A model generated the notes under the pieces. It did no database searches. It was not told the origin of the DNA and saw nothing but the letters and a program-made list of their open reading frames with translations. Shown here piece after piece: positions 1 through 64,000 of a stretch of 64,000 nucleotides of DNA. A program made the position numbers and the translations under genes. Source of the DNA: Infirmifilum lucidum (GTDB taxonomy: Archaea; Thermoproteota; Thermoprotei; Thermofilales; Thermofilaceae); NCBI RefSeq assembly GCF_014876775.1, contig NZ_CP062310.1:682001-746000 (forward strand), written 5' to 3'. Within the stretch, counting starts at the first letter, position 1, and each line of letters starts with the position of its first letter.

Positions 1-1241
1 TCCACGTTGAGAACCCAGTAATACTTACCCTCGGGGACAAAGTGAAGGAGAATCGGCTTCCCCTCCTTTTCCACGAGCCTCCTTATGTACTCTCTGTTGG
101 ACTCTAGGAAAGACCTCGTCAGGTTGTATATACTAACGTAATCGCGCCCGAGCCTCCTTATCTCCTCGTATATCTTCTCGTGCACCCTAAATGAAATCTC
201 CATGGCCTCCTGCAGATCCCTGCAGAATATGTGGAGGTCTGGCATCGTAAACTTCCTGAGGCGGAAGCACAGGAGCAGTTCGCCTGGCTGTTCAAGCCTG
301 TAGCTGTCGGCTATCTCGAGCATACCGAGAGGGAGGTTCCTGTAACTTATCTCCCAGTCCTTGATCATCGCGAATTGCTGGTGGCACGCGGCGTACCTCA
401 GGACAAGCTTCTTTTCGTCCACTTCTAACTGGTAGAGCCTGTCGCCGTATAGCTGGGCGTGTTGCAGGACAGGCTTGTACTCCAGGTTGAAGGTATTGGT
501 GCCCCTCACCTTGTATACTGGTATTCCAAGGCTCCTGGCAACCTGCCACGCATACTCGGCAACAGCCTCAACCATTATAGTGGCTTCAGGGCCATAGCGC
601 ATATGGCCGAGATCACTCATGGGCTCCCACTCGAGGCCAAACTTCCTGCAGTAGTCTAGGTAGAGCGGCTCTCCCCCCTCACGTCTCCGCTTGAACACTT
701 CGGCCTCTAGTAGAGCTATGAAGTCCTCTGGAAGCCCACTAGGTAGCTCCTCTACGCTGACGATTCTACCATCCGGGAACATCACTGCGAAATCTTCAAA
801 GCCGTGCTTGGGCTTCTCGCCTGGCCGTATAGTACGTGAAAGCTCCGAGAGTGGGTGGCCATAGCACTCCAGCGTGAAGCGCTTATACCACCCGAATGGC
901 GCCCTCTGAACTCTAACGCCACGTACCTTCAACTGCTCCTCGATAGATTTAAGCAGGGGTAGGGCTTCACTGGCCTCAGCGAGGTTTTCGGAGAGGTGAG
1001 CATAGGGATAGACCACGACCCCGGACGCCCCGACGCGTTTATAGACGCTCTCTATCTCTCCAGTTGCTTTCCCGACAATCTCGGGGTCTGAAGAATCCCC
1101 TTTTTCGACAGTCACGAAGGCTACAAGGACGTTTTCCGCCCTGCCGGACTTATTGCTATCTGAGAGCTCCTCTGCCGTGTCGACAGCTTTCTGCCTAGCC
1201 TCGTACTCAAAGGTCTTAGCATGGATGAGCAGTACTTTCAA
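1..1241 (-). CDS. thrS: Threonyl-tRNA synthetase, archaeal full-length type (3' end cut by window edge)
   Basis: Reading the minus strand from a TTG at 1241 gives an open frame running off the window edge at position 1. The N-terminus (LKVLLIHAKTFEYEARQKA, then VLVAFVTVEKGD) is the archaeal D-aminoacyl-tRNA-deacylase-like editing domain that removes mischarged serine. Further on, EISYRNLPLGMLEIADSYR and the following PGELL...FRLRKFTMPD belong to the class II catalytic core, and the last visible segment is KPILLHFVPEGKYYWVLNV. About 413 residues are visible; the anticodon-binding end is missing. A GGGGTGG ribosome-binding site lies about 7 nt before the TTG; the nearby ATG at 1246 is followed at once by TGA, so TTG is the better start. 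Editing and catalytic domains are fused here, whereas some crenarchaea split them into two genes. It is the last visible gene of a minus-strand run behind the Cys-rich protein and the PfkB kinase. Confidence 0.93.
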   Translation of the reverse strand, partial: MKVLLIHAKTFEYEARQKAVDTAEELSDSNKSGRAENVLVAFVTVEKGDSSDPEIVGKATGEIESVYKRVGASGVVVYPYAHLSENLAEASEALPLLKSIEEQLKVRGVRVQRAPFGWYKRFTLECYGHPLSELSRTIRPGEKPKHGFEDFAVMFPDGRIVSVEELPSGLPEDFIALLEAEVFKRRREGGEPLYLDYCRKFGLEWEPMSDLGHMRYGPEATIMVEAVAEYAWQVARSLGIPVYKVRGTNTFNLEYKPVLQHAQLYGDRLYQLEVDEKKLVLRYAACHQQFAMIKDWEISYRNLPLGMLEIADSYRLEQPGELLLCFRLRKFTMPDLHIFCRDLQEAMEISFRVHEKIYEEIRRLGRDYVSIYNLTRSFLESNREYIRRLVEKEGKPILLHFVPEGKYYWVLNV

Positions 1242-1293
1242 TACATGCCACCCCTCGGACTACACGTCCAGGCAATTAAACCTATTCCAGCAC

Positions 1294-1635
1294 TTACTCG
1301 AGGTCGCCAATCCTGGGGCCGAGTTTTTTGAGCTTATCTTTGATCTTGCTGTACACTTGCTGGTCGAGCGCTTTTGCCTCCTCCTCGATAGAAAATTCCT
1401 CTTCCTCCCTCCTAGGTCTAAGAGCCTCGAGTTTAAGTTTACACGTGCTGTCTGGCATTAGAGCGTGCCTAGCACACCCGGCGAACTGGCACTTTGGGCC
1501 AATACAGTTGTCTCCAATCCACGTACAAAAGGCTTCAACCCCCCTCCTGGTACGCCTGTAGATAAGAGCGTTCCTGTAGCACGTAAATGCTCTGAAGGGG
1601 CAATGTGGGGAGCAACTCACGTCGTTTTTCTGCAT
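1294..1635 (-). CDS. Small cysteine-rich protein of unknown function
   Basis: A protein of about 113 residues if the ATG at 1635 is used; a GTG at 1671 would add 12. It has eight or so cysteines in its first two thirds, in the pattern CSPHC...C...C...C...C...C...C, followed by a lysine/glutamate-rich tail that probably forms helix. The ATG is preceded by GGGG seven bases upstream and starts just before the first Cys pair, which favours the shorter form. The spacing of cysteines suggests a bound metal (zinc or an Fe-S cluster), but I recognise no named family. It sits 52 bp upstream of thrS and downstream of the PfkB kinase on the same strand, so it may be co-transcribed with thrS. Confidence 0.6.
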   Translation of the reverse strand: MQKNDVSCSPHCPFRAFTCYRNALIYRRTRRGVEAFCTWIGDNCIGPKCQFAGCARHALMPDSTCKLKLEALRPRREEEEFSIEEEAKALDQQVYSKIKDKLKKLGPRIGDLE

Positions 1636-1700
1636 AGAATTCCCCGCATTGCGGAATATCTTCAGCAACACGCATTATTGAACTTTACCCTGTCTAATAA

Positions 1701-2615
1701 TTAGAACACCAAGGGCTCTAGCCCCCTAGACAGCAGGAAGTCGTTGAGCTCCTCTAGTGTGGGAGAGGAGTGGGCCCCTACCCTAGTAGACTTGAGAGCC
1801 CCGGCCGCGTTGGCCAGCAAGAGGCACCTTTCATAGGGCAGGCCGAGCTTCCAGGCAATGAGGAAGGCGGCGTTAAAGGCATCACCGGCACCCGTGGTAT
1901 CTATAACGTCGACCCTAAAGGCTGAAGCCTCTACGTTAAGCCTGGGTATCCTGGAGCCCCTCTCTCCCTCCTTTACTACGAGCAAGCCCTGATAGACGTC
2001 CTCTAGCTTCCTGCCTCCAAGTGCGTGGTACTCGCGTATGTTTACGAAAAGCACGTCTGTAACCTCGAGAACGGGGCTTAAGTACTCGAGACCCTTGGAA
2101 GCTACAGCCATGCCGGGATCATAGCTCGTCGTGAGCCCCCTCTTCTTAGCCTCTGCAAGCATCCAGAGAGTGTACTCCGGCTTAGTGCTACTCAAGTGGA
2201 CGTGACCCGCCTCCTTGAAGAGAGTGCTCAGGTCGAAGACGCCAGGCTTTAAGTCTAGGTTTGCCCCCCTCACAGCCACCATAGCCCTGTTGCCCCTAGA
2301 GTCCAACAGTATAACCACCCTCCCAGTCGGCTTCTGAGACCTTATTATGCCGTGGGTAGCTACACCCTCCTTCCTCAAATACTCTACGATGAGGCCCCCC
2401 TGCTCGTCGTTCCCGACAACGCCGGCAAAGACTACTCTAGCCCCGAGCCTCGCCAGAGCGACTGCGACGTTTGTGGCTGCTCCACCAAGCCTCTTGAAAA
2501 AATCCCTTGCTTCCTGTGCCTCATCAGCACCAGGAATGCTGTCTACCAGGTAGTACTCGTCTACGCTCGCATTCCCTGAGACTATGAACGAAGGCCCAGC
2601 TGTCACGGCTACCAA
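1701..2615 (-). CDS. PfkB-family sugar/nucleoside kinase
   Basis: A 304-residue ribokinase-fold protein. The first PfkB signature region GGAATNVAVALARLG is at about residues 44-58, and the second signature DTTGAGDAFNAAF begins at about 239, with D245 the expected catalytic base and the GAGD turn forming the anion hole. These enzymes phosphorylate a hydroxymethyl group of sugars, nucleosides or sugar phosphates with ATP. The sequence alone does not tell whether this one uses ribose, 2-keto-3-deoxygluconate, a nucleoside or fructose-6-phosphate. The start is TTG at 2615 with GGGTC a few bases upstream; an in-frame GTG three codons later is an alternative. It is the first gene of the minus-strand run toward thrS. 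Confidence 0.88.
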   Translation of the reverse strand: MVAVTAGPSFIVSGNASVDEYYLVDSIPGADEAQEARDFFKRLGGAATNVAVALARLGARVVFAGVVGNDEQGGLIVEYLRKEGVATHGIIRSQKPTGRVVILLDSRGNRAMVAVRGANLDLKPGVFDLSTLFKEAGHVHLSSTKPEYTLWMLAEAKKRGLTTSYDPGMAVASKGLEYLSPVLEVTDVLFVNIREYHALGGRKLEDVYQGLLVVKEGERGSRIPRLNVEASAFRVDVIDTTGAGDAFNAAFLIAWKLGLPYERCLLLANAAGALKSTRVGAHSSPTLEELNDFLLSRGLEPLVF

Positions 2616-2715
2616 AGAGACCCACTACTATATCTGCCTGTCGACTAGAGAGGTTGACTAGAGTAAAGAATAAAAATAATACTGACCCCGCACCTTACTA
2701 CGCAGGGGTGCTTGT

Positions 2716-3294
2716 TTGAGCGAGGAGGCTAAGAGGCTTGCCGAGATAAAAGAGTTTCTCGAGAGGAAACTCGAGGAGCTCAGGCGCGAGGAACAGGTAC
2801 TAGAGGAGGCCCTGAGGCTCGTGAACCAGGCCTTATCTTCCACAAGTTTCATGAAAGCCTCAGAGCTGCTACAAAAAGCACAGCAAGCTGTAGAGGCAAA
2901 ACCTGCAGCGGTTCAGGAGGCGAAGGCCAAGGGCGCGCCACTGGAGGAGGCCCTAATAACCTCTGCTACAACTGGCGAGCACTTGGCAAGGGTGCTAGTG
3001 TACCCCGATAGCATAGAGGTTATCTTACTGAAGGAGTTTTCCGCGAGCACACCACCTTTCGAGTCCTTCTTCGTCCGGAAGGTTCTAGAGGGCTTCAAGA
3101 AGAAGGATGAGGATCTAGTGTCCAAGGGTGAGAAGTCTCCGGGCGAAGTCTTCGACTACGAGGTAGTGGAGGACAAGGGTGTCCTGAAGAAGATCCTCAT
3201 TAGGAACTACGGGGACAAGCGCGTGGTGAACGAGATAAAGAGCACTCTGCGCTGGACCCTCAACAAGATGCTCTCAAGGTCAGGGCATGAGTAA
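2716..3294 (+). CDS. Conserved archaeal-type protein with N-terminal coiled coil, function unknown
   Basis: A 192-residue protein starting at TTG 2716, five bases after a GGGGTG ribosome-binding site. Residues 1-45 are a charged heptad-like helix (KEFLERKLEELRREEQVLEE), residues about 55-75 are an alanine/lysine/glutamine linker, and residues about 76-192 look like a compact alpha/beta domain containing ARVLVYPDSIEVILLKEF. An A/T-rich TATA-like element at about 2667-2681 fits a promoter between this gene and the divergent PfkB kinase. The gene ends just before the oppositely oriented DNA ligase gene, with almost no spacer. I do not recognise a named family and assign no function. Confidence 0.7.
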   Translation: MSEEAKRLAEIKEFLERKLEELRREEQVLEEALRLVNQALSSTSFMKASELLQKAQQAVEAKPAAVQEAKAKGAPLEEALITSATTGEHLARVLVYPDSIEVILLKEFSASTPPFESFFVRKVLEGFKKKDEDLVSKGEKSPGEVFDYEVVEDKGVLKKILIRNYGDKRVVNEIKSTLRWTLNKMLSRSGHE

Positions 3295-3295
3295 G

Positions 3296-5101
3296 CTACT
3301 GTTGGAGAGCCGTCTTGCGCTGCGACTTGTACATCTCCATGAGCTCAGCCTCCGTCGTCGCCTGCTCCGGCTTCTTGTCGAACCTATACCTGCCCGTAAA
3401 CCTCGGGAACCTAATTGCCAGGCCTGACTCGGGCTCTACTTTGCCGAGGGCACAGGTGTGGAGTGGGCTGAGAGTGATCTCGGCTCCTATAATCTCGAGA
3501 ACAACAGCTGGTACAAACCAGACGTCCGCTTCTATCCTGGAGACAACCCTGGGGTGGCGGTGCGGTATGCGGTATGGCTCGAGGAGCTTAGGCAGGTTGG
3601 CTAGATCCTCGTCGGTGAAGCCCGTACCGACTTTACAGACGGTCTTGAAAGTGTCGCTCTGGGGGTCGTAGGCGGCCATAAGGAGAGCGCCATACGTCCC
3701 AGCCCTCTTGCCCCTGCCGTGGAAAGCCCCGACCACTACGAGGTCTACGGTGTCCGTCATCTCCATTCTGTAGTCGCGTTTGAACTTTATCCAAAGCCAG
3801 CCCCTCGCGCCCATCTGGTACACGCTCTGGCCTGATACAGACTTGCACATCACGCCCTCGCAGCCCTCGCTTATAGCCTCCTCGAAGAACAAGAGGAGAT
3901 CCTTCGCGTTGTCGACGAGCCTCGCCTTGGAGAGCAATATGTCCTCGCTGCCCGCGGGCACTATGGACTCCAGTATTTTCCTGCGCTCCGGGAGCGGCTT
4001 CTCGATGAGCTCCTGGCCGTCGAGGTAGATTATGTCGAAGAGGTACACTCTGACGGGGTACTCCTTCATCGCTTTGTCCACGTCGTACTTCCTCCTCCGG
4101 TGCATTAACTCCTGGAAGGGGAGCATTTCCCCGGTGTCTGAGTTGTATGCTACAATCTCGCCCTCTACGACAGCCTCCTCTGCTTTAAGCATAGACACGA
4201 AGTTCACGACGTCGGGGTAGTGGTGTGTTATGTTCTCCAGCCTCCTGCTAAAGAGCCAGACTCTCTCGTCCTTCTTGTGCGCCTGCACTCTCTCGCCGTC
4301 GTACTTGTACTCTGCGAGGCATTGGCCCCCCAGCTTCTCGAGTATCTCTGCTGGGTCGCTGAGCCGCTCGGCAAGCATGGGCAGTACTGGGACGCCGACC
4401 TCGATCTTTATCGCTTTAATAGCCTCCAGCCCGTTTGAAGCCAGCTCCTTCGCGATGAAGCCTAGATCCGGCCTCTTCGTGTAGGCTCTTTCTACCACCT
4501 CTCTAGCGGCCTTTGACCCCGTGAAGGCCACGGCTAGGGCGTCTAGTATAGTCATGTCGGCTATGCCCAGCCTGAGCCTACCTGTAACCGTCCTAACGAT
4601 GTACCTGGCCTCCTTGGGTTTAGCGTCGGATAGCAGGCCCGCGAGGGTGTTTACCTTAGTGTCCTGGCTGCCCTCGCCTGTAGCTAGGGCTATCTTCATG
4701 AGGGAGCTGTAGACCTGGGAGATCGTGAGTTCGTGCTTAAGGCCCTCCTGCCCTATGAAGCCTAGCAGGCCGGTGGCCTGCTTCGGCCTGGAAAGCAACT
4801 GCTCAGCAACGAGACCTGGGTCGCCGACCTTCTTGTAGAGTTCTTCAACTGTCTTTAGCGGGACACCTGTAGCCTTAGATATTGCCCTGAGCGTGAGCTT
4901 CTCGGCAACGCCCAGCTCGACACCCTCGTAGTCGGGCCTCAACTGCCCCTGGGTCAAGTATACCACCTTGTCCAGCACCTCTACGGGCGTCTTCTTGAAC
5001 AGGGCGACGAGGTAGTCTGTCATGGCAAGCCTGCTGGACGTGCTCTCGATCTTCTCGTAGAACTCTACTAGAACGCTGTACGGCAGATCACTTTGAGACA
5101 T
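3296..5101 (-). CDS. lig: ATP-dependent DNA ligase
   Basis: 601 residues, the usual length for archaeal replicative DNA ligases. The N-terminal third is the helical DNA-binding domain. The adenylation motif I is EYKYDGERVQ, with K266 the predicted lysine that carries AMP. Later motifs include VEGEIVAY (motif III), EGVMCK (IV) and WIKFKRDY (V), followed by an OB-fold domain. It seals nicks during lagging-strand synthesis and repair using ATP (some archaeal homologues also accept ADP or NAD). A PCNA-interacting segment is expected near the N-terminus, but I cannot point to it with confidence. The start is ATG 5101; a TATA-like stretch lies at about 5112-5122. The gene is convergent with the coiled-coil gene and has its own promoter region. 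Confidence 0.97.
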   Translation of the reverse strand: MSQSDLPYSVLVEFYEKIESTSSRLAMTDYLVALFKKTPVEVLDKVVYLTQGQLRPDYEGVELGVAEKLTLRAISKATGVPLKTVEELYKKVGDPGLVAEQLLSRPKQATGLLGFIGQEGLKHELTISQVYSSLMKIALATGEGSQDTKVNTLAGLLSDAKPKEARYIVRTVTGRLRLGIADMTILDALAVAFTGSKAAREVVERAYTKRPDLGFIAKELASNGLEAIKAIKIEVGVPVLPMLAERLSDPAEILEKLGGQCLAEYKYDGERVQAHKKDERVWLFSRRLENITHHYPDVVNFVSMLKAEEAVVEGEIVAYNSDTGEMLPFQELMHRRRKYDVDKAMKEYPVRVYLFDIIYLDGQELIEKPLPERRKILESIVPAGSEDILLSKARLVDNAKDLLLFFEEAISEGCEGVMCKSVSGQSVYQMGARGWLWIKFKRDYRMEMTDTVDLVVVGAFHGRGKRAGTYGALLMAAYDPQSDTFKTVCKVGTGFTDEDLANLPKLLEPYRIPHRHPRVVSRIEADVWFVPAVVLEIIGAEITLSPLHTCALGKVEPESGLAIRFPRFTGRYRFDKKPEQATTEAELMEMYKSQRKTALQQ

Positions 5102-5169
5102 GTCAACCCAGCTATATTAATGCTAGCCCGGATTAAAAGGTTTGACCCGGCTAGCTGTACGGCTGGCCT

Positions 5170-6009
5170 CTAGCGTGGCCTCCTCCTACCACACGGCGGG
5201 TTGTGGGGGTCTGGAACCACGACGTGTAGGAGCTTACACCTGCTCCTGGCCTGGTCGTAGAAGAGGCACGTGAAGCAGGTTCCCGCTAGCTCTCTGGCCT
5301 GAGCAGGGGGCTGTTGCGCTACGGGTTGCGGTTGCGGCTCTCGGGCCTGCTGGGGCTCCGGCTTTACCTGCTGCTTCTGCTCAAGTCGTTGAGTACCGGG
5401 CAGGGGTTTAGGGTACTGTGGGGCCTGCTGGGGCGGCCGGGGCCTAGCCTGCTGCGGCTGGAGCAGTGACTTGGCCTGCGGTTTGGCGGGCTGTACGGGC
5501 CTAGGCTCCTGCTCTACAGGAACTTCTACTGGGGCCAGCTCGATGGGAGGCGGCGCTTCAGCTGGCTCCCTAGGCTGTGGCGCAACAGGCTTCACGGCCT
5601 GTGAGGCCCCTATCTCTCTACGGGGGGCTTCTGCTTGTGGGAGCCTTTCTTCCGGCTGTGCCTCGAGCGGCGCTATGCTCGCGAGCTCCGGGGACAGGCC
5701 CTGTACCAGGAGCCTTATCTCCTGGCGGTTCAGGTACCTGCCTTCGACCGCCTTCTCGCCGTCGACCACGACTGCTGGTACTGCTCTAATGCCGTACTTC
5801 TTGAACTCGGCCACGTATATCCCGCCGAAGACCTCCTCGAGGCTCTGGAGCCACTCCTCGAACTTCGACGGATCCTTCAGGCTGAGTAGCCTCACCATGA
5901 GCTTGGGTCTCTCGCCTCTCGGGATAGCGTTTAGCTCGGCTTTGAATGCGTCGAGCATCTCCTGGGCTCTGTGGTCGCGCGGGAGGAATACTTTAATCTC
6001 TTTGACCAC
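5170..6009 (-). CDS. Thioredoxin-fold protein with Pro/Gln-rich linker and C-terminal Cys4 motif
   Basis: 279 residues in three parts. Residues 1-105 look like a thioredoxin-like alpha/beta domain with a VPAVVVDG segment (the typical cis-proline, P78), but without the usual CxxC at the active site. Residues about 110-240 are a low-complexity linker very rich in proline, glutamine, alanine and glutamate. The last 35 residues hold C245, C248, C258 and C273 (CFTC...C...PPC), a likely zinc or Fe-S site. The start is GTG 6009. The upstream element GATAACTTAATTATT (6051-6065, reading minus) is identical to one before PCNA and predicts a leader of about 20 nt. There is no signal peptide, so it is probably cytoplasmic. 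The missing thiol pair argues against a simple disulfide reductase; a scaffold or metal-sensing role is only a guess. Confidence 0.75.
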   Translation of the reverse strand: MVKEIKVFLPRDHRAQEMLDAFKAELNAIPRGERPKLMVRLLSLKDPSKFEEWLQSLEEVFGGIYVAEFKKYGIRAVPAVVVDGEKAVEGRYLNRQEIRLLVQGLSPELASIAPLEAQPEERLPQAEAPRREIGASQAVKPVAPQPREPAEAPPPIELAPVEVPVEQEPRPVQPAKPQAKSLLQPQQARPRPPQQAPQYPKPLPGTQRLEQKQQVKPEPQQAREPQPQPVAQQPPAQARELAGTCFTCLFYDQARSRCKLLHVVVPDPHNPPCGRRRPR

Positions 6010-6050
6010 TTAGCCCACCACTAGCTCCTACACTGTCTCTCGACGGACAT

Positions 6051-6065
6051 AATAATTAAGTTATC
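6051..6065 (-). promoter_or_regulatory. TATA-like promoter element of the thioredoxin-fold gene
   Basis: The minus strand reads GATAACTTAATTATT here. The A/T core would place transcription start near 6029, about 20 nt before the GTG start. The same 15-mer occurs upstream of PCNA at 19375-19389. Confidence 0.55.
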
Positions 6066-6089
6066 TTTTCGAATGAACTCCAGTAGGGC

Positions 6090-6734
6090 CTAGAGGGGTA
6101 CTTCGAGGAGCCTCTCCGTGACGTCTCCCCTCGGCGTCACCTCGACGAATATCTGCGCCTGGAAAGTGTAGACCTTAAGCCTGCCCGTCCTCCAAAAGTC
6201 CTCCGGGAGCCCTGCCTTGAGGCACGAGTAACTGAGGAACTTCTCGACGTCCCACCCCTCCTCCACCGGGACTTGTGGCAGCAGGAGGCCCCTAGCAAGC
6301 CCGTACTCCACGAGGAGCCCGTCCCGCCCCACCTTCACCTTGTCGAGTAACTCTCTGTAGTCCGCATATTGTACTGGCTCGGGCTTCGTCAGGACGCTGA
6401 CCTCGAATACGACCTCGTCTAGCTCCCTGGGCGTGACCGGCGGGAACCTCGGGTCTTCTGTCGCAGCGGCTATGGCCGAGCGAATAGTGGCCTCGGCTAG
6501 GGGGAATAGAGGCTCGGGATAACCTATGCAGCCCCTCAGCTCCCGCCTAGCCTGCCTGGTCACCGGGTTGACCACGATTCTCTCGATCGTGACGAAAACC
6601 CCGGACTTCTCGAGGAGGCTCCTAGGGGTGTCTGATGGCGGGTCGATTATCACCGCCCTCTCGAGGTACTCCTCGACAGCCCTCCTGGCGAGCCTCACCA
6701 GGAAGGCGCCCTCCTCAGCAGAGAGCTTTCCCAT
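6090..6734 (-). CDS. AMMECR1-domain protein
   Basis: 214 residues matching the AMMECR1 family, a conserved fold in archaea and eukaryotes named after a human gene. The diagnostic core RRELRGCIGYPEP is at about residues 64-76, and DPRFPPVTPRELDEVVFEVS follows. Biochemical function in archaea is unsettled; the fold is usually treated as a possible nucleic-acid or small-molecule enzyme. It is the last gene of the minus-strand operon from 11000 to 6090, and its ATG (6734) lies inside the end of the Mut7-C gene (20-nt overlap), implying translational coupling. Its association with a PIN-like RNase and RqcH points toward RNA or translation quality control, which is inference from context only. Confidence 0.92.
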   Translation of the reverse strand: MGKLSAEEGAFLVRLARRAVEEYLERAVIIDPPSDTPRSLLEKSGVFVTIERIVVNPVTRQARRELRGCIGYPEPLFPLAEATIRSAIAAATEDPRFPPVTPRELDEVVFEVSVLTKPEPVQYADYRELLDKVKVGRDGLLVEYGLARGLLLPQVPVEEGWDVEKFLSYSCLKAGLPEDFWRTGRLKVYTFQAQIFVEVTPRGDVTERLLEVPL

Positions 6735-7203
6735 AGACTATGCACCTCACTTTTTCCAGAGTTTTCTCAATCTCCCTAATATGCGTGCCGAGCCAATAAA
6801 CTTGTCCACACCCTGTGCACACGTAGAACTCGCTGTACGCGTCCAGAACTCTGGCCGGTACGAGGCCGGCAACGTCCTCCCGCGAGGCACGCGCGAGCGG
6901 GGAGCCGCATATAGAGCAGAGGGCTCTCTCAGGCCTGAAGATAGGCTCGACGCCCAGCCTCTGGAAGACGTGCGCGAGGACGTCCTCCTCCCTGCCCTCG
7001 GGCACCAGGAGCGCCTTGAAGCCCCTCCTGGAGAGGTGCCTCTGGAGGGCTTTGTCCCTGGTCAGGAAGAGGAGCCCGGGCTTCTGCTCCAGCAGGGTCT
7101 CGATCTCCCTATCGTCTGCCCCGGAGTAGTACAGGGCCCTCACGCCCACCAGCCTGAGCCACCGCGCGAGCTTGCCCAGCATCCCGTCTACCACTACCTC
7201 CAA
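6715..7203 (-). CDS. Mut7-C RNase domain protein (PIN-like fold plus zinc ribbon)
   Basis: 162 residues of the Mut7-C family (formerly DUF82). The N-terminal half is a PIN-like nuclease fold opening with VVDGMLGKLARWLRLVG; D6, D30/D31 and D50 (FLTRD) are the likely metal-binding acidic residues. The C-terminal part is a zinc ribbon with C96, C99, C129 and C132 (CSIC...CTGC). The family takes its name from the C-terminal domain of the animal exonuclease Mut-7 and is predicted to be an RNase. It starts at TTG 7203, immediately next to the stop of the upstream CBS-like gene, and overlaps the AMMECR1 gene by 20 nt, so it is firmly part of the RqcH operon. Confidence 0.9.
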   Translation of the reverse strand: MEVVVDGMLGKLARWLRLVGVRALYYSGADDREIETLLEQKPGLLFLTRDKALQRHLSRRGFKALLVPEGREEDVLAHVFQRLGVEPIFRPERALCSICGSPLARASREDVAGLVPARVLDAYSEFYVCTGCGQVYWLGTHIREIEKTLEKVRCIVYGKALC

Positions 7204-7902
7204 CTACGCCACACCCGCTAGGCTCGGCAGGGCCTTCTGCAGGCTCGAGGAGTCGAAAAAGTATGTTCTATTGCCCTCTCGAACCAGGATCATGGAGTAC
7301 CTCCTGAGGGCCTCTGCCAGATCCATGGACTCCAAGTGGTCTGGCTCGAAGAGCGCTCCGGCCACGCGTGAAACTCTCGTCGAGAGCAGTTTGGGAGCCT
7401 TTAAGTTACGGCTCAGGGCGTAGTACGCCACATCAGCCACTGTCACGAGCTTATAGACGCCGCCAGCGTAGCAGACGGGGAGGGCTATCGCGCCGGTATC
7501 GAGGAAAACCCTAACGGCGGTCTTGAGCGTGGAGTTGCACCTCACGCACGGCAGGCTATAGGGCTTGAGCCTCTCCAGGAATGCGTACTCGCCGAGCATG
7601 CCGCTCTCAAGTATGTAGAGTGAGAGGGAGCGGGGCGTGTAGGCCCTGCCCTCCCTCCTCGACACCAAGTACTGGCCGGACGAGACGCGCTTCAAGGCCG
7701 CGCTAAACCCCGGCACGCCCGATATTGTGACGACCGTAACGCTGCTCCTGCCGCCCACTACTCGGGTCAGCACTGACCCGAGGTAGAGTAGCTCGCCCCC
7801 AAGCGAAACCACCAGGCTCGTGAAAGCCTCCTCTCTCATCTTGTCGAGCGCGTCCCGTAGCCCCCCCGCCTTCAAGACACCCTCGCTGTAGCTAGCCCCC
7901 AA
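7204..7902 (-). CDS. Divergent protein with possible CBS-type domains
   Basis: 232 residues starting at TTG 7902 and overlapping the end of the RqcH gene by 11 nt. Segments such as DTGAIALPVCYAGGVYKLVTVADVAYYAL resemble the strand-helix-strand and (T/S)xxD pattern of CBS domains, and the N-terminal part (MREEAFTSLVVSLGGELLYLGSV) may be another copy; the match is weak. CBS pairs bind adenosyl ligands and often regulate a partner. Two cysteines in PCVRCNS are the only obvious metal-type pair. The position between RqcH and the Mut7-C RNase suggests a shared process. The CBS call is tentative; it could be a lineage-specific fold. Confidence 0.5.
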   Translation of the reverse strand: MGASYSEGVLKAGGLRDALDKMREEAFTSLVVSLGGELLYLGSVLTRVVGGRSSVTVVTISGVPGFSAALKRVSSGQYLVSRREGRAYTPRSLSLYILESGMLGEYAFLERLKPYSLPCVRCNSTLKTAVRVFLDTGAIALPVCYAGGVYKLVTVADVAYYALSRNLKAPKLLSTRVSRVAGALFEPDHLESMDLAEALRRYSMILVREGNRTYFFDSSSLQKALPSLAGVA

Positions 7903-9745
7903 CCCTCACCCACCTCTCCACGTGGAAGGTGCCGGCGGGCAGTAGCTTCAAGACTTCCTCGAGCCCGGCTCTAACCCCGCATTCCCTCCTGAGGAAGTCT
8001 ACAACCTTTCTGGCTGTGAGCTCCCTCGCCAGCGGCCCAGGGGTGAGCTTGAGGAAACACCCCTCTTCGGGGCTACGGGACACAGGAAGGGCCACGAGAG
8101 CGCCCCCGCTGGAGCCGACAAGTAGCTCTAGCGGCACCCCGCGTATCCAGTTCCTCTTGCCGTATATCATGAAGGCGCCCTTGCCCAGGTACTCGCCGCT
8201 GGGCGCGGCCTTCGAGACCTGCGTGGCGGGAACCCAGTAGACGTCTACGGCCATGAGGCCGGCCTTCCAGGCGCTGCTGTAACACGCGGCGAACTGCGCG
8301 GCCTCGAAGATGTCCTTCTCGGGAACCTCCCGGCCGCCCGTCTTCAGTATGGTCGAGGGCGCCCCGTGTATGTCGGCGTGGAGGAATATGTCGTGCTCTT
8401 CCATGTACCTCCTGACCAGCAACTCGTTCTGGCCCGCAGACTTCCCGGCGACCACTAGGAAACCGCTAGACGTGAAGAAGAACCTGAAGTCCTTGTACCA
8501 GGGCCCTCCCCCAGCCCTCCTAGCTGGAACAACAACCTTCTTTGGCTCGGACTTGCTCGCTGCAAGTAGAGGCATCTTCGCCCTCAGGGACTTCGCCTTC
8601 TCGAAGAGAGCCTCGGCGTTGGCGTAGGCACTCCTCCTGGCGTCGACCTCAATGTCGACGCCCCCGAGCGTGAGGGTTATAGACCATTTAGCGTGGTTGA
8701 AGCCCTTGACTTCAGGGTACTTCGCCGCGACCTCCTCCTCTATTGCCCGCCAGGTAGAGCCCTGCTCTCTGAGCGCCCTGTAGTAGTCTATCACTTCCTG
8801 GACTCTGGGCGCATTCTCCATGAGGAGCCTGGCAGAGGCCTCGATAGTCCTCAACGCTTCCTCAGCTCTATCAGCCGGCGTAGCCCCGGCCGCCACCTCC
8901 TCCGGGAGCATGAGCCTAGACATGTATGGCGGGAACTCCTCCTGGAAGTCAACCGGGACGGGCCCGGAGCCTAGGTGTAGTGGCTTGAACGGGTACACTT
9001 CAAACCCGCCCCCAGTCTCAACCTTGTAGCCGCTCCTCTTATCGGCTAGGGCCTCTAGGTATATCTCTCTAGCCTCCTCGAGGACTCTTACAGCGTCTTC
9101 TGCTGAGCTGAGCTTCGATTGCGGGTCTACGCCTAGGCGGAACGCCGCCTCGTAGACGACTTCTGGCGGCAGGGAGGAGGCCTGAGAGAGGGCAGTCACC
9201 ACGTTCCTGCGCTTCAGCGAAGAAGCCTTCTCTACAACCTCCCACGGCGGCGCCGAGAAGTCAGCCAGCTTCGGGGGCGGCTTGTAGGGCTCGCCCCTCC
9301 TTATAGCCCTGTCGCGCATGGTTTTCTCTTCGAGAGCGTAGAGTACCTTCCAGCCTGCGTCGAGGAGGACTATGTTCCCCTCTCTAACCCACTCTAGTAC
9401 GAGCGTGAAGCCCGTGAAGTCCAGCGCCAGCGCCCTGTCGTCGTTTACAACGCTCACAGCGTTTACGCGCTTGCCCTCCAGGTCTCTGAGGGGCTTCAAG
9501 CGGGAGGGGTTTGCCAGCTCCACGCCCCCTAGAGCGGGACACGCCCCGCGCCTTGGGTGGAAGAGCATGACGCCAGACGAGAACTGCAGGACTGTGAGGC
9601 TGCCCTGGACTAGGGCCTTCGCGAGCCTCGAGCCTTCCAAGCTCGCAAACAAGTCCCAGAGCTTGTACACGTCGAGCAGGCTTACACTCCTCCTGCCCCC
9701 CACAGCCGACACGGTGTTGTGGGCGCGTATGTCACTAAATAGCAT
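7892..9745 (-). CDS. rqcH: Archaeal RqcH / NFACT-family ribosome quality-control protein
   Basis: 617 residues with NFACT architecture: an N-terminal NFACT-N domain (SAVGGRRSVSLLDVYKLWD...VLQFSSGVMLFHPRRG), a central helical/coiled-coil region (about residues 280-390), and the C-terminal NFACT-R (DUF814) domain containing DIFLHADIHGAPSTILKTGG. Relatives (bacterial RqcH, eukaryotic Rqc2/NEMF) bind split large ribosomal subunits carrying stalled peptidyl-tRNA and recruit charged tRNA to add C-terminal tails that mark the chain for degradation. The start is ATG 9745. It is flanked by RecA-like ATPases upstream and by a CBS-like protein, a PIN-like RNase and AMMECR1 downstream, all on the same strand with overlaps or gaps under 12 nt. 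Confidence 0.93.
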   Translation of the reverse strand: MLFSDIRAHNTVSAVGGRRSVSLLDVYKLWDLFASLEGSRLAKALVQGSLTVLQFSSGVMLFHPRRGACPALGGVELANPSRLKPLRDLEGKRVNAVSVVNDDRALALDFTGFTLVLEWVREGNIVLLDAGWKVLYALEEKTMRDRAIRRGEPYKPPPKLADFSAPPWEVVEKASSLKRRNVVTALSQASSLPPEVVYEAAFRLGVDPQSKLSSAEDAVRVLEEAREIYLEALADKRSGYKVETGGGFEVYPFKPLHLGSGPVPVDFQEEFPPYMSRLMLPEEVAAGATPADRAEEALRTIEASARLLMENAPRVQEVIDYYRALREQGSTWRAIEEEVAAKYPEVKGFNHAKWSITLTLGGVDIEVDARRSAYANAEALFEKAKSLRAKMPLLAASKSEPKKVVVPARRAGGGPWYKDFRFFFTSSGFLVVAGKSAGQNELLVRRYMEEHDIFLHADIHGAPSTILKTGGREVPEKDIFEAAQFAACYSSAWKAGLMAVDVYWVPATQVSKAAPSGEYLGKGAFMIYGKRNWIRGVPLELLVGSSGGALVALPVSRSPEEGCFLKLTPGPLARELTARKVVDFLRRECGVRAGLEEVLKLLPAGTFHVERWVRVGG

Positions 9746-9754
9746 TACCCCGGC

Positions 9755-10276
9755 CTACACTTCCAGCACTACCCTGGACGGGCAGTAGAAGTCCAGCGCG
9801 AGGCGCCCGTCCTGCCTGGCGACCAGGGCCCTGTGGGTGTAGTAGGCCGAGAAGACCTGCTCGCCGAAGCTCCTCCCCCCGCTCCAGTAGTTTATGAATA
9901 TGGAGCCCAGGCCCCTCGAAGCCCTGTCCACGGCGAGGCCCAAGAGCGAGGCTACGAGCCCCCACCTAGCCCTGTACTCGAGGTCGAAGGCGTGGAAGAC
10001 CCTTGGAATACTGTCGAGGACGACTACGCCCTCCCCGGCCGTGGAAAATGCAGAGAGGAGCTCGAGTGGGTCGCCGGGAGACTCAAAGGAGACGCCGCCC
10101 CACCCGCCGCGGGAGCGCCAGTAGGTTCCGGAGTAGTCGAGGTAGAGGGCAGTGCCGCCCAGGGCTGACAGGAGCCTGCGGGCGGCCTCGCGCCTGCCAG
10201 ACCCCGGCCTGCCCGCCAGCTCGAGCACGAAGCCGCCAGACAGGAGGCTTTTAAGGCTCCTCGACACCCCCCTCAC
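9755..10276 (-). CDS. Degenerate RecA/RadA-like P-loop protein
   Basis: 173 residues. The N-terminal loop AGRPGSGRREAARRLLS (residues about 21-37) has the shape of a Walker A motif, but arginine replaces the essential lysine. EGVVVLDSIPRV looks like a Walker B strand with one aspartate. Overall it resembles a RecA-fold core shortened relative to RadA (about 320) or RadB (about 220). It starts at GTG 10276 inside the last codons of the neighbouring RecA-like gene (26-nt overlap) and ends just before rqcH. A plausible reading is an inactive or weakly active partner of the upstream ATPase, as in paralogue heterodimers; no assay-level function can be inferred. Confidence 0.6.
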   Translation of the reverse strand: MRGVSRSLKSLLSGGFVLELAGRPGSGRREAARRLLSALGGTALYLDYSGTYWRSRGGWGGVSFESPGDPLELLSAFSTAGEGVVVLDSIPRVFHAFDLEYRARWGLVASLLGLAVDRASRGLGSIFINYWSGGRSFGEQVFSAYYTHRALVARQDGRLALDFYCPSRVVLEV

Positions 10277-11000
10277 CTATCCTGAACGTTGCCGACGCGC
10301 GGGGCCAGGGGCTAGACAGAACGACGGCGTCCCTGAGCTCCCCCCTCCGCTTCAGCAACAATGAGAGGCAGGCGTAACCGTCTAGGTGCGCGCCGCCTGC
10401 AGGCGAGACGCCGTCATGCGAGACAACATCCCTAGTTGCCACGACGATAGACCCCGCGCGGGCGACGCGCCACAAGGCCCTCACCACGCTCGAGTACGCC
10501 TCAACCCTCTCCTTCGGGTCTAGGGACTCGGAGCGTATGAGCCCGGTGAGCTCGTCGACGACGAGGAGGCCCGCGTCCCCCGAGACGACCTCCACGAGCG
10601 CCTTCTCCAGTAGCACGAGGAGGTGCTGGAGGCTCAGGGCGCGCGCGTAGGTTATCCCCGACAGGGCCTCCGAGGGCTCAACCCCCCTGGCATAGGCGAT
10701 CGCAATAACCCTCTCGGGCGCGAAGTCGCCCCTCGTGTCTACGAAGACAGCCCTCTTCCCCAGGCCCCCGCTGTCCACCGGGAGCTGGACGTTAACGGAC
10801 AGCTGCATGCAGAGCTGGGTCTTGCCGCCACCGGCCTCCCCAGAGAAGTCGTAGACACAGCCTGGCTCTAGCCCCCCGCCCAGCACTGCGTCTAGAGCGC
10901 TAACCCCCGTCTTCAGTATAGCGGGGGCCTCGCGATACTCTACACCGCGCCTCGGGTACGGGGGTACGGGGAGAATTCCCAGTACATCTGGAACAGGCAC
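10251..11000 (-). CDS. RadA/RadB-type recombinase paralogue (RecA-fold ATPase)
   Basis: A RecA-superfamily ATPase of about 249 residues with the RadA-like segment TGVSALDAVLGGGLEPGCVYDF, Walker A GEAGGGKTQLC (about residues 54-64) and Walker B GLLVVDELTGL. The N-terminal helix-hairpin-helix domain of RadA is absent, so this is a paralogue of the RadB/aRadC kind. I place the start at GTG 11000: a T-rich TATA-like box at 11021-11033 lies 26 nt upstream, predicting a leaderless mRNA beginning exactly there; the open frame could otherwise extend to 11087 into the upstream gene. It heads the operon RecA-like, degenerate RecA-like, rqcH, CBS-like, Mut7-C, AMMECR1. Confidence 0.82.
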   Translation of the reverse strand: MPVPDVLGILPVPPYPRRGVEYREAPAILKTGVSALDAVLGGGLEPGCVYDFSGEAGGGKTQLCMQLSVNVQLPVDSGGLGKRAVFVDTRGDFAPERVIAIAYARGVEPSEALSGITYARALSLQHLLVLLEKALVEVVSGDAGLLVVDELTGLIRSESLDPKERVEAYSSVVRALWRVARAGSIVVATRDVVSHDGVSPAGGAHLDGYACLSLLLKRRGELRDAVVLSSPWPRASATFRIGEGGVEEP

Positions 11001-11002
11001 AA

Positions 11003-11050
11003 TTAGAAAAATGGAAAAAGGTAAAAAAGTTAATTTTTGGTTTAGAGGCC
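11003..11050 (-). terminator. T-rich terminator behind the S-layer-like gene, overlapping the next promoter
   Basis: On the minus strand the 50 bases after the surface-protein stop contain several runs of T (TTTTTTACCTTTTTCCATTTTT), the usual archaeal intrinsic terminator. The same stretch contains the TATA-like element (11021-11033) of the RecA-like gene. Confidence 0.55.
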
Positions 11051-11052
11051 TT

Positions 11053-14000
11053 TTAGCGGACTTGAGTCCCAGCTTCAGCTGGAGCAATGACCTTGGCGAG
11101 CCTGCGGCGCCTGTAGACGCTGTACTCGTGGGCGATTATGAAGATCACGAGGACGAGGAGTACTAGGAGCAGTATGAGGCCGAGGAACTCGCTGCTGCTC
11201 ATCTCCCAGCCGGCGATAGTGAGGAATATGTCGAGCTTGAGCTCGACCACAGCTTCCTTGCCGCCAGTGACCGTGGCCGTGGCGCTAGCAGTCCTGCCGC
11301 CCTTGCCCGCGGTGATTGCATAGGTGCCCTCGGGTATCTCCATTGTCACGACTCCGCTCGCGTCTGTCGTGAACGTGCCGACCTTCTCGACCGCTACTGT
11401 CGCGCCCTCAATGCCCTGGCCCCTAGCGCCGAGAACCTTCACTGTTAGCTTGCCGATCTTGGGCACCGTGATCCCGACTGCCGGCTGCCTGTCAACAGAG
11501 CCAGTGTAGGCCACAGGAATACCCTTCCAGCTGTCAACACTGAAGGAGATCTTGCCAGGCGGAACCTCCCTGACCGTTATGCTGCCAGTGCTGTCTAGGG
11601 CGTCAGTTATCTTCCTGCCGTCGGGCGTGGTTATGGTGACCGTCGCGCTAGCCATCGACGTGCCGAACGGCGTCGTGAACGTCAGCTTGACGTCGTAGAT
11701 GTCGAGCCTGACCTCGAAGACCTGGAGGCTCGTCTCGAACCTGCCCTTCTCGATCTTGATGGACTGCTTCGCGACAGTCCCTACGCCCGCTAGGTCGACG
11801 CTGACCTGATATGCTCCGTGAGGCGCCTGGCCGTGGTCAGCAGGCGTCTCGGGGCTGTACTTGCTGCTCGGGTCGAACGGCCAGCTCTTGACGATGTCCT
11901 TGGCCAGCCTGAGTATGACGCTTCCATCGGTTGCAGGCTTGTCCTGCGTGACGACGCTGTCGGGCCACGTGACGGTCACCGTGATCTTGTCAAGTATAGC
12001 AGGGCTGAGAGCGCCTCCCTGGGCGTTCCTCAGGACGAGCTTCGCGACGTACACGAAGGTCTCGAGGGTCGTGCCCTCGCCTGGGGCGTAGTCCCTCGGC
12101 CTGTCGTAGTCAGTGTATGTGTCGAATATGACTATCTCCTTGGGTATCTTGCCGGCGGCGCGGAGCAGGTAGCTGTCGCGCCAGTACACCAGGAGCTGGT
12201 ACTTCTGGGTGTGGGTGTCCGGCGGGGTGCCCGCCGGCGGCACGAGCAGTACTACGTTACCGTTGGCGTCCGTGAAGCCTATGACGCTGGGTATGGCCTT
12301 GGCCCTCGGGCTCCTGAGCACGGCCGCGACCATGGCGTTCTGGAGCGGCTTGCCGGACCAGTCGAACACAGTCACCTTTATAGCGTCCCAGACCAGCGGC
12401 ACGCAGGCGCCGCCAGGCATGTTGTTCGCCAGAGTGAATGCTACGGTACTTGTCAGCGTGTCTGGATCCATGACATCAGTCGTCCTGAGCCCGTATGGCT
12501 TGAGCACGTCGTCGAAGTTGAGCTGCGTTGACAGCGTGTACCTGAGGCCGCTTATTCCGAGGAATGCGAGGTTGCCCGTGAAGACTGGCAGGCTGCCAAC
12601 CGGCGTCGCCACGGTGGCGCCCTTGCTCGGGTAGAAGCCCGCTTTACCATCGCTATCAGTGTACACTGTTGAGAGCGTCGAGGTCGCGCCGGTTGTGCCT
12701 ACTGCAACGGCTGTCACGGGCTGGTTTGCGAGGGCTACAGTCCTGTCGCGTATGTCCTTGCCGAAGACTTGGACGCAGAAGCCCTCCATCGCAGTAGTGT
12801 AGACTACCTTCGCCGCGCCGCTCCAGTAGGTGACGTTCCAGCCGTTGCCGAGCATGTAGTCTACGTTGGATCCGCGGAACGGCCCAACCCACTTGCCACC
12901 ATAGAACTTGTACCAGGCTGGGCTAGCCTCCCACGAGCTGGGTGTGAAGGAGTCTAGTGTGATGTTGTACGGGCCTACAACGTACCCGTAGAAGGTGAAC
13001 AGGTTAGTGAAGGACAGCGGCGTGTCGGGGACGTTCGGCGTCCCGTACTTCTTCCCCGCAAGCACGACAAGGCCGCCTATACCTGTGCCGAACTTGACCC
13101 ACGTCCCTGCAACCTTGTGGTTAGGCATCCAGATTGCAACAGGTATGCTTATGACACCGTCGCCGTTGCCGTCGACAGCGCTCCAGGCCAGCACGCCCCA
13201 GGTGAGGCCTGTGGGCTTGACTATCGTGTCGTAGCCTCCTGCGAGCAGAGTACTCCAGTTGAGCGCATCCCACCTGCCAAGGGTCAAGTTAAGGCCCGGC
13301 ACTAGGCCCGCGCCCAGCTTGCTGACGGTGTAGACGTCGAGGTTGACGACCCAGGTCACGAGCTGTAGCCTTATGCTGTACCTGCCGGCTCCGAAGGGCG
13401 CGCCGTAGAACCTGACTATCGGGTGCTCAGTCCTGCCCTGGGCGTCTAGTATCCACGTGTAGTCTAGCTTGTCCGTCTCAACTAGGGTCTGCTCGCCTGT
13501 CGTCTCGTTGAAGAGTATAACCTGGCTGCTTATGACCTTGCTGTAGTCAAGCGGCTCGCTCGGCGCCGGCAGGGTGAAGTTGTAGTTGTACACGACTACG
13601 CCGCTGTACCAGACTATGAAGCTGTACTTAGCGCCGGCGATGAAGAGGTGCGGGTACTTGGAATTGTCCCACTGCGTGCCCGTGAACCTGAAGACTGCCT
13701 TGCTCATCCCGTTGCCCCAAGGCGTGCCGGGGTTGCCCGTGGCGTTGAATATCTTGTAGGTCACCTCGATGTTGGGCCAGCAGAGGCAGCCGGGGCCAGT
13801 AATACACACGAGGGTCACGTTGTGCTCGGTGGCCGTGTAGGTGTCGTTGAGCGCCACGATCACGGGGGCCGTACCGTTGCTCGTTGGCAGCTCGGTCAGG
13901 ACGTTACCGTTGTGGTCCACGGCTTCGAGCGTGAAGCTGAATATCCAGGCCGGCACCTCGAGGGGCCCGAGGACACATGCTGGGGCCTGCCCGGCTATTA

Positions 14001-16230
14001 CCTTCGTGAGATCCCACTTGCCAACGACTAGGCCGACGTCCTTGGGCTTCCTGATGTAGGGCGTGTCCAGCCTAGTCTTCAGAGTCACTATTATCGAGTT
14101 GATGGCCGGGTCTACCTTGAGGGGTATTTTCTCGAACGTTACTAGGCCGTTGCAGTCGGAGACGCCCTCCATGTGGTACGTCCTGAGCGCGCCCTTGTAG
14201 AAGTCCAGGTACACGCTTATGTTCACGAGCGGGGACTTGTCGTCCCACTGCACGACCTTCAGTTTGATGTCGCCTACTGGGAACGTGTACGTCGCGGCGC
14301 TGGCGTTGACGATGTTACCGGTCACTGTGAGCGGTGTCGGGCCGCTAATGGGATCCATGAGGACGCCCTTGAAGGCTAGCTTGACCGTGAAGTTCCCGCC
14401 GGGAACCTTGCCCAGGAAGACGTAGCCGTCCTTGCCCAGGCCGACGCTGAATGTTACAGGTGTGTCTGCCGGCGGCGTGTAAGTCAGTATGAGCGTCGCG
14501 TTGGGGTCGTCGACGCTAGTTATGGGCCTGTTGCAGAGGTCTATAGCTTTAATGTTGACGTTGTAGACCTTCGCTATGAAGGTGAAGCTCTGGACTCCAC
14601 AAGTGGTGATGTACTTTGTCAGGTTGAGATCCATCTTGTTGTTGTCGGGCGTGACGTCCACGAAGACCTCCGTGCCCGGCAGCGCGTAGTATATCTTGAC
14701 TGTGTAGGTGTACAGCTTGCCCGTCGTCGCGAAGGTGAACGGCACTGGCAGGTAGCCTGGGCTACTGCCCGTCCTGGTGATGACCGGCGTGCCTCCCTGC
14801 GTGGAGCCGCCAGCAGCAATAGTGAAAGGCGGGAACCTTATGTAGCCGGCCCCGTCGGTGTAGGTGTTTATGGGGTCGTAGCCTGGGGCCTGCAACACGA
14901 CCATGGCGCCCTCTAGCGGCTGCACGGCCGTGACGCCGCTGTCCTTGACTACCGCCTGCACCTTGACGACGGACACCCTGACCGTGAAGTTCCAGACTTG
15001 CGGCGCGATCTTAGTTGCATTGATAACCTTATATTTTGTGCCGCCAATAGTCAGCGTCTCGTTCGCTAGTTTCGTCGTGTTGATTGCCCAGGTGAAGACC
15101 TGTATCCCATTGATCTCGATGTTCAGCGTCTGCTTCTCGTTGTAGAACAGCGTAGTGTTGGGCAGCCAGAAGTACATCCTACCTTGGTATTTATAGCCTT
15201 CCTCGGGGGCTGTGCCGTTCGTGGGGTCTACCTTGCCTACTCTGAGCTTGCCGAGGCTGGGGCTGACGAACTCGACGCTTATGGGCGGCCACTCCCAGCC
15301 CGTGAGCCTATTGTTGCAGAAGTCGTTGACAGTGACTATGGCGAGGAACGTATAGGCTTTGTCACCTATTGTTTCCTGTTCACCTGGCAGGTTTAGAGTC
15401 ACGGTTGTGCTAGGTTTGCCGGGTACGTTCTCGGTAATGACGAGCTTGGCTCCTGTGGCGCTACCGTTGGATGCAAGATTGAAGTCTGTTATACTGAAGT
15501 TTAGTGTCTCGCTGCCGACCTTTACTTTGAGCGGTGTTGGGCCTCCGGTTAGCATCCAGTATATGTCCTTGTAGAAGGTTGTGTTCCAGTAGCTCTCGAT
15601 GTGGTAGCAGTTGGGGGCTAGTGTGGGCTTGATGTCGACCTGTATGGCGCCCACGAGGAAGGTCTTAGCTGTTTTACCACCAGAGTCGCCGTAGTCGGAG
15701 AAGACTATGGGCCCGTTGGGGTCTAGCCTGACCTCGAAGTAGGCTTTGTCCTCGCGCCCGCTCTCGGGGTCCTTGTAGTAGAGCGGCACGTCCTGGCCCG
15801 CAATGTTCGTGAGTGCCTGGAAGCTGAAGTTCCAGAGGTACGTGAGCTTTATAGTCTGGTTGAATAAGTTCCCAACAGTGGTGCTTGTATACCTTGTGGT
15901 GTTCACGAGGAACGTTTTCCCGTAGGCTAGCCAGAACACCGAGATGTTGAATTTACCTGTTTGTCCTGTATCTAGGGGTGTTGGGCTTGTAATCTTCAGC
16001 AGGATTTTGCCGTTTGCGTCTGTTGTGCCCTGGGCGTAGGCGATTAGGCAGTTACCTGTCTCGTTGAAGATTACTATTATTACGTTCTGGTTCGCGAATG
16101 GCGTACCCCAGGGTGTCTGGAGTTTTTCATACTGGGTATTGGGGTTTACGGGTACTGCTTGTGCCGTGTAGGCTAGGGCTAGTGCTAGGATTGCCAGTGC
16201 AAGTACTCCTAATAGGTATTTATTACTCAT
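11053..16230 (-). CDS. Giant S-layer-like surface protein, C-terminally membrane-anchored
   Basis: 1725 residues. Residues 1-25 are a signal peptide (a hydrophobic run ending AYTAQA). The large extracellular part is built of many beta-sandwich repeats, several like carboxypeptidase-regulatory/Ig-type modules (DANGKILLKITSP, TDGAGYIRFPP, TTDASGVVTMEIPEG), with abundant Asn-X-Ser/Thr sites for N-glycosylation by AglB, which is also in this window. Near the C-terminus there is one transmembrane helix (LGLILLLVLLVLVIFIIAH) followed by a short basic cytoplasmic tail. This is the architecture of a membrane-anchored S-layer or stalk protein. The start is ATG 16230 with a GGGGTGA ribosome-binding site inside a leader hairpin. 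A strong TATA box and single-gene transcription fit high expression. Stalk versus lattice role cannot be told from sequence. Confidence 0.88.
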   Translation of the reverse strand: MSNKYLLGVLALAILALALAYTAQAVPVNPNTQYEKLQTPWGTPFANQNVIIVIFNETGNCLIAYAQGTTDANGKILLKITSPTPLDTGQTGKFNISVFWLAYGKTFLVNTTRYTSTTVGNLFNQTIKLTYLWNFSFQALTNIAGQDVPLYYKDPESGREDKAYFEVRLDPNGPIVFSDYGDSGGKTAKTFLVGAIQVDIKPTLAPNCYHIESYWNTTFYKDIYWMLTGGPTPLKVKVGSETLNFSITDFNLASNGSATGAKLVITENVPGKPSTTVTLNLPGEQETIGDKAYTFLAIVTVNDFCNNRLTGWEWPPISVEFVSPSLGKLRVGKVDPTNGTAPEEGYKYQGRMYFWLPNTTLFYNEKQTLNIEINGIQVFTWAINTTKLANETLTIGGTKYKVINATKIAPQVWNFTVRVSVVKVQAVVKDSGVTAVQPLEGAMVVLQAPGYDPINTYTDGAGYIRFPPFTIAAGGSTQGGTPVITRTGSSPGYLPVPFTFATTGKLYTYTVKIYYALPGTEVFVDVTPDNNKMDLNLTKYITTCGVQSFTFIAKVYNVNIKAIDLCNRPITSVDDPNATLILTYTPPADTPVTFSVGLGKDGYVFLGKVPGGNFTVKLAFKGVLMDPISGPTPLTVTGNIVNASAATYTFPVGDIKLKVVQWDDKSPLVNISVYLDFYKGALRTYHMEGVSDCNGLVTFEKIPLKVDPAINSIIVTLKTRLDTPYIRKPKDVGLVVGKWDLTKVIAGQAPACVLGPLEVPAWIFSFTLEAVDHNGNVLTELPTSNGTAPVIVALNDTYTATEHNVTLVCITGPGCLCWPNIEVTYKIFNATGNPGTPWGNGMSKAVFRFTGTQWDNSKYPHLFIAGAKYSFIVWYSGVVVYNYNFTLPAPSEPLDYSKVISSQVILFNETTGEQTLVETDKLDYTWILDAQGRTEHPIVRFYGAPFGAGRYSIRLQLVTWVVNLDVYTVSKLGAGLVPGLNLTLGRWDALNWSTLLAGGYDTIVKPTGLTWGVLAWSAVDGNGDGVISIPVAIWMPNHKVAGTWVKFGTGIGGLVVLAGKKYGTPNVPDTPLSFTNLFTFYGYVVGPYNITLDSFTPSSWEASPAWYKFYGGKWVGPFRGSNVDYMLGNGWNVTYWSGAAKVVYTTAMEGFCVQVFGKDIRDRTVALANQPVTAVAVGTTGATSTLSTVYTDSDGKAGFYPSKGATVATPVGSLPVFTGNLAFLGISGLRYTLSTQLNFDDVLKPYGLRTTDVMDPDTLTSTVAFTLANNMPGGACVPLVWDAIKVTVFDWSGKPLQNAMVAAVLRSPRAKAIPSVIGFTDANGNVVLLVPPAGTPPDTHTQKYQLLVYWRDSYLLRAAGKIPKEIVIFDTYTDYDRPRDYAPGEGTTLETFVYVAKLVLRNAQGGALSPAILDKITVTVTWPDSVVTQDKPATDGSVILRLAKDIVKSWPFDPSSKYSPETPADHGQAPHGAYQVSVDLAGVGTVAKQSIKIEKGRFETSLQVFEVRLDIYDVKLTFTTPFGTSMASATVTITTPDGRKITDALDSTGSITVREVPPGKISFSVDSWKGIPVAYTGSVDRQPAVGITVPKIGKLTVKVLGARGQGIEGATVAVEKVGTFTTDASGVVTMEIPEGTYAITAGKGGRTASATATVTGGKEAVVELKLDIFLTIAGWEMSSSEFLGLILLLVLLVLVIFIIAHEYSVYRRRRLAKVIAPAEAGTQVR

Positions 16231-16243
16231 AGTCTCTCATTCA

Positions 16244-16256
16244 CCCCTTTTCGGGG
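16244..16256 (-). promoter_or_regulatory. Leader hairpin that covers the ribosome-binding site of the S-layer-like gene
   Basis: Minus strand CCCCGAAAAGGGG: four G-C pairs around a GAAAA loop. The 3' arm is the GGGG of the GGGGTGA ribosome-binding site, 10 nt before the ATG at 16230. The predicted transcription start (near 16260) puts this hairpin at the very 5' end of the mRNA. Confidence 0.5.
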
Positions 16257-16280
16257 TTCAGAGGGTTTTGGGCCTGCAGG

Positions 16281-16292
16281 GTATTTATATGC
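16281..16292 (-). promoter_or_regulatory. TATA box of the S-layer-like gene
   Basis: The minus strand reads GCATATAAATAC, one of the best TATA matches in the window, predicting transcription start near 16260 and a leader of about 30 nt. Confidence 0.7.
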
Positions 16293-16372
16293 GACCTTTT
16301 CTGGGATTTAGAATCCGTCTTCCAGCTAATAATAGTTCGACTTTTGGCAATTACCCGTGCTGGGCTTGCAGC

Positions 16373-16420
16373 CTGGAGTACCGCCCCTCTGAAGCGGGGC
16401 GCTCCCGCCCGTAACTCCAG
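16373..16420. other. Two-tier hairpin after the primase gene
   Basis: An outer 7-bp stem (CTGGAGT at 16373-16379 with ACTCCAG at 16414-16420) encloses a 6-bp stem (CGCCCC at 16382-16387 with GGGGCG at 16396-16401), with a strongly lopsided internal loop. It lies within 60 nt of the priS stop and may be a terminator, 3' UTR element or small RNA. There is no T-run directly after it. Confidence 0.4.
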
Positions 16421-16428
16421 CCACTTTT

Positions 16429-17538
16429 TCAGGCTGGGCCGAGTACCCTGGCTTTCCCGTTGAGCGCAAGGTAAACTGCGAGGTATAGCGGCAGCGTGCG
16501 CTCCCCGGCTTGGTCTGGGAGGCTCGTGGCTAGGATCTTCCTGGGCCACTTGTCCATCTCCACCCTGACGGGCTCGTCGGGCAGCGCTATTGCCTTCTCG
16601 AGCACGCCCCTGGCGTCGAGCGCTTCGAGCTGCTGGACTGTCATCCGGAGGACTTTCAGCCCTGTCTTGCCATGAAGCGTCCCCGGTAGCCTTATCAGGC
16701 GCTTGACGTCCATTGTCACCTTCTCGTCTATGTTTGCCCTCGCCTCCGCGACGCACTCTAGTATGAGCCTCTCCAGCTCCCCCCTGGACAGCCTGCCCTC
16801 CGCCTCCGGCCTGAGCTGGAGTAGCTTGGCTATGCGGCCGCGCCACCCCGGGTCTTCCGGGGTGTACCTGTAAGTGTAGCCTCCCCTAGTCCTGGCGATG
16901 TAGAGCTCCGGGTCTATGCCTAGGCCCCTGACGTAGTCTGCTATCTCGCGCCTCGCCTCCTGGTCTAGGTCTACTAGCGCGCTGTCCTCCACGTGTAGGT
17001 GGAAGCCCCTGTGGCCGGAGAAGACGACGTACATCTCGTCCCTCGAGATCCCGAAGTCCTCCTCGAGTATGTCCACGAGCTTGAGGACTTCGTCGCGCGC
17101 CACGCTTATGCACTGCTCGCAGACCCACGTCTGCCTCTCTACCCTGTCGCTCCCGCAGGAGGGGCACTTCTCCACGAACCCCCAGCCCTCTGCCCCGCAG
17201 TTCCTGCACTTCCAGGTGTCGTGGAGCGGCTTGCAGGGGGTGTTTATGTGGTCGACGTCTATGTCGAAGACGAGATCTGCGCCCTGCCAGCCCTTCTCGT
17301 CCATGTCTGAGGCTGCGGGGTCTGCGTAGTACGCTGTAGAGTAGTAGGCGTGCTGGGGAACCTTGTCCCTTATGAACTTGTTGAGCTCGCCGGCGTCCCT
17401 GAAGGCCATGTGCCTGGCCATCCCCTGGGAGTCGAAGAAGCTGAATGCGAACTCCCTCTTCTCTATGCTGCTGGGGGGCGGCACCGTGTTCCTCGCGTAG
17501 TACGCCTTGAAGAGCCTCACGATGCCGGCCTGATCCAC
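16429..17538 (-). CDS. priS: DNA primase small (catalytic) subunit PriS
   Basis: 369 residues of the archaeo-eukaryotic primase family. FDIDVDH (residues 91-97) carries the catalytic aspartates. A zinc site follows with C102, C111, C114, C125 and C128 (CRNCGAEGWG...CPSC), and SGHRGFHLHVED supplies the conserved histidines. It makes RNA/DNA primers for replication as a heterodimer with PriL. The start is GTG 17538, which directly abuts the TGA of priL (TGA-GTG with no spacer), so the two subunits are translationally coupled. The neighbouring PCNA and TFS make this a replication/transcription cluster. Confidence 0.97.
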   Translation of the reverse strand: MDQAGIVRLFKAYYARNTVPPPSSIEKREFAFSFFDSQGMARHMAFRDAGELNKFIRDKVPQHAYYSTAYYADPAASDMDEKGWQGADLVFDIDVDHINTPCKPLHDTWKCRNCGAEGWGFVEKCPSCGSDRVERQTWVCEQCISVARDEVLKLVDILEEDFGISRDEMYVVFSGHRGFHLHVEDSALVDLDQEARREIADYVRGLGIDPELYIARTRGGYTYRYTPEDPGWRGRIAKLLQLRPEAEGRLSRGELERLILECVAEARANIDEKVTMDVKRLIRLPGTLHGKTGLKVLRMTVQQLEALDARGVLEKAIALPDEPVRVEMDKWPRKILATSLPDQAGERTLPLYLAVYLALNGKARVLGPA

Positions 17539-18591
17539 TCACTCCACCCTCGGTGGCCTGCCCCTCACGGCCCTGTAGAAGAACTGGAGGGGGTGCTTGA
17601 CGCCCTGGCAGTTCCACCTGCACAGGCCCAGGCTCCTCATGTTGTCGCACTTGTACGGCGTGTACTTCGTCCTCGAGCCCCTCAGCCCCGCAATGTGCTC
17701 TACCTGGTACCTGGCTAAATCCTCCCTGTAGTCGGGCGAGGCCTTGAAGACCTCGAGTGTCTCCTCCACCGAGAAGCCCACGCTGAGCAGGAAGGAGGCC
17801 AGAGCGAAGCGGGCGCTGTGGGTGAGGTTCTTCCCGCTCTTGATGTCTTCCAGGAGTGCTCTGGTGCACGGCGGGAACGCCGTCGCGTCGCCTTTCCTGT
17901 AACCCGCCTGGGCGTAGGCCAGGACTTCGCTCCTGGTCTTGGCCCACTTCTGCGACACTTCCTCTACTACAGCGTAGAGCCTCTCGGGGACTACTGACGG
18001 GTCTACTGATGCCGACTCGACGAGCCTGGCCACGTACTTCTTCACGCCCGTCTGAAGTAGCCTCGCGAGCTCGCGCCAGCCCACTTCCACGTAGCCGGAG
18101 GATAGGGGCCTGTTCACGAGCTTCCAGGGGCCCGTGAACTCGGGCTGGGCGTAGACGTAGTCCTTGAAGTGAATGCTTATGCCGCCGCTCCCCGCTCTCA
18201 GGCTCCAGCCGAAGACTGTTGCGAGGTAGAGCAGGAGCTCGGGCCTCCTCACAGCATCCTGCTCTATGCTCTCGAAGACCCTCTTGGAGAACGCCACTGC
18301 AAACTTCTCGGTTAGCGCCCTGTCGCCGACCTGGGAGAGTATTAGCAGGGCCGTCGTGAACGCCGAGACCTCCAGCCTGTAATCCCCTCCTGGCGGGGGG
18401 TAGGTGCCGTTCTCAATAACTGAGAGAATCTTGCCCCTAGCGTTCTCCAGGATTTGGAGGCCCAGAGGGGTCTCGCCGAGCTCCTCTAGGGTGAGGCCTA
18501 GCTCGCGTACGACTCTGAGCGCGTCCGGGAGAAAGGGGTATCTGGCGTAGTCGTCCGTGGTCAGCGCTACGCGCAATGGCTCCGCCTTCAT
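17539..18591 (-). CDS. priL: DNA primase large subunit PriL
   Basis: 350 residues. The N-terminal half is helical; the C-terminal half holds the conserved cysteines of the 4Fe-4S domain: one in FPPCTRALLEDI, then CDNMRSLGLCRWNC at about residues 319-332. PriL regulates primer initiation and length and passes the primer to the polymerase. The start is ATG 18591, eight bases after the stop of the PCNA gene, so pcn-priL-priS form an operon read toward lower coordinates. Length and domain order match archaeal PriL. Confidence 0.95.
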   Translation of the reverse strand: MKAEPLRVALTTDDYARYPFLPDALRVVRELGLTLEELGETPLGLQILENARGKILSVIENGTYPPPGGDYRLEVSAFTTALLILSQVGDRALTEKFAVAFSKRVFESIEQDAVRRPELLLYLATVFGWSLRAGSGGISIHFKDYVYAQPEFTGPWKLVNRPLSSGYVEVGWRELARLLQTGVKKYVARLVESASVDPSVVPERLYAVVEEVSQKWAKTRSEVLAYAQAGYRKGDATAFPPCTRALLEDIKSGKNLTHSARFALASFLLSVGFSVEETLEVFKASPDYREDLARYQVEHIAGLRGSRTKYTPYKCDNMRSLGLCRWNCQGVKHPLQFFYRAVRGRPPRVE

Positions 18592-18598
18592 CTCCAGG

Positions 18599-19342
18599 CT
18601 ACTCCATGCGCGGGGCCAGCAGGTATTTGAGTGTTCCTCCGCCTGCTATGTCAAATGTCATCTCGAGTGGCATGTTCGTCGCGAACTTGAGGGCCATGAT
18701 GTCGCTGACCCTGTATGCCTTGGAGACTATCTTCTCGAGGAAGTCTATCCCGTAGCTCGCCTCGGCAGGCTCCCTGACGTCTATCTCCAGCAGGCTGCCG
18801 GACTCTATGGTGAACTTCGACTCTATCTCGCCTTTGTCGCTCTTAGCCGAGAGGTAGAGGGACTCGTCCTCGGCCTTCAGCTTGACGGACTCTGAGACGA
18901 GGGAGGCGTCCTTGAGGGCGTCGCGGAAAGTGTCGCTGAGCATCTTCGCGGCGACAGCGAAGTTGAGCCTGGGGGTCGGTAGCTCTTGGCCCGCTATGTC
19001 GAGTAGCGGGAACTTGAACCTCCTCTCCGCCCTGCCCTGGAGGACTATTGTGAGCCTCCCGCCTCCGACCTCGAATACGAGCTTGTCGTCGGACTTCGCC
19101 CTCTTCAGTACTTTGTCCACGTCGTCCAGGACTACGCCTATCTTCGTCTCGGCCTCGACAGAGTACTCTTCGAATAGGCCCGCGGGCATGTAGAGATCCA
19201 CCATTGCAATCCTCCCGGGGTCTAGCGCCCTGAGGGAGAGGCCTTCGGGGGTGGCGACGAAGTTCGCCTCGTCGACTATCGTTGCGAGGCTCTCGATGAT
19301 GTACCTCCACTCCCTCGCGTCTGGGAAGGTGAATTTTACCAT
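18599..19342 (-). CDS. pcn: DNA polymerase sliding clamp PCNA
   Basis: About 247 residues with the duplicated PCNA fold: VKFTFPDAREWRYIIESLAT at the start, LRALDPGRIAMVDLYMPAGLF in the first domain, and the C-terminal segment TFDIAGGGTLKYLLAPRME. The ring encircles DNA and tethers polymerase, ligase and FEN1. I use ATG 19342, which gives the usual N-terminus; GTG 19351 is in frame and lies exactly where a leaderless transcript from the TATA element at 19375-19389 would start. Crenarchaea often have several PCNA paralogues forming heterotrimers; only one is present in this window. Confidence 0.95.
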   Translation of the reverse strand: MVKFTFPDAREWRYIIESLATIVDEANFVATPEGLSLRALDPGRIAMVDLYMPAGLFEEYSVEAETKIGVVLDDVDKVLKRAKSDDKLVFEVGGGRLTIVLQGRAERRFKFPLLDIAGQELPTPRLNFAVAAKMLSDTFRDALKDASLVSESVKLKAEDESLYLSAKSDKGEIESKFTIESGSLLEIDVREPAEASYGIDFLEKIVSKAYRVSDIMALKFATNMPLEMTFDIAGGGTLKYLLAPRME

Positions 19343-19374
19343 TCCAGGCACCAGTTATAGACACTGCACCGCCA

Positions 19375-19389
19375 AATAATTAAGTTATC
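19375..19389 (-). promoter_or_regulatory. TATA-like promoter element of the PCNA-primase operon
   Basis: GATAACTTAATTATT on the minus strand, identical over 15 bases to the element at 6051-6065. It predicts transcription start near 19352. Confidence 0.6.
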
Positions 19390-19398
19390 ACTTAAGGT

Positions 19399-19731
19399 TC
19401 AGGCGTACTCCCTGTAGACCTTCCGACACTTCGTGCATATGTAGAACCTCGTGGCTGGCTCGTCCCCCGCCCTCGTCTGAACCTCGTACGCGTACGCCCT
19501 GTCGTTCCCGCAGTTCTCGCACTTGAATGGGACGACGGGGAGAGTTGCGACGTCTACGTCGAAGACAGCGACTTTGTCAAGCGGGTGGCGCTCTATCCTC
19601 TCCACGACCCTGTACTTGCTACCAGGATTGTCTGCCTCTTTCACGTAGCCACAGCTCCGGCACTTCAGCACCCTCCTGCCGTCCACTCTCTCGGGAACCA
19701 TTACGCCGCCGCACTTTGGGCAGAACTCCAT
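19399..19731 (-). CDS. tfs: Transcription cleavage factor TFS (RpoM-like)
   Basis: 110 residues with two zinc ribbons: [21 protein letters not shown]...C at the N-terminus and CENCGND...CTKC at the C-terminus. The second ribbon contains the [12 protein letters not shown] loop; its Asp-Glu pair is the acidic tip that reaches the RNA polymerase active site and stimulates cleavage of backtracked RNA, as in eukaryotic TFIIS. The DE pair is intact, so this copy should be active. The start is ATG 19731. A TATA-like element (CTTATAG on the minus strand) lies about 30 nt upstream. It is divergent from the L44e operon. Confidence 0.93.
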
Positions 19732-19788
19732 ACAGACACCTAGACTGCTACGCCACGTACGTACTCTATAAGCTTTTTGCTTGGGAAA

Positions 19789-19798
19789 TCTTTAAATT
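19789..19798 (+). promoter_or_regulatory. TATA box of the L44e-S27e operon
   Basis: TCTTTAAATT predicts transcription start near 19821, about 15 nt before the L44e ATG. Confidence 0.55.
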
Positions 19799-19835
19799 CT
19801 ACGAGTGGTCGTGTTTTGGAGACGGTGCGTCGTGG

Positions 19836-20123
19836 ATGAAAGTTCCCAGCGTGATTAGGACGTATTGCCCAAGGTGTAAGACGCACACGGAGCACGAGGT
19901 CACGCTCTACAAAGCCGGGAAGAGGAGGACGCTGGCAGAGGGGCAGCGAAGGTACCTCAGGAAGCAGGAGGGCTACGGGTCTAAGAGGAAGCCCGAGCAG
20001 AAGAGGACTGCAAAAGTCACGAAGAAGCAGGTCTTGAAGCTTAAGTGCAAGGTTTGCGGGTACACAATCCACAGGGAGGGTATCAGGCTGAAGAAGCTCG
20101 AGATAGTCGAGAAGGTGAGGTAG
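19836..20123 (+). CDS. rpl44e: Large-subunit ribosomal protein L44e
   Basis: 95 residues, basic, beginning [20 protein letters not shown] with a second pair KCKVCGY near the C-terminus, the zinc-ribbon pattern of L44e (eL42). It binds near the E site of the large subunit. The frame is open further upstream, but the ATG at 19836 gives the family N-terminus, fits the TATA element at 19789-19798, and has GGTG about nine bases upstream. It is followed after 3 nt by S27e, then aIF2-alpha and Nop10, the gene order commonly seen in archaea. Confidence 0.96.
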
Positions 20124-20126
20124 CGC

Positions 20127-20324
20127 ATGGTCGACGTCGAGAAGCTGATCCCGAGGCCTAGAAGTAAGTTCGTGATGGTCAGGTGCCCCGACTGCGGGAA
20201 CGTCCAGGTGGTGTTCAGCCACTCGTCTCTCGAGGCCAAGTGCTTCAAGTGCGGCCGTGTCCTGATCCAGCCGACGGGAGGCAAGGCCCTGATACTGGCA
20301 GAGATACTCGAGTTCCTGTCCTAG
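20127..20324 (+). CDS. rps27e: Small-subunit ribosomal protein S27e
   Basis: 65 residues with a zinc ribbon [16 protein letters not shown]...KCFKCG, the hallmark of S27e (eS27). It starts with ATG 20127 three bases after the L44e stop and is probably translated from the same message. Length and sequence are typical for archaea. Confidence 0.96.
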
Positions 20325-20348
20325 GAGGCTTGTTTCCCCGGAAAGGTT

Positions 20349-20387
20349 CGAGCAGGAGGGCTGCCCCGCGCGGGGCAGGCCCACTCG
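20349..20387. other. Long stable G-C hairpin between S27e and aIF2-alpha
   Basis: CGAG (20349-20352) pairs with CTCG (20384-20387). Inside, GGGC-TGCCCC (20358-20367) pairs with GGGGCA-GCCC (20372-20382) with a single bulged G and a four-base loop, giving about 14 bp in total. It lies in the only sizeable gap of the L44e-Nop10 operon and is not followed by a T-run. It may be an attenuator, processing site or small RNA. Confidence 0.4.
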
Positions 20388-20441
20388 GTTTGTAACGGAA
20401 GAAATATCAAGGCCGTGTTGTTTTTCGCAGTGGTGGTATAG

Positions 20442-21242
20442 TTGGTCAGGAAGAGGGAAAGCATCCCGAGTCTGAACGACCTTGTGGTTGGGACTGTCGC
20501 AGAGATCCATGACCACGGGGCTTTCGTGACGCTGGACGAGTATGGAGGGCTTAGGGCTTACGTGCCGCTGGGCGAGGTGAGCCACACCTGGTTCAGGAGC
20601 ATCCGGGATGTCCTCAGAGTCAGGCAGAAGGCAGTCTTCAAGGTTATACGCGTTGACCCCGCGAAGAAGCTGGTAGACGCGTCTCTGAGGAGGGTCTCGG
20701 ACGCCGAGAGACGGGAGAAGCTTATCGAGTGGAAGAGAGCTCAGAGGGCAGAGAAGATGCTCGAGCTCGCCGCGCAGAGGCTCAAGAAGACTCTCGACGA
20801 GGCCTACGAGAAGGTTGGCTGGAGGCTTGAAGACTATTATGGGGAGATATTCAAGGGGCTAGAGGAAGCTAGCCTGAGGGGTGAAGAGGCCCTTGTAGAG
20901 GCCGGAGTAGAGAAGAAGTGGGCTGAAGTTGTAGCCGAGATAGCCAGGCAGAACATTAAACTGCCGAAAGTCAAGATGAGCTACATAGTCACCGTGCAGT
21001 GTCTCGAGGGCGGGCTGCCCGCGCTCAAGAAGGCCCTCACTTCGTGGGAGGGGGGCGTGGAGGTGCCGCATAACGCCGCCGTGAGGTTCTACACGATTGG
21101 CGCGCCGAGGTACAAGCTAGACGTCGAGGCGCTAAACTACAAGGACGGTGAGAGGCTCTCCCAGGAGATCTTGAAGTCCATAGAGAGCGTGGCTCGGAGC
21201 ATGGGCTGTAGCTTCTCTTACGAGAAGCTCAAGGGGGAGTAG
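20442..21242 (+). CDS. eif2a: Translation initiation factor aIF2 alpha subunit
   Basis: 266 residues. The N-terminal S1 (OB) domain reads DLVVGTVAEIHDHGAFVTLDEY, followed by a helical middle domain and the alpha/beta C-terminal domain. With the beta and gamma subunits it delivers initiator Met-tRNA to the small ribosomal subunit; the alpha subunit strengthens tRNA binding. The start is TTG 20442, with GGTGG seven bases upstream and a possible TATA element (GAAATATC at 20401) that could give an additional promoter inside the operon. Nop10 follows two bases after the stop. Confidence 0.95.
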   Translation: MVRKRESIPSLNDLVVGTVAEIHDHGAFVTLDEYGGLRAYVPLGEVSHTWFRSIRDVLRVRQKAVFKVIRVDPAKKLVDASLRRVSDAERREKLIEWKRAQRAEKMLELAAQRLKKTLDEAYEKVGWRLEDYYGEIFKGLEEASLRGEEALVEAGVEKKWAEVVAEIARQNIKLPKVKMSYIVTVQCLEGGLPALKKALTSWEGGVEVPHNAAVRFYTIGAPRYKLDVEALNYKDGERLSQEILKSIESVARSMGCSFSYEKLKGE

Positions 21243-21244
21243 GC

Positions 21245-21436
21245 GTGGCGAGGCACGTACTCCTGCACAAGTGCGCGGTATGCGGGATGTACACCCTGCG
21301 CCGGGACAGGTGCCCCTACTGCGGCGGCGAGCTCAAGGCAGCCCACCCGGCTAAGTTTTCTCCGGAAGACCCTTACGGGGAGTACAGGAGAAAGATGAAG
21401 CTCGAGACCCTTGCGGGAAGGGGGTCTAGCCTTTAA
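21245..21436 (+). CDS. nop10: H/ACA RNP component Nop10
   Basis: 63 residues beginning at GTG 21245. CAVCGMYTLRRDRCPYCGG is the archaeal Nop10 zinc ribbon, followed by the conserved AHPAKFSPEDPYGEYRRK peptide that wraps onto Cbf5. It is required for RNA-guided pseudouridylation. The last 11 bases overlap the end of the oppositely oriented AglB gene. Confidence 0.96.
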   Translation: MARHVLLHKCAVCGMYTLRRDRCPYCGGELKAAHPAKFSPEDPYGEYRRKMKLETLAGRGSSL

Positions 21437-23618
21437 CCTTAAATATTTTCACCCAGCCGTTTGGCTCTGACACGTATACCAGCTCGAAGTGCTTGAGGGG
21501 GGGCATTAGGTAGTTGGGGCCGTGGTAGCCCTGTAGCTGTCCTAGGAAAGCGTCGAAGACGAATACTTGCTGCTTGTAGTTCCTGGCGTAGATCATCTTG
21601 TAGAGTGTCGCGTTGAGGGCCTTGGGTGTTGGAGCCGGAACCAGCAGGTACACCCTCTGGTTGCCGCCAAGGTCCAGATAGGCGTACGAGCCATTCCTGT
21701 ACCCATAGATGTAGTCGCTGGCGTCCAGGCCTATCCACTTCAGCATCTGCGGGCTTTTAGCCATGTCCCCGCCCAGGGCTGGGTGGATCATGGAGAAGTA
21801 GGCGTTAATCCCCGTTGAGAGCGTGATGGACTGTAGGGGCTCGAAGACTACTACGTACGTCACGTTTAGCTCCTTGAATATCTTAAGCGCTGTTTCCTCG
21901 TCTGACGTGAACGCCCTGGCTATCTTCTGTATCTGCCTGGTGTCTATCGTAGCGTTGTCACACGTAGTCTTGCGCCCAGTGTTTACGCTTATCCAGTAGC
22001 CGTAGTCCCACCACGTGGCTATCGTGGCGTCCCGGGGGACGTTGAGCTTTATCCACTCGAGCGCCGATATCCAATCCATGTACTGGTAGCTGTAGTCTAT
22101 CATGGGAACCGAGGATGTTAATATGAGTGCTGGCTGGTGGGAGTATAGTGGAACCTTGGAGCCTAGAATCGATGGGGAGAATAGGAGTAGGAGCACTATG
22201 AGCACGAGGGCGACAACGGCACCGGATGCCCCTGATACTCCGCGCCTCCTGTAGCTCGTGGGGCGTGCCGCCTCAACTACCCTGTCAAAGAGCTCTACGA
22301 GGCCCATCGACGCTACTACCGCTATGGCGGGTGATAGGAGGAGTACTAGCCTGACTATCGAGGACGAGAAATACAGCGACGTGGCGAAGTACAGCGAGGC
22401 AAAAGCGGCCTTGATGTCGTTCTTGATCCTTTTCGCGTAGAGGTATACTGCGAAAATCCCGAACACTATCGAAGACTGGAAGTCGTCGAAGAGCTGGTTC
22501 CACGAGGGCACGGCGTGCTCGGCCACCGTGGTGACGCCGGGCTCCCTAATCGTGGGTAGGACTACTGCGAGGATCCTGCCGGAGATGAGCGATGTTAGTC
22601 CCGTGAGTGTAGCCACCGCAAGTGCGACGGCCAGTACGCCTAGGACGGCTAGACCAGCCTTCCTGAGCTGGGAGGGGCTCATGGTTCTGACGCGAGAGAA
22701 GCCCACGAGGAGGAAGGCCGCAAACACCGTTGTTGCGAGCGGCAGGAAGCCTACGAGCGACAGGAACGCGGTTTTCGGGCCGAACCTGGGTGTCGTGGCT
22801 ACGAAGAGAGTCGTGACAGCGTTCGTAGCTATGTACACTTTCGCCAGCGTCCTGTCGTCGTGGTGCATTAAGAGCCATACTAGAGACAGGAGTGCGAGGA
22901 AGTTCCATGGATAGAGGTATGCGCCCCACGACAGTACGACCATCCCCTGCGACAACCCTGCGAGTATAGCTAGGGGCACAGACCTCCTGCGGTACGCCAC
23001 GAGGAATAAGTAGAATCCGAGAAGCATGAACGGTATAGCGAAGCCCTCGTGTTTTGCTCCGTAATTAGTCCTGTACATGTACGCCCAGCTCAGCGCTATC
23101 AGTACAGCTGAGAGCACCCCAGTCCTGCTGTCCTTGAGCTCCCTGCCCAGCAGGTATGCTGTGAACACTGCAAAGGCGGCGCCTACGGGGACTGTAATGC
23201 CGTGGATGAAGTACAAGTCAACGTCTAAGCCGAGGGCTCTCAGCAACTCATACGTTGCCACGGTGAAGAACGCCGCGCCGGGCTGGCTTGAACCCCTGAG
23301 GTCTCTGCCGTTCGGCGCCCAGAACAGCGTGTCCCTCGGCTTGGGGTTCTCGAACCACCAGTGGTACCACCAGGCTAGGCCGCCTAGGAGGCTCCCGTTG
23401 CCGTTCTCGAGCATCTTCACCGAGAGGTAGTACTCGTAGTAGGGGTCGAACTCGTTGAGGTAGGTGCCCCAGTGGAGCGGGGCCAGGCGGGCTAGGAGCG
23501 TTACTGTGAATGCTATGGCGAGTATTGAGGCGACGACGACCCGGGCATCCCCAAACGCATTGAGCACCGCCTTGAGGCCGGGTGCAATCTTGCCTTGAAT
23601 TTTGCCACTGCCAGACAC
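21426..23618 (-). CDS. aglB: Oligosaccharyltransferase AglB (STT3 family)
   Basis: 730 residues with about 12 predicted membrane spans in the first 480 and a soluble C-terminal domain. The first external loop contains NEFDPYYEYY, the diverged DxD metal-binding motif; WWDYGYWI at about residue 535 is the hallmark that recognises the Asn-X-Ser/Thr acceptor. The enzyme moves the assembled glycan from dolichol phosphate onto asparagines of exported proteins, and the two large sequon-rich surface proteins in this window are natural substrates. The start is GTG 23618; a TATA-like box (AAATAAATAC on the minus strand, about 23641-23650) predicts transcription start near 23620, so the mRNA is essentially leaderless. 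Confidence 0.95.
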   Translation of the reverse strand: MSGSGKIQGKIAPGLKAVLNAFGDARVVVASILAIAFTVTLLARLAPLHWGTYLNEFDPYYEYYLSVKMLENGNGSLLGGLAWWYHWWFENPKPRDTLFWAPNGRDLRGSSQPGAAFFTVATYELLRALGLDVDLYFIHGITVPVGAAFAVFTAYLLGRELKDSRTGVLSAVLIALSWAYMYRTNYGAKHEGFAIPFMLLGFYLFLVAYRRRSVPLAILAGLSQGMVVLSWGAYLYPWNFLALLSLVWLLMHHDDRTLAKVYIATNAVTTLFVATTPRFGPKTAFLSLVGFLPLATTVFAAFLLVGFSRVRTMSPSQLRKAGLAVLGVLAVALAVATLTGLTSLISGRILAVVLPTIREPGVTTVAEHAVPSWNQLFDDFQSSIVFGIFAVYLYAKRIKNDIKAAFASLYFATSLYFSSSIVRLVLLLSPAIAVVASMGLVELFDRVVEAARPTSYRRRGVSGASGAVVALVLIVLLLLFSPSILGSKVPLYSHQPALILTSSVPMIDYSYQYMDWISALEWIKLNVPRDATIATWWDYGYWISVNTGRKTTCDNATIDTRQIQKIARAFTSDEETALKIFKELNVTYVVVFEPLQSITLSTGINAYFSMIHPALGGDMAKSPQMLKWIGLDASDYIYGYRNGSYAYLDLGGNQRVYLLVPAPTPKALNATLYKMIYARNYKQQVFVFDAFLGQLQGYHGPNYLMPPLKHFELVYVSEPNGWVKIFKVKG

Positions 23619-23727
23619 AGGGTTACGAGCTCAGACGCAGGTATTTATTTTTGCGCATACTCATGCCCTACGGATCCCCTCGAGTCGTGGAAAAGCGTTA
23701 TAGCTTGGTTGCGCAGACTAGAGCCAC

Positions 23728-23892
23728 ATGATAACTGTTGTTTGCAGGAAATGCGGCTACGTGTTCTACAAGGGTACTAAAGTGCCAAACCTGTACAAGA
23801 TTTATGCGTCGGTTGGCGGCCGTTGTCCGCGGTGTGGACGCGAGATTAGCTGGGTGCCCGTCGACGTGAAAGTTAAGAGGAGGAGGAAGTAG
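23728..23892 (+). CDS. Small zinc-ribbon protein
   Basis: 54 residues: MITVVCRKCGYVFYKGTKV, then CPRCG, ending in a basic tail VKVKRRRK. CxxC...CxxC is a clear zinc-ribbon pattern. TTATAG at 23698-23703 lies 26-30 nt before the ATG, so the message is probably leaderless from 23728. Its 3' end overlaps the end of the opposite RuvC-like gene by 20 nt. I recognise no specific family; the size, ribbon and basic tail fit a nucleic-acid or ribosome/RNA-polymerase-associated factor. Confidence 0.75.
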   Translation: MITVVCRKCGYVFYKGTKVPNLYKIYASVGGRCPRCGREISWVPVDVKVKRRRK

Positions 23893-24434
23893 CATCTTCT
23901 ATAGCCTTCCGGATAAGGAGTGCCTTACCCCTGCGGTAGATCCTCAGTGCGTCGAGGGCGTCGTCTCGGACTCTCGCCTCTAGCCTCAGTGTCGGCAGGT
24001 CACTCTCCTCCAGGAGGACTAACCTTACGTTGGGCGGTGGAGCAACTAACACGTGCTCTAGTGAGGCTGAGCGTCCCGCTATTAGGGTTATATTCCTGTA
24101 GTACCTGGATAACAGGGAGAGGGCCCTGATAAACGCTCCTGGAGTTGTTGAGCCGATAAATATCACATTGTCCCCTACTGCCAGCACGAGACCTACCTTA
24201 GACTTGCCGGGGTCTATTGCAACCACGATCTCGCTCGTCTGCTCAGGCGGATAGTTGAGATATACGCTGAGGATAGGTTCGCCGGCATCCTCGTCTATGA
24301 GGTCGCACGGGACAACTACCTCTGGGGTGTTCTGGTCGAGCGTGAAATCCCTCCCTACTCTCTTGAGCAGGTAGGCGAGCAGATCCGCTTTTTCGCGGCA
24401 CTCTGAGGCTACGCGCGTAGGCTTGCCCCCCCAC
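23873..24434 (-). CDS. RuvC/YqgF-like (RNase H fold) protein with an apparent frameshift near its start
   Basis: From GTG 24226 the frame encodes 117 residues opening with VVAIDPGKSKVGLVLAVG, the first strand and catalytic-type aspartate of RuvC/YqgF RNase H-fold nucleases. The same frame stays open for another 70 codons upstream (protein-like sequence such as REKADLLAYLLKRVGRDF and PEVVVPCDLIDED), yet has no ATG, GTG or TTG there and meets a stop at 24439. A GTG at 24434, six bases after the upstream stop, would enter this frame if the run of seven G at 24426-24432 were one base shorter, giving about 185 residues. So the gene is either frameshifted, uses slippage, or the sequence has an indel. 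The upstream neighbour is a RecA-like ATPase. Confidence 0.65.
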
Positions 24435-24439
24435 TTTTA

Positions 24440-25039
24440 CTACTTCGCCTGTTTATTTTCCTTTTCCGGCCAGAGCTCTTCTAGAGGTACGAGGTAAGAT
24501 GCCCTGACTTCCAAGTCGCGGTTTTGGAGCTGAACCCTGAGCACTGGGTCGGTTCGCTCGAGTCTCGTGAAGCCGTGGGCGTAGACTCTGAGAACCCTGT
24601 ACGCTAGGGGTCTCCCCTGCGAGACCTCCTGGGCTGTCACCAGTATGGGTATTGATCTAAGCCTGGATAGAGAGTATAGCCTCGAGGCGGCGAGGAGCTG
24701 TAGCTTCACTACTGCACTTTCGCGCATGTAGAAGCGGAGCGGTAGGAAGTACGCCGAGAAGCCGTCGTACACCATGACGTCTACGTCGCCCGGAATAAGC
24801 TCCAAGCTCAGCAGGAAGTGCAGTTCTCGCTTGAGGTTCGGCAGTGCCATGACTTCCAGCTTCTCGCTCGGTTCCGGGTGGACTACCGAGTGCTTCGCGA
24901 GGCCTACGTAGAGAACCTTGGACTTGGAAACTGAGAGAGCTACGTTGGTCGAGAAGGAAGTTTTAAAGGATTGAGGCCTTCCGTAGACTACGTGTACACC
25001 GGGCTTGCCGAAGGGCCTGAGGACGTTCCTGAGGCTCAT
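24440..25039 (-). CDS. RecA-superfamily ATPase (RadA/KaiC-like)
   Basis: 199 residues. Walker A is GRPQSFKTS (about residues 20-28) with the lysine present but phenylalanine in place of the usual glycine before it. Walker B is VDVMVYDG. IPILVTAQEV is a typical RecA-core strand near sensor residues. It has the core only, without the HhH domain of RadA. The start is ATG 25039, directly after the three-TM gene's stop, and the stop lies six bases before the presumed start of the RuvC-like gene, so the three genes form a tight operon. It is an ATPase of unknown target; pairing with an RNase H-fold nuclease suggests DNA or RNA processing. Confidence 0.72.
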   Translation of the reverse strand: MSLRNVLRPFGKPGVHVVYGRPQSFKTSFSTNVALSVSKSKVLYVGLAKHSVVHPEPSEKLEVMALPNLKRELHFLLSLELIPGDVDVMVYDGFSAYFLPLRFYMRESAVVKLQLLAASRLYSLSRLRSIPILVTAQEVSQGRPLAYRVLRVYAHGFTRLERTDPVLRVQLQNRDLEVRASYLVPLEELWPEKENKQAK

Positions 25040-25393
25040 TCACTTCATTCCGTAAACTACTAGTAACAGGATGACTGAGATGAGCGCCACTATGACCCCC
25101 GAGACCAGGAACATCGTTGCAAGGCTTGGCCTAGACTTGTACTTCGGCGCTTCGTAGACTAGGATTAGCCCTGCTACGGCGAGGGCGTAAAGGAAAAAGG
25201 TGACGAGGAACTCGCTTGTTGTCTGTGCTCCTGTGCCAGGGTACACTATGTATGTTCCGAGGGAGAATGGAGGCCTCTCGGCTAGAATATAGACTATGCC
25301 GGCCGCTATAGCCAGCGAGGCCACGAGCAGGAGCCAGGCTATCGTATCCTCGGAGAACAGTCTCGACACCACTTTTGAGATGTTGCGTTGCAC
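25040..25393 (-). CDS. Small membrane protein, three transmembrane segments
   Basis: 117 residues with three hydrophobic helices: AWLLLVASLAIAAGIVYIL, VTFFLYALAVAGLILVYEA and LVSGVIVALISVILLLVVY. The loop between the first two (PFSLGTYIVYPGTGAQTTSE) is probably outside and the basic PKYKSRPS loop inside. The start is GTG 25393; the element AGTATATATACT at about 25414-25425 is 26 nt upstream, which predicts a leaderless message. It heads the small operon with the RecA-like and RuvC-like genes. No family is recognised. Confidence 0.68.
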   Translation of the reverse strand: MQRNISKVVSRLFSEDTIAWLLLVASLAIAAGIVYILAERPPFSLGTYIVYPGTGAQTTSEFLVTFFLYALAVAGLILVYEAPKYKSRPSLATMFLVSGVIVALISVILLLVVYGMK

Positions 25394-25435
25394 GTGGAAG
25401 TCAAAGTAACAGGAGTATATATACTTGCCACTATA

Positions 25436-26266
25436 CTAGGGTAGCGTGAAGGCGACTATAGCCACGAGCATCCCTAGTAGCGTTGTCTTCCTGAGTTTCC
25501 CGGCTACTTCTGGTGCTGGGTCTCGAAGAATAGAGTAGATTGCGTGTAGGAAGATAGCATCTGTGATGGCTAGCATGGGCGCAAACACTGCTTTAAGTGT
25601 AAAGTAGCGTATTGACGCGAAGCTCAGCAAAACGGCTAGCGCCATGTACACGGCAGAAATGAACCCTGCCTGTCTAACCCCTAACTGGCACGCGAGAGTG
25701 CAGATGCCAGCTCTGATGTCGCCTTCGATGTCCCTTATACCCTTGATTATTTCACGCCCGGTATTCGCCAGGAAGGCTACTACGAAGAAGAGCACAACTT
25801 TCTCTGGTATCTCTAAACCCGTTGTCAGTGAACCGTAGAGGAAGCTACTAGCCGTAAGCCCTGCCACAACTATATTGCCCAGTAGGGAGAATCTCTTAAG
25901 GTAGTAATTGTACATGTTGCCAAGTGCGAGGGCTATAGAGAGGAGGAGCACGGGATAGAAGCCGAGGGGGGCTGCAAGTAGAAGGGCTAGAAGTGACGAA
26001 GACGCGGCGAATACCAACGCCTCCCTCTTCGACAGGTCACCTCTTACAAGCGGCCTCTCAGGGCTGTTAACCCGATCCTCCTCTATGTTGAAAACATCAT
26101 TAAACGCGAAAAGAGTGACTTCGGCGAAGAACGAGCTCAGGAAGGCTAGAGCCAGTCTCCACGAGAAACTCCACGTCACGGCCAGATAGCCAGCCATGAC
26201 AGCTAGACCGGTCATGAGACCGTGTTCGACGCGAGCTAGCCTCAAGTAAGCCTTAAGCTTGTTCAC
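25436..26266 (-). CDS. UbiA-family prenyltransferase, likely digeranylgeranylglyceryl phosphate synthase
   Basis: 276 residues with about eight membrane helices. FNDVFNIEEDRVNSPERPL is the first aspartate-rich motif (NDxxDxxxD type) and GIRDIEGDIRAGICTLA is the second; both bind the prenyl diphosphate through magnesium. In archaea this subfamily adds the second geranylgeranyl chain to GGGP in membrane ether-lipid synthesis; the first step enzyme, GGGP synthase, is at 55084-55851. The start is GTG 26266; GTTTTAATTC on the minus strand 26 nt upstream indicates a leaderless message. Confidence 0.9.
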   Translation of the reverse strand: MNKLKAYLRLARVEHGLMTGLAVMAGYLAVTWSFSWRLALAFLSSFFAEVTLFAFNDVFNIEEDRVNSPERPLVRGDLSKREALVFAASSSLLALLLAAPLGFYPVLLLSIALALGNMYNYYLKRFSLLGNIVVAGLTASSFLYGSLTTGLEIPEKVVLFFVVAFLANTGREIIKGIRDIEGDIRAGICTLACQLGVRQAGFISAVYMALAVLLSFASIRYFTLKAVFAPMLAITDAIFLHAIYSILRDPAPEVAGKLRKTTLLGMLVAIVAFTLP

Positions 26267-26369
26267 GGCTTTCTCTTAGCAACCTGGAATTAAAACCTAT
26301 TCGACGCCTAAAGGCACGTAGAACTCAGCACAAAGCTAACAATTCCATACGAGAAAATCAGCGAAAATA

Positions 26370-26480
26370 CGGGCCCGCCGGGAATCGAACCCGGGACCTG
26401 CGGCTACCTCTACTCTCGGAGTTTAGGACTGCGGCACCTAAAGGCGTGGCCGCCGCGCTTCCTGACTGCGCTACGGGCCC
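26370..26480 (-). tRNA. tRNA-Arg (anticodon CCT) with two short introns
   Basis: The acceptor arm GGGCCCG pairs with CGGGCCC, with discriminator G. The D stem is GCGC/GCGC, the T arm CCGGG/CCCGG with loop TTCGATT. The anticodon stem is GCGGC (26453-26449) with GCCGC (26404-26400). The sequence between is explained by a 19-nt intron (26447-26429) between positions 32 and 33 and an 18-nt intron (about 26422-26405) at 37/38 or 38/39; the two choices give the same mature RNA. Removing both gives the loop CTCCTAA, anticodon CCT. Intron 1 folds as a relaxed bulge-helix: exon GCGG pairs with CCGC, a CCA bulge holds the cut, and CGCC pairs with GGTG around TTTA. CCA is not encoded. Confidence 0.85.
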
Positions 26481-26508
26481 CTTTTATGTGCATTTAATGC
26501 AGCGGAGT

Positions 26509-26518
26509 TGATAAACTT
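26509..26518 (-). promoter_or_regulatory. TATA-like box of tRNA-Arg
   Basis: The minus strand reads AAGTTTATCA about 31-36 nt before the mature 5' end, predicting transcription start within a few bases of the tRNA. Confidence 0.45.
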
Positions 26519-26605
26519 TTCTCGTGGCAAGTTGGGCTAGGCCGGGGTAGTGGATGCGTACAGACCGGTATGGTTTAGAAGAGGGGTGGATTGCCAGAGG
26601 ATCCT

Positions 26606-26914
26606 TTAAATGACTTCTATTTCAACCCTAACAGATGGTGGGACTCTTGTCCTTAGGAGCAGTCTAGTGGCTCTCTCGTCAGCGTCCATGTCTATGAGCC
26701 TCTTGTGTATCCTCAGTTCGAAGCGGTCGAAAGTCTCGTATCCCTGGCCAGAAGGCGCTCGCCTCGTTACTACTCGCATCACTTGGACTGGGAGCGGTAT
26801 TGGGCCACGTATTTTTACTCCTGTCTTCCTCGCTATCTCTCTTATTTCGTTACACACAGCTTCTAGGTCTTCTACCGACGTGCTTGAGAGCCGAATGCGT
26901 ACTTTGCTGGGCAT
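26606..26914 (-). CDS. rps10: Small-subunit ribosomal protein S10
   Basis: 102 residues matching uS10: KVRIRLSSTSVEDLEAVCNE, GPIPLPVQVMRVVTRRAPSG and FELRIHKRLIDMDADERATR, which include the loop that reaches into the 30S head. The start is ATG 26914. It lies 66 bp downstream of the EF-1-alpha gene on the same strand, a pairing conserved in many archaea, and upstream of tRNA-Arg. Confidence 0.96.
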   Translation of the reverse strand: MPSKVRIRLSSTSVEDLEAVCNEIREIARKTGVKIRGPIPLPVQVMRVVTRRAPSGQGYETFDRFELRIHKRLIDMDADERATRLLLRTRVPPSVRVEIEVI

Positions 26915-26980
26915 AGTGCATCACGAGCAGAAAGACTCAACTGTTAATACTATAAAAACTTATCTGAGAAGGCGGCTACT

Positions 26981-28282
26981 CTAGTAGCCTTCAGCTTTTT
27001 TGATGTCTATTACAACGCCGGCTGCGATTGTTCTGCCAGAGTCGCGGATGGCGAACCTGCCTAGCTGCGGGAGCTCTGAGTACTTTTCAACGACAACGGG
27101 TTTCCTTGGCTTGAACCTCACGACCGCAGAGTCGCCCTGCTTAATGTATTGTGGTTTCTCCTCTGCAACGCTACCTGTCCTGGGGTCGAGCTTCTGAAGC
27201 AACTCCTCGAAAGTGACGGGCACTGTAGCTGTGTGGATGTGGAGGACTGGAGTATATCCGGCGGCTATTGCTGTGGGGTGGTAGAGTACGAAGATACGCC
27301 CGATGAATTCGTCTACGACTGTAGGCGGGTTGTTCACTGGGCCTACAACGTCGCCGCGCCTGATCTGGCTCTTCTCGACGCCTTTGACGTTAAAACCTAT
27401 ATTGTCGCCGGGTATGGCCTCTGGGATTGGTGTGTGGTGGGTCTCTATGGATTTGACTTCACAGACAGCCTTTGGCGGGTTGATTATTATTTTGTCGCCC
27501 ACCCTCAAGACGCCTGTCTCGACCCTACCGACTGGAACCGTCCCCACGCCTCTTATAGAGTACACGTCCTGTATAGGTATCCTGAGCGGCTTGTCAATGG
27601 GCCTCGGGGGCTCCTTGAAGTCGTCGAAGGCCTCGTAGAGAGGGGGGCCGTTGTACCATGGAGTCTTCTCTGGGGATCTCTTGGACACGTTCACCCCCTC
27701 CCAGGCGGAAGTCGGTATGAAGTGTATCTCGTCTACCTTGTAGCCCACCATTCTCAGAAGCCTTGTGAGCTGGTTCTTGATCTCCTCGTACCTCTCTTTG
27801 CTGTAGTTTACAGTGTCCATCTTGTTTACAGCCACAATGAGCTGGTCTACGCCCATAGTCTTCGCGAGGAAGACGTGCTCACGTGTCTGGCCTGCAGGGC
27901 TTATCCCTGCTTCGAATTCTCCCTCCTTGGCGGAGACTACGAGCATGGCGCAGTCAGCCTGGCTCGCGCCCGTAATCATGTTTTTCACGAAGTCTCTATG
28001 CCCTGGGGCGTCAATTAGGGTGAAGAAGTACTTCTTGGTTTCGAACTTGTAGAAGCCAAGGTCGATAGTGATGCCTCGCTCCCTCTCCTCCTTTAGCCTG
28101 TCCAGAACCCAGGCATATTTGAAGGACTCGCGCCCGATCTTCTTTGCCTCCTCCTCGTACTGCTGAATAAGCCTCGGGTCGATTGCTCCAATCTCGTAGA
28201 GCAGCCTGCCCATTAGAGTGCTCTTGCCGTGGTCAATGTGGCCTATAACCACTAGGTTGAGGTGTGGTTTCTTTTCAGACAT
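26981..28282 (-). CDS. tuf: Translation elongation factor EF-1-alpha
   Basis: 433 residues. GTPase motifs are GHIDHGKST (G1, residues 13-21), DAPGHRDF (G3), NKMD (G4) and a TSAWEG segment (G5), followed by the two beta-barrel domains (for example VGRVETGVLRVGD). It carries aminoacyl-tRNA to the ribosome and ends with KKAEGY. The start is ATG 28282 with GGTGAG five bases upstream and a strong TATA element at about 28314-28325. A long open frame on the opposite strand (27149-28018) is an artefact of codon bias. Confidence 0.98.
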   Translation of the reverse strand: MSEKKPHLNLVVIGHIDHGKSTLMGRLLYEIGAIDPRLIQQYEEEAKKIGRESFKYAWVLDRLKEERERGITIDLGFYKFETKKYFFTLIDAPGHRDFVKNMITGASQADCAMLVVSAKEGEFEAGISPAGQTREHVFLAKTMGVDQLIVAVNKMDTVNYSKERYEEIKNQLTRLLRMVGYKVDEIHFIPTSAWEGVNVSKRSPEKTPWYNGPPLYEAFDDFKEPPRPIDKPLRIPIQDVYSIRGVGTVPVGRVETGVLRVGDKIIINPPKAVCEVKSIETHHTPIPEAIPGDNIGFNVKGVEKSQIRRGDVVGPVNNPPTVVDEFIGRIFVLYHPTAIAAGYTPVLHIHTATVPVTFEELLQKLDPRTGSVAEEKPQYIKQGDSAVVRFKPRKPVVVEKYSELPQLGRFAIRDSGRTIAAGVVIDIKKAEGY

Positions 28283-28313
28283 TGTCTCACCTATCCACGC
28301 TTAACACACTCTT

Positions 28314-28325
28314 TGATTATAAAAA
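28314..28325 (-). promoter_or_regulatory. TATA box of EF-1-alpha
   Basis: The minus strand reads GTTTTTATAATC, placing transcription start near 28293, about 11 nt before the ATG. Confidence 0.6.
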
Positions 28326-28419
28326 CTTAACTTGATCGAAACTGCGGTTTTCCCAGGAGGATTTGCCAAGCGTTCCAGGAAGTCCCACTGTCTATACTCT
28401 CCGGGTGGAGACGGCGCCT

Positions 28420-28980
28420 TTAAGGGTAGAATAGCTCAGGGTATTTCTCTTGGAAGCCTTCAATATATGCTAGTACAATCCTCTTTATTGCCTCGGGGCT
28501 TAAGTGCTGCGTGGAGACCACCAGGTCTGCCACGCTGTAGTCCTTTATGTTTAGTCCATAGTACTTCATGGCCCTCTCGTAGTTGCTTCTCTCCCTCTCT
28601 GTTATCTCCCTTAGGGCTTCCTCGAAAGATATGCCGTCCCGCCTGGCTATACGCTCGGCTCTAACCTCGCGCGGGGCATCGAATATTATTTTTATGTGGG
28701 CAATCTCTTTTAGAACCCATACGGCTAGATGGCCTTCGATAACTACCCCTCCCTTAAGAGCCTCGGACACCGCTCTCTGGTCTATCAGCAAGTCGATTCT
28801 CTCATCTCTTTCGGCCTGCCTGTGTAGTTCGAGAAGGCTAACCCCACGCTCCCTGGCTATCTCCCTGAAGAGGCTACCACTTGACACATAGCGCAGGCCG
28901 TAGTGCTCTGCTATGAAGCGCGAGTAGGTTGTCTTCCCACTACCTGGAGTTCCGCTGACTGCGATTACAATACAGGGCAA
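28420..28980 (-). CDS. cmk: Cytidylate (CMP) kinase, archaeal type
   Basis: 186 residues. The P-loop is SGTPGSGKTT (residues 9-18), followed by FIAEHYGLRYVSSGSLFREI and the archaeal CMP-kinase pattern around RADIARRDG-like residues (AERIARRDGISFEEALREI). It phosphorylates CMP/dCMP to the diphosphate. The start is TTG 28980, five bases beyond the stop of L34e with GGGAG upstream; the L34e-cmk pair is common in crenarchaea. Confidence 0.92.
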   Translation of the reverse strand: MPCIVIAVSGTPGSGKTTYSRFIAEHYGLRYVSSGSLFREIARERGVSLLELHRQAERDERIDLLIDQRAVSEALKGGVVIEGHLAVWVLKEIAHIKIIFDAPREVRAERIARRDGISFEEALREITERERSNYERAMKYYGLNIKDYSVADLVVSTQHLSPEAIKRIVLAYIEGFQEKYPELFYP

Positions 28981-28985
28981 GGCTA

Positions 28986-29255
28986 TCAGGCTCCCGCAGA
29001 TGTGCGTGCCGCGAGCTTAATGCCCTGCTTCAAGCACCTATGACACAGGTAGCCGCCGTAAGGCCTTGTAGGCACCTTCACGCCTTTCCTCTCCTCTTTT
29101 ATTGTAAGCTTCGGCACCCCCTGAATAGGGGCGCCGCAGACCGCGCACTTAGGGTAGTCGTGCTTCTTGTCCAGGATCCTTAACACGTGCCTGCCGCCAG
29201 GCGTTCTGACCGTTTTTCTCTTCTTCGTACGCGACCTTAGCGCAGGCCTAACCAT
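28986..29255 (-). CDS. rpl34e: Large-subunit ribosomal protein L34e
   Basis: 89 residues, basic, with zinc-binding pairs KCAVCGAPI and LCHRCLKQG. PALRSRTKKRKTVRTPGGR is the typical N-terminus of eL34. The start is ATG 29255, divergent from the aspartyl-tRNA synthetase gene. Confidence 0.95.
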   Translation of the reverse strand: MVRPALRSRTKKRKTVRTPGGRHVLRILDKKHDYPKCAVCGAPIQGVPKLTIKEERKGVKVPTRPYGGYLCHRCLKQGIKLAARTSAGA

Positions 29256-29315
29256 AGGGCACCAAAGGCTTTATGTTTGTAGACTTAAGAAACTTTCGCG
29301 CAAAGGTGTGCACAG

Positions 29316-30587
29316 ATGAGCGGCAGGACTGGAATCGTCGAAGGCTGGGTGAGTAACGTAAAGAGTGTTGGTAGAATAGCCTTCATAGAGGTCATAGACG
29401 GCCTACAGCTCTCTCCCATAACTGTTGTTGTTAAGAGGGAGCAGGTAGACCCTGAGACGTGGACTGTGGCGACGGGCGTAAAGATAGGCTCGGCTCTGCG
29501 GGTAGAGGGAGTTTTCCCAGAGGTTGTAATAAGCAGGAAGGGCCGGGAGATCCAAGCCACAAAGATAACTGTGCTTGCCGAGCCCTTGGAGCTCCCGCCC
29601 ATAGACTTGACGGGTAAGACGCCCGCAAGCTTCGACCTCTACATTGAGTACAGGTATCTGGCCTTGAGGCTACCTAGGTTTAGGGCGATATTCCTTGCTC
29701 GTAGCAAGCTTATAGGGTTTGCACGCGAGTACCTCTCAGAGCAGGGGTTCTTGGAGATTAATACGCCTAAGATCGTAGGGGCTGGGGCAGAGGGCGGTGC
29801 TACTCTCTTTGCACTGGACTACTTCGGCATGAAGGCGTACCTTTCCCAGAGCCCGCAACTCTACAAGCAGATGCTCATGTGCGGTGTGCCGAGGGTGTTC
29901 GAGATAACCCCCTACTTTAGGGCTGAGAAGTTTAGTACACCAAGGCACCTGAATGAGAGCTGGGGGCTTGACGTCGAGATGGCATTCATAAATAGTGAGG
30001 AGGACGTAATGAAAGTCTTGGAAGACTTCGTCAGAGGCGCCATAAGGTACTTGAGGTCGGAGATGGGCGATGACCTGAGGGCTAATGGGCTTGAACTCCT
30101 GGAGGAGCCTGCCTCTATTCCGCGAGTACCATATAGCAGAGCCATAGAGATACTCAACAGCATGGGGTTCAGCATACAGTGGGGGGATGACCTTGACACG
30201 CAAGCAGAGAAGGCTCTCGGAGAATACTTTCAGAGACAAGGCTACCCGATGTACTTCATAACGCAGTACCCCTGGGACGCCAAGCCCTTCTACATCATGA
30301 AGGAGGGGGAGAGGCTCAGTAAAGCCTTTGACCTCGACATAAGCGGTATTGAGGTCGCATCTGGGGGGCAGAGGGAGCACAGGTATGCCGAGCTCATAGC
30401 TAATCTCCGCGCTAAGGGGCTAAATCCTGCAGAGTTCAGCTTCTACACACAGGCCTTTAAGTACGGCATGCCGCCTCACGGGGGCTTTGGTCTGGGACTC
30501 GATAGGCTGCTGATGACATTGCTAGGGCTCTCGAATATACGGGAGGTTGTACTATTCCCCAGGGATCGTTTCAGACTCGTCCCTTGA
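29316..30587 (+). CDS. aspS: Aspartyl-tRNA synthetase (possibly also charging tRNA-Asn)
   Basis: 423 residues, class IIb. The N-terminal OB fold (GIVEGWVSNVKSVGRIAFIEV) binds the anticodon. In the catalytic domain, FREYLSEQG-type motif 1, FRAEKFSTPRHLNESWGLD (motif 2) and GGFGLGLDRLLMTLLG (motif 3) are present. AEGGATLFALDYFGMKAYLSQSPQLYKQ is the AspRS rather than AsnRS form. Archaeal enzymes of this type are often non-discriminating and rely on an amidotransferase for Asn-tRNA; that cannot be decided here. The start is ATG 29316. Confidence 0.93.
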   Translation: MSGRTGIVEGWVSNVKSVGRIAFIEVIDGLQLSPITVVVKREQVDPETWTVATGVKIGSALRVEGVFPEVVISRKGREIQATKITVLAEPLELPPIDLTGKTPASFDLYIEYRYLALRLPRFRAIFLARSKLIGFAREYLSEQGFLEINTPKIVGAGAEGGATLFALDYFGMKAYLSQSPQLYKQMLMCGVPRVFEITPYFRAEKFSTPRHLNESWGLDVEMAFINSEEDVMKVLEDFVRGAIRYLRSEMGDDLRANGLELLEEPASIPRVPYSRAIEILNSMGFSIQWGDDLDTQAEKALGEYFQRQGYPMYFITQYPWDAKPFYIMKEGERLSKAFDLDISGIEVASGGQREHRYAELIANLRAKGLNPAEFSFYTQAFKYGMPPHGGFGLGLDRLLMTLLGLSNIREVVLFPRDRFRLVP

Positions 30588-30644
30588 GGGGGCTGCACTA
30601 GTGCATTTTTAAAAGCCCTTGAAATTTTTAAGCTTGGGGCTGGG

Positions 30645-30968
30645 TTGAACTCGAGGCTAATACTGCAGGCTAGGAAGGCCCTGTCCGAGGGAAGAGTGAA
30701 GAAGATCAAGGTTGAGGGGCTCGTAGCTGATAGCAAGCCAGCTGAGCTGTTTGTTGTTGAGAGCAGGGATAGGAAGAGGCTCTACGTTGTCGTCCCCGGG
30801 GTCTATTGCTCCTGTGAAGACTTCCTTTTTTCCGTATTTTACAAAGAGAAGTCGAAGGCCTGCTACCACATGATTGCGGTAGAGATCGCTATTAAGGAGG
30901 GTATCAGCCTCAAGAAGGAACATATGAGCTTCGACGAGCTCTACAAGAAACTCCTGGCCAGTCTCTGA
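30645..30968 (+). CDS. SWIM zinc-finger protein
   Basis: 107 residues. C55, C57, C73 and H75 form the CxC-x(n)-CxH SWIM motif (YCSCEDF...CYHM). SWIM proteins bind DNA or partner proteins; in eukaryotes Shu2/SWS1-type proteins assist Rad51, and archaeal SWIM proteins may help RadA, but that role is inferred. The start is TTG 30645 with GGGGCTGGG just upstream, and a TATA-like box at about 30604-30613. A small hairpin follows the stop. Confidence 0.82.
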   Translation: MNSRLILQARKALSEGRVKKIKVEGLVADSKPAELFVVESRDRKRLYVVVPGVYCSCEDFLFSVFYKEKSKACYHMIAVEIAIKEGISLKKEHMSFDELYKKLLASL

Positions 30969-30969
30969 C

Positions 30970-30985
30970 AGCCCCCTGAGGGGCT
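30970..30985 (+). terminator. Hairpin after the SWIM gene
   Basis: AGCCCC-CTGA-GGGGCT, six base pairs, starts one base after the TGA stop. There is no T-run behind it, so it may stabilise the 3' end rather than terminate by itself. Confidence 0.4.
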
Positions 30986-31003
30986 ACGGAGAGAGCGGAA
31001 CAT

Positions 31004-31042
31004 ACCCCAAGCCTCTGATCCTCCGGCGATATTGGGGTAGAG
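31004..31042. other. Bistable paired element between convergent genes
   Basis: ACCCCAA (31004-31010) can pair with TTGGGGT (31030-31036), and GCCTCT (31011-31016) can pair with AGAGGC (31037-31042). The segment order is A-B-A'-B', so the two hairpins exclude each other unless a strained pseudoknot forms. It lies in the space between the SWIM and nucleotidyltransferase gene ends. Confidence 0.45.
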
Positions 31043-31065
31043 GCTGGAACCAGAGGGGGAGGGAC

Positions 31066-31752
31066 TTAAGGGGCTTGGCTGAGCTTATTCCTATAAGTCG
31101 TCGAAGAATAGCCCTCTATACGCTCCTCTATAGTGATAATTTCCGAGGCAATCCCCGTGGACTTCAAGGCTCTCTCTACAGTTGGGTATAACCACGCTTG
31201 GTCTTTTCCCAGCACTATGTAATCGGGGTTTACTCTTCTAATGGCATTCTCGAAGCTGGGCGGGTAGTCGCCGAGGAATGCCTCCTCTACAACTCTTAGA
31301 CTATTCAACATTCTCACACGATCATTCTCGCTCATGAGGGGTGGGCGTCCTTTGGTCTCGATCACGGTCTGATCCCTAGCAACAACCACGTACACTCTAC
31401 CGTATTCCCTGGCTCTCTCCAGAAAGTATATGTGCCCTGGGTGTAGAATGTCGAAGACCCCGCCGACGAGAACCTTCTTCTCGGAGTGTGACGCTCTAGC
31501 CGCTCTCCACTGGAATTCCACGAGGCCAAGGAGCCTGAGGGCGTCAAGGAGTCCCTCAGCGTAGCTCGAGCAAGCGATGGATGTCAGGCAGTCGCTACGC
31601 TCAAGGTAGAAACTGGCATCCTTGAGATAGAATAGTGCCTGTTCTACTACTGAACAAAGATCTCTCCTCTCGTCTGGACATCGTATCTGTTTAAGGGCAT
31701 ATTCCACGTTCGCTATGTACTTCGAAGCTTTCTCTTTACATAGTCGCTCCAA
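31066..31752 (-). CDS. DUF357 domain fused to a cytidylyltransferase-like (RibL/TagD-type) nucleotidyltransferase
   Basis: 228 residues. Residues 1-80 are a helical DUF357-like domain (RRDLCSVVEQALFYLKDASF). Residues 92-228 are a nucleotidyltransferase: VGGVFDILHPGHIYFLERA contains the HxGH site (104-107), and SSTTYR near the end is the second ATP-binding motif (ISSTxxR type). Archaeal RibL (FAD synthetase) and glycerol-3-phosphate cytidylyltransferases share this fold; FAD synthesis is the leading guess. The start is TTG 31752, overlapping the dphB end by 40 nt; a shorter start downstream is possible. Confidence 0.82.
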   Translation of the reverse strand: MERLCKEKASKYIANVEYALKQIRCPDERRDLCSVVEQALFYLKDASFYLERSDCLTSIACSSYAEGLLDALRLLGLVEFQWRAARASHSEKKVLVGGVFDILHPGHIYFLERAREYGRVYVVVARDQTVIETKGRPPLMSENDRVRMLNSLRVVEEAFLGDYPPSFENAIRRVNPDYIVLGKDQAWLYPTVERALKSTGIASEIITIEERIEGYSSTTYRNKLSQAP

Positions 31753-32573
31753 CTGATAAGCACCTCTTTTCTGACTCCAGTCTTGTAGTGTAAGAAGTCT
31801 ATTTCTGTATCGTGCAGAACGCCAGGGATGACCAGCGAGTGTGGGGGGCTAGTCTTTTCCAGGGTGGTAGCCTCTTCTAGTGTACCTATGAAGATATCCT
31901 CCTCTGGTGACAGTGCCCTGGAGACTCCTATTACAAGCATTGTCGGCTCAACTATGTTTTCGCGGAATTTGTCCTCTAGCCTTAGGAGTAGCGATGCTGC
32001 CTCCGGTATACTCATGAACACACCCTCCTCTACTCTGAGGTCAAGCAGGAGCAACGTGTGTAAACCTCTAGAGAGGTTGTCCCCTAGAACCCTGTACGTC
32101 GTGTATGGGAAGAAGCCCGCTCTTTCATCGGGGTATACAAGGGTGGCAATCCTCCCGAATTTGTACACGTGTAGGCCTGTTGAGCAAAGGATGGCGTCGA
32201 TAACCGAGGGCGCAGGGTAGATCTCGAGGGGGATCCCAAGCCTGTAAGCTTCAGAGACTATATATGCATGTGTAGTAGCAACAAAGGGGTTTCCGTGTGT
32301 GAGTATTGCTACTCTGTGCTCCTTGGCCAGCTCGAGTATCTCTCTCAAGTGGCTGCCCTCGAGGTCTACGCGCTTCAGGAGGTCGATTCTCCTGCCGACA
32401 ACCTTCTCCAGCTCAGTTTTTGAGAAGCTGGGTGTGATGCTAGTGTACTCTTCCAGGAATATGTAGTCTGAGCTCCTCAGCGCTTCTATGAGCCCCACTG
32501 AGACGTCTCTAAGGCCCCAAAGTCCGATACCCCCAATTATCAGCAAGCCTAATCCCTGTCTAGGGGAGATCAA
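31713..32573 (-). CDS. dphB: Diphthine synthase
   Basis: 286 residues of the tetrapyrrole-methylase fold used by DphB/Dph5: LLIIGGIGLWGLRDVSVGLIEAL at the start, TYTSIT-like EEYTSITPSF, LTHGNPFVATTHAYI, and the substrate/SAM segment YPAPSVIDAILCSTGLHVYKFG. It uses S-adenosylmethionine to methylate the modified histidine of EF-2 on the way to diphthamide. Residue count and motifs match archaeal DphB. The start is ATG 32573. The next gene downstream overlaps it. Confidence 0.94.
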   Translation of the reverse strand: MISPRQGLGLLIIGGIGLWGLRDVSVGLIEALRSSDYIFLEEYTSITPSFSKTELEKVVGRRIDLLKRVDLEGSHLREILELAKEHRVAILTHGNPFVATTHAYIVSEAYRLGIPLEIYPAPSVIDAILCSTGLHVYKFGRIATLVYPDERAGFFPYTTYRVLGDNLSRGLHTLLLLDLRVEEGVFMSIPEAASLLLRLEDKFRENIVEPTMLVIGVSRALSPEEDIFIGTLEEATTLEKTSPPHSLVIPGVLHDTEIDFLHYKTGVRKEVLISWSDYVKRKLRST

Positions 32574-32591
32574 GCTTTCAAGTAAAACGTA

Positions 32592-33542
32592 CTACTTCTT
32601 TATTGGGAGCTTTATTCCTAGTTTTTTGACAAGTTCCTTATAGCGGTTCCGAACTGTAACTTCAGTGACCTTCGCGGCCCGCGCAACTTCTTTCTGGGTG
32701 CGCATCTCGCCATTCTGTATGGCAGCAATGTATATCGCCGCGGCTGCCAATCCCGCTGGATCTTTCCCAGCTGTGAGCCCCGCGTTCCTGGCCTGCTCTA
32801 TTATCTCCATGGCCCTCTTGATTGTAGATCCCGAGAGTCTTAGAAGGGAGCCGATACGGGGTACAAAGTCGGAAGCATTCGGAAGCGGCACCTTTATGGC
32901 GGCCTCTCTCAGGAGCAACCTATAACACCTGGCGACGTCCTTTCTCCCGGCCCTAGTATAGAGGGCTATTTCGTCCAGGGTTCTAGGCAGTCTCATCTCA
33001 CGGCAGGCAGCGTATACGGCTGCGGCCATCACAGACTCAATGCTTCTACCTCTGACGAGGTTGCTGTCTAAGGCCTTGCGGTAGATCTCTATTGCCCTGT
33101 CAAGGACGGATTTGGGTAACCCGAGTTGCGCGCCCAGCCTCTCAAGCTCTACAACAGCCTGTGCTAGGTTTCTCTCCATTGAGCTCTGGGCTCTAGCTCT
33201 TACTTGCCACTTCCTAAGCCTCAGCATCTCTATCTTCTTCCTAAGGCTGATTTCACGCCCTGCCGCGTCGCGTCCAGCCCAGTCTATGTCCGTCACTAGG
33301 CTCTCTATTCCAAACCTCGAGATGGGAGCACCCACTCTGCTTCTTCTCTCCCTTTCCTCTGGGGTGAATGCCCTCCACTCTGCCCCCCTGTCTATTTCCC
33401 TCTCACTCATGACGTAGCCGCAGTTCGCGCAGATTATTTCCCCGCGAGTAACATCGTATATTAGCTTTGTACTGCCGCATTGGGGGCACCTCAGCTCTTC
33501 GCTGTCTTCAAACTCCTTGTCTATGTTTTCCTCTCCTGCCAC
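32592..33542 (-). CDS. tfb: Transcription initiation factor TFB
   Basis: About 316 residues. The N-terminal zinc ribbon is [21 protein letters not shown]...C, followed by the B-finger region [18 protein letters not shown] and two cyclin repeats; the helix-turn-helix near the C-terminus ([15 protein letters not shown]) reads the BRE next to the TATA box. I choose GTG 33542, which follows a GGGGTGAGG ribosome-binding site; GTG 33551 is in frame but lies within that site. The TATA-like element GTTTATAAG at about 33585-33593 predicts a transcription start near 33562. Confidence 0.95.
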
Positions 33543-33614
33543 TCGCCTCACCCCGAAATCTATTTAAGGATTTCTCTTCGCTAACTTATAAACTTTTCGC
33601 CTGAAGATGGAAAC

Positions 33615-34022
33615 CTATATTAGCCTTCCCTTAGACTCCCTTAAGAATAGAACTTCAACGCCGCTTTCTTCGGCTCTTTTCTTTAGCCTCCTGTCGGCTG
33701 TTGCAAGAATAAACCCCTCTTTCTTTGCTAGAGAGATTAAAGCTGAGTCGGTATCTCCCTCCTTAGTTTCCAGCTCTACAATTGAGACTATATCGCCATG
33801 CTTGGACATGAGACTATTTATCATGGATAGCACAGCATAGGCATTCCTGCCTCTCCTAGAGGATTTTCTGAGCGCGAGCCTCTCCAGCTCCTCCAGGACA
33901 GCCCTCGCTATAATAACACGGCATACGGGTGTCTCCGCGCTAAAAGCCACGTCTAGGAGGTCTAGCCTCCTCTCACCTATAAACAGGAGTACACTCGTAT
34001 CGAGCAGTAATGCTCTACACAT
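33615..34022 (-). CDS. PIN-domain protein, Fcf1/UTP24-like
   Basis: 135 residues. Acidic residues of the PIN nuclease fold are visible in LLLDTSVLLFIGE, RAVLEELERLA, GDTDSALISLA and ILATADRRLKKR. The sequence resembles archaeal stand-alone PIN proteins related to the rRNA-processing nuclease UTP24/Fcf1 more than VapC toxins, and there is no antitoxin gene beside it. The start is ATG 34022, with CCTTTATATG on the minus strand about 35 nt upstream. Confidence 0.85.
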   Translation of the reverse strand: MCRALLLDTSVLLFIGERRLDLLDVAFSAETPVCRVIIARAVLEELERLALRKSSRRGRNAYAVLSMINSLMSKHGDIVSIVELETKEGDTDSALISLAKKEGFILATADRRLKKRAEESGVEVLFLRESKGRLI

Positions 34023-34196
34023 TGTGGGCTTTCCTGCAATTAAAAGTAGAAATCATATAAAGGCTTCCACGCTTGTTGAATAATTTTCACGTGAACTCTA
34101 CTGTAGTGGCAAGGACATCATCTATTGCTGAAAAGTACTCAATAACTTTTACGAAAATTTATTTAATTAACGCTGAAACTTTCTATGAGGGCGTTC

Positions 34197-35546
34197 ATGT
34201 CTTCGCATGTTCCCGGCAAAAGGAAAAAGGTTATCATCATGGGGGCGGCTGGCCGCGATTTCCACAACTTTAATGTGATCTTCAGGGATAACCCCGAGTA
34301 CGAGGTTGTGGCTTTCACGGCAACCCAAATACCGTTCATAGACAACAGGATCTACCCACCTGAGCTCGCGGGTTCACTCTATCCAAACGGGATACCGATT
34401 TACCCCGAGGACAAGCTGGAGGAGCTTATAAAGAAGTTCGGCGTCGACGAGGTTTACCTCTCATACAGTGACCTGCGCTTCAATGAGGTAATGGACAAGG
34501 CGAGCCGCGTTATCGCAGCAGGGGCGAGCTTCGTCTTGCTGGGCGCCGAGAAGACAATGTTAAAGTCTTCGAAGCCCGTGATAGCTGTTACTGCGTCTAG
34601 GACTGGAGCTGGTAAGAGCACTGTAACGCGTTACGTTACAAGGATACTTAGGAAACAGGGGGTAAGATTCGTCGTTGTTAGACACCCAATGCCCTACGGA
34701 GACTTGAAGTCAAGCGCGATACAGAGGTTTGCCTCCTTCGAGGATCTAGAGAGGTATAAGTGTACAATAGAGGAGCGGGAGGAGTACGAGCCGCACCTGG
34801 CCATGGGTAATATAGTTTATGCTGGTGTTGACTACGGGAGGATATTAAGGGATGCTGAGAAGGAATCCGAGCTAATCGTTTGGGACGGGGGGAACAATGA
34901 TTGGCCGTTCTTTAAACCCGATCTCTACATAACAGTTGTAGACCCTACTAGGCCAGACGATGTTCTTGGCTCTTACCCGGGCTACGTTAATGTGAAGCTG
35001 GCGGACGTGATCGTCGTCAATAAGGTTAATGTAGTCGATGAGTACGCCGTGGAGAAGGTTAGGAAGAGCGTGCGCGAGGTGAACAACAGGGCAACCATAG
35101 TGTACACGGCCTCCGAGCTTTACGTGGACGCGCCAGAGATTATCAAAGGTAGACGCGTTGTCGTTGTAGAAGATGGGCCAACAGTAACCCATGGGTCGCT
35201 CAGCTACGCCGCAGGTTATAATGCTGCTAAGCAGTATGGAGCGAAGGAGATAGTAGACCCGCGTCCCTACGCTGTAGGCTCGATAGCTGAAGCCTACAAG
35301 AAGTACCCGCACATCGGGCCTGTTGTCCCAGCACTTGGGTACTCGGAGATGCAGATGAGAGAGCTGGAAGAGACCCTCAACAGGATTCCTGCAGACGCTA
35401 TTGTTCTCGGGACGCCTTCCGATTTACGCCGCTACCTCAGGCTGAACAAGCCGGCTGTAAAAGTATCCTACGAGGCTCGAGGCGTGAGTAAACCGGGGCT
35501 TGAGGAAGTTCTACTGGACTTTATTAACAGGAGTCTTCGACACTAG
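34197..35546 (+). CDS. Cyclic 2,3-diphosphoglycerate synthetase-like P-loop protein
   Basis: About 449 residues. The N-terminal alpha/beta domain begins KKVIIMGAAGRDFHNFNV; the central P-loop is ASRTGAGKSTVTRY (near residues 133-146), followed by a GTPase-like fold and the segment VDPTRPDDVL. It matches the archaeal family of predicted GTPases that includes cyclic 2,3-diphosphoglycerate synthetase of methanogens, which makes a thermoprotectant solute; whether this crenarchaeal member does so is uncertain. ATG 34197 is preferred because the AAATTTATTTAAT box (34155-34167) puts transcription start near 34188; ATG 34185 is the alternative. Confidence 0.85.
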   Translation: MSSHVPGKRKKVIIMGAAGRDFHNFNVIFRDNPEYEVVAFTATQIPFIDNRIYPPELAGSLYPNGIPIYPEDKLEELIKKFGVDEVYLSYSDLRFNEVMDKASRVIAAGASFVLLGAEKTMLKSSKPVIAVTASRTGAGKSTVTRYVTRILRKQGVRFVVVRHPMPYGDLKSSAIQRFASFEDLERYKCTIEEREEYEPHLAMGNIVYAGVDYGRILRDAEKESELIVWDGGNNDWPFFKPDLYITVVDPTRPDDVLGSYPGYVNVKLADVIVVNKVNVVDEYAVEKVRKSVREVNNRATIVYTASELYVDAPEIIKGRRVVVVEDGPTVTHGSLSYAAGYNAAKQYGAKEIVDPRPYAVGSIAEAYKKYPHIGPVVPALGYSEMQMRELEETLNRIPADAIVLGTPSDLRRYLRLNKPAVKVSYEARGVSKPGLEEVLLDFINRSLRH

Positions 35547-35548
35547 TC

Positions 35549-35560
35549 CCTCTTTTTAAT
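35549..35560 (+). terminator. T-tract terminator of the cDPG-synthetase-like gene
   Basis: CCTCTTTTTAAT starts three bases after the stop codon, a typical archaeal oligo-T terminator. Confidence 0.5.
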
Positions 35561-35703
35561 CATATTTCTTATCAGTCCAGCCGGAGCCGCGTCCTGTTTC
35601 CACGTAGCGTGAGTCATAGAGCCAGCCCTAATGCCCCGTGCCTCTCCGTATATGACCCAGGGAGAGGTAAGCCCAAGGCCCCCAGCGTGGTTAGTGCCAC
35701 ACT
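35561..35703 (-). ncRNA. Candidate structured RNA (or gene relic) opposite the DUF373 promoter
   Basis: The minus strand has a TATA-like box at 35716-35725 and then paired segments: GTGG-CACTAA-CCAC (35700-35687), and a larger hairpin in which GCCTTG pairs with CGGGGC (using G-U pairs possible only on this strand) around CCTCTCC/GGAGAGG (35667-35641). One frame also reads as protein-like text without a start codon (for example GSMTHATWKQDAAPAGL). It matches no RNA family I can name. Confidence 0.3.
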
Positions 35704-35744
35704 TCCCTAGGGGATAGTAATATATTGTGCTTGAAGACAATAAC

Positions 35745-36836
35745 ATGCTCAAGGCTAGTATGGAAGAGGGAAGATTACTTATACTATGTGTGGATAGGGA
35801 TAATGATGTAGGCGACATGCTCGGTATTTCTACGCCTGTCATTGGAGAGGAAAACGTTCTTAAAGTTGCACTCGAGTACATCCTAAAACGCCCCGAAGAC
35901 TCAGACTCGAACGCGCTGTTCGCAGCTGTCCAGACATACAGGGAACTGGAGGCGAAGGGCTATAAAGGTAGGGTCGAAATCGCACTGCTGGCTGGCATAG
36001 CAGAGGAAGGTGTAGAGGCAGACATGAAGATTCTCCGCGAGCTTGACGCTGTCCTCTCTAAGAGCAAGTACGCCGGAGCCATTCTCGTGTCTGACGGGCC
36101 AACAGATGAAGCCGTTGCACCTCTTATACAGTCCAGGCTACCTCTAATCTCAGTAAGACGCGTTGTCGTGCAACAGTCTCGGGGGGTTGAGGAGACATTC
36201 GTTCTCATAGTCAATTATCTGAGAAAGCTTTTCACAGAGGAGAAATACCGCAGATACTCCCTAGGACTAACTGGTGCCTTCCTAATTATATACGTTATAC
36301 TTTCAACCATAGTACCACAGTTTGTGTGGCCTCTAGTACTATTCTTCTCAGGGGTCGCGCTCTTCGTTAAAGGCTATGAAGTCGACGTAGTCCTCCGAGA
36401 AATCTACTCTTCCAGGCCGATAACATTCGCATCGCTGATGCTGTCCTCCCTGCTACTACTCTTGGGAACAGTACAGGGGCTGAGTGTTTTCGTACAGAAC
36501 ATTTACAAGGGAGCCTGGAGTGCGCTTGGCGACATGCTCCTAGCACCGGTAGGGGCTCAGCTAATCGCTGCAGACCTGTTTGTACTGTCCGCGGCGCTGC
36601 CCATCTTTGGCAGAATACTGGACGCTGTAATATCGTACAAACAACCAAGATTTGCAGACGCTATGGCCATGACGACAGTCCTGATTTCACGCCAGTTACT
36701 CGTGGAGATCGCCAAGTACTTCGCTGGTGGAGGCGACATAAGAGGCGTCTTAACTTGGTCCTTCATTGTACTAGGCTTTATAGTTTTCTCGGTTGCAGTA
36801 ATGCCTCTTGAGAGGAGAACAGGAGAGAGACCTTGA
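35745..36836 (+). CDS. DUF373 membrane protein
   Basis: About 363 residues. The N-terminal soluble domain (LLILCVDRDNDVGDMLGIST, then ALLAGIAEEGVEADMKI and AILVSDGPTDEAVAPLI) matches the archaeal DUF373 family. The C-terminal half has six or so membrane helices. The function is unknown. The GTAATATATT box at about 35716-35725 puts transcription start near 35747, so ATG 35745 (leaderless) or ATG 35760 is likely; a GTG at 35727 lies inside the promoter. The next gene starts within the stop codon. Confidence 0.87.
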   Translation: MLKASMEEGRLLILCVDRDNDVGDMLGISTPVIGEENVLKVALEYILKRPEDSDSNALFAAVQTYRELEAKGYKGRVEIALLAGIAEEGVEADMKILRELDAVLSKSKYAGAILVSDGPTDEAVAPLIQSRLPLISVRRVVVQQSRGVEETFVLIVNYLRKLFTEEKYRRYSLGLTGAFLIIYVILSTIVPQFVWPLVLFFSGVALFVKGYEVDVVLREIYSSRPITFASLMLSSLLLLLGTVQGLSVFVQNIYKGAWSALGDMLLAPVGAQLIAADLFVLSAALPIFGRILDAVISYKQPRFADAMAMTTVLISRQLLVEIAKYFAGGGDIRGVLTWSFIVLGFIVFSVAVMPLERRTGERP

Positions 36837-37909
36837 CCAGCGACTTAATTAGAAAAGTATTGCTCGTATACAAGTGGAACCTAGGAGAATGTAGCCGCCT
36901 CGACGCCCTGGCGACTCTACGTCCCTTTACAATAAATGGAGTCTTAAGGGAACTGTCTGAGAACATATTCGAGCTCGAAGGAGAAATTGATCTCAAGACG
37001 CTCAGAGAATACGCCTACCGATCTGTTACGCTGAGCAGCATTGTTGCTGTCCGGTACGAGACCGACATAACAGACTGCCTGTCCAATCAAGGGCTAAAAA
37101 GAAGGCAGAGACGCGTCAGTTTTGACTTCGTCTTCATCGGCAGAGGTACAAACAAAGACCTAGTACTAGAGTGTGTTCTGGAGAAATTTATCCAGCAAGG
37201 AGTTTTCTCCCAGGAGAAAATTTATCCACGCAGGAAAACAGAGTTTTTCCTTCTTGTCGACGCCAGCCGTGGAAAGGCCTACTGGGGAGAATATCTACAC
37301 AGGATTAGGCGTGACAGGTTCACTTACCGCTCGCCGGAGAAGAGGCCTTACACACAGTTCTCGGCACTGTCCCCGAGAGTTGCAATTTTCCTAGTGAATT
37401 TATCCACATTAACCGTTGAGGCAGGCGGGAGACAACGGAGGTTTTTGGATCCCTTCTGTGGGTCTGGCAGCACTCTCATAGAGGCAGCATTATTAGGCTA
37501 TTACGCTATAGGGGTCGAGGTACACTACAAGCCGATAAGGGGGGCTAGGAGGAACGCCATCTTCTACAACCTCTACGAGAACATTGATTTAATACTCTCA
37601 GACGCAACATGGCTCCCTCTTAGAGGTGGATCGATAGACGCGGTGGCTTTCGACCCACCCTATGGTCGTCTAGCTCCTACAAAGGGTCGTGACCCAGGAG
37701 AAATTCTAAGGTCTGCACTGAATGGCATAAGAGAGGTAGTAAGACAGGGAGGGAGTTATGTATTCCTGTACCCGGGTAAGACTATAGATGATGAGTTGAG
37801 GAGTAGTGGTTACGTCGAGATGTGCAGGATATTTGAGCACTCTAGCCTCACGCGCTCGGTGTGGTGCTTCCACAATGATAACAAGGATAATGTTCTGGGG
37901 TGTAAGTAG
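36833..37909 (+). CDS. Trm11/Trm-G10-like tRNA guanosine N2-methyltransferase
   Basis: 358 residues. The Rossmann methyltransferase core holds DPFCGSGSTLIEAAL (residues 206-220, SAM binding) and FDPPYG (273-278, the catalytic DPPY loop for methylating an exocyclic amino group). The N-terminal 160 residues are divergent and probably include a THUMP-type RNA-binding domain. Archaeal homologues methylate G10 of tRNA. The start is TTG 36833, overlapping the stop of the DUF373 gene by four bases. Confidence 0.85.
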   Translation: MTSDLIRKVLLVYKWNLGECSRLDALATLRPFTINGVLRELSENIFELEGEIDLKTLREYAYRSVTLSSIVAVRYETDITDCLSNQGLKRRQRRVSFDFVFIGRGTNKDLVLECVLEKFIQQGVFSQEKIYPRRKTEFFLLVDASRGKAYWGEYLHRIRRDRFTYRSPEKRPYTQFSALSPRVAIFLVNLSTLTVEAGGRQRRFLDPFCGSGSTLIEAALLGYYAIGVEVHYKPIRGARRNAIFYNLYENIDLILSDATWLPLRGGSIDAVAFDPPYGRLAPTKGRDPGEILRSALNGIREVVRQGGSYVFLYPGKTIDDELRSSGYVEMCRIFEHSSLTRSVWCFHNDNKDNVLGCK

Positions 37910-38813
37910 TACAAGACCCTTTAAGGAAAGACTGCCTCCCTGCGTGTTAGTCAAATTCAACAGGAAGCTCGTTGTGCTTGACGCAGGAGAGCTCTGTCAA
38001 AGCGCCTTTGAGTACTTCGGGTTAAGCCACAACTCCCCTCTGACTGTCTTGATTTCACATTTACACGGCGACCACACATACGGCCTCGTGCCTCTTCTTG
38101 AGTCACTGCAACTCGCTGGGAGGAATGAGCCTGTAGAAATCATTGGACCTCCCGGGATCGGTGAAATTATTCCGACTCAGACTCTCCTCAAACAAGATTT
38201 CCCCCTAGTAGTCAGGGAACTTGCGCGCAGTGAAGGTAAGATCTTGCTTGAAGGCGAGGAGAAGCTAACGCTGAAGTATATTCAGGCTCCTCACTCACAC
38301 TTATCATACTCTTACGTATTAGAGACGGGCGAGCGGATTCGCTTGAACGGGAAAAAGCTGCAGGAAAAAGCGATACCGGGGAAGCTACGACGGAAGCTAA
38401 TAGAAAGGGGAGAGATATTCCTTAGAGGGAAAAAGTACTTCCTAGAAGACTTCATCCTGGAGAGAATCCCTGGGATCAAAATAGCCTACAGTGGTGACAC
38501 TCTTCCAAACGCAAGATTTGCTGCGGCAAGCTTTGGGGCAGATGTCATGATACATGAGAGCACGTTCCTGCACTCGGACTGGAATGGCCGAGAGTCCGTC
38601 GCCCACTCTACATGCAGGGACGCGGCGTACCTTGCAAAGACCTCTAGGGTTAAACTCCTAATTCTCACGCACTACAGCACGCGGTACAGCGATCTACAAC
38701 CTCTTCTCGAGGAGGCCAGGGCGGTTTTTCCAAGAGTCGTGCTCGCGCAGAGAGGTCTAGTAGTAGAGGTCGAGGCCAGGCAACCGCGTGTCATAGCTAT
38801 ACGATACGCGTAA
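37875..38813 (+). CDS. rnz: Ribonuclease Z
   Basis: 312 residues from ATG 37875. ITRIMFWGVSSTRP is the RNase Z opening; HLHGDH (residues 62-67) is the metallo-beta-lactamase zinc motif, with further ligands in HSHLSYSY, AYSGDT and LILTHYSTRY. It cuts the 3' trailer from pre-tRNA, which is needed here because none of the tRNA genes encode CCA. The gene overlaps the end of the methyltransferase gene by 35 bp. The open frame extends further 5' to 37806, but the family N-terminus supports 37875. Confidence 0.93.
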   Translation: MITRIMFWGVSSTRPFKERLPPCVLVKFNRKLVVLDAGELCQSAFEYFGLSHNSPLTVLISHLHGDHTYGLVPLLESLQLAGRNEPVEIIGPPGIGEIIPTQTLLKQDFPLVVRELARSEGKILLEGEEKLTLKYIQAPHSHLSYSYVLETGERIRLNGKKLQEKAIPGKLRRKLIERGEIFLRGKKYFLEDFILERIPGIKIAYSGDTLPNARFAAASFGADVMIHESTFLHSDWNGRESVAHSTCRDAAYLAKTSRVKLLILTHYSTRYSDLQPLLEEARAVFPRVVLAQRGLVVEVEARQPRVIAIRYA

Positions 38814-38883
38814 CCTTCATGTAGCGGTATGAGTAGCGAAGAGCGTTTAAGGTCTAGAAATCATGTATTGAGGTGCAAGTATC

Positions 38884-39477
38884 ATGCTGTACGGAAGTAC
38901 AGAGTGTAGGCTAGAGAAACTCATCCTGGTCACAGGCATGCCTGGCTCGGGGAAGAGTATTTTTGGCGAGGTTGCAAGGAAGGTGGGCATCCCGGTAGTC
39001 AACATGGGCGATATTGTCCGCGAGGCTGCCCGTAGGAAAGGTCTCGAGGTCACCGATAGCAATCTTGCCAAGATCGCAGTGGAGTTGCGAGAGAGGTACG
39101 GCGGGGCTGCTGTAGCTACTCTGGCCCTGGAAAAGGCTTGTAGAACTGGGAGTAGTGTAGTCGTGATAGAGGGGCTTAGAAGCCTAGAGGAGCTTGATTT
39201 CCTCAGGAGCCATGCAAGGGAATATATTATCATTGCCTTTCATGCCTCGCCGAAGACTAGGTTCGAGCGCCTGAAGATGCGTGGCCGCAGAGACGACCCT
39301 TCTAATTGGGAAGAGTTCGAGAGGAGGGATCGGCGCGAGTTGAGTTTTGGGGTGGGCTCTGTAATAGCCCTAGCAGATACAGTAATCGTAAACGAGAACG
39401 TAAGCGTTGAGGAGCTTCGGCGTAGAGTCGAAAGGATTATAAATGAAATTTTAGGACAGAGTGTGGCAGGTACATAG
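38884..39477 (+). CDS. UPF0200 family nucleoside/nucleotide kinase-like protein
   Basis: 197 residues. The P-loop is GMPGSGKSIFG (residues 18-28), then MGDIVREAARRKGL, VVVIEGLRSLEELDFL and RFERLKMRGRRDDPSNWEEF, typical of the archaeal UPF0200 (dephospho-CoA-kinase-like) family. The true substrate is not known. The start is ATG 38884 with GAGGTG 10 bases upstream. It lies two bases before the UPF0201 gene; the two are fused in some euryarchaea (UPF0200/UPF0201), implying a joint function. Confidence 0.88.
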   Translation: MLYGSTECRLEKLILVTGMPGSGKSIFGEVARKVGIPVVNMGDIVREAARRKGLEVTDSNLAKIAVELRERYGGAAVATLALEKACRTGSSVVVIEGLRSLEELDFLRSHAREYIIIAFHASPKTRFERLKMRGRRDDPSNWEEFERRDRRELSFGVGSVIALADTVIVNENVSVEELRRRVERIINEILGQSVAGT

Positions 39478-39479
39478 CA

Positions 39480-39932
39480 ATGCTAGTCGTTGCCCGTACC
39501 CCGTTATTCGCGACCGAGTCGGAGGAGAAAGTCATAAGGGCTGTGCTAAACGTACTAGGATTTAAAAGAGAGGACTGCTTCATTGAAGGTATCAGACAAT
39601 ACAGGGAGGTAGTGTGCAGAACTGAATCGCACAAACCCCTTGAGAAGCTTGCCAGCCTGGTTAGGAGCCAGCGAATATTGGACGCTGCCCGGAGCTACGT
39701 TCTAAAGGAGGCGACAAGCAATACGTTTAAGTTCTATCTAAACAAACAAGCAGCATACCAAGGCCGCGTGAGTTTCTGCACATTCGAGTACGGGGAAAGC
39801 CCGCTCGGATCTATAACAGTATACATCGACATAGGGGAGTGCGACAGGGAGCTATTCCTCAACTGGTTAGTCCCCGAAACTCGGGATGGCCACCCGGTAA
39901 ACGAGGAAACTCATTTTAGGTGCATAGGGTAG
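39480..39932 (+). CDS. UPF0201 family RNA-binding-like protein
   Basis: 150 residues with the UPF0201 (COG1325) pattern: VVARTPLFATESEEKVIRAV, then LGSITVYIDIGECDRELFL. The fold has been likened to an RNA-binding domain near exosome components. It directly follows UPF0200. The start is ATG 39480. Beyond the stop comes a stretch of about 150 bp shared with the convergent thermosome gene. Confidence 0.85.
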   Translation: MLVVARTPLFATESEEKVIRAVLNVLGFKREDCFIEGIRQYREVVCRTESHKPLEKLASLVRSQRILDAARSYVLKEATSNTFKFYLNKQAAYQGRVSFCTFEYGESPLGSITVYIDIGECDRELFLNWLVPETRDGHPVNEETHFRCIG

Positions 39933-40020
39933 GTCTAGCGAATTCTAAGATTTCATGTTTTCTATAAAAAGAGCACCATATTAGGCAGTAGCCTAGGGTG
40001 TGGCTTTACCAGAGCCATGC

Positions 40021-40080
40021 CTGAGCCAGTAACCAAAAATATAAAAAAATGAAAAATTTACGATAAGTCAAGTAAAGTAA
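40021..40080 (-). terminator. T-rich terminator region of the thermosome gene
   Basis: Behind the thermosome stop the minus strand has several T runs (AAATTTTTCATTTTTTTATA, then TTTTTGG), the archaeal terminator pattern. Confidence 0.6.
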
Positions 40081-40083
40081 ATT

Positions 40084-41742
40084 TTAGTCAAACTCGCTCT
40101 TCTCTTTTTCCTCTCCTTCCTCCTTCTTCTTTTCCTCTTTCTTCTCTTCGAGCTTCGAGGCGCTGATAATATCGTCAATCCTCAGTATCATTGAAGCCGC
40201 TTCGGTTGCAATCTTGATGGCGTGCTCTTTCACAGCAGCTGGCTCAAATATTCCTTGAGCAATCATGTCTGCAATTCCGCCATTCACCACGTCGACTCCA
40301 TAGCCCCACTTTGAAGGATCTTCGTGAGCCGACCTCAAATCGGCCATGATGTCGATGGGATCCAGTCCAGCGTTCTCTGCTAGTATTCTCGGAATGGCCT
40401 CAATAGCGTTCGCGAAGGCCTCTATTGCGAGCTGCTCCTTCCCACCTACCTCTGTGGCGTACTTGCGTAGCTCCCTTGCGATCTCTGCTTCGACGGCTCC
40501 ACCGCCTGGAACTATGTATGGGTGTTTGAGGACGTCAGCGACAGCGTGGAGGGCGTCCTTGAGCGACCTCTCGGCCTCGTCAACAGCCCTCTCAAAGCCG
40601 CCTCTCACTAGTATTGTCACGCTCTTGGGGTTGGGGCAGCCCTCGACGAACACCATCTTCTCGTCTGCTACTTTCCTCTCCTCCACGAGCTCCGCCGTGC
40701 CCAGTGCCTCGGGCGTGACGTCCTCGACTCTAGTCAGTATCTTCGCGCCAGTAGCCCTGGCGAGCTTCTCCATGTCGCTCTTCTTCACCCTCCTAACAGC
40801 CAGAATACCAGCCTTAGCCAAGTAGTACTGGGCAACGTCGTCAATACCCTTCTGGCAGAAGACAACATTAGCACCACTCTCCTTAATCTTCTCCACCATT
40901 TCCTTCAGTATTTTCTCCTCTTCCTCTAGGAACTGTTGCATCTGCTCTGGAGAGGAGATCCTAATCTCGGCGTCTATTTCTGTCTTCTCAACCTCCAGTG
41001 GAGCGTCTAGCAGGGCGATCTTCGCTTTCTCAACCCTCTTGGGCATAGCGGGGTGGACAACTTCCTTGTCGACGATTATGCCGTAGACTAATTGCGTGTC
41101 GAGGAAAGCGCCTCCCTTCTTCTTAATGACCTGGATGTTGTCGATGTCGACGCGTATCTGGCCATCGACCTCCTCCGCTACCTGCTTTACGGCTTTAACT
41201 GCTAGCTCTGCAAAATAGTCCCTTAGAGCGGCAACAGCCTTACTCCTCATGGACGTTGCCGCGACCTTCTTTAGGGTTTCGACGTCGTCGAGGCTTACCT
41301 TTATGGCTTTCTGCCTTATTACCTCGCGGGCTTTCTCCATAGCCTTCTTGTACCCACTCACTATGATTGTCGGGTGGATATTCCTGTCTAGGAGCCTCTC
41401 AGCCTCCTTGAGAAGCTCGCCCGTCAAGACTACAGCCGTTGTCGTGCCGTCGCCGACTTCTTTGTCCTGCGCTTTGGCCACCTCAACCATTAGCTTCGCA
41501 ACTGGGTGCTGTACGTCCATCTCGTCAAGAATTGTTGCTCCATCGTTGGATATCGTGATGTCGCCGAGTGTATCAATCAGCATCTTATCCATACCCTTTG
41601 GACCAAGCGTTGTCTTGACAGTCTCGGCAATTGCCCTGGCAACCATTATGTTCAAGTGAAGCGCTTCGCGACCAGTCTGCCTCGTAGAGCCCTCCTTAAG
41701 TATTAGCACAGGTACACCGCCAAGCTGTGCCACTGAAGCCAT
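40084..41742 (-). CDS. Thermosome (group II chaperonin) subunit
   Basis: About 552 residues. [24 protein letters not shown] opens the protein; [32 protein letters not shown] and [11 protein letters not shown] are the ATP-binding motifs, and [17 protein letters not shown] is in the equatorial domain. The C-terminus is a charged [13 protein letters not shown] tail rather than GGM repeats. I use ATG 41742 because a GGTGAGGGT ribosome-binding site abuts it and the CTATAAAAAC box at 41801-41810 puts transcription start near 41780; an in-frame TTG at 41790 lies upstream of that point. Only one subunit gene is present in this window. Confidence 0.96.
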
Positions 41743-42043
41743 ACCCTCACCACCAGATAACGCCGTTTTCTTCACCTGCACTTGAAGCAAATTATCGCTT
41801 CTATAAAAACTTTTCTCAAGTCTAGACCTGAAAACCCCAGACGTGGAGCTCTGACCACATAGGAAAACAGCAAGCTATTGTCGAGGCTCACTGCAGAGAT
41901 AAGCTTCAGGGTCTCGTGGAGAGGGAGGAGATCCGAGGAGGAGTTACGGAGGCGCAGAGGCCGCCCCTCCCACTGCCGCGTAGAATTCAGAGCACATAAC
42001 TAGCAAGATCCTCTATAACAAAACAAAATAGATAAAGCCCGAG
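41743..42043. other. Intergenic stretch, thermosome promoter plus unexplained G+C-rich middle
   Basis: It holds the thermosome leader and its TATA box (41801-41810). From about 41870 to 41990 it is purine-rich with GGAGG/CCTCC complementary segments, but I find no open frame with coding character and no RNA family I recognise. On the minus strand, TTGTTATAGAGG near 42015 could be a second, distal promoter. Confidence 0.5.
41801..41810 (-). promoter_or_regulatory. TATA box of the thermosome gene
   Basis: The minus strand reads GTTTTTATAG, predicting transcription start near 41780, about 38 nt before ATG 41742 and past the in-frame TTG at 41790. Confidence 0.6.
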
Positions 42044-42128
42044 TGCGGGGGCCGGGATTCGAACCCGGGCAGGCCGACGCCAGCGGATCTTAAGTCCGCC
42101 CCCTTTGTCCAGGCTCGGGCACCCCCGC
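42044..42128 (-). tRNA. tRNA-Leu (anticodon TAA)
   Basis: The acceptor GCGGGGG pairs with CCCCCGC, discriminator A. The D arm has CCC...GGG, the anticodon stem is GCGGA/TCCGC around the loop CTTAAGA (anticodon TAA), then a long variable arm typical of leucine tRNA, and the T arm CCGGG-TTCGAAT-CCCGG. There is no intron and CCA is not encoded. A CTTTTAACC box about 30 nt upstream is the likely promoter. Confidence 0.95.
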
Positions 42129-42265
42129 TCAAACATTCTATGGAGCAAGGGGTTAAAAGAGTTTAGTCCGTGAAGTGATGGAGAGGGGTTGAACTTTCTC
42201 CTCCTCGCCGCGAAAACTCAAGCACGTGGTTTAAAAACGGTTATCCGGTTAAAATATATAAAAAA

Positions 42266-42373
42266 TGGGGCCGCCGGGATTTGAACCCGGGACCACCTGG
42301 GCTCTTGTTCTAAGATCCCAAGTCCTGCGGTTTTAACCGTGCCAGGCATCCTACCAGGCTGGACTACGGCCCC
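42266..42373 (-). tRNA. tRNA-Pro (anticodon TGG) with two short introns
   Basis: The acceptor GGGGCCG pairs with CGGCCCC, discriminator A. The D arm is GTCC/GGAT, the anticodon stem CCTGG (42346-42342) with CCAGG (42300-42296), the T arm CCGGG-TTCAAAT-CCCGG. A 19-nt intron (42340-42322) sits between positions 32 and 33 and a 15-nt intron (42316-42302) at 37/38. Removing them gives the loop CTTGGGC and anticodon TGG. Intron 1 folds like that of tRNA-Arg: exon CCTG pairs with CAGG, a GCA bulge holds the cut, and CGGT pairs with ACCG around TAAA. For intron 2, CTTG pairs with CAAG and the anticodon stem forms the outer helix; a one-base shift would change position 38 to A. Confidence 0.88.
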
Positions 42374-42422
42374 CAACGAGTTTTTTATCCAGGAGTTTAT
42401 ATTTTTTCGGGGTGTGTGAGTC

Positions 42423-43163
42423 GTGGAAGTTGTCGTGGGGACTTGTGGTTTCTCCGGAAAAGGTGGTCGCAAGAACTACTACAGCACCTTCACTGCGGTT
42501 GAGGTGCAGGAGACTTTTTACAGGCCTGTATCTACTGATACCTTACAGCGTTGGAGGGATGAGGCACCCAGCAACTTTGAATTTACAGTTAAAGCCTTCC
42601 AGGGTATAACGCACCCGGCTAGCTCCCCTACATGGAAGAGGGCGAGAGGGCTTAAGCCTACACCCAATCACGGCTTCTTTAAGCCATCGAGAGAAGTCCT
42701 TGAAGGGTGGGAGCTTACTAGAAGTGAGGCCCAAGCGCTGGGCGCTAGCGTGATAGTATTTCAGACTCCTCCCAGCTTCGGGTCCTCGGAGGAGAACGTG
42801 CTGAACATCGACGCATTCTTTACGAAAATAGATAGGGGATCGCTCATTCTAGGATGGGAGCCTAGAGGAAAATGGTATAGCCACACAGAACTTTTAGAGC
42901 AGGTTCTGCGCAGGCACAACCTCGTTCACGTAGTAGACCCGTTCAGACACATGTCCCTTGTAGACTCTAAGGTGCAGTACTTCAGGTTGCACGGCATAGG
43001 GAGAGGGGAAGTAAACTACTCCTACAAATACACTGATGAAGACCTGGCCCGGTTGCTTTCCACAATAGATAGCCTAAGTGCCTCAAAGGTATATGTCTTC
43101 TTCAACAACATACACATGTTTGAAGACGCTCTGAGGTTCAAGAAAATGGTCGAAAAGAAATAG
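42423..43163 (+). CDS. DUF72 family TIM-barrel protein
   Basis: 246 residues. VVVGTCGFSGKG, VEVQETFYRPV, FEFTVKAFQGITHP and YFRLHGIGRG are hallmark pieces of DUF72 (YecE-like) proteins, which adopt a TIM-barrel fold of unknown activity. The start is GTG 42423, 50 bp beyond the tRNA-Pro 5' end and in the opposite direction. The last base touches the PGI/PMI gene end. Confidence 0.9.
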   Translation: MEVVVGTCGFSGKGGRKNYYSTFTAVEVQETFYRPVSTDTLQRWRDEAPSNFEFTVKAFQGITHPASSPTWKRARGLKPTPNHGFFKPSREVLEGWELTRSEAQALGASVIVFQTPPSFGSSEENVLNIDAFFTKIDRGSLILGWEPRGKWYSHTELLEQVLRRHNLVHVVDPFRHMSLVDSKVQYFRLHGIGRGEVNYSYKYTDEDLARLLSTIDSLSASKVYVFFNNIHMFEDALRFKKMVEKK

Positions 43164-44261
43164 CTACACTCCTATCTCACGGGACAGTGAATAACTAACC
43201 CTGGACTCGAGGTACCCCTTAAGCTCCGTGATCGTGCCCACAGGTGTTGGGTCTATGCCTAGGAGCAGGGCGAGGACAACAGACGCCACGTCGACTTTGA
43301 ACACTAGTGAAAGGAGCTCACTAGCCCTGCTGCCCCCCTCGCCGTAAAGGTTGTAGAGGGGTACGCCGTTCTTTTTTAATACGCCCTCCAGGAACTCTAT
43401 CCTCGCCCTCATGTACTCCGGCTCCTCGCGCCCCCTGATAATCGACACGGTAAATCTGCCCAGCGGCCCGCCCCAGCCCATTATTTCGTTGTGATTCGCC
43501 TCCGGTAACTCGCCGAAGAAAGCGTGCACTTTCGCGTTCTCATTCATTTGCGTCTTGAACCGGTATGCAGGGGAGAGGTAGGGGGAGTACCCGTAAACAA
43601 GGGGTGTAAGGCCGCTCTTTACATCATCCCTCAGGAGCCTTGCAACCGCTACACCTTCACCCAGGCTAGCCTCGAGACTTTTCTCGAGATCCTCTGCCGC
43701 CTGTCTAAGCTCCTCTAGCACGCTTACACCCGTGATGATCTCCAGTATAGAAGCAAGAGCTGCTGTAATATACGGGAAAGCTGCTCTCGGCGGGACATTG
43801 GGAGGGAGTCGTAGCAATGGGACTCCTAGCCTATCCGAGACAGCAGCCATCTCGCCTCCAGACGTAATGGCCACAATGGGGGTTCCCCTCCTGTACCCCT
43901 CGAGGTATACCCGGAGAGTCTCTTCTGTGTTGCCCGAGTAGCTGACGGTCACTAGCAGGTAGTTCTTATCTACGAAACTAGGGAGTTTAGCGTCCCTGTT
44001 TAGGAGTATAGGTTTAGAGGCTCTATCAGAGAGTAAGTCGTAAAGGAAAAGCCCGCTTATAAACGACCCACCCATCCCGCTTACGACTACTCCTTTAATC
44101 TTCTCGGGCTCGTATACGAGAATCCTCCCCGACTCCTCTCCATACTTCTCGAGGCCCTCAAGGATAGATCTCGGCATGCCCAGGACGTGTAGAAGCATGC
44201 CCGAGTTGTCGAGTTGCCGGGCATTTGGAGAGATTAGCCTGTAGACTTCTTCCACATTCAT
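43164..44261 (-). CDS. Bifunctional phosphoglucose/phosphomannose isomerase
   Basis: 365 residues with two SIS sugar-isomerase domains. VVSGMGGSFISGLFLYDLL and VTVSYSGNTEETLRVYLEGY form the first sugar-phosphate site, and FFGELPEANHNEIMGW carries the conserved ENHNE-like catalytic region. This crenarchaeal enzyme interconverts glucose-6-P or mannose-6-P with fructose-6-P. The start is ATG 44261. It is read downstream of hisS with a 25-bp gap. Confidence 0.93.
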   Translation of the reverse strand: MNVEEVYRLISPNARQLDNSGMLLHVLGMPRSILEGLEKYGEESGRILVYEPEKIKGVVVSGMGGSFISGLFLYDLLSDRASKPILLNRDAKLPSFVDKNYLLVTVSYSGNTEETLRVYLEGYRRGTPIVAITSGGEMAAVSDRLGVPLLRLPPNVPPRAAFPYITAALASILEIITGVSVLEELRQAAEDLEKSLEASLGEGVAVARLLRDDVKSGLTPLVYGYSPYLSPAYRFKTQMNENAKVHAFFGELPEANHNEIMGWGGPLGRFTVSIIRGREEPEYMRARIEFLEGVLKKNGVPLYNLYGEGGSRASELLSLVFKVDVASVVLALLLGIDPTPVGTITELKGYLESRVSYSLSREIGV

Positions 44262-44286
44262 TGTCTATTGTTTTCTGAAACGCAGG

Positions 44287-45582
44287 TTAAAACTCTTGTG
44301 AATTAAGGAGTCTAATAGAGTCTTCAAGACTGAGCGTCTGCTCCTTCCAGTTTCTAAGATCTCTAAGAGTGACTTTCGCTCCAGACATCTCCCTCTCCCC
44401 TATGATCACAGCATACATGGCCCCCCTCCTTGCGGCCTTCTCCAGCGTCTTCGATAGTGACCTTGCCTCGTACTCAATTATCGTCCGCAGAGAAGCTCTC
44501 CAACGTATTGCCTCTGCTACCCGTATAGCATACTTCAGTACACTCTCGCCACCACCAACAGGTATGACCACCACGTCGAACTGGCTAAAACTACCGCTGA
44601 CATTGCCCGTTGCGACTAAGACTTCGATTAACCTGTCAACACCTATAGCCATCCCAGTCGCCGGTATTCTTGGCCCACCAAGCGAGCTTATGAGGTCGTC
44701 ATATCGCCCTCCTCCAGCGACACTGCCAACTTCCCCGCCGAGCGGGGTCTTCACCTCGAATACTAGCCCCGTGTAGTACTCCAGCCCCCTAACTATCCCA
44801 TAGTCTACCTTAACCTTTATGCTGTATGAGCTCTCAAGGATATCTATGGTGCGTGCCAGGAATTTTAGCCCCTCAGAGCCAGCAGTAGATTTGACGTTGA
44901 CGTCTAGCCCCGCCGACGGCAACTCTTCAAGCAGTTTCTCGAATCTCGAGCGATCCGCTCCCAGCCTGGATAGTTCTTCCACGACGTACTCCCTCCCCCT
45001 CTTCTCGAGCTTGTCGAGAACGCGCAGGGCATCGTTAATCCTGTCACTAGATAGGCCGACAGACAGCAGCAGATCCTCTACTACGCTCCGGTGGCTGACG
45101 CGAACTTCGAATTCCTTGAGGCCCGCGCTCTTCAATGCCTCGTGTGCAACTGCTATTACCTCGGCGTCGCCGGCAGGGTCTCCCACACCGATCAGCTCGA
45201 TACCTGCCTGCCAAAACTCTCTAAACCTGCCTTTCTGTGGCTCCTCGTACCTCCAGACAGGCTGGATATAGTAGAGGCGTATAGGTTTAGGCATGTCGAG
45301 GCGGGAAGCCACTATCCTAGCAATAGGCGTTGTCAGCTCAAACCTTAAACCCAGATCTCTGCCGGCTTTGTCCTTAAAGGCATAGATTTGCTCGACTACA
45401 TCCTTCCCGGCCTTTGCCACGAGAACTTCAAGGTGCTCAAAAGCAGGTGTCTCTACTTCCCCGTAGCCATAGAGCTCGAACACCCTCCTTATAGCTTCAC
45501 ATACTCTACGCTTCAGGTAGGCATCTTCCGGTAATCTATCCCTAGTGCCGCGAGGCGGTCTAAGAGGTGGCTCTCCAGGCAT
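44287..45582 (-). CDS. hisS: Histidyl-tRNA synthetase
   Basis: 431 residues, class II. PPRGTRDRLPEDA at the start, EVETPAFEHLEVL (motif 1 area), RYEEPQKGRFREFWQAGIELIG (motif 2, longer than usual quoting; key residues R, F, Q), LEYYTGLVFEV and GGGRYDDLI (His-specific peptide region), GMAIGVDRLIEVL (motif 3), then the anticodon-binding domain. The start is ATG 45582, one base before the radical SAM gene's stop. It is a housekeeping gene. Confidence 0.96.
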   Translation of the reverse strand: MPGEPPLRPPRGTRDRLPEDAYLKRRVCEAIRRVFELYGYGEVETPAFEHLEVLVAKAGKDVVEQIYAFKDKAGRDLGLRFELTTPIARIVASRLDMPKPIRLYYIQPVWRYEEPQKGRFREFWQAGIELIGVGDPAGDAEVIAVAHEALKSAGLKEFEVRVSHRSVVEDLLLSVGLSSDRINDALRVLDKLEKRGREYVVEELSRLGADRSRFEKLLEELPSAGLDVNVKSTAGSEGLKFLARTIDILESSYSIKVKVDYGIVRGLEYYTGLVFEVKTPLGGEVGSVAGGGRYDDLISSLGGPRIPATGMAIGVDRLIEVLVATGNVSGSFSQFDVVVIPVGGGESVLKYAIRVAEAIRWRASLRTIIEYEARSLSKTLEKAARRGAMYAVIIGEREMSGAKVTLRDLRNWKEQTLSLEDSIRLLNSQEF

Positions 45583-45583
45583 C

Positions 45584-46594
45584 TCATAAATCGAAGACTC
45601 TAGCGATATATATGTTGTCTCTGTTCCTGAGCACTTCGGCCTGAAGGCGGGATCCTACGGGGGGATCCCTAGCAGACCCCACTAACGTGACGACTCTTCC
45701 CTCGGAGACTCCGAGCCATTGACCTCTAAGCCATCCCACGCCGACGACTCTCACCGTAATTCGCTCGCCGACTTCAAAGGCATAGGGTATCCTTCTGGAC
45801 TTTTCGATGCCGAAATCCCGTGGACTTAGCACAAGCTTTACACCGTACTCTCTCTCCCACGCGCGCAATCTCCTATAGAACTCCTCCCACGAGAGCGGCT
45901 TGACTCCGGAAACTTTCCTACCGTACTTGTGCGCTTCGTACTTTTGTATGCCCAGTGGAGGCCACCTTTTTCCAGCACCTATCTTTAGAGCCCACTCAAT
46001 AATCCTGGGTATCTCGTCGTCATTATAACCGGGAACCCAAACAGGTGCTACTAACAAGTCCATTTTCAGGCTAGACGCGATGAACTCCGCCACTTTAACC
46101 ACCCGGTCTATGTTGAACCACGGTGTGCCGGAGAGGAGCTTAGCCTTGCTAGCGTCAAGCGAATCGATGGAAAGGTTGATTCTGTCCAAGCCCGATTCAT
46201 CTAGTTCTTCAGCAAGCTTTTCCGTCAGTAGAGCGCCGTGAGTCTCAAGCGCCACTGTTAATGCCAGGCCAGTACTCTTCAACCTGCGCACAAGCTCAAC
46301 TATTTGAGGGTGCGTGAGAGGGTCGCCTACAGCGTCCAAGTATGCGTGAGCGGCTTCTAGGCGTTTTGCTCTAACAGCCCAAGCAAACCACTCGACAAGA
46401 TATTTAGGGGAGACTATGAACTCCGCTGCACGCATGCGAGATTTAGGCCCTGCGTCAACCGAGCAGAAAATGCAAGACAGGGGACAAAGAGACGTGGGCC
46501 TAACCTGCAGCAAGTTTGTCCCGCGGTCAATTATCCCAAACGCGATGTGCCCAATAAGGGGGAGTTTCCCGTTAATTCGGTAGAGAACTCTCAT
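45584..46594 (-). CDS. Radical SAM protein with C-terminal beta-barrel (TRAM-like) domain
   Basis: 336 residues. TSLCPLSCIFCSVDAG carries the CxxxCxxC site for the 4Fe-4S cluster that activates S-adenosylmethionine. The barrel continues with HAYLDAVGDPLTHP and INLSIDSLDASKAKLL. The last 70 residues (VGERITVRVVGVGWLRGQWL) resemble a small RNA-binding beta barrel such as TRAM. It belongs to a group of archaeal radical SAM proteins of unknown substrate; an RNA target is a fair guess from the tail. The start is ATG 46594. Confidence 0.85.
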   Translation of the reverse strand: MRVLYRINGKLPLIGHIAFGIIDRGTNLLQVRPTSLCPLSCIFCSVDAGPKSRMRAAEFIVSPKYLVEWFAWAVRAKRLEAAHAYLDAVGDPLTHPQIVELVRRLKSTGLALTVALETHGALLTEKLAEELDESGLDRINLSIDSLDASKAKLLSGTPWFNIDRVVKVAEFIASSLKMDLLVAPVWVPGYNDDEIPRIIEWALKIGAGKRWPPLGIQKYEAHKYGRKVSGVKPLSWEEFYRRLRAWEREYGVKLVLSPRDFGIEKSRRIPYAFEVGERITVRVVGVGWLRGQWLGVSEGRVVTLVGSARDPPVGSRLQAEVLRNRDNIYIARVFDL

Positions 46595-46605
46595 CTCCTC
46601 GTCCC

Positions 46606-48726
46606 TTAGAAGAATATGCTCTCCTCCTCTTCCTCCTCTACCCTCCTGCGCTGAAGCTTTCTGCGGATTTTCTCTACAAGCCCCTCCTCCTCTTCCTCCT
46701 CTCCGGCTCCAACCTCAAACATGTGCTTGAATACAGAGACGCTCATGTACCTCTTTAATGCAACTACTCCAACAATACCCGCTATGAGCGAGATTACCAG
46801 TAAGGCAATAGTCTGCATTAGGGAGAGTTTCACTAGCGGGGTGTCTACAAGAACGTCGAAGAAAATGGTGACGTCGTTCTCGTTGCCTGTCAGCCGCTGA
46901 GTATAGGAGTAAGAGCCATACTCAGCCTTTAGGACTAGGGTAGTCCCTGGTGGGGCAGGGATAACCGCAAAAAATGCTGCCCCGCTTTGATCCGTTACAT
47001 CCCTTGCCTCGAAGAGAGACTTATTCCCAGAGAGAACAGTAATCCACACCTTGACTCCTGCAACTGGCCTGTCGAACCAGCTCTTTACTCTCACCCTAAG
47101 AGACGCGACCGGAGCTGTTATCGTGATGTTACGGGAGGCAACGCTAAAGACCTGTTCTGCGACCAAAACACCCTTACATTTTACAGTAACTCTAGCCCCT
47201 GTGTTAGGAATATTCTTAAAGAAAACCTGCCCGTCCTGCGCAATACTCGACAATGTTAATGTGCCGGCAGTCACATTAACGATACACCCTGCCACAGGCG
47301 TCCCGCTCCTGTCAACAATGCGTATGACAACATCGTAGACGGGTACTCTTGCCTCAATAACTCCCGACGCGCCGATGTTTGTAAAAACTGTGGACTGGAC
47401 GCCCGCGTACGAGACATCAACTTTAACATTACTCCCGAGAGGTAAGACGCCTAAGAAAACCCTCTTAACGCTTTCTGCCCCCTCGGATAGGCTAGGAGTA
47501 GCCCAAAGGAGCGCCTCCCTACCACCCTGTACATAGAAAACCTTCGCGGCGACGCCTCGAGGTATAGTCTCCGAGCCCTCGGGCCTAAATACTACATATG
47601 TAAAAACTAGGGGGAGCTGTAGGTCTATGCTGGTATCCCTTATGTTTATTCGGCCGCTGTAGATCTGGCCTATTACAGAGCTCGTGACAGTTAGGCTGTA
47701 GTCGCCTGGAACTCCCTCTATTAAGCTGAACGTATTCGTGTCTGAGAGCGAATACGTCCTGTTTTCCCCGAGAGGAGTGACTATTGCTACGCTCAAGTCT
47801 TGTGAGACTAAGGGCTGATTATTCTTGTCGAAGAGTCTCACCACTATGTTGCGCAGAACATTGATCGTCACAGTGTAGTTCCAGTTTTTCTCGTCTACAT
47901 TGACGCTCGTCTCAGCAATCTTTTTTCCGTGGAGATAGATGCTGAATGTGTATAATCCCGTGATTGCTCCTGACAGTTTTAGCGAGTCCTGGGACTGGAA
48001 GTCTACCTCACCTATGAGGACTCCAGAGTAGTAGACCTTCACCAAACCGTTAAGGCCGAGAGCAGAGGATCCATCGCTAAGCCTAAAATTGAAAACTAGA
48101 AGGCTCCATACAGGCACACGCTCAATAACACTGATAGCCCTACACTCTACATACACGTTCCCAGTCTTCGTCACATTCCCGTACTTCTCCCAATAGTAAA
48201 CAATGCTGTACTGGAACTTGCCAAATGGTAGCCACAACGTTACTATATCGCTTGTCCCGGATTGGAAAGTGACGCCGGCAATGTAGAGCGTGTACCCCTG
48301 GACGCCCCTCTCCATGAGGCCAACAACCCTAAATTGGATCCGAGTAATGTTCGCGTTGACGCTTAGCCGTGTCGAATTCTGGATAGTCAAGTTCTTCTTG
48401 TACACGAGAGACCCAAGGTAGTACACTGATAGGCTGTAGTTTCCTGGGGGCACGGAGACAGAGAGAGTGTCCCTTCCCGAGATCTTGCTTGTTATGTTAA
48501 TTCCCTTGAGCTCGATGGTAAGGTATCTTTGGAAGTCCCCGCCTATGCTTTCACCGCTACAAGATAAAACACTGATGGTAACGTTAACAGAGGTCGTATT
48601 CGCAAAGACATTTTTTGTCTTCTCCATGCCAGGGCCCGTGAAGCCGAGAACATATGTTAGGCTACCTAATATGCCCAGTGTAAGGACTATTAATAATAAG
48701 CGGAGCCAGTACACATCCGGCACCAT
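46606..48726 (-). CDS. Membrane-anchored surface protein with beta-sandwich repeats and charged tail
   Basis: About 706 residues. The N-terminus has a hydrophobic segment (LRLLLIVLTLGILGSLTYVL) that is a signal anchor or signal peptide. The ectodomain repeats carboxypeptidase-regulatory/Ig-like modules with GDYSLTV, GNYSLSVYY and TTLVLKAEYG-type strands and many N-glycosylation sites. A C-terminal membrane helix (TIALLVISLIAGIVGVVAL) is followed by a tail with EEEEEE, RRKLQRRR and EEEEEE blocks ending SIFF. The plan matches the giant protein at 11053-16230 at less than half the size, with a far longer cytoplasmic tail. TTTAATAT about 20-26 nt upstream supports ATG 48726 over the upstream TTG 48753. 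Confidence 0.78.
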   Translation of the reverse strand: MVPDVYWLRLLLIVLTLGILGSLTYVLGFTGPGMEKTKNVFANTTSVNVTISVLSCSGESIGGDFQRYLTIELKGINITSKISGRDTLSVSVPPGNYSLSVYYLGSLVYKKNLTIQNSTRLSVNANITRIQFRVVGLMERGVQGYTLYIAGVTFQSGTSDIVTLWLPFGKFQYSIVYYWEKYGNVTKTGNVYVECRAISVIERVPVWSLLVFNFRLSDGSSALGLNGLVKVYYSGVLIGEVDFQSQDSLKLSGAITGLYTFSIYLHGKKIAETSVNVDEKNWNYTVTINVLRNIVVRLFDKNNQPLVSQDLSVAIVTPLGENRTYSLSDTNTFSLIEGVPGDYSLTVTSSVIGQIYSGRINIRDTSIDLQLPLVFTYVVFRPEGSETIPRGVAAKVFYVQGGREALLWATPSLSEGAESVKRVFLGVLPLGSNVKVDVSYAGVQSTVFTNIGASGVIEARVPVYDVVIRIVDRSGTPVAGCIVNVTAGTLTLSSIAQDGQVFFKNIPNTGARVTVKCKGVLVAEQVFSVASRNITITAPVASLRVRVKSWFDRPVAGVKVWITVLSGNKSLFEARDVTDQSGAAFFAVIPAPPGTTLVLKAEYGSYSYTQRLTGNENDVTIFFDVLVDTPLVKLSLMQTIALLVISLIAGIVGVVALKRYMSVSVFKHMFEVGAGEEEEEEGLVEKIRRKLQRRRVEEEEEESIFF

Positions 48727-48843
48727 AACACAGCATCTTTCGATATTAAACAATTGCTGTAGCCGCCCTTCTTTTCCAGCTAGTCAGCACCCTGCTCAGT
48801 CAAAAAGCTTTAAAATGAACGCCTCCTAGGTAGGGGTGGGAGT

Positions 48844-49188
48844 ATGTCTATCGACAAGAATCTCCTCGTGAAGTATCAGCAAGCTGTAGACGAGCTCCGA
48901 GCAGTAGTGCTGAACCTACAGCAGTACAAGGCCAGGCTGCTGGAGGTCGAGAAAGCGTTGAAGGAGCTTGAGAAAACTCCAGATCAGTACGTCTACAAGG
49001 CCATGGGAGGAATTTTCATGAGGGTTTCAAAGGAAGAAGTTTCTCGAGACCTAGCATCTGAGAAAGAATTAATACAGGTGCGAATAGAAGAGTTCTCGAA
49101 GAGGGAGAAACTTCTTCGAGAGAGGGTCAGTACCCTCGAAAAACAGCTCAAAGCCTCACTTTCAGCTTCAAGTGGAACTGCACAGTGA
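48844..49188 (+). CDS. pfdB: Prefoldin beta subunit
   Basis: 114 residues forming two long coiled-coil helices around a small beta hairpin: KYQQAVDELRAVVLNLQQYK, then VYKAMGGIFMRVSKEEV and the second helix EKELIQVRIEEFSKREKLLR. Two alpha and four beta subunits form a hexamer that hands unfolded proteins to the thermosome. The start is ATG 48844 with GGGGTGGG five bases upstream. The next gene begins four bases before this one stops. Confidence 0.93.
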   Translation: MSIDKNLLVKYQQAVDELRAVVLNLQQYKARLLEVEKALKELEKTPDQYVYKAMGGIFMRVSKEEVSRDLASEKELIQVRIEEFSKREKLLRERVSTLEKQLKASLSASSGTAQ

Positions 49189-49472
49189 GTAGACGTGTGT
49201 CTAGGCCCTACTTTGATGGTGTTGTTGACTTAGTGCTCCAGTATATACTCAAGCGAGTAGAAGAAGAATTGCCCCACGACCCAAGTCTGCAGGTGGCTGT
49301 TTCTATATCTATGGGAGAAGACTGGCCCTATGAGTTCTCCATAGAAGTACAGCTTGACTCCAGAGTATACGATAGGGAAAGGCTCGAAAAGACAGTGAAC
49401 AAGATAATTGAAGAGGCGGTGAAGATTGCAGAGAAAGCACTAAGAGAAAAGGGGCTAGCCCCCTTACCCTAG
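49185..49472 (+). CDS. DUF3194 protein
   Basis: 95 residues, helix-strand pattern with ILKRVEEELPHDPSLQVAVSI and LEKTVNKIIEEAVKIAEKAL. DUF3194 genes are conserved next to prefoldin beta in archaea, but no function is established. The start at 49185 overlaps the pfdB stop by 4 nt. Confidence 0.85.
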   Translation: MSRRVSRPYFDGVVDLVLQYILKRVEEELPHDPSLQVAVSISMGEDWPYEFSIEVQLDSRVYDRERLEKTVNKIIEEAVKIAEKALREKGLAPLP

Positions 49473-49483
49473 GGTGAGGCTTC

Positions 49484-50488
49484 TTGCACGAGATAGAGCA
49501 GGCCGCGGCTTTCCTAAGGGGGCTCTCCGGTAAGAGAGTCCTTATCGTAACACACAAGAACGCTGACCCGGACGCTGTTGGATGCGCTTACACCGTTAAG
49601 AAAATATGTGACAGTCTGGGCGTTGAAGCCGAAGTTTGCCTCCCCGACGGGCCGAGTAAAGTCTCAAAAAACATACTTAAAAGCCTTGGCGTAGGCTGGC
49701 GGGAAGAGTGGAGGGAGGCCCAAGCGCTCGTCGTCTGCGATACTTCAAACATATCGATGATAGGAGGTTATCCCGACCTCATAGGAGGCATGCCTGAAGT
49801 GCTCGTAATAGACCACCACTACCCACCGGGTAGCCTCGCAGAGAGGGCTAGTGTACGTCTCATTGCGCAGGAACCGGCGTCTGCCGTGATCGCGGTTCTC
49901 CTGGCTGAGAAGCTCGGGGTTAAACTTGACAGCGTAACCGCGACGCTAGCTCTAGCAGGCATAATCTACGATACAAGGAGGTTCCTATATACATCCCCTA
50001 ACACCTTTCTCGCTTCTAAGCTCCTCCTGGAGAGTGGAGTTGACTACATCACGACGTTGAAGATGTTAGAGGAAAAGGAGGACTACTCGGAGATTATCGC
50101 CAGGCTTAAGGGGGTTCAAAGAGCAAGCATAATTGATGTCTGCGGGTACCTTGTAGCCGTAACAGAGTCCAGTGCCCACGAGGCATCAGTAGCCAGGGCT
50201 TTGGTGTCTCTAGGCGTTGACCTAGCAATAGTCGTCGGTGGTCATGGGGTCTCGCGCGCCAGTGTAAGGGTCTCGGAGAGGTTATTGAGGGAAGGGTTCG
50301 ACAGTTCAAGCCTTGTGGCGGATGTTGCCAGAGCAATAGGGGGAGAGGCTGGAGGACACCCAGGAGCCTCGGGGTACACAAGGTCTATTGCTAGGAGAGA
50401 GGTTAAGGGCTTCAAGAACAAAACGCTACGGCAACTCTTACTCCGCGCAATCGACTCGCTAGTGGAGTTTTGTGAGGAAAAAGCTTAG
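49484..50488 (+). CDS. DHH-family phosphoesterase
   Basis: 334 residues. KNADPDAVG (about residues 25-33) and VVCDTSN supply metal-binding aspartates; DHHYP (110-114) is the DHH motif. GGHGVSRASVRVS and GGEAGGHPGASGYT form the DHHA1 domain. Family members hydrolyse phosphodiesters, from RecJ-type exonucleases to oligo- and cyclic-dinucleotide phosphodiesterases; the size and DHH-DHHA1 plan leave the substrate open. The start is TTG 49484 after an AGGGTGAGG ribosome-binding site. It overlaps the end of S3Ae by 4 nt. Confidence 0.88.
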   Translation: MHEIEQAAAFLRGLSGKRVLIVTHKNADPDAVGCAYTVKKICDSLGVEAEVCLPDGPSKVSKNILKSLGVGWREEWREAQALVVCDTSNISMIGGYPDLIGGMPEVLVIDHHYPPGSLAERASVRLIAQEPASAVIAVLLAEKLGVKLDSVTATLALAGIIYDTRRFLYTSPNTFLASKLLLESGVDYITTLKMLEEKEDYSEIIARLKGVQRASIIDVCGYLVAVTESSAHEASVARALVSLGVDLAIVVGGHGVSRASVRVSERLLREGFDSSSLVADVARAIGGEAGGHPGASGYTRSIARREVKGFKNKTLRQLLLRAIDSLVEFCEEKA

Positions 50489-51105
50489 ATCGCGGCGCTA
50501 ATATTCTCGGGTTTTACTAGCGGGATTTCAAATGTGGGCGTCAAGACCTTTATTTTCCTTATCTCAGCTTTCTTGAGAGGGTATATTTTCTTCGCGTTTA
50601 CTTCGATCTCGGACGCTATGTTACCCAGAACGGTTTGTTGCACAAAAGTGTCGAAGTCGAGCTGGCTTGCCTTCTCGCTTATAATCTGGAACATAATCTT
50701 CCTGATGGCCTTCCTCTGGGAGGCTTTAACCCTATTGACAGTTACTGCCATGCCCATAACTCTGAGTTTTACGCCGTCTTTCGTTTCAACATCTATGATC
50801 GCGTCGATTCTCGAGGTACCCCTCCTAACTAGACTACGTATGTAGTCGCGTGTCAGCTCCATTAGTTTGAGTTGCGTGTATGCAGTAGAGTCCTCAACTT
50901 TCACGATCTGGAACTTTAATTTAATATGTAGCTGGGACACGTCCTTCGTAATATCGTAAAAACTCACCTCAACAGTTCTTCCAACAGCACTTTCGTGCTC
51001 GTTAACCGGAATCGCGCCTAGCCCTGCGAAGCCGAAAGCCTTGGGGGCGAGCACCTTTACCCATTTCTTTAACGCCCACTTGTCTTTAGCTTTCCTTGAG
51101 CTCAA
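50485..51105 (-). CDS. rps3ae: Small-subunit ribosomal protein S3Ae
   Basis: 206 residues matching eS1: KWALKKWVKVLAPKAFG near the start, VGRTVEVSFYDITKDVSQLH and KAIRKIMFQIISEKASQLDF. It lies on the platform of the small subunit. The start is TTG 51105 with GGGG 9 nt upstream and a GTTTAAAAG box at about 51139-51147 predicting a leader of about 12 nt. Confidence 0.95.
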   Translation of the reverse strand: MSSRKAKDKWALKKWVKVLAPKAFGFAGLGAIPVNEHESAVGRTVEVSFYDITKDVSQLHIKLKFQIVKVEDSTAYTQLKLMELTRDYIRSLVRRGTSRIDAIIDVETKDGVKLRVMGMAVTVNRVKASQRKAIRKIMFQIISEKASQLDFDTFVQQTVLGNIASEIEVNAKKIYPLKKAEIRKIKVLTPTFEIPLVKPENISAAI

Positions 51106-51213
51106 GACGCAAACCCCAGCTTTGCCTATAGCCTTCGTCTTTTAAACCTTCCGCTACTATAGGCAGCGAAAAAAAGCCAGCAATGCACTTATATCCCTAG
51201 TAATTCCTTAAAA

Positions 51214-51255
51214 ATGCCGATGAAGAAGGAGGTGATCTGTGATATTTCATGGTGA
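51214..51255 (+). other. Candidate leaderless upstream ORF before the XPB-like helicase
   Basis: ATG at 51214 opens a 13-codon frame (MPMKKEVICDISW) ending TGA at 51253-51255, which overlaps the helicase ATG (51249). TTATAT at 51189-51194 places transcription start at or within a few bases of 51214. The uORF carries the GGAGGTGATC ribosome-binding site of the helicase inside its codons. Confidence 0.45.
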
Positions 51256-53132
51256 TCGACGACTACGGGGGTCTGAGGCTTTTCTTCGAGCGCAAGAAGG
51301 GCCTAAGCCCCGAGGAGTTTGAGGAGTTCCTCAACAACGCTAGGAGGATTGCTAACTTCGACAGTTCAAGGAAAGTCTGGGTTGTCTCAGAGGAAAAGCT
51401 TTCGAGGCTAAGTAGCGAAGAGCTTGCAAGAACTCTTGACACGCTCCGGGAGCTTTCAACACTATCTGCAGAGCAAGTAGAGCTAATTCTGGCCGAATAC
51501 AGGAAAGCCGTGGAGAACCACTCTAGAAGGGTAAGTGTTACAGCATCCATGGAGTTGAGGGGGCCTGCAGCGCTCCTTGAGAAAATACTTCAAGACCAGG
51601 AACTCTATGGGGTTTTGGCAAGTAGGAACGGAAGACTCTACGTTTCCTCTGTTCTTCAGCTTGGAGTGTTGGCGAAGAAACTCGGCGAGAAGTATGGCGT
51701 CGAGTTGAACTTCAGTGAAGACTTGTTTAAGGTAAAGGTGTACAGAGAAAGGGCGACTCTTAGGCTATCTTTTAGGTCTATGGATAGGGAGCTGGCCAGA
51801 GTACTATTGAGTGAGGGCACGCTCTCGTACAACGTAGAGAGGCCTCTCATAGGTTCTGATGGGGAGTACCAAGGTTCAGAGCTCCTGCAACGTACACTAA
51901 AGGTTTCAAGAATTCTATGGGAGAGTAAAACCCTGGTAACACCTGTAGCCCTGCTCGACAGGTACCTCGCAAGGCTTACCAGTTTAGGCTTCAAGCCCGA
52001 AGTGCAAATTGAGGAAAGGCCAGACATAAAGGTTCCGTTGGAGAGAAAGTTCAGTCTACTACCCCACCAGGAAGAAGCTTTCCGCCTATGGATCAAGCAC
52101 AAGAGGGGAACAATAGCTATCTTTACGCGCGGCGGGAAGTCGTTCATCGCGCTCGAGGCAATATACCGCCTCAGGAAGCCTACACTAATCCTAGTTACCA
52201 CTCAAGAACTCATGGCTACATGGCTAGACTATCTGGAGGCATATCTCTCGCTACCGAAACACTTTACAGGTATTCTTGGTGTAGGCGAGCAGAAAGTGCG
52301 GGAGATAACTGTCGCAACATATGCTAGTGCAGTGAAGTACATTGAGCTTATAAAGGATAGATTTGAACTTGTTGTTTTCGACGAGGCGCACCACGTGCCT
52401 GCATCGACATTTAAAGAAGTAGCACTACGAGTTGATGCGCTGTACAGGCTTGCGCTCTCGGCTACACCTACGCGTAGGGACAATAACCACAACCTCCTCT
52501 ACGAACTATGTGGAGGATTAATCTACACACTGTCGTACGAAGACCTTGTAAGGCTTAAAGTCGTAGCTCCTATTGAGCGCTTTCAGGCCTTCTTTGTCGA
52601 GAACGAGGATGAGAAACTAGGTAAACTCGCGGAAATCCTGAGGGATTACTCTGGTTCAAAAACTATAGTTTTCACCCAGTACCTGAAAACAGCAGAGGCC
52701 GTCTACAAGTTCTTGCGCGAGAAGGGCTTCAAAGCGGTTCTAGTTACAGGGAGGACTCCCGCTGCTAGGAGAGAGCTCTTGTTCAAAGACTTTCTCGAGG
52801 GGAGGGCCCATGTCATTGTCTCAACAACAGTGCTAGATGAGGGCATCACAGTACCAGATGCTGAAGTTGCAATAATATATGAGGGGAGCGGCGAGGGCAG
52901 ACAAATGATACAGAGGATAGGCCGGGTTCTAGGCTATGCACCAGGCAAGACAGCCAAAGTGTTCGAGATAATTAACATTACGAACCAGAAGGAGAAGTAC
53001 GCATACTTGCGGAGGTCGTGGGTTCGCGAGCTCTATAATTTCAAGGGTCTGGAGAAGTACGTCGAAGCGACCAAGAAAGGCATAGTGGACAATATTAAGC
53101 CGTCCTACCAGAGGAGGATAGATTCCTTCTAG
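51249..53132 (+). CDS. SF2 helicase, XPB/Rad25-like
   Basis: 627 residues. The N-terminal 280 hold damage-recognition-like and helical regions. The helicase core has FTRGGKSF (Walker A, about residue 292-299), VVFDEAHH (DEAH, about 377), LSATPTRRDNN (motif III) and, in the second RecA lobe, TIVFTQYLKTAEAV, STTVLDEGITVPDA and RQMIQRIGRVLGY (motif VI). Archaeal XPB-like helicases work with the nuclease Bax1; no Bax1 is beside this gene. The Walker A has TRGG instead of the usual PTGAG. The start is ATG 51249, about 12 nt after GGAGGTGATC, the best ribosome-binding site in the window. Confidence 0.85.
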   Translation: MVIDDYGGLRLFFERKKGLSPEEFEEFLNNARRIANFDSSRKVWVVSEEKLSRLSSEELARTLDTLRELSTLSAEQVELILAEYRKAVENHSRRVSVTASMELRGPAALLEKILQDQELYGVLASRNGRLYVSSVLQLGVLAKKLGEKYGVELNFSEDLFKVKVYRERATLRLSFRSMDRELARVLLSEGTLSYNVERPLIGSDGEYQGSELLQRTLKVSRILWESKTLVTPVALLDRYLARLTSLGFKPEVQIEERPDIKVPLERKFSLLPHQEEAFRLWIKHKRGTIAIFTRGGKSFIALEAIYRLRKPTLILVTTQELMATWLDYLEAYLSLPKHFTGILGVGEQKVREITVATYASAVKYIELIKDRFELVVFDEAHHVPASTFKEVALRVDALYRLALSATPTRRDNNHNLLYELCGGLIYTLSYEDLVRLKVVAPIERFQAFFVENEDEKLGKLAEILRDYSGSKTIVFTQYLKTAEAVYKFLREKGFKAVLVTGRTPAARRELLFKDFLEGRAHVIVSTTVLDEGITVPDAEVAIIYEGSGEGRQMIQRIGRVLGYAPGKTAKVFEIINITNQKEKYAYLRRSWVRELYNFKGLEKYVEATKKGIVDNIKPSYQRRIDSF

Positions 53133-53848
53133 CATCCCAGGACGTCGGCAACAGCCCGGCGGACAGCAGGGTTCACCTTTGCAATCTCGCAGATCTTCTC
53201 CTCGGGGCTTTCCTCAGGTGGGATTTCTACATGGAGAAAGAAGCCTGACTTGCCGTCACGAGCGCGTTTAAGACGCATGAATTCGCGCTCCAGAACTGTG
53301 TCTAGAGACACTCCCAGCCGCCTCGCGACTTCTTCTTCGCGTCCAATGATAGACCACTCTTCGTGGCCATAGCTCGTTGGCTCTATGAACAATAGTTGCT
53401 TATTTACGCCAGGTACTCGAACCCCACACCGTACATCACTTAGGTATACAGCTCCAGCATATCGCGGGAATTCTTCCTCAGATCTACTCAAACGAGATAC
53501 CGGAATCGATACCTCGACTCCCTCGTCGATTACAACTGCTATCCTTATAGCCGTGAGAGGCGTGGCTTGAACGACTCGAAATCTCTTTACACCCGCACCA
53601 GCCTTCTCGAGGGCTATGGCTACCCTCCAGGAAGGCACATAGCTAGCAAGGTGCACATCCACGTCGCTTGAGGGGTTAACGTCGCCGCGCGCAACACTAC
53701 CTATGACTGCGGGCGTTACACCAACGCCTTGAAGAGCCTCGAGAAGCACGGCGGCTTTCTCTCTGAGGCTTTCGAGAAGCCTCCACCTCCACTCTGGGTA
53801 TATCACGGGAGTTGCGTCTCTAACTCTTACTGGCTTGATGCTCGGCAA
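53129..53848 (-). CDS. Nucleotidyltransferase-domain protein
   Basis: 239 residues. GSVARGD (50-56) and SDVDVH with D62 and D64 form the polymerase-beta-type nucleotidyltransferase active site. The C-terminal half (about 150-239) is unassigned. It could be a tRNA- or protein-modifying nucleotidyltransferase. The start is TTG 53848 inside the end of the autoantigen-like gene (29-nt overlap). The 3' end overlaps the XPB-like gene by 4 nt. Confidence 0.82.
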   Translation of the reverse strand: MPSIKPVRVRDATPVIYPEWRWRLLESLREKAAVLLEALQGVGVTPAVIGSVARGDVNPSSDVDVHLASYVPSWRVAIALEKAGAGVKRFRVVQATPLTAIRIAVVIDEGVEVSIPVSRLSRSEEEFPRYAGAVYLSDVRCGVRVPGVNKQLLFIEPTSYGHEEWSIIGREEEVARRLGVSLDTVLEREFMRLKRARDGKSGFFLHVEIPPEESPEEKICEIAKVNPAVRRAVADVLGC

Positions 53849-54203
53849 GGCTCTTCACTCTGTAAGAGGCCTCGAGTATCTGGAGGAGCACCATGACGGC
53901 CTTTCCAACCTCGTAGATGTCCGAGGGACTCAAGGCCTTACTTAGCTCTTCCCGTAAGAGCTCTAAGCGCTCGACAACGGCTTGTTCTAGGGATCTAAGT
54001 GCCAGTGCTGAGCGGGCTCGGATCTCCTCTTCATCGCTCGCGACAATGACGAATCTCTGGCCACACTTTGGGCACAAGACTTCGCCTGACTTCAGCCTGA
54101 AGAGTGGAACCCCACAGTAGGGGCACAGCTTGTCGAGCATCGTCGCGCCTGACTTCAGCATCGATGCCATTTTAGCCAGGACAGCCTTATCCTCTCCTGC
54201 CAC
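53820..54203 (-). CDS. Sjogren/scleroderma autoantigen 1-like (UPF0148) zinc-ribbon protein
   Basis: 127 residues. SMLKSGATMLDKLCPYCGVP...CPKCGQ is the UPF0148 N-terminal helix plus zinc ribbon, shared with the human autoantigen p27. A helical C-terminal half follows. The function is unknown. The start is ATG 54203; it is divergent from ZPR1. Confidence 0.88.
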   Translation of the reverse strand: MAGEDKAVLAKMASMLKSGATMLDKLCPYCGVPLFRLKSGEVLCPKCGQRFVIVASDEEEIRARSALALRSLEQAVVERLELLREELSKALSPSDIYEVGKAVMVLLQILEASYRVKSLAEHQASKS

Positions 54204-54244
54204 ATGAAAAAGTACAACTTCAAGATATTAAACTGTAACATGCT

Positions 54245-54811
54245 ATGTCCGAGCTCGAGCACGTACTGGAGAACCCATCCGTGTATGGCAAGAAATTGGG
54301 AGAGTTTACCACGCAGTGTCCCTTCTGTGGGGGGCCCCTACACGTTGTAGAAATCGAGTACGAGATACCCGTTATCGGGAAGACTTTGATCGTTAGCAAG
54401 AAGTGCAGTAAGTGCGGCTACAAAAGGAATGACGTCGTCCCCCTAGCCGGTAAGGAACACCTACGCGTATACTTCAAGGTCGAGGAGCCGGAGGATTTCG
54501 ACGTAAAGGTCGTGAGGTCGCCTACAGCTAGGGTAGTTATACCCGAGCTTGGACTAGAACTCGACCCAGGAATAGATGCAGAGATGTTCGTTACAAACAT
54601 AGAGGGTATACTTCAGCTATTCCTAGACGCCTTGCACAGACTACGCGTGCTAGAGCCCGAAGCCGACATCAGCGCCATCGAGAACACTATTAGACAGATA
54701 CTTGAGAAGCGCAGAGGGGGCTTCACCGTTGTGTTAGACGATGAGAACGGGTTGAGTACTTTCTACTCCGAAACCCGAAACTTACTAGTTCTCTCTGAGA
54801 GAACAGGTTAG
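54245..54811 (+). CDS. ZPR1 zinc-finger domain protein
   Basis: 188 residues with one ZPR1 module: FTTQCPFCGGPLHVVEIEYE...CSKCGYKRNDV zinc finger followed by the beta-rich domain (ARVVIPELGLELDPG). In eukaryotes ZPR1 is a chaperone for EF-1-alpha; archaeal members have one module instead of two. The start is ATG 54245. Confidence 0.9.
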   Translation: MSELEHVLENPSVYGKKLGEFTTQCPFCGGPLHVVEIEYEIPVIGKTLIVSKKCSKCGYKRNDVVPLAGKEHLRVYFKVEEPEDFDVKVVRSPTARVVIPELGLELDPGIDAEMFVTNIEGILQLFLDALHRLRVLEPEADISAIENTIRQILEKRRGGFTVVLDDENGLSTFYSETRNLLVLSERTG

Positions 54812-54899
54812 CAAGTCTTGGCTGGGGTAGTCGCGTAACGTGTACAGGCAGGGCAAAACGTATATACCGAGTTCTACTATCGAGCATAGGTGAGGCTTC

Positions 54900-55103
54900 A
54901 TGAGTAAGAGTAAAAGCGGTAAGAAAAAAGGAGGCAAGAGTGAAAAAGAAAGCAAGCCTGCAACTCTTCCAGCAGCAGGGCTCTTGACGTTCTACGAGGA
55001 AGACATTGGAGGAATAAAAGTTAGGCCGGAGGTGGTTGTGGCAGGAACATTCCTGTTAGCATTAATTGTCATCATGGCCCACCTTAGGGTCTTCGGGCCC
55101 TAG
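54900..55103 (+). CDS. secG: Protein translocase subunit Sec61-beta
   Basis: 67 residues: a basic N-terminal tail, PATLPAAGLLTFYEEDIGGI, then one membrane helix (VVAGTFLLALIVIMAHL). It is the small beta subunit of the SecYEG channel. The start is ATG 54900 with GGTGAGG upstream and a GTATATACC box 37 nt upstream. Its last 20 bases overlap the end of GGGP synthase. Confidence 0.93.
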   Translation: MSKSKSGKKKGGKSEKESKPATLPAAGLLTFYEEDIGGIKVRPEVVVAGTFLLALIVIMAHLRVFGP

Positions 55104-55851
55104 CCCCATCCTCCATGGCTTTTACGATTTCTTCGACCTTCTCCTTCACGTTCTCTGATTCCTCTACTATTGTTCCAGTTACGAGGATGTCGGCACCAGC
55201 TCTAGCAAGCTCTCTAGCAGTCCCAGGCTCTCTTATTCCTCCCCCAACAATTATCGGGATAGATACTGCGTCCCTAACCATTTTAACTAGAGAAGGTGGG
55301 ACAGGGTGTCCGCCGGATCCGCCCTCCAAGTACACGAAGCTAAAACCCATATACTCTGCAGCGAGGGCGTAGGCTACAACTACCTCTGGCGTGTCAAAGG
55401 GCAGTGGGCGTGCATGACTTACGATTGAAGCCGCTCCTCCAACCCCCATGAGTATGTAGCCCAGGGACAAGACCTCAAGGCCGTACCTTTTTACAATTGG
55501 CGCACCCTGCATCTGCGCTCCTACAATGAAGTAGGGGTTCTGGGAGTTTAGAACGGAGAGAAACCAGACCGCGTCTGCATACCTGCTTAATGCAGTCGGC
55601 GCGCCTGGAAAAAGGATCACTGGCACTCTTACGACCTTCTTTACGGCAAGCACTACATCATCCGTCATGCTCTCGGAGACCCCTGTACTACCTCCCACCA
55701 TAATTGCCGATGTACCAGCCTCAACAGCTTCCTTAGCTATCTTCGCTGCCTGCTCTGGGGATGTTTTGTCGGGGTCGAGTAACGTCATGTGTATGGCTCC
55801 ACGCTCCTTTATTCGCTCCAGGATGTACTCTTTAACCCAGCCCTTCTTCAT
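55084..55851 (-). CDS. Geranylgeranylglyceryl phosphate synthase
   Basis: 255 residues, TIM-barrel PcrB/GGGPS family. HMTLLDPDKTSPEQA (substrate site), VGGSTGVSE, PVILFPGAPTALSRYADA, YLEGGSGG and IIVGGGIREPGTAREL are family motifs, with the phosphate-binding glycines at the barrel C-terminus. It makes the first ether bond of archaeal membrane lipids; the UbiA-type enzyme at 25436-26266 makes the second. The start is ATG 55851, overlapping the Elf1 gene by 20 nt. Confidence 0.94.
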   Translation of the reverse strand: MKKGWVKEYILERIKERGAIHMTLLDPDKTSPEQAAKIAKEAVEAGTSAIMVGGSTGVSESMTDDVVLAVKKVVRVPVILFPGAPTALSRYADAVWFLSVLNSQNPYFIVGAQMQGAPIVKRYGLEVLSLGYILMGVGGAASIVSHARPLPFDTPEVVVAYALAAEYMGFSFVYLEGGSGGHPVPPSLVKMVRDAVSIPIIVGGGIREPGTARELARAGADILVTGTIVEESENVKEKVEEIVKAMEDGARARRP

Positions 55852-56128
55852 TTTCCTCTCCCTCTGGCTTCCCGGCTATAACGAGTTTGCCGGCCTCGTA
55901 ATCATCTAAAAATTTGCTAAAATAGTCTACTGGGTGTAGGTACTGGTTGTACTCGTACTCCCCCCTTAGCCCGCAGTTCGCGCAGGATACTACAACTCTT
56001 TTATCTTTGCCCTTTGTGACTGAAACGCTTACAGCTGTAGCCCCGCAGGAGGGGCACTGGAACACTGTTGGCAACTTCTTCTTGGGTACAAGACGTACAC
56101 GTGCACGCTTTCGCCTTCGCCTCCCCAT
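55832..56128 (-). CDS. elf1: Transcription elongation factor Elf1-like
   Basis: 98 residues. The basic N-terminus MGRRRRKRARVRLVPKKK and zinc ribbon QCPSCGATAVSVSV...CANCG match archaeal Elf1, which binds near the RNA polymerase cleft. An acidic tail ends the protein. The start is ATG 56128; TTTTATATTT on the minus strand at about 56160-56170 is the promoter. Confidence 0.9.
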   Translation of the reverse strand: MGRRRRKRARVRLVPKKKLPTVFQCPSCGATAVSVSVTKGKDKRVVVSCANCGLRGEYEYNQYLHPVDYFSKFLDDYEAGKLVIAGKPEGEENEEGLG

Positions 56129-56190
56129 ACACCCAACCTGCTCATAGAAGGCATTAACTCAAATATAAAAGCGCATTGTGTACGTATGGT

Positions 56191-57612
56191 TCAAGGTAAG
56201 GAAATGTCGTCTATGAATAGAGTGTACTGTGCAGAGCTTTCGAGAAGCCTTGCCTTGACTATTACGTCTATCCCGAGAAGATCCTGGTTGACAAAGGATA
56301 GTATTTTCTCCAGGGCAGACGGGGGGTACTCGCAGGCCTCGCGTGGATCTAGCGAGTATACTTTCTCAAATACGCTAGGACTATTGCTAAGACCGCGCTT
56401 AGTAGCTGTTCCGTCGTCGAGAACCATCGAGACGTGGAAGAGGGGGCGGCTGTCAAGGCACCGGAGGCGAGCATTAAGGGCTATGACAGTAGCTCTATTC
56501 ATGATGAAAGCATCTCCCTTAGTGAATTTTGAGAAGTTGTACCTTCTTGGAGGCCTGTCTCCTACGGGGGTGATGCTCAAGCACTCTGTCTCTCTGAGAA
56601 CGTCCTCTACTGCCACGGCTCCAAAGATCTCACAAACCTTCCCCAGACCCTCCGAAAACATGAGAATGCTCTTATCGCGGAATGTCACGAGCGGCTTGAC
56701 GTCAACTCTGCCATTACCAGGCTCGACCGCAAGGAAGACTCGGCCACCCTCTCTCCTGAACAGCAGGTAGCCAAGCACTTCAGCCTTAAACCCAAATACC
56801 TCGCTGCTAGGCACTTCACGGCATAGGAAAAGCGAGCTCTCGCTCGTCTGGAGAGCTGAAACATGAGCTGAAATGTCGCACTTCACTACGTCGACCCCCC
56901 TCCTGGAGAACTCGCTACAACCACTTACAGCCAGTAAATTGTTCTCCTGAACGGTAGTGTCTAGTGGCAGAACCAGAATTACAGGCCCGCAGGGCTCGCC
57001 TACACCATAGACGCAATTCCTACCAGCAACCATACTACTCTTCAGGACTCTTACAACTCGGGTTCTAACTCTATACTTCTCAAGGTACTTAAGGAGCTCT
57101 TCTAGTGCGAGATCGGAAAGAACCTTGGCAGAAGAGTTCTTGTCAAAGTAAATCTCGTTTCTCTCCTTATACCTCCTGACAGACACCTTTAGAAGTCTGA
57201 CTTTAGAGCCTACGCGCAGGATTTTACCGATTTTTTCGGCTTGTTCGTCCCATAGAACGCCCCAAATAATCCCCGTATTATCTGCTAATGCAAAGCGAAG
57301 AAACTTCTTCCCAGAGGATAGTTGCCTCAGGCCTGAGTTGAAAACAACTACGCCTTCAACGTCCACACCTCTGAATCCTGACGCGAGATCCCCAATCCGG
57401 AGAGCAGTTAGCGACGAGGGCGCCGACTCGCGTGAAAAGCTTATGCCAAGTTCCTTTGCAACCATAAGAGCTGCAGCATCCCTTCTAATAATTCCCCCAA
57501 ACTCCTCAACTTTGCTCGCGATCATTTTTTCAATTATTTCACGCGTGAGGTTGGAGTGGGTTCTCAAAATTTCCCCAATTATCTGCTCGGTCTCCACGTC
57601 TTCGCTCGACAT
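56191..57612 (-). CDS. RPA-like multi-OB-fold protein
   Basis: 473 residues. The helical start (VEEFGGIIRRDAAALMVAKEL) and first OB fold (FRGVDVEGVVVFNSGLRQL...LADNTGIIWGVLWDEQA) resemble archaeal replication protein A. A second OB-type region follows, then a C-terminal beta-rich domain with several cysteines (CGPVI, CSEF, CDIS, CREV) that do not form an obvious zinc finger. It probably binds single-stranded DNA. Members of the Thermoproteales that lost canonical SSB use another protein, so an RPA-type gene would be a useful lineage marker. The start is ATG 57612. Confidence 0.72.
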   Translation of the reverse strand: MSSEDVETEQIIGEILRTHSNLTREIIEKMIASKVEEFGGIIRRDAAALMVAKELGISFSRESAPSSLTALRIGDLASGFRGVDVEGVVVFNSGLRQLSSGKKFLRFALADNTGIIWGVLWDEQAEKIGKILRVGSKVRLLKVSVRRYKERNEIYFDKNSSAKVLSDLALEELLKYLEKYRVRTRVVRVLKSSMVAGRNCVYGVGEPCGPVILVLPLDTTVQENNLLAVSGCSEFSRRGVDVVKCDISAHVSALQTSESSLFLCREVPSSEVFGFKAEVLGYLLFRREGGRVFLAVEPGNGRVDVKPLVTFRDKSILMFSEGLGKVCEIFGAVAVEDVLRETECLSITPVGDRPPRRYNFSKFTKGDAFIMNRATVIALNARLRCLDSRPLFHVSMVLDDGTATKRGLSNSPSVFEKVYSLDPREACEYPPSALEKILSFVNQDLLGIDVIVKARLLESSAQYTLFIDDISLP

Positions 57613-57695
57613 CCCTTGAACTATGCTAATCTTGTATCACGTGTAATAATCTTACGCCGACCTCACAGCCCCTTCCCGCCTATCTCACCCTGAAC

Positions 57696-58358
57696 TTAAG
57701 CCTCAAGTTCCTTAAGCCTCTCTTTGACCTTCTTAGCCATAGAATGGGCCTGGATCAGTGGCTCAGGTAACGATGAGTTCTTCTTGGTGAAAGCTATGGT
57801 TAACCTTAAAGCCGTCTCAAGAGTTACCTTATGGCCGACACTAACGTAGACTCTTTTACCCAAACCTCTGAGCCTTATGGCGTACGCGAGAGTTTCTCCG
57901 TTGTAGATAACCTTACCGAGGCGCTCGTTTATCTCTACAACTTCTCCCACGAGCAGTTTCTTCGCTACGCCAATTGTCGGCTTATCCAAGACTACGCCGA
58001 GATGGCAGGCAAAGCCGGCCTTCAACGGGTGGAGCCTCCCGTTGCCGTCCACGAATAAGACTTGAAAAGGTGTTCCAAGGGATTTTATCGCCCTGTAAGC
58101 CGGCCAAGCCTCGCGGAAAGCTAGAAGCGTTGGGACATAGGGGAAACTAACCTCAACAGTAGCAGTGGCAGCTTCCACGAGCTTGAGTGATGGATATTCA
58201 ACTACGACGGCCGACGCGACAGCCTTCTCACCCACATAGGCCACGTCTACGCCTGCAGCGTGCTTCACAGGGAAATCTATCTCGTCTACTTCCCTCACCC
58301 TTTCGGCTATTTTCCTCTGGGCGAGCCTAGCCCTATCTATCGAGAAGGCCCCTCTCAC
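57696..58358 (-). CDS. nfi: Endonuclease V
   Basis: 220 residues from GTG 58358. GVDVAYV has the catalytic D38; PFQVLFVDGNGRLHPLKAG and CHLGVVLDKPTIGVAKKLL supply further acidic residues and the deaminated-base pocket. It cuts next to inosine/deaminated bases. The frame is open further 5', but GTG 58358 has a GAGGGCG ribosome-binding site and gives the usual family length. It overlaps the translin-like gene by 26 nt. Confidence 0.9.
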   Translation of the reverse strand: MRGAFSIDRARLAQRKIAERVREVDEIDFPVKHAAGVDVAYVGEKAVASAVVVEYPSLKLVEAATATVEVSFPYVPTLLAFREAWPAYRAIKSLGTPFQVLFVDGNGRLHPLKAGFACHLGVVLDKPTIGVAKKLLVGEVVEINERLGKVIYNGETLAYAIRLRGLGKRVYVSVGHKVTLETALRLTIAFTKKNSSLPEPLIQAHSMAKKVKERLKELEA

Positions 58359-58992
58359 GGGATTCGCCCTCTTTAGATAAAAACTCCTCGATCTTCCTGG
58401 AGAGCTTGCTAGACTTCTCTGAGAAGAGGATGTCCTTCCTAGTATTCTCAATTAAAGCCCTAGCGACATCTACCTTGTGCCTCAAGCCCGGCACCAGCGC
58501 CTCGGGGAGGGAGAACTTCTCTAACTCGAAGTAGATGCCCTCCATAAGCTCCATTAATTGCCATGCTCTTTCTACGTTATCCCGTCTCAACTCATCGAGA
58601 ACGCTCCTCCTTAACTCGCCTACGAGGTCGCCGAGTCCCAGGAGATATGACTGCGGCTCGACGCCCAGTTCGGTGAAAGAAGGTGGCTTGCGGTTCCTTA
58701 GGACAGAGTGCAGCATTTCTGCCTCAACGTACTCTGCCTGCGCCGCAATCACGGAGCCGGAATAATAGATGTAAGGGGACTCCTGCCTGAAAGAGGCTAT
58801 CCGCTTTAAAATTGTCCTGGCCTCCTCCAGGCATCCGGAGCTCCTATCCCAGTCGCCCCGGTGCATGGCGAATATGGCCTCCTTGGTTTTTCTCGTCAAC
58901 TCGCGCGTTAACAGGAGAATCTCTTCGCGCTTCTCGTCAAGCGTCGTTAACAAGTCGCTTATTTTTGCGAGATCCTCCCTAATTACCTCCAT
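58333..58992 (-). CDS. Translin-family protein
   Basis: 219 residues, all-helical. DEKREEILLLTRELTRKTKE, LGDLVGELRRSVLDELRRDN and VPGLRHKVDVARALIENTRKD are translin/TRAX signatures. Archaeal translins form octameric RNA-binding shells with RNase activity in some species. The start is ATG 58992; GGCTTAAATAAG on the minus strand at about 59021-59032 is the promoter. Endonuclease V follows with overlap. Confidence 0.88.
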   Translation of the reverse strand: MEVIREDLAKISDLLTTLDEKREEILLLTRELTRKTKEAIFAMHRGDWDRSSGCLEEARTILKRIASFRQESPYIYYSGSVIAAQAEYVEAEMLHSVLRNRKPPSFTELGVEPQSYLLGLGDLVGELRRSVLDELRRDNVERAWQLMELMEGIYFELEKFSLPEALVPGLRHKVDVARALIENTRKDILFSEKSSKLSRKIEEFLSKEGESRERGLLDR

Positions 58993-59136
58993 GACGTATT
59001 CTAATTAGAGAAAGAGGAACGCTTATTTAAGCCACTCGTCCTAGAGCCGGAGAGATTGAGTTCCTAAAAGAGAGAATTCTCTACGTGTAAAGTTAATAAC
59101 GCTGGCTTCGTGCTTTTCAGGGTCTAGGTGGCTAGC

Positions 59137-60057
59137 ATGGAGGAAAAATACTCGAGCGCTGGACAGATAGCCTCCATGGCGCTCCGGCTGGCGATGGATA
59201 TAGTGGATGAGGGTGTACCGCTGATAGAGATAGCAGAGAGGCTTGAAGGTTTTATAGTTTCCAGAGGAGGGAGGCCCGCATTCCCAGTCAATATAGCCAT
59301 AAATGACGTTGCAGCCCACTACTCGCCCGGCATCGAGGATCCCAGCGTAATACCAAAAGGGGCGCTTGTAAAGGTAGATCTAGGAGTACACGTAGACGGC
59401 TATATTGTGGACGCCGCGGTTACCATAGCACTTGATAGTAGGTTTAAGAACCTTGTAAGGGCAAGCCTGGAGGCACTTGAAGATGCAATAACTGCCGCAA
59501 AGGCTGGTGCAAACATGAACGAGGTCGGCGCGACTATATTGAAGAGAATCTCGTCCTACGGGTTACGCCCCATAAGGAACCTGACCGGGCATAAGATAGA
59601 GCGCTTCGAGCTCCACGCAGGTAAGAGCGTGCCGAATGCTCCAGGAGCAGAATACCTCGCCTCGAGAATGCTAGACGGAGAAGTCTTCGCAATAGAGCCC
59701 TTCGCGACTGACGGCGCCGGCTACGCTATCGAGAGGGGGCGGAGCAACATTTTCCGCGTTGTATCCACGAAGAAGATACCAAGAGAGGACGACTTGAACA
59801 GAGCGCTTGAGGCGCTCTGGAGAGAGTTTAAAGGGCTACCCTTCTCGGAGCGCTGGGTCGTGGACAAGACGCTTAGCAGAGAACAGCTCGAGCAACTCGT
59901 GAAAATGAAACGGGTTTACCACTATCCCATGCTCGTCGAGCAGGGACACGGCTTCGTAAGCCAATTCGAGGACACCGTTATCGTGACAAAAGATAGAGCA
60001 CTACCCCTTGCTAACACAACAAAGCTTTCTGAGGGATTCTACGCTCTTGACGAGTAG
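59137..60057 (+). CDS. map: Methionine aminopeptidase, type II
   Basis: About 306 residues. VKVDLGVHVDGYIVDAAV gives two metal-binding aspartates; ITGHKIE-type NLTGHKIERFELHAG gives the histidine; VFAIEPFAT and QFEDTVIV supply the two glutamates. It removes the initiator methionine. ATG 59137 follows AGGTGGC and fits the AAGTTAATAAC box (about 59089-59099); GTG 59128 is in frame nine bases upstream. Confidence 0.95.
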   Translation: MEEKYSSAGQIASMALRLAMDIVDEGVPLIEIAERLEGFIVSRGGRPAFPVNIAINDVAAHYSPGIEDPSVIPKGALVKVDLGVHVDGYIVDAAVTIALDSRFKNLVRASLEALEDAITAAKAGANMNEVGATILKRISSYGLRPIRNLTGHKIERFELHAGKSVPNAPGAEYLASRMLDGEVFAIEPFATDGAGYAIERGRSNIFRVVSTKKIPREDDLNRALEALWREFKGLPFSERWVVDKTLSREQLEQLVKMKRVYHYPMLVEQGHGFVSQFEDTVIVTKDRALPLANTTKLSEGFYALDE

Positions 60058-60332
60058 CCTTTTTGGAATTCTACAGCCCCCTTTTCCTGATCCCCTGAAC
60101 CTGGCCATTTTCACGGGGTTGCTCTCACTGGGCTGGCCTTGGTAGCCCTCGGCTGATCCCAGGAGCTGACTCTCCCATCGGGCTGAGACGCGCGCCCCAG
60201 CGGGCTTCATCCGGCGCGGTTCTTGCTGCTGGGAGACCTCACGAGCCCTAACCCTGCCTACATGAGCCCGACTCACATCTCAGTCCCAACATACCAATGG
60301 GTGGCGTGAGTGGAGTGGAAAGATTAACGTTA
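60058..60332 (-). other. G+C-rich structured intergenic region between convergent genes
   Basis: 275 bp between the Met aminopeptidase and the XPD-like helicase stops. It is far more G+C-rich than its flanks and full of local complementarity (for example CTGGG...CCCAG, and CCC-GAT-GGG). One minus-strand frame is open from 60276 into the map gene and reads KPAGARVSARWESQLLGSAE. It matches neither SRP RNA nor RNase P RNA by their conserved motifs. It may be a small RNA or the remnant of a mobile element. Confidence 0.35.
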
Positions 60333-61781
60333 TTACGACTGGGGCAAATATCCTCTCCTCTCAACGTCTTTAACTTCAATTTCTTCGACATCTAGGGCGT
60401 CTAGCCTGAAGCGGCGGAACCGGTAGTCGGCCAGGAGGATTAGCGGGTTGTCCTGTGGGTGGCGCGTTGCCCTGCCCACTGCCTGGAGCGTGGCTGACAC
60501 TGGTATGACGATCTCCGGCTCTCCAATCCCGAGGCCCTCGAAGTACTTCCTGTACCGCGGCGTCACGTCCGGCGGCAGGTAGGGAGTGCCGAGAACCGTG
60601 ACGGTGTCTGCGCGGATGTCTACTCCTTCACTGAAACGCCCGAAGATGTTGTATGCCGCGACTCCCTGCCAGTCGCTGGGGAGCCGTTCCTCGTAGAAGT
60701 CTATGAAGTGCAGCAGCTGCCTCAAAATCCTCTCCGTGGAGAAGACCAGGTTTCTCCGGTAGTGTTTACGCAGGGCCGCTAGGATCTTCGCGAAGCCCCA
60801 TACTGTCTCTTGCCCGTACTTGCTCGTCACATCGCTGATTATGAAGGCCTTCCTGGGCTTAGCGGGGATTCTGATTGTGAAGGAGTTGAATACCTTCTCA
60901 ACCTCTTTGGGGATCGTGGCACTGAGAAAGACACGCCGAGTGGGTGGGAGCCTCCTGAGCAGGGGTGGGTGGTAGACCTCTATTACACCCCCTTCGCGGT
61001 ACGCCACTCCCCCGCCCGCCAGGGCTTTCAAGAACTTGACGAGGGGGGTAAGCGGCGACTTGCCTGTCTTTGTCAACATTTCTTGGTGGATAGTGAAGAG
61101 TTCCTCCATAGTGGCTATGTCGTCCAGTTTTAGTTCCTCGACGACCTTCTCCAACTCTGGGTAGAGATATGAAGCTCTGTCTTTTACAGCGTCAAGTGCT
61201 ATTTCCAGCGATAGTGCCGAAAATCTAGAAGCCTGTGGTGTTGTGAGGTTATGCGCTTCATCAATGACTGTTACCTCTGGTGTGGCCGGTCTCCTTCTGT
61301 GATAGTTTTGTATTACTATGTCGGCTTTCACGAAGAGGTCAATGTAGTACTTACAGACGCCGGGAGAGACGTCTTCATAGCTTGTAATTAGCATTTTCCC
61401 CAGCTCTGGAGCTAGCTCTAGGAGCCCTCTGAAGTGCGGGCATCCCGCGCGGTGTAGCCTACAGTACTCGGCGAGGTCGTCGACGCTGCGGTAGAAAGGA
61501 CAGGTCTTCTCCCTTCCTGCGAGAACCAGTGGGCGCAGACCAAGCTTTATAGCGTCCTCGCTGACTCGGGCTCCTAGTGTGAGAGCTCGAACCAGCCAGA
61601 GACTGGGTAATTTCTTTGCCGCCTTCAAGGCGGCGAGAACCGCGAGGGTCTTGCCCCACCCCGGCGGGGCTACGAGAAGGATATTATGGTCGTGGATATT
61701 CTCTGCGATCATCTGCGCGACCACGAGTTGTTTTTCGCGGGGCTCGAGGCCGGCCTCCTCGAAGATCCCGGCTACGTTCAA
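60333..61781 (-). CDS. XPD/Rad3-like SF2 helicase with Fe-S cysteines
   Basis: 482 residues. Walker A is APPGWGKT (38-45), DEAH at 174-177 (VIDEAHNL), and VSATLQAVGRATRHPQ is motif VI. Between them C94, C107, C114 and C143 match the four 4Fe-4S ligands of XPD. It is about 70 residues shorter than typical archaeal XPD. XPD unwinds DNA 5' to 3' in repair. The start is TTG 61781, overlapping the VirB11-like gene by four bases (TTGA), so it is translated with the secretion ATPase genes. Confidence 0.85.
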   Translation of the reverse strand: MNVAGIFEEAGLEPREKQLVVAQMIAENIHDHNILLVAPPGWGKTLAVLAALKAAKKLPSLWLVRALTLGARVSEDAIKLGLRPLVLAGREKTCPFYRSVDDLAEYCRLHRAGCPHFRGLLELAPELGKMLITSYEDVSPGVCKYYIDLFVKADIVIQNYHRRRPATPEVTVIDEAHNLTTPQASRFSALSLEIALDAVKDRASYLYPELEKVVEELKLDDIATMEELFTIHQEMLTKTGKSPLTPLVKFLKALAGGGVAYREGGVIEVYHPPLLRRLPPTRRVFLSATIPKEVEKVFNSFTIRIPAKPRKAFIISDVTSKYGQETVWGFAKILAALRKHYRRNLVFSTERILRQLLHFIDFYEERLPSDWQGVAAYNIFGRFSEGVDIRADTVTVLGTPYLPPDVTPRYRKYFEGLGIGEPEIVIPVSATLQAVGRATRHPQDNPLILLADYRFRRFRLDALDVEEIEVKDVERRGYLPQS

Positions 61782-62941
61782 GTTCCTTGTCGCCTTTGTT
61801 TCAGGCCAAAGCTACTGTAGACCTCTACTACGGTTTGTTCGAGGCTGCCTACGTATAGCTGGTCTGGCATGGCTTTCAGGAATTCCTCGTCGCTGACGAG
61901 GTTTCCTTCGGCGTAGATCGGTACTAGCCGCTGCCCGTCGCTCAGGAACACGCTCTCGACTCCCCTCTCCACGCCGCCTGGGGTGACCTTCTTGCGCATT
62001 TGCACGAACACGTCAACGTAGTGGAGGGCACTGTTTTCGTCCCCGTAGCCGAGGTTTGCTCTGAGTGCGTCGGAGAGCACTTTCACGGCTTTCCTCGTGG
62101 TTGGGCTATGGAATGTCGTTATCGTCGGGAGGCCTGCGCGTCCGGGCTCGACTATGCTCCACACGTCTTCAGCCATAATCTCTCCAACCACGAGAACGTC
62201 CGGCCTATAGTACCTCATAGCGAACCTCACGCCGTCCACGAGGTTCTCGCTCACTATCCATGAAAACCAGCCGTCTCTGAAAACGAGCTCCCTGTACTTC
62301 TCGACGACGGCGATGTGCAGGAACGGGTACCTCACGGCGACCTCGCGGACAAGAGAGTTCAGCAGGGTTGACTTTCCGGCTCCCGGGGGGCCTAAGATAA
62401 CAACAACCGACGGCCTTAATAGGAGCAGGAGGAGCCGGGCCGCGACCAGGGGATCCACGAGATCCGCGAGTGCAGGAACCTGGGCTAGCCGGGTGGCTAC
62501 AACTTGTAAGCGCCCCCCTGTTGAGAGCTGTAGTGAGACACGCCACTCACCGAGATCTGCAACACCCCTCGGGTGCCGCATGTCAACTCTAACGCCTGTA
62601 GCCGCGATAATCTTCACTACGATATTTTCGAGCTCCTCAGGCAAAGGTACTCCCTCGATGCTTACCCTGCCCACGCCCTTGATGCTAGCGATGGTCTTCC
62701 CCTCGAAGAGCCACAACTCCTCGACTTCCTGTGCCATGAATAGAGGGGAGAGACTGCCCCAAACCTCGTGTTCTTTCAGCGGCACTAACTCTACATGACC
62801 GTTAAAGCTCACCAGGAAGCCGCCCGGGTTCTTGAGCACTATCCTGGAGCCCTTGGGTATTAGTTCACTGACGCTTACGCCGTCTGCCCTGTCCTCCCCT
62901 TTCTCCTTCCTAGACCTCGAAAAAACCTTAGGCAAGCGCAT
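61778..62941 (-). CDS. Secretion/pilus ATPase of the VirB11/CpaF (TadA) type
   Basis: 387 residues. The catalytic half has GPPGAGKST (184-192, Walker A), VLVVGEIMAEDVWSIVEPGR (Walker B and following) and TTFHSPTTRKAVKVL. The N-terminal half is the variable N1/N2 domain. It forms a hexamer that powers pilus assembly or secretion. The start is ATG 62941, overlapping by one base the stop of the coiled-coil gene. With the ParA-like gene it forms a Tad-like pair. Confidence 0.88.
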   Translation of the reverse strand: MRLPKVFSRSRKEKGEDRADGVSVSELIPKGSRIVLKNPGGFLVSFNGHVELVPLKEHEVWGSLSPLFMAQEVEELWLFEGKTIASIKGVGRVSIEGVPLPEELENIVVKIIAATGVRVDMRHPRGVADLGEWRVSLQLSTGGRLQVVATRLAQVPALADLVDPLVAARLLLLLLRPSVVVILGPPGAGKSTLLNSLVREVAVRYPFLHIAVVEKYRELVFRDGWFSWIVSENLVDGVRFAMRYYRPDVLVVGEIMAEDVWSIVEPGRAGLPTITTFHSPTTRKAVKVLSDALRANLGYGDENSALHYVDVFVQMRKKVTPGGVERGVESVFLSDGQRLVPIYAEGNLVSDEEFLKAMPDQLYVGSLEQTVVEVYSSFGLKQRRQGT

Positions 62942-63282
62942 CAGTGCACACCGGAGAATGCTCTGATAACCGACAGTATTTTGTCCCTCTCCGTTAGGAG
63001 CCTGTTCTTCTCGCTCTCAAGCTTCGATATCTCCAGTTCTATCTTGTTTATCTCCCTGTCGATCTCCGATAGCCTCGAGCGCACTCTCTCAGCGAGAGAG
63101 CCGTCAAAGCCTATGCTTCTCAAGAGATCCTCGAGGTTCTTAATACCGCGCTCAATGTCCTCGAAGCCTCCCGCTTGTCTGCGAGGTTCGAGGGGCGGAG
63201 GGGGGAGCGGGAGCGAGGGTTTGTCCGGCTGTTCTGAGCTCCTCTGCTGGCCTACCTGTGCGAACGGCCTTTTCACGGACAC
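62941..63282 (-). CDS. Small protein with Pro-rich N-terminus and C-terminal coiled coil
   Basis: 113 residues from GTG 63282, whose first G is the last base of the TAG of the ParA-like gene (TAGTG overlap). Residues 1-45 are proline- and glutamine-rich (LPLPPPPLEPRR), followed by FEDIERGIKNLEDLLRSIG and a long coiled coil SEIDREINKIELEISKLESE. It shares no family I recognise. It may link the ParA-like and VirB11-like ATPases. The open frame extends 5' into parA, but the coupled GTG is the likely start. Confidence 0.65.
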   Translation of the reverse strand: MSVKRPFAQVGQQRSSEQPDKPSLPLPPPPLEPRRQAGGFEDIERGIKNLEDLLRSIGFDGSLAERVRSRLSEIDREINKIELEISKLESEKNRLLTERDKILSVIRAFSGVH

Positions 63283-63998
63283 TAGCCTGTCACCTTTAGG
63301 AGAGGTTTTTCGACACGGTAGGCGAGGATGTCTAGCTCCTTCTTGACTCTCTGGCTTGAGAGGCTGTAGGCCTCCTCGACATCGCTCGTCGCAGCGTAGA
63401 GGAGGGCTGTGTCGAGTGGAAGCGTAAACACGGCCCCAAACTTTTCTTCTGCCCTTTCCCTCCACTCGCCCATCAGTACAAAGTACTTGTTCAATAGCGG
63501 GAGTACGAGTTTCCTCCTGAGTAGGCCCCTACCCCTGAGCCAGCCCTCGACTGCTTGGAAAGAGAGAGCGTCGGGGTTGAACACGGCTATTATTACCTCG
63601 GCGAGCTCTACTATGGGATCGTATAGCCTGCCGGGGTATGCTGGGAGGTCTATAATGACGTGGGAAACTGTTCCGGCAACTTGATCCAGCATGTATTCTA
63701 GGGCTGCGCTGTCCACAGGGCCTGTCTCACCGTGACTGGGGGCGACGTAGAGCCCTTCTGCGAAAGGGCTCTCGACGATGACTTCGCTCCATGAAGCATT
63801 CCCAAGGAAGTAGTCGTTCAGATAAGGAGGCCCAGGATCTTTCGCGAGAACCAGCTGCGTGCTGCTACCGAACTCGCCGAGATCCACGAGCAGAACTTGC
63901 TTACCGCTGAACTTCGCAAGGCGGTAAGCTAAGAGGCTTGCTGTTACAGTCTTCCCCGTTCCGCCCTTACTCCCGGAGGCGCAGACTAGAATAGCCAT
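63282..63998 (-). CDS. ParA/MinD-family ATPase
   Basis: 238 residues. ILVCASGSKGGTGKTVTA has the deviant Walker A (KGGTGKT, 11-17); LLVDLGEFG and HVIIDLPAYPG are the other nucleotide motifs. Such ATPases position cell structures; in bacterial Tad systems a ParA-like TadZ marks the pilus site. The start is ATG 63998, two bases from the window edge, so upstream genes of the operon are out of view. It is first in the visible order ParA-like, coiled coil, VirB11-like, XPD-like. Confidence 0.88.
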   Translation of the reverse strand: MAILVCASGSKGGTGKTVTASLLAYRLAKFSGKQVLLVDLGEFGSSTQLVLAKDPGPPYLNDYFLGNASWSEVIVESPFAEGLYVAPSHGETGPVDSAALEYMLDQVAGTVSHVIIDLPAYPGRLYDPIVELAEVIIAVFNPDALSFQAVEGWLRGRGLLRRKLVLPLLNKYFVLMGEWRERAEEKFGAVFTLPLDTALLYAATSDVEEAYSLSSQRVKKELDILAYRVEKPLLKVTG

Positions 63999-64000
63999 AT

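Follow-up and report, generated by a model that had tools for sequence, protein, structure and literature searches.

In the NFACT-N domain, a DR motif is required for tailing, and in RecA/Rad51 filaments ATP is bound between neighbouring subunits. RadB, RadC1 and RadC2 of Sulfolobus, and the eukaryotic RAD51 paralogues are RecA-fold relatives of RadA that lack its N-terminal domain, and the knock-out of radC1 in Sulfolobus increases damage sensitivity (PMC4471258). Mut7-C is described as TOPRIM-like, RNA binding is its sole reported activity, and no prokaryotic function has been assigned to it (PMC11347159). A gene link between Mut7-C and AMMECR1 (arCOG01336-arCOG04290) has also been published (PMC6393860). 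In the locus described here these two genes are likewise adjacent, with an overlap of 20 nt. Unlike the published link, they lie directly downstream of the gene coding for RqcH and a CBS gene.

The window, that is, the whole stretch of DNA that was analysed, comprises 64,000 nucleotides (G000:C1:682001-746000) of a genome consisting of a single contig of 1,625,846 bp. Its nearest named relative found was Thermofilum sp. NZ13. As the original prediction held, six genes are tightly packed on one strand (minus, 6090-11003), with overlaps of 11-26 nt and gaps of at most 9 nt (Table 1). REC1 and REC2 overlap by 26 nt, and RqcH and the CBS-like gene by 11 nt, while REC2 is separated from RqcH by 9 nt and the CBS-like gene from Mut7-C by 0 nt. 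The dN/dS values of all six genes, calculated against G001, were 0.08-0.28, indicating purifying selection, and thus none of them is pseudogene-like. The row had also been credited with one visible promoter, and this stands in part: the 49-nt spacer before REC1 contains a T-tract that is kept in several species, but the tract could just as well terminate the large surface-protein gene upstream, besides or instead of acting as a promoter. Between AMMECR1 and a thioredoxin-like gene, the promoter-like GATAACTTAATTAT is conserved, suggesting that the row probably ends at AMMECR1 and that this sequence would open the next transcription unit. The six genes are probably co-transcribed in the window's genome. 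A scan for sigma-70-type promoters was set aside as uninformative for archaea.

Table 1. Positions of the six genes and the two flanking spacers in the window, with the evidence for each.
Feature	Position (nt)	Strand	Evidence
Spacer, surface-protein stop to REC1 start	11004-11052	minus	Conserved T-tract; cross-species comparison
REC1 (RadA paralogue)	10251-11003	minus	PF08423 (Rad51) 122 bits, alignment, trees
REC2 (degenerate RadA paralogue)	9755-10276	minus	Alignment; hhalign to RadA 96.5%; tree clade
RqcH (NEMF/Rqc2 family)	7892-9745	minus	NF041120 above cut-off, NFACT-R_1, structure matches
Putative degenerate CBS-domain protein	7204-7902	minus	CBS 23.3 bits (cut-off 24), hhalign, position
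Mut7-C protein (PIN/TOPRIM-like + zinc ribbon)	6715-7203	minus	PF01927 119 bits
AMMECR1 protein	6090-6734	minus	PF01871 182 bits; PDB relatives 1vaj, 1wsc, 1zq7
Spacer 3' of AMMECR1	6010-6089	minus	Conserved promoter-like GATAACTTAATTAT; cross-species comparison

The RqcH protein scored 417.6 bits with the RqcH_arch model NF041120 (curated cut-off 400), contains an NFACT-R domain (124 bits, Pfam/NCBIfam), and matches the structures of NEMF, Rqc2, and RqcH, and its residues D103-R104 align with the DR motif of Rqc2. It resembles the archaeal RqcH/NEMF/Rqc2 proteins (NF041120, PF05670, PF05833) in model score, NFACT-R domain, and DR motif, whereas it is shorter than the RqcH proteins of the phylum (617 aa vs. 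~660 aa) and its NFACT-N domain is only partly matched. Judging from its family, RqcH most likely lengthens the nascent chains held by stalled 50S subunits. The CBS-like gene gave one CBS match, just below the cut-off, and its family profile matched the CBS gene that follows RqcH elsewhere (hhalign 95.6%, E 1e-8), with the position conserved. By profile and position, it is a putative degenerate member of the two-CBS family found after RqcH in other families. A two-CBS/zinc-ribbon protein occupies this position in those families. A single-sequence structure model of the CBS-like protein reached a pLDDT of 36. The Mut7-C (PIN-like) and AMMECR1 genes were identified by their Pfam domains; CxxC pairs are visible in the former, so the zinc-ribbon cysteines are present, and the latter also scored above the cut-off of TIGR00296.

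The bona fide radA of the window's genome lies at G000:C1:480956 (448 bits with TIGR02236, cut-off 361), and a second full-length RadA paralogue is also present. That the RecA-type neighbour of RqcH is radA itself was thus rejected for this genome, while it is true in many other families. REC1 scored 121.6 bits with the RadA model and 78 bits with the RadB model TIGR02237 (cut-off 172), and REC2 likewise fell below both equivalog cut-offs. REC1 lacks the N-terminal HhH domain and the FxxA motif, its first residues lying immediately ahead of the core domain; its Walker A motif is intact (GEAGGGKTQ), and its catalytic Glu is replaced (DTEG to DTRG). REC2 had no Pfam match. A profile of its eight orthologues matched RadA (hhalign E 7e-10), and REC2 groups in the clade of second tandem paralogues with a support of 98/91. 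The Walker A Lys of REC2 is changed to Arg (GSGR) in all eight orthologues, the Walker B Asp is kept, and the Glu is absent. A single-sequence structure model of REC2 (pLDDT 47) was too poor to use. These comparisons identify REC1 and REC2 as RecA-fold proteins of RadA descent, and neither looks like a working ATPase in the window's genome. Of the earlier description of the pair, RadA descent therefore holds (Pfam, hhalign, and trees), but the proposed ATP "engine" is not supported, the catalytic residues having been lost in this genome. We infer that REC1 and REC2 work with RadA and not with RqcH.

The neighbourhood was surveyed within one archaeal phylum, in up to 20 kb around RqcH in 60 genomes picked for kinship or family spread rather than for linkage. 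Mut7-C and AMMECR1 were near RqcH in all 12 genus and family loci. Outside the order, Mut7-C was at most 8 kb from RqcH in 25 of 43 loci (19 of 29 families), with about 0.4 expected by chance; these distant loci were mostly drawn from the 150 best-scoring NFACT matches, which introduces a small bias, and were counted without kinship correction. In the same 43 loci, AMMECR1 was near RqcH in 21, a RadA-type gene in 16, and a DNA ligase in 8, and an EMC6-like or similar small membrane protein was found in 25, of which Pfam PF07019 confirms the main cluster only. The recurrent order was radA, small protein, EMC6-like (opposite strand), RqcH, CBS, dihydroorotase-like, Mut7-C, AMMECR1, and glycosyltransferase-like. 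The co-occurrence of RqcH, Mut7-C, AMMECR1, CBS, and RadA or a RadA paralogue thus extends beyond the genus and across the phylum, contrary to the outcome that would have refuted the original prediction. The row had been proposed to contain parts not described before. The Mut7-C/AMMECR1 link is already in the literature, as noted above, but the link to RqcH was absent from the literature searched, as was conversion between radA and its paralogues, and this absence is weak evidence because most subscription journals were outside the coverage. The deeply conserved neighbours of RqcH in this phylum (CBS, Mut7-C, AMMECR1, EMC6-like, and RadA) provide leads for poorly understood families.

Over 55-98 codons, the REC1 DNA of sister genomes was about 90-100% identical to the radA of the same genome, which lies elsewhere on the chromosome. 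The identity was 100% over 293 nt in G003, 97.9% over 283 nt in G004 and over 292 nt in G013, 97.5% over 204 nt in G016, and 89.6% over 182 nt in G014. In one genus, REC2 also matched its own radA (98.3% over 177 nt in G016 and 99.4% over 167 nt in G014). The block covers at most approximately residues 132-230 of RadA, running from Walker A as far as the ARAYNSDH stretch. On each side, identity drops to ~40% over a few codons, and blastn no longer aligns the flanks. The longest identical runs between REC1 or REC2 and radA were 116-293 nt, compared with a permutation maximum of 32 (n = 2000) and with 12-25 nt against the radA of another genome. Between G003 and G004, radA is 76.5% and the REC1 block 78% identical, so the identity of the block is a within-genome property and not a general constraint; extreme nucleotide constraint on the block was rejected on the same grounds. 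When the block was included in the tree, both tandem genes of G016 and G014 grouped together; without it, their second tandem genes joined the REC2 clade (98/91). The within-genome identity, the unalignable flanks, and the ~23% difference of radA between species thus indicate that repeated gene conversion rewrites the ATPase core of REC1, and of REC2, in sister species. The direction of conversion would be from radA to the paralogue.

An assembly artefact was rejected, since the identity is also found in G004, on a contig of 1,781,889 bp, in the four-contig G003, and in G016, where the three genes lie on one contig. As expected for an exact repeat, many draft contigs terminate within the block or at its border, in G008, G009, G011, G020, and G022, and in G024 for the RqcH-linked copy. 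Matches of 126 nt (G009) and 99 nt (G007) may be assembler overlaps and were left out of the evidence. For the second full-length RadA paralogue, conversion was unsupported: identity was ~68-77%, and G014 alone reached 85%, over 128 nt. In the window's genome, G001, and G005, the block has diverged and no conversion was seen; these are also the lineages in which the catalytic Glu of REC1 is lost. Conversion has ceased in the window's lineage. A published case of conversion between a recombinase gene and its own paralogues was not found in the literature searched. In this group, core-domain phylogenies of RadA-like genes are misleading, and draft contigs break at the repeat.

The row had been interpreted as a translation quality-control module, and the distribution of its genes argues against this. 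Among 299 genomes of the phylum, RqcH was found in 288, Mut7-C in 280, and AMMECR1 in 274. Mut7-C and AMMECR1 were jointly absent from 13 genomes, where 1.6 were expected (Fisher p 6e-12, kinship ignored), and these co-losses come from one family and three genera. RqcH was retained in all 13, and both Mut7-C and AMMECR1 were kept in all 11 genomes that lack RqcH. Two of these 11 are drafts of the window's own family and may be gaps. In some genomes, such as G175 and G287, Mut7-C and AMMECR1 also adjoin each other a long way from RqcH. In sister species the row is split by insertions: a TnpB/Cas12f-like gene sits between RqcH and the CBS gene in G001 and G006, and a HEPN/nucleotidyltransferase (HEPN/MNT) pair separates REC2 from RqcH in G003. 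The independent losses, the RqcH-free pairs, and the splitting insertions thus suggest that RqcH and Mut7-C/AMMECR1 are neighbours with separate jobs. A dedicated archaeal ribosome quality-control operon, in which RqcH tails the chain, Mut7-C cuts or holds mRNA or tRNA, AMMECR1 acts as an RNA modifier, the CBS protein as an adenylate sensor, and the RecA pair as the source of an ATP-driven step, would account for the tight overlapping genes, for the closeness of RqcH, CBS, Mut7-C, and AMMECR1 throughout the phylum, and for the RNA binding of Mut7-C (PMC11347159). It is nevertheless distinctly improbable, given the independent loss and retention and the insertions described above, the presence of radA, DNA ligase, and a dihydroorotase-like gene in the same neighbourhood, the fact that no more than 8 of the 17 phylum-level loci have Mut7-C and RqcH on one strand, and the missing catalytic residues of REC1 and REC2 in the window's genome. 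The row has the appearance of a long-standing string of housekeeping genes, not of machinery devoted to stalled ribosomes. One point against separate jobs is that a neighbourhood this deeply conserved normally implies some functional tie. As a further counterpoint, RqcH, Mut7-C, and AMMECR1 recur together, and the losses come from few lineages.

A neutral history, in which housekeeping strings are inherited and rarely broken and radA conversion is a functionless by-product of leftover homology, is consistent with the mixed housekeeping content of the neighbourhood and with the end of conversion in the window's genome, G001, and G005, and conversion is expected wherever duplicates keep a few hundred nucleotides of similarity. 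We consider it rather unlikely, because chance would not nearly account for the proximity seen in 19 of 29 families beyond the order, the same block is kept by conversion in several genera while its flanks remain distinct, and REC1 and REC2 are under selection (dN/dS 0.19-0.26). In addition, the codon differences between the G004 block and its own radA are all synonymous.

The explanation that we favour, and consider likely, is that the row represents, in its Thermofilum form, an ancient neighbourhood found across the phylum and made up of three functionally separate pieces: RqcH, the Mut7-C/AMMECR1 pair, and a RadA-modulating REC1/REC2 pair. This neighbourhood contains radA or RadA paralogues, EMC6-like, RqcH, CBS, Mut7-C, AMMECR1, and, further on, DNA ligase. 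RqcH would have the role proposed above, the Mut7-C/AMMECR1 pair would be an RNA-related unit independent of it, and REC1 and REC2 most likely modulate RadA filaments, as RAD51 paralogues and Sulfolobus RadC1 may do. In many sister species, ectopic gene conversion keeps the ATPase core of REC1 and REC2 matched to RadA. Since RadA binds ATP between neighbouring subunits, a filament partner would gain by sharing that core. An observation against this explanation is that conversion is missing from the window's own genome, G001, and G005. A stronger version, in which REC1 and REC2 are obligate co-subunits of the RadA filament and copying of the core is selected because the ATP-binding surface must be shared, is a tentative idea that we doubt. 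If true, it would mean that a recombinase employs the very reaction it catalyses to maintain the match between itself and its regulators, and that loss of conversion frees these regulators to turn non-catalytic, as in the window's genome.

Our results replace a weak ribosome-rescue story with two testable facts, namely the neighbour set of RqcH and the repeated overwriting, by radA, of the ATPase core in the RadA paralogues. The latter is a natural experiment on which surfaces the helpers of a recombinase must share, and on the loss of catalysis once overwriting stops. Like RadC1 and RadC2, RadB, and the RAD51 paralogues, REC1 and REC2 are RecA-fold relatives of RadA without the N-terminal domain (RadC being likened by description), but they differ in lying in tandem beside RqcH and, in sister species, in having their core overwritten from radA. 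Similarly, as in concerted evolution by gene conversion, the paralogues are closer within a genome than the orthologues are between species, and the tract is sharply bounded. Unlike in usual concerted evolution, a recombinase gene is here partnered with diverged paralogues of itself, and the ATPase core alone is homogenised.

Within the ATPase core, the RqcH-linked radA paralogues tabulated below share a bounded block of striking identity with the radA gene of the same genome. This block identity reflects ectopic gene conversion, which has occurred repeatedly. The window's genome carries a second full-length RadA-like gene, which seems to take no part in conversion. At another locus, the RadA gene adjacent to RqcH contains an intein-like insertion.

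Coordinates of the features discussed (G, genomes, G000 being that of the window; C, contig; L, single loci)
Feature	Location	Strand	Remark
radA paralogue	L035:6611-7372		radA: L100
radA paralogue	L036:7780-8532		radA: L099
radA paralogue	L038:7746-8534		radA: L101
radA paralogue	L041:7279-8755		radA: L103
radA paralogue	L040:516-2130		radA: L102
Second RadA-like gene	G000:C1:474489-475181 (L093)		328 aa
RadA with intein-like insertion	L084:5083-7338		frame, 751 aa
NFACT match	G217:C1:936236		frame reported at 13,647 aa
Two-CBS/zinc-ribbon genes (examples)	L065:10545-11093; L064:10506-11075; L090:10555-11112		
EMC6-like gene (example)	L065:8232-8537	-	PF07019
Thioredoxin-like gene	window 5170-6009		

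Several observations concern the other neighbors. The gene that probably opens a new unit after AMMECR1 encodes a thioredoxin-like protein whose long central region is rich in Pro and Gln and whose C-terminal tail is rich in Cys; the position of this gene beside DNA ligase is conserved in the order. Many members of one family (f17) have jointly lost Mut7-C and AMMECR1 and kept RqcH. One NFACT match is reported to lie inside an open frame of 13,647 aa, perhaps a masked stretch. In many families, a two-CBS protein with a C-terminal zinc ribbon (CxxC...CxxC) is encoded directly after RqcH; the Thermofilum counterpart has lost most of these features. Outside the order, RqcH is at many loci flanked by a gene for a membrane protein resembling EMC6, mostly on the opposite strand, possibly tying membrane insertion to nascent-chain rescue.
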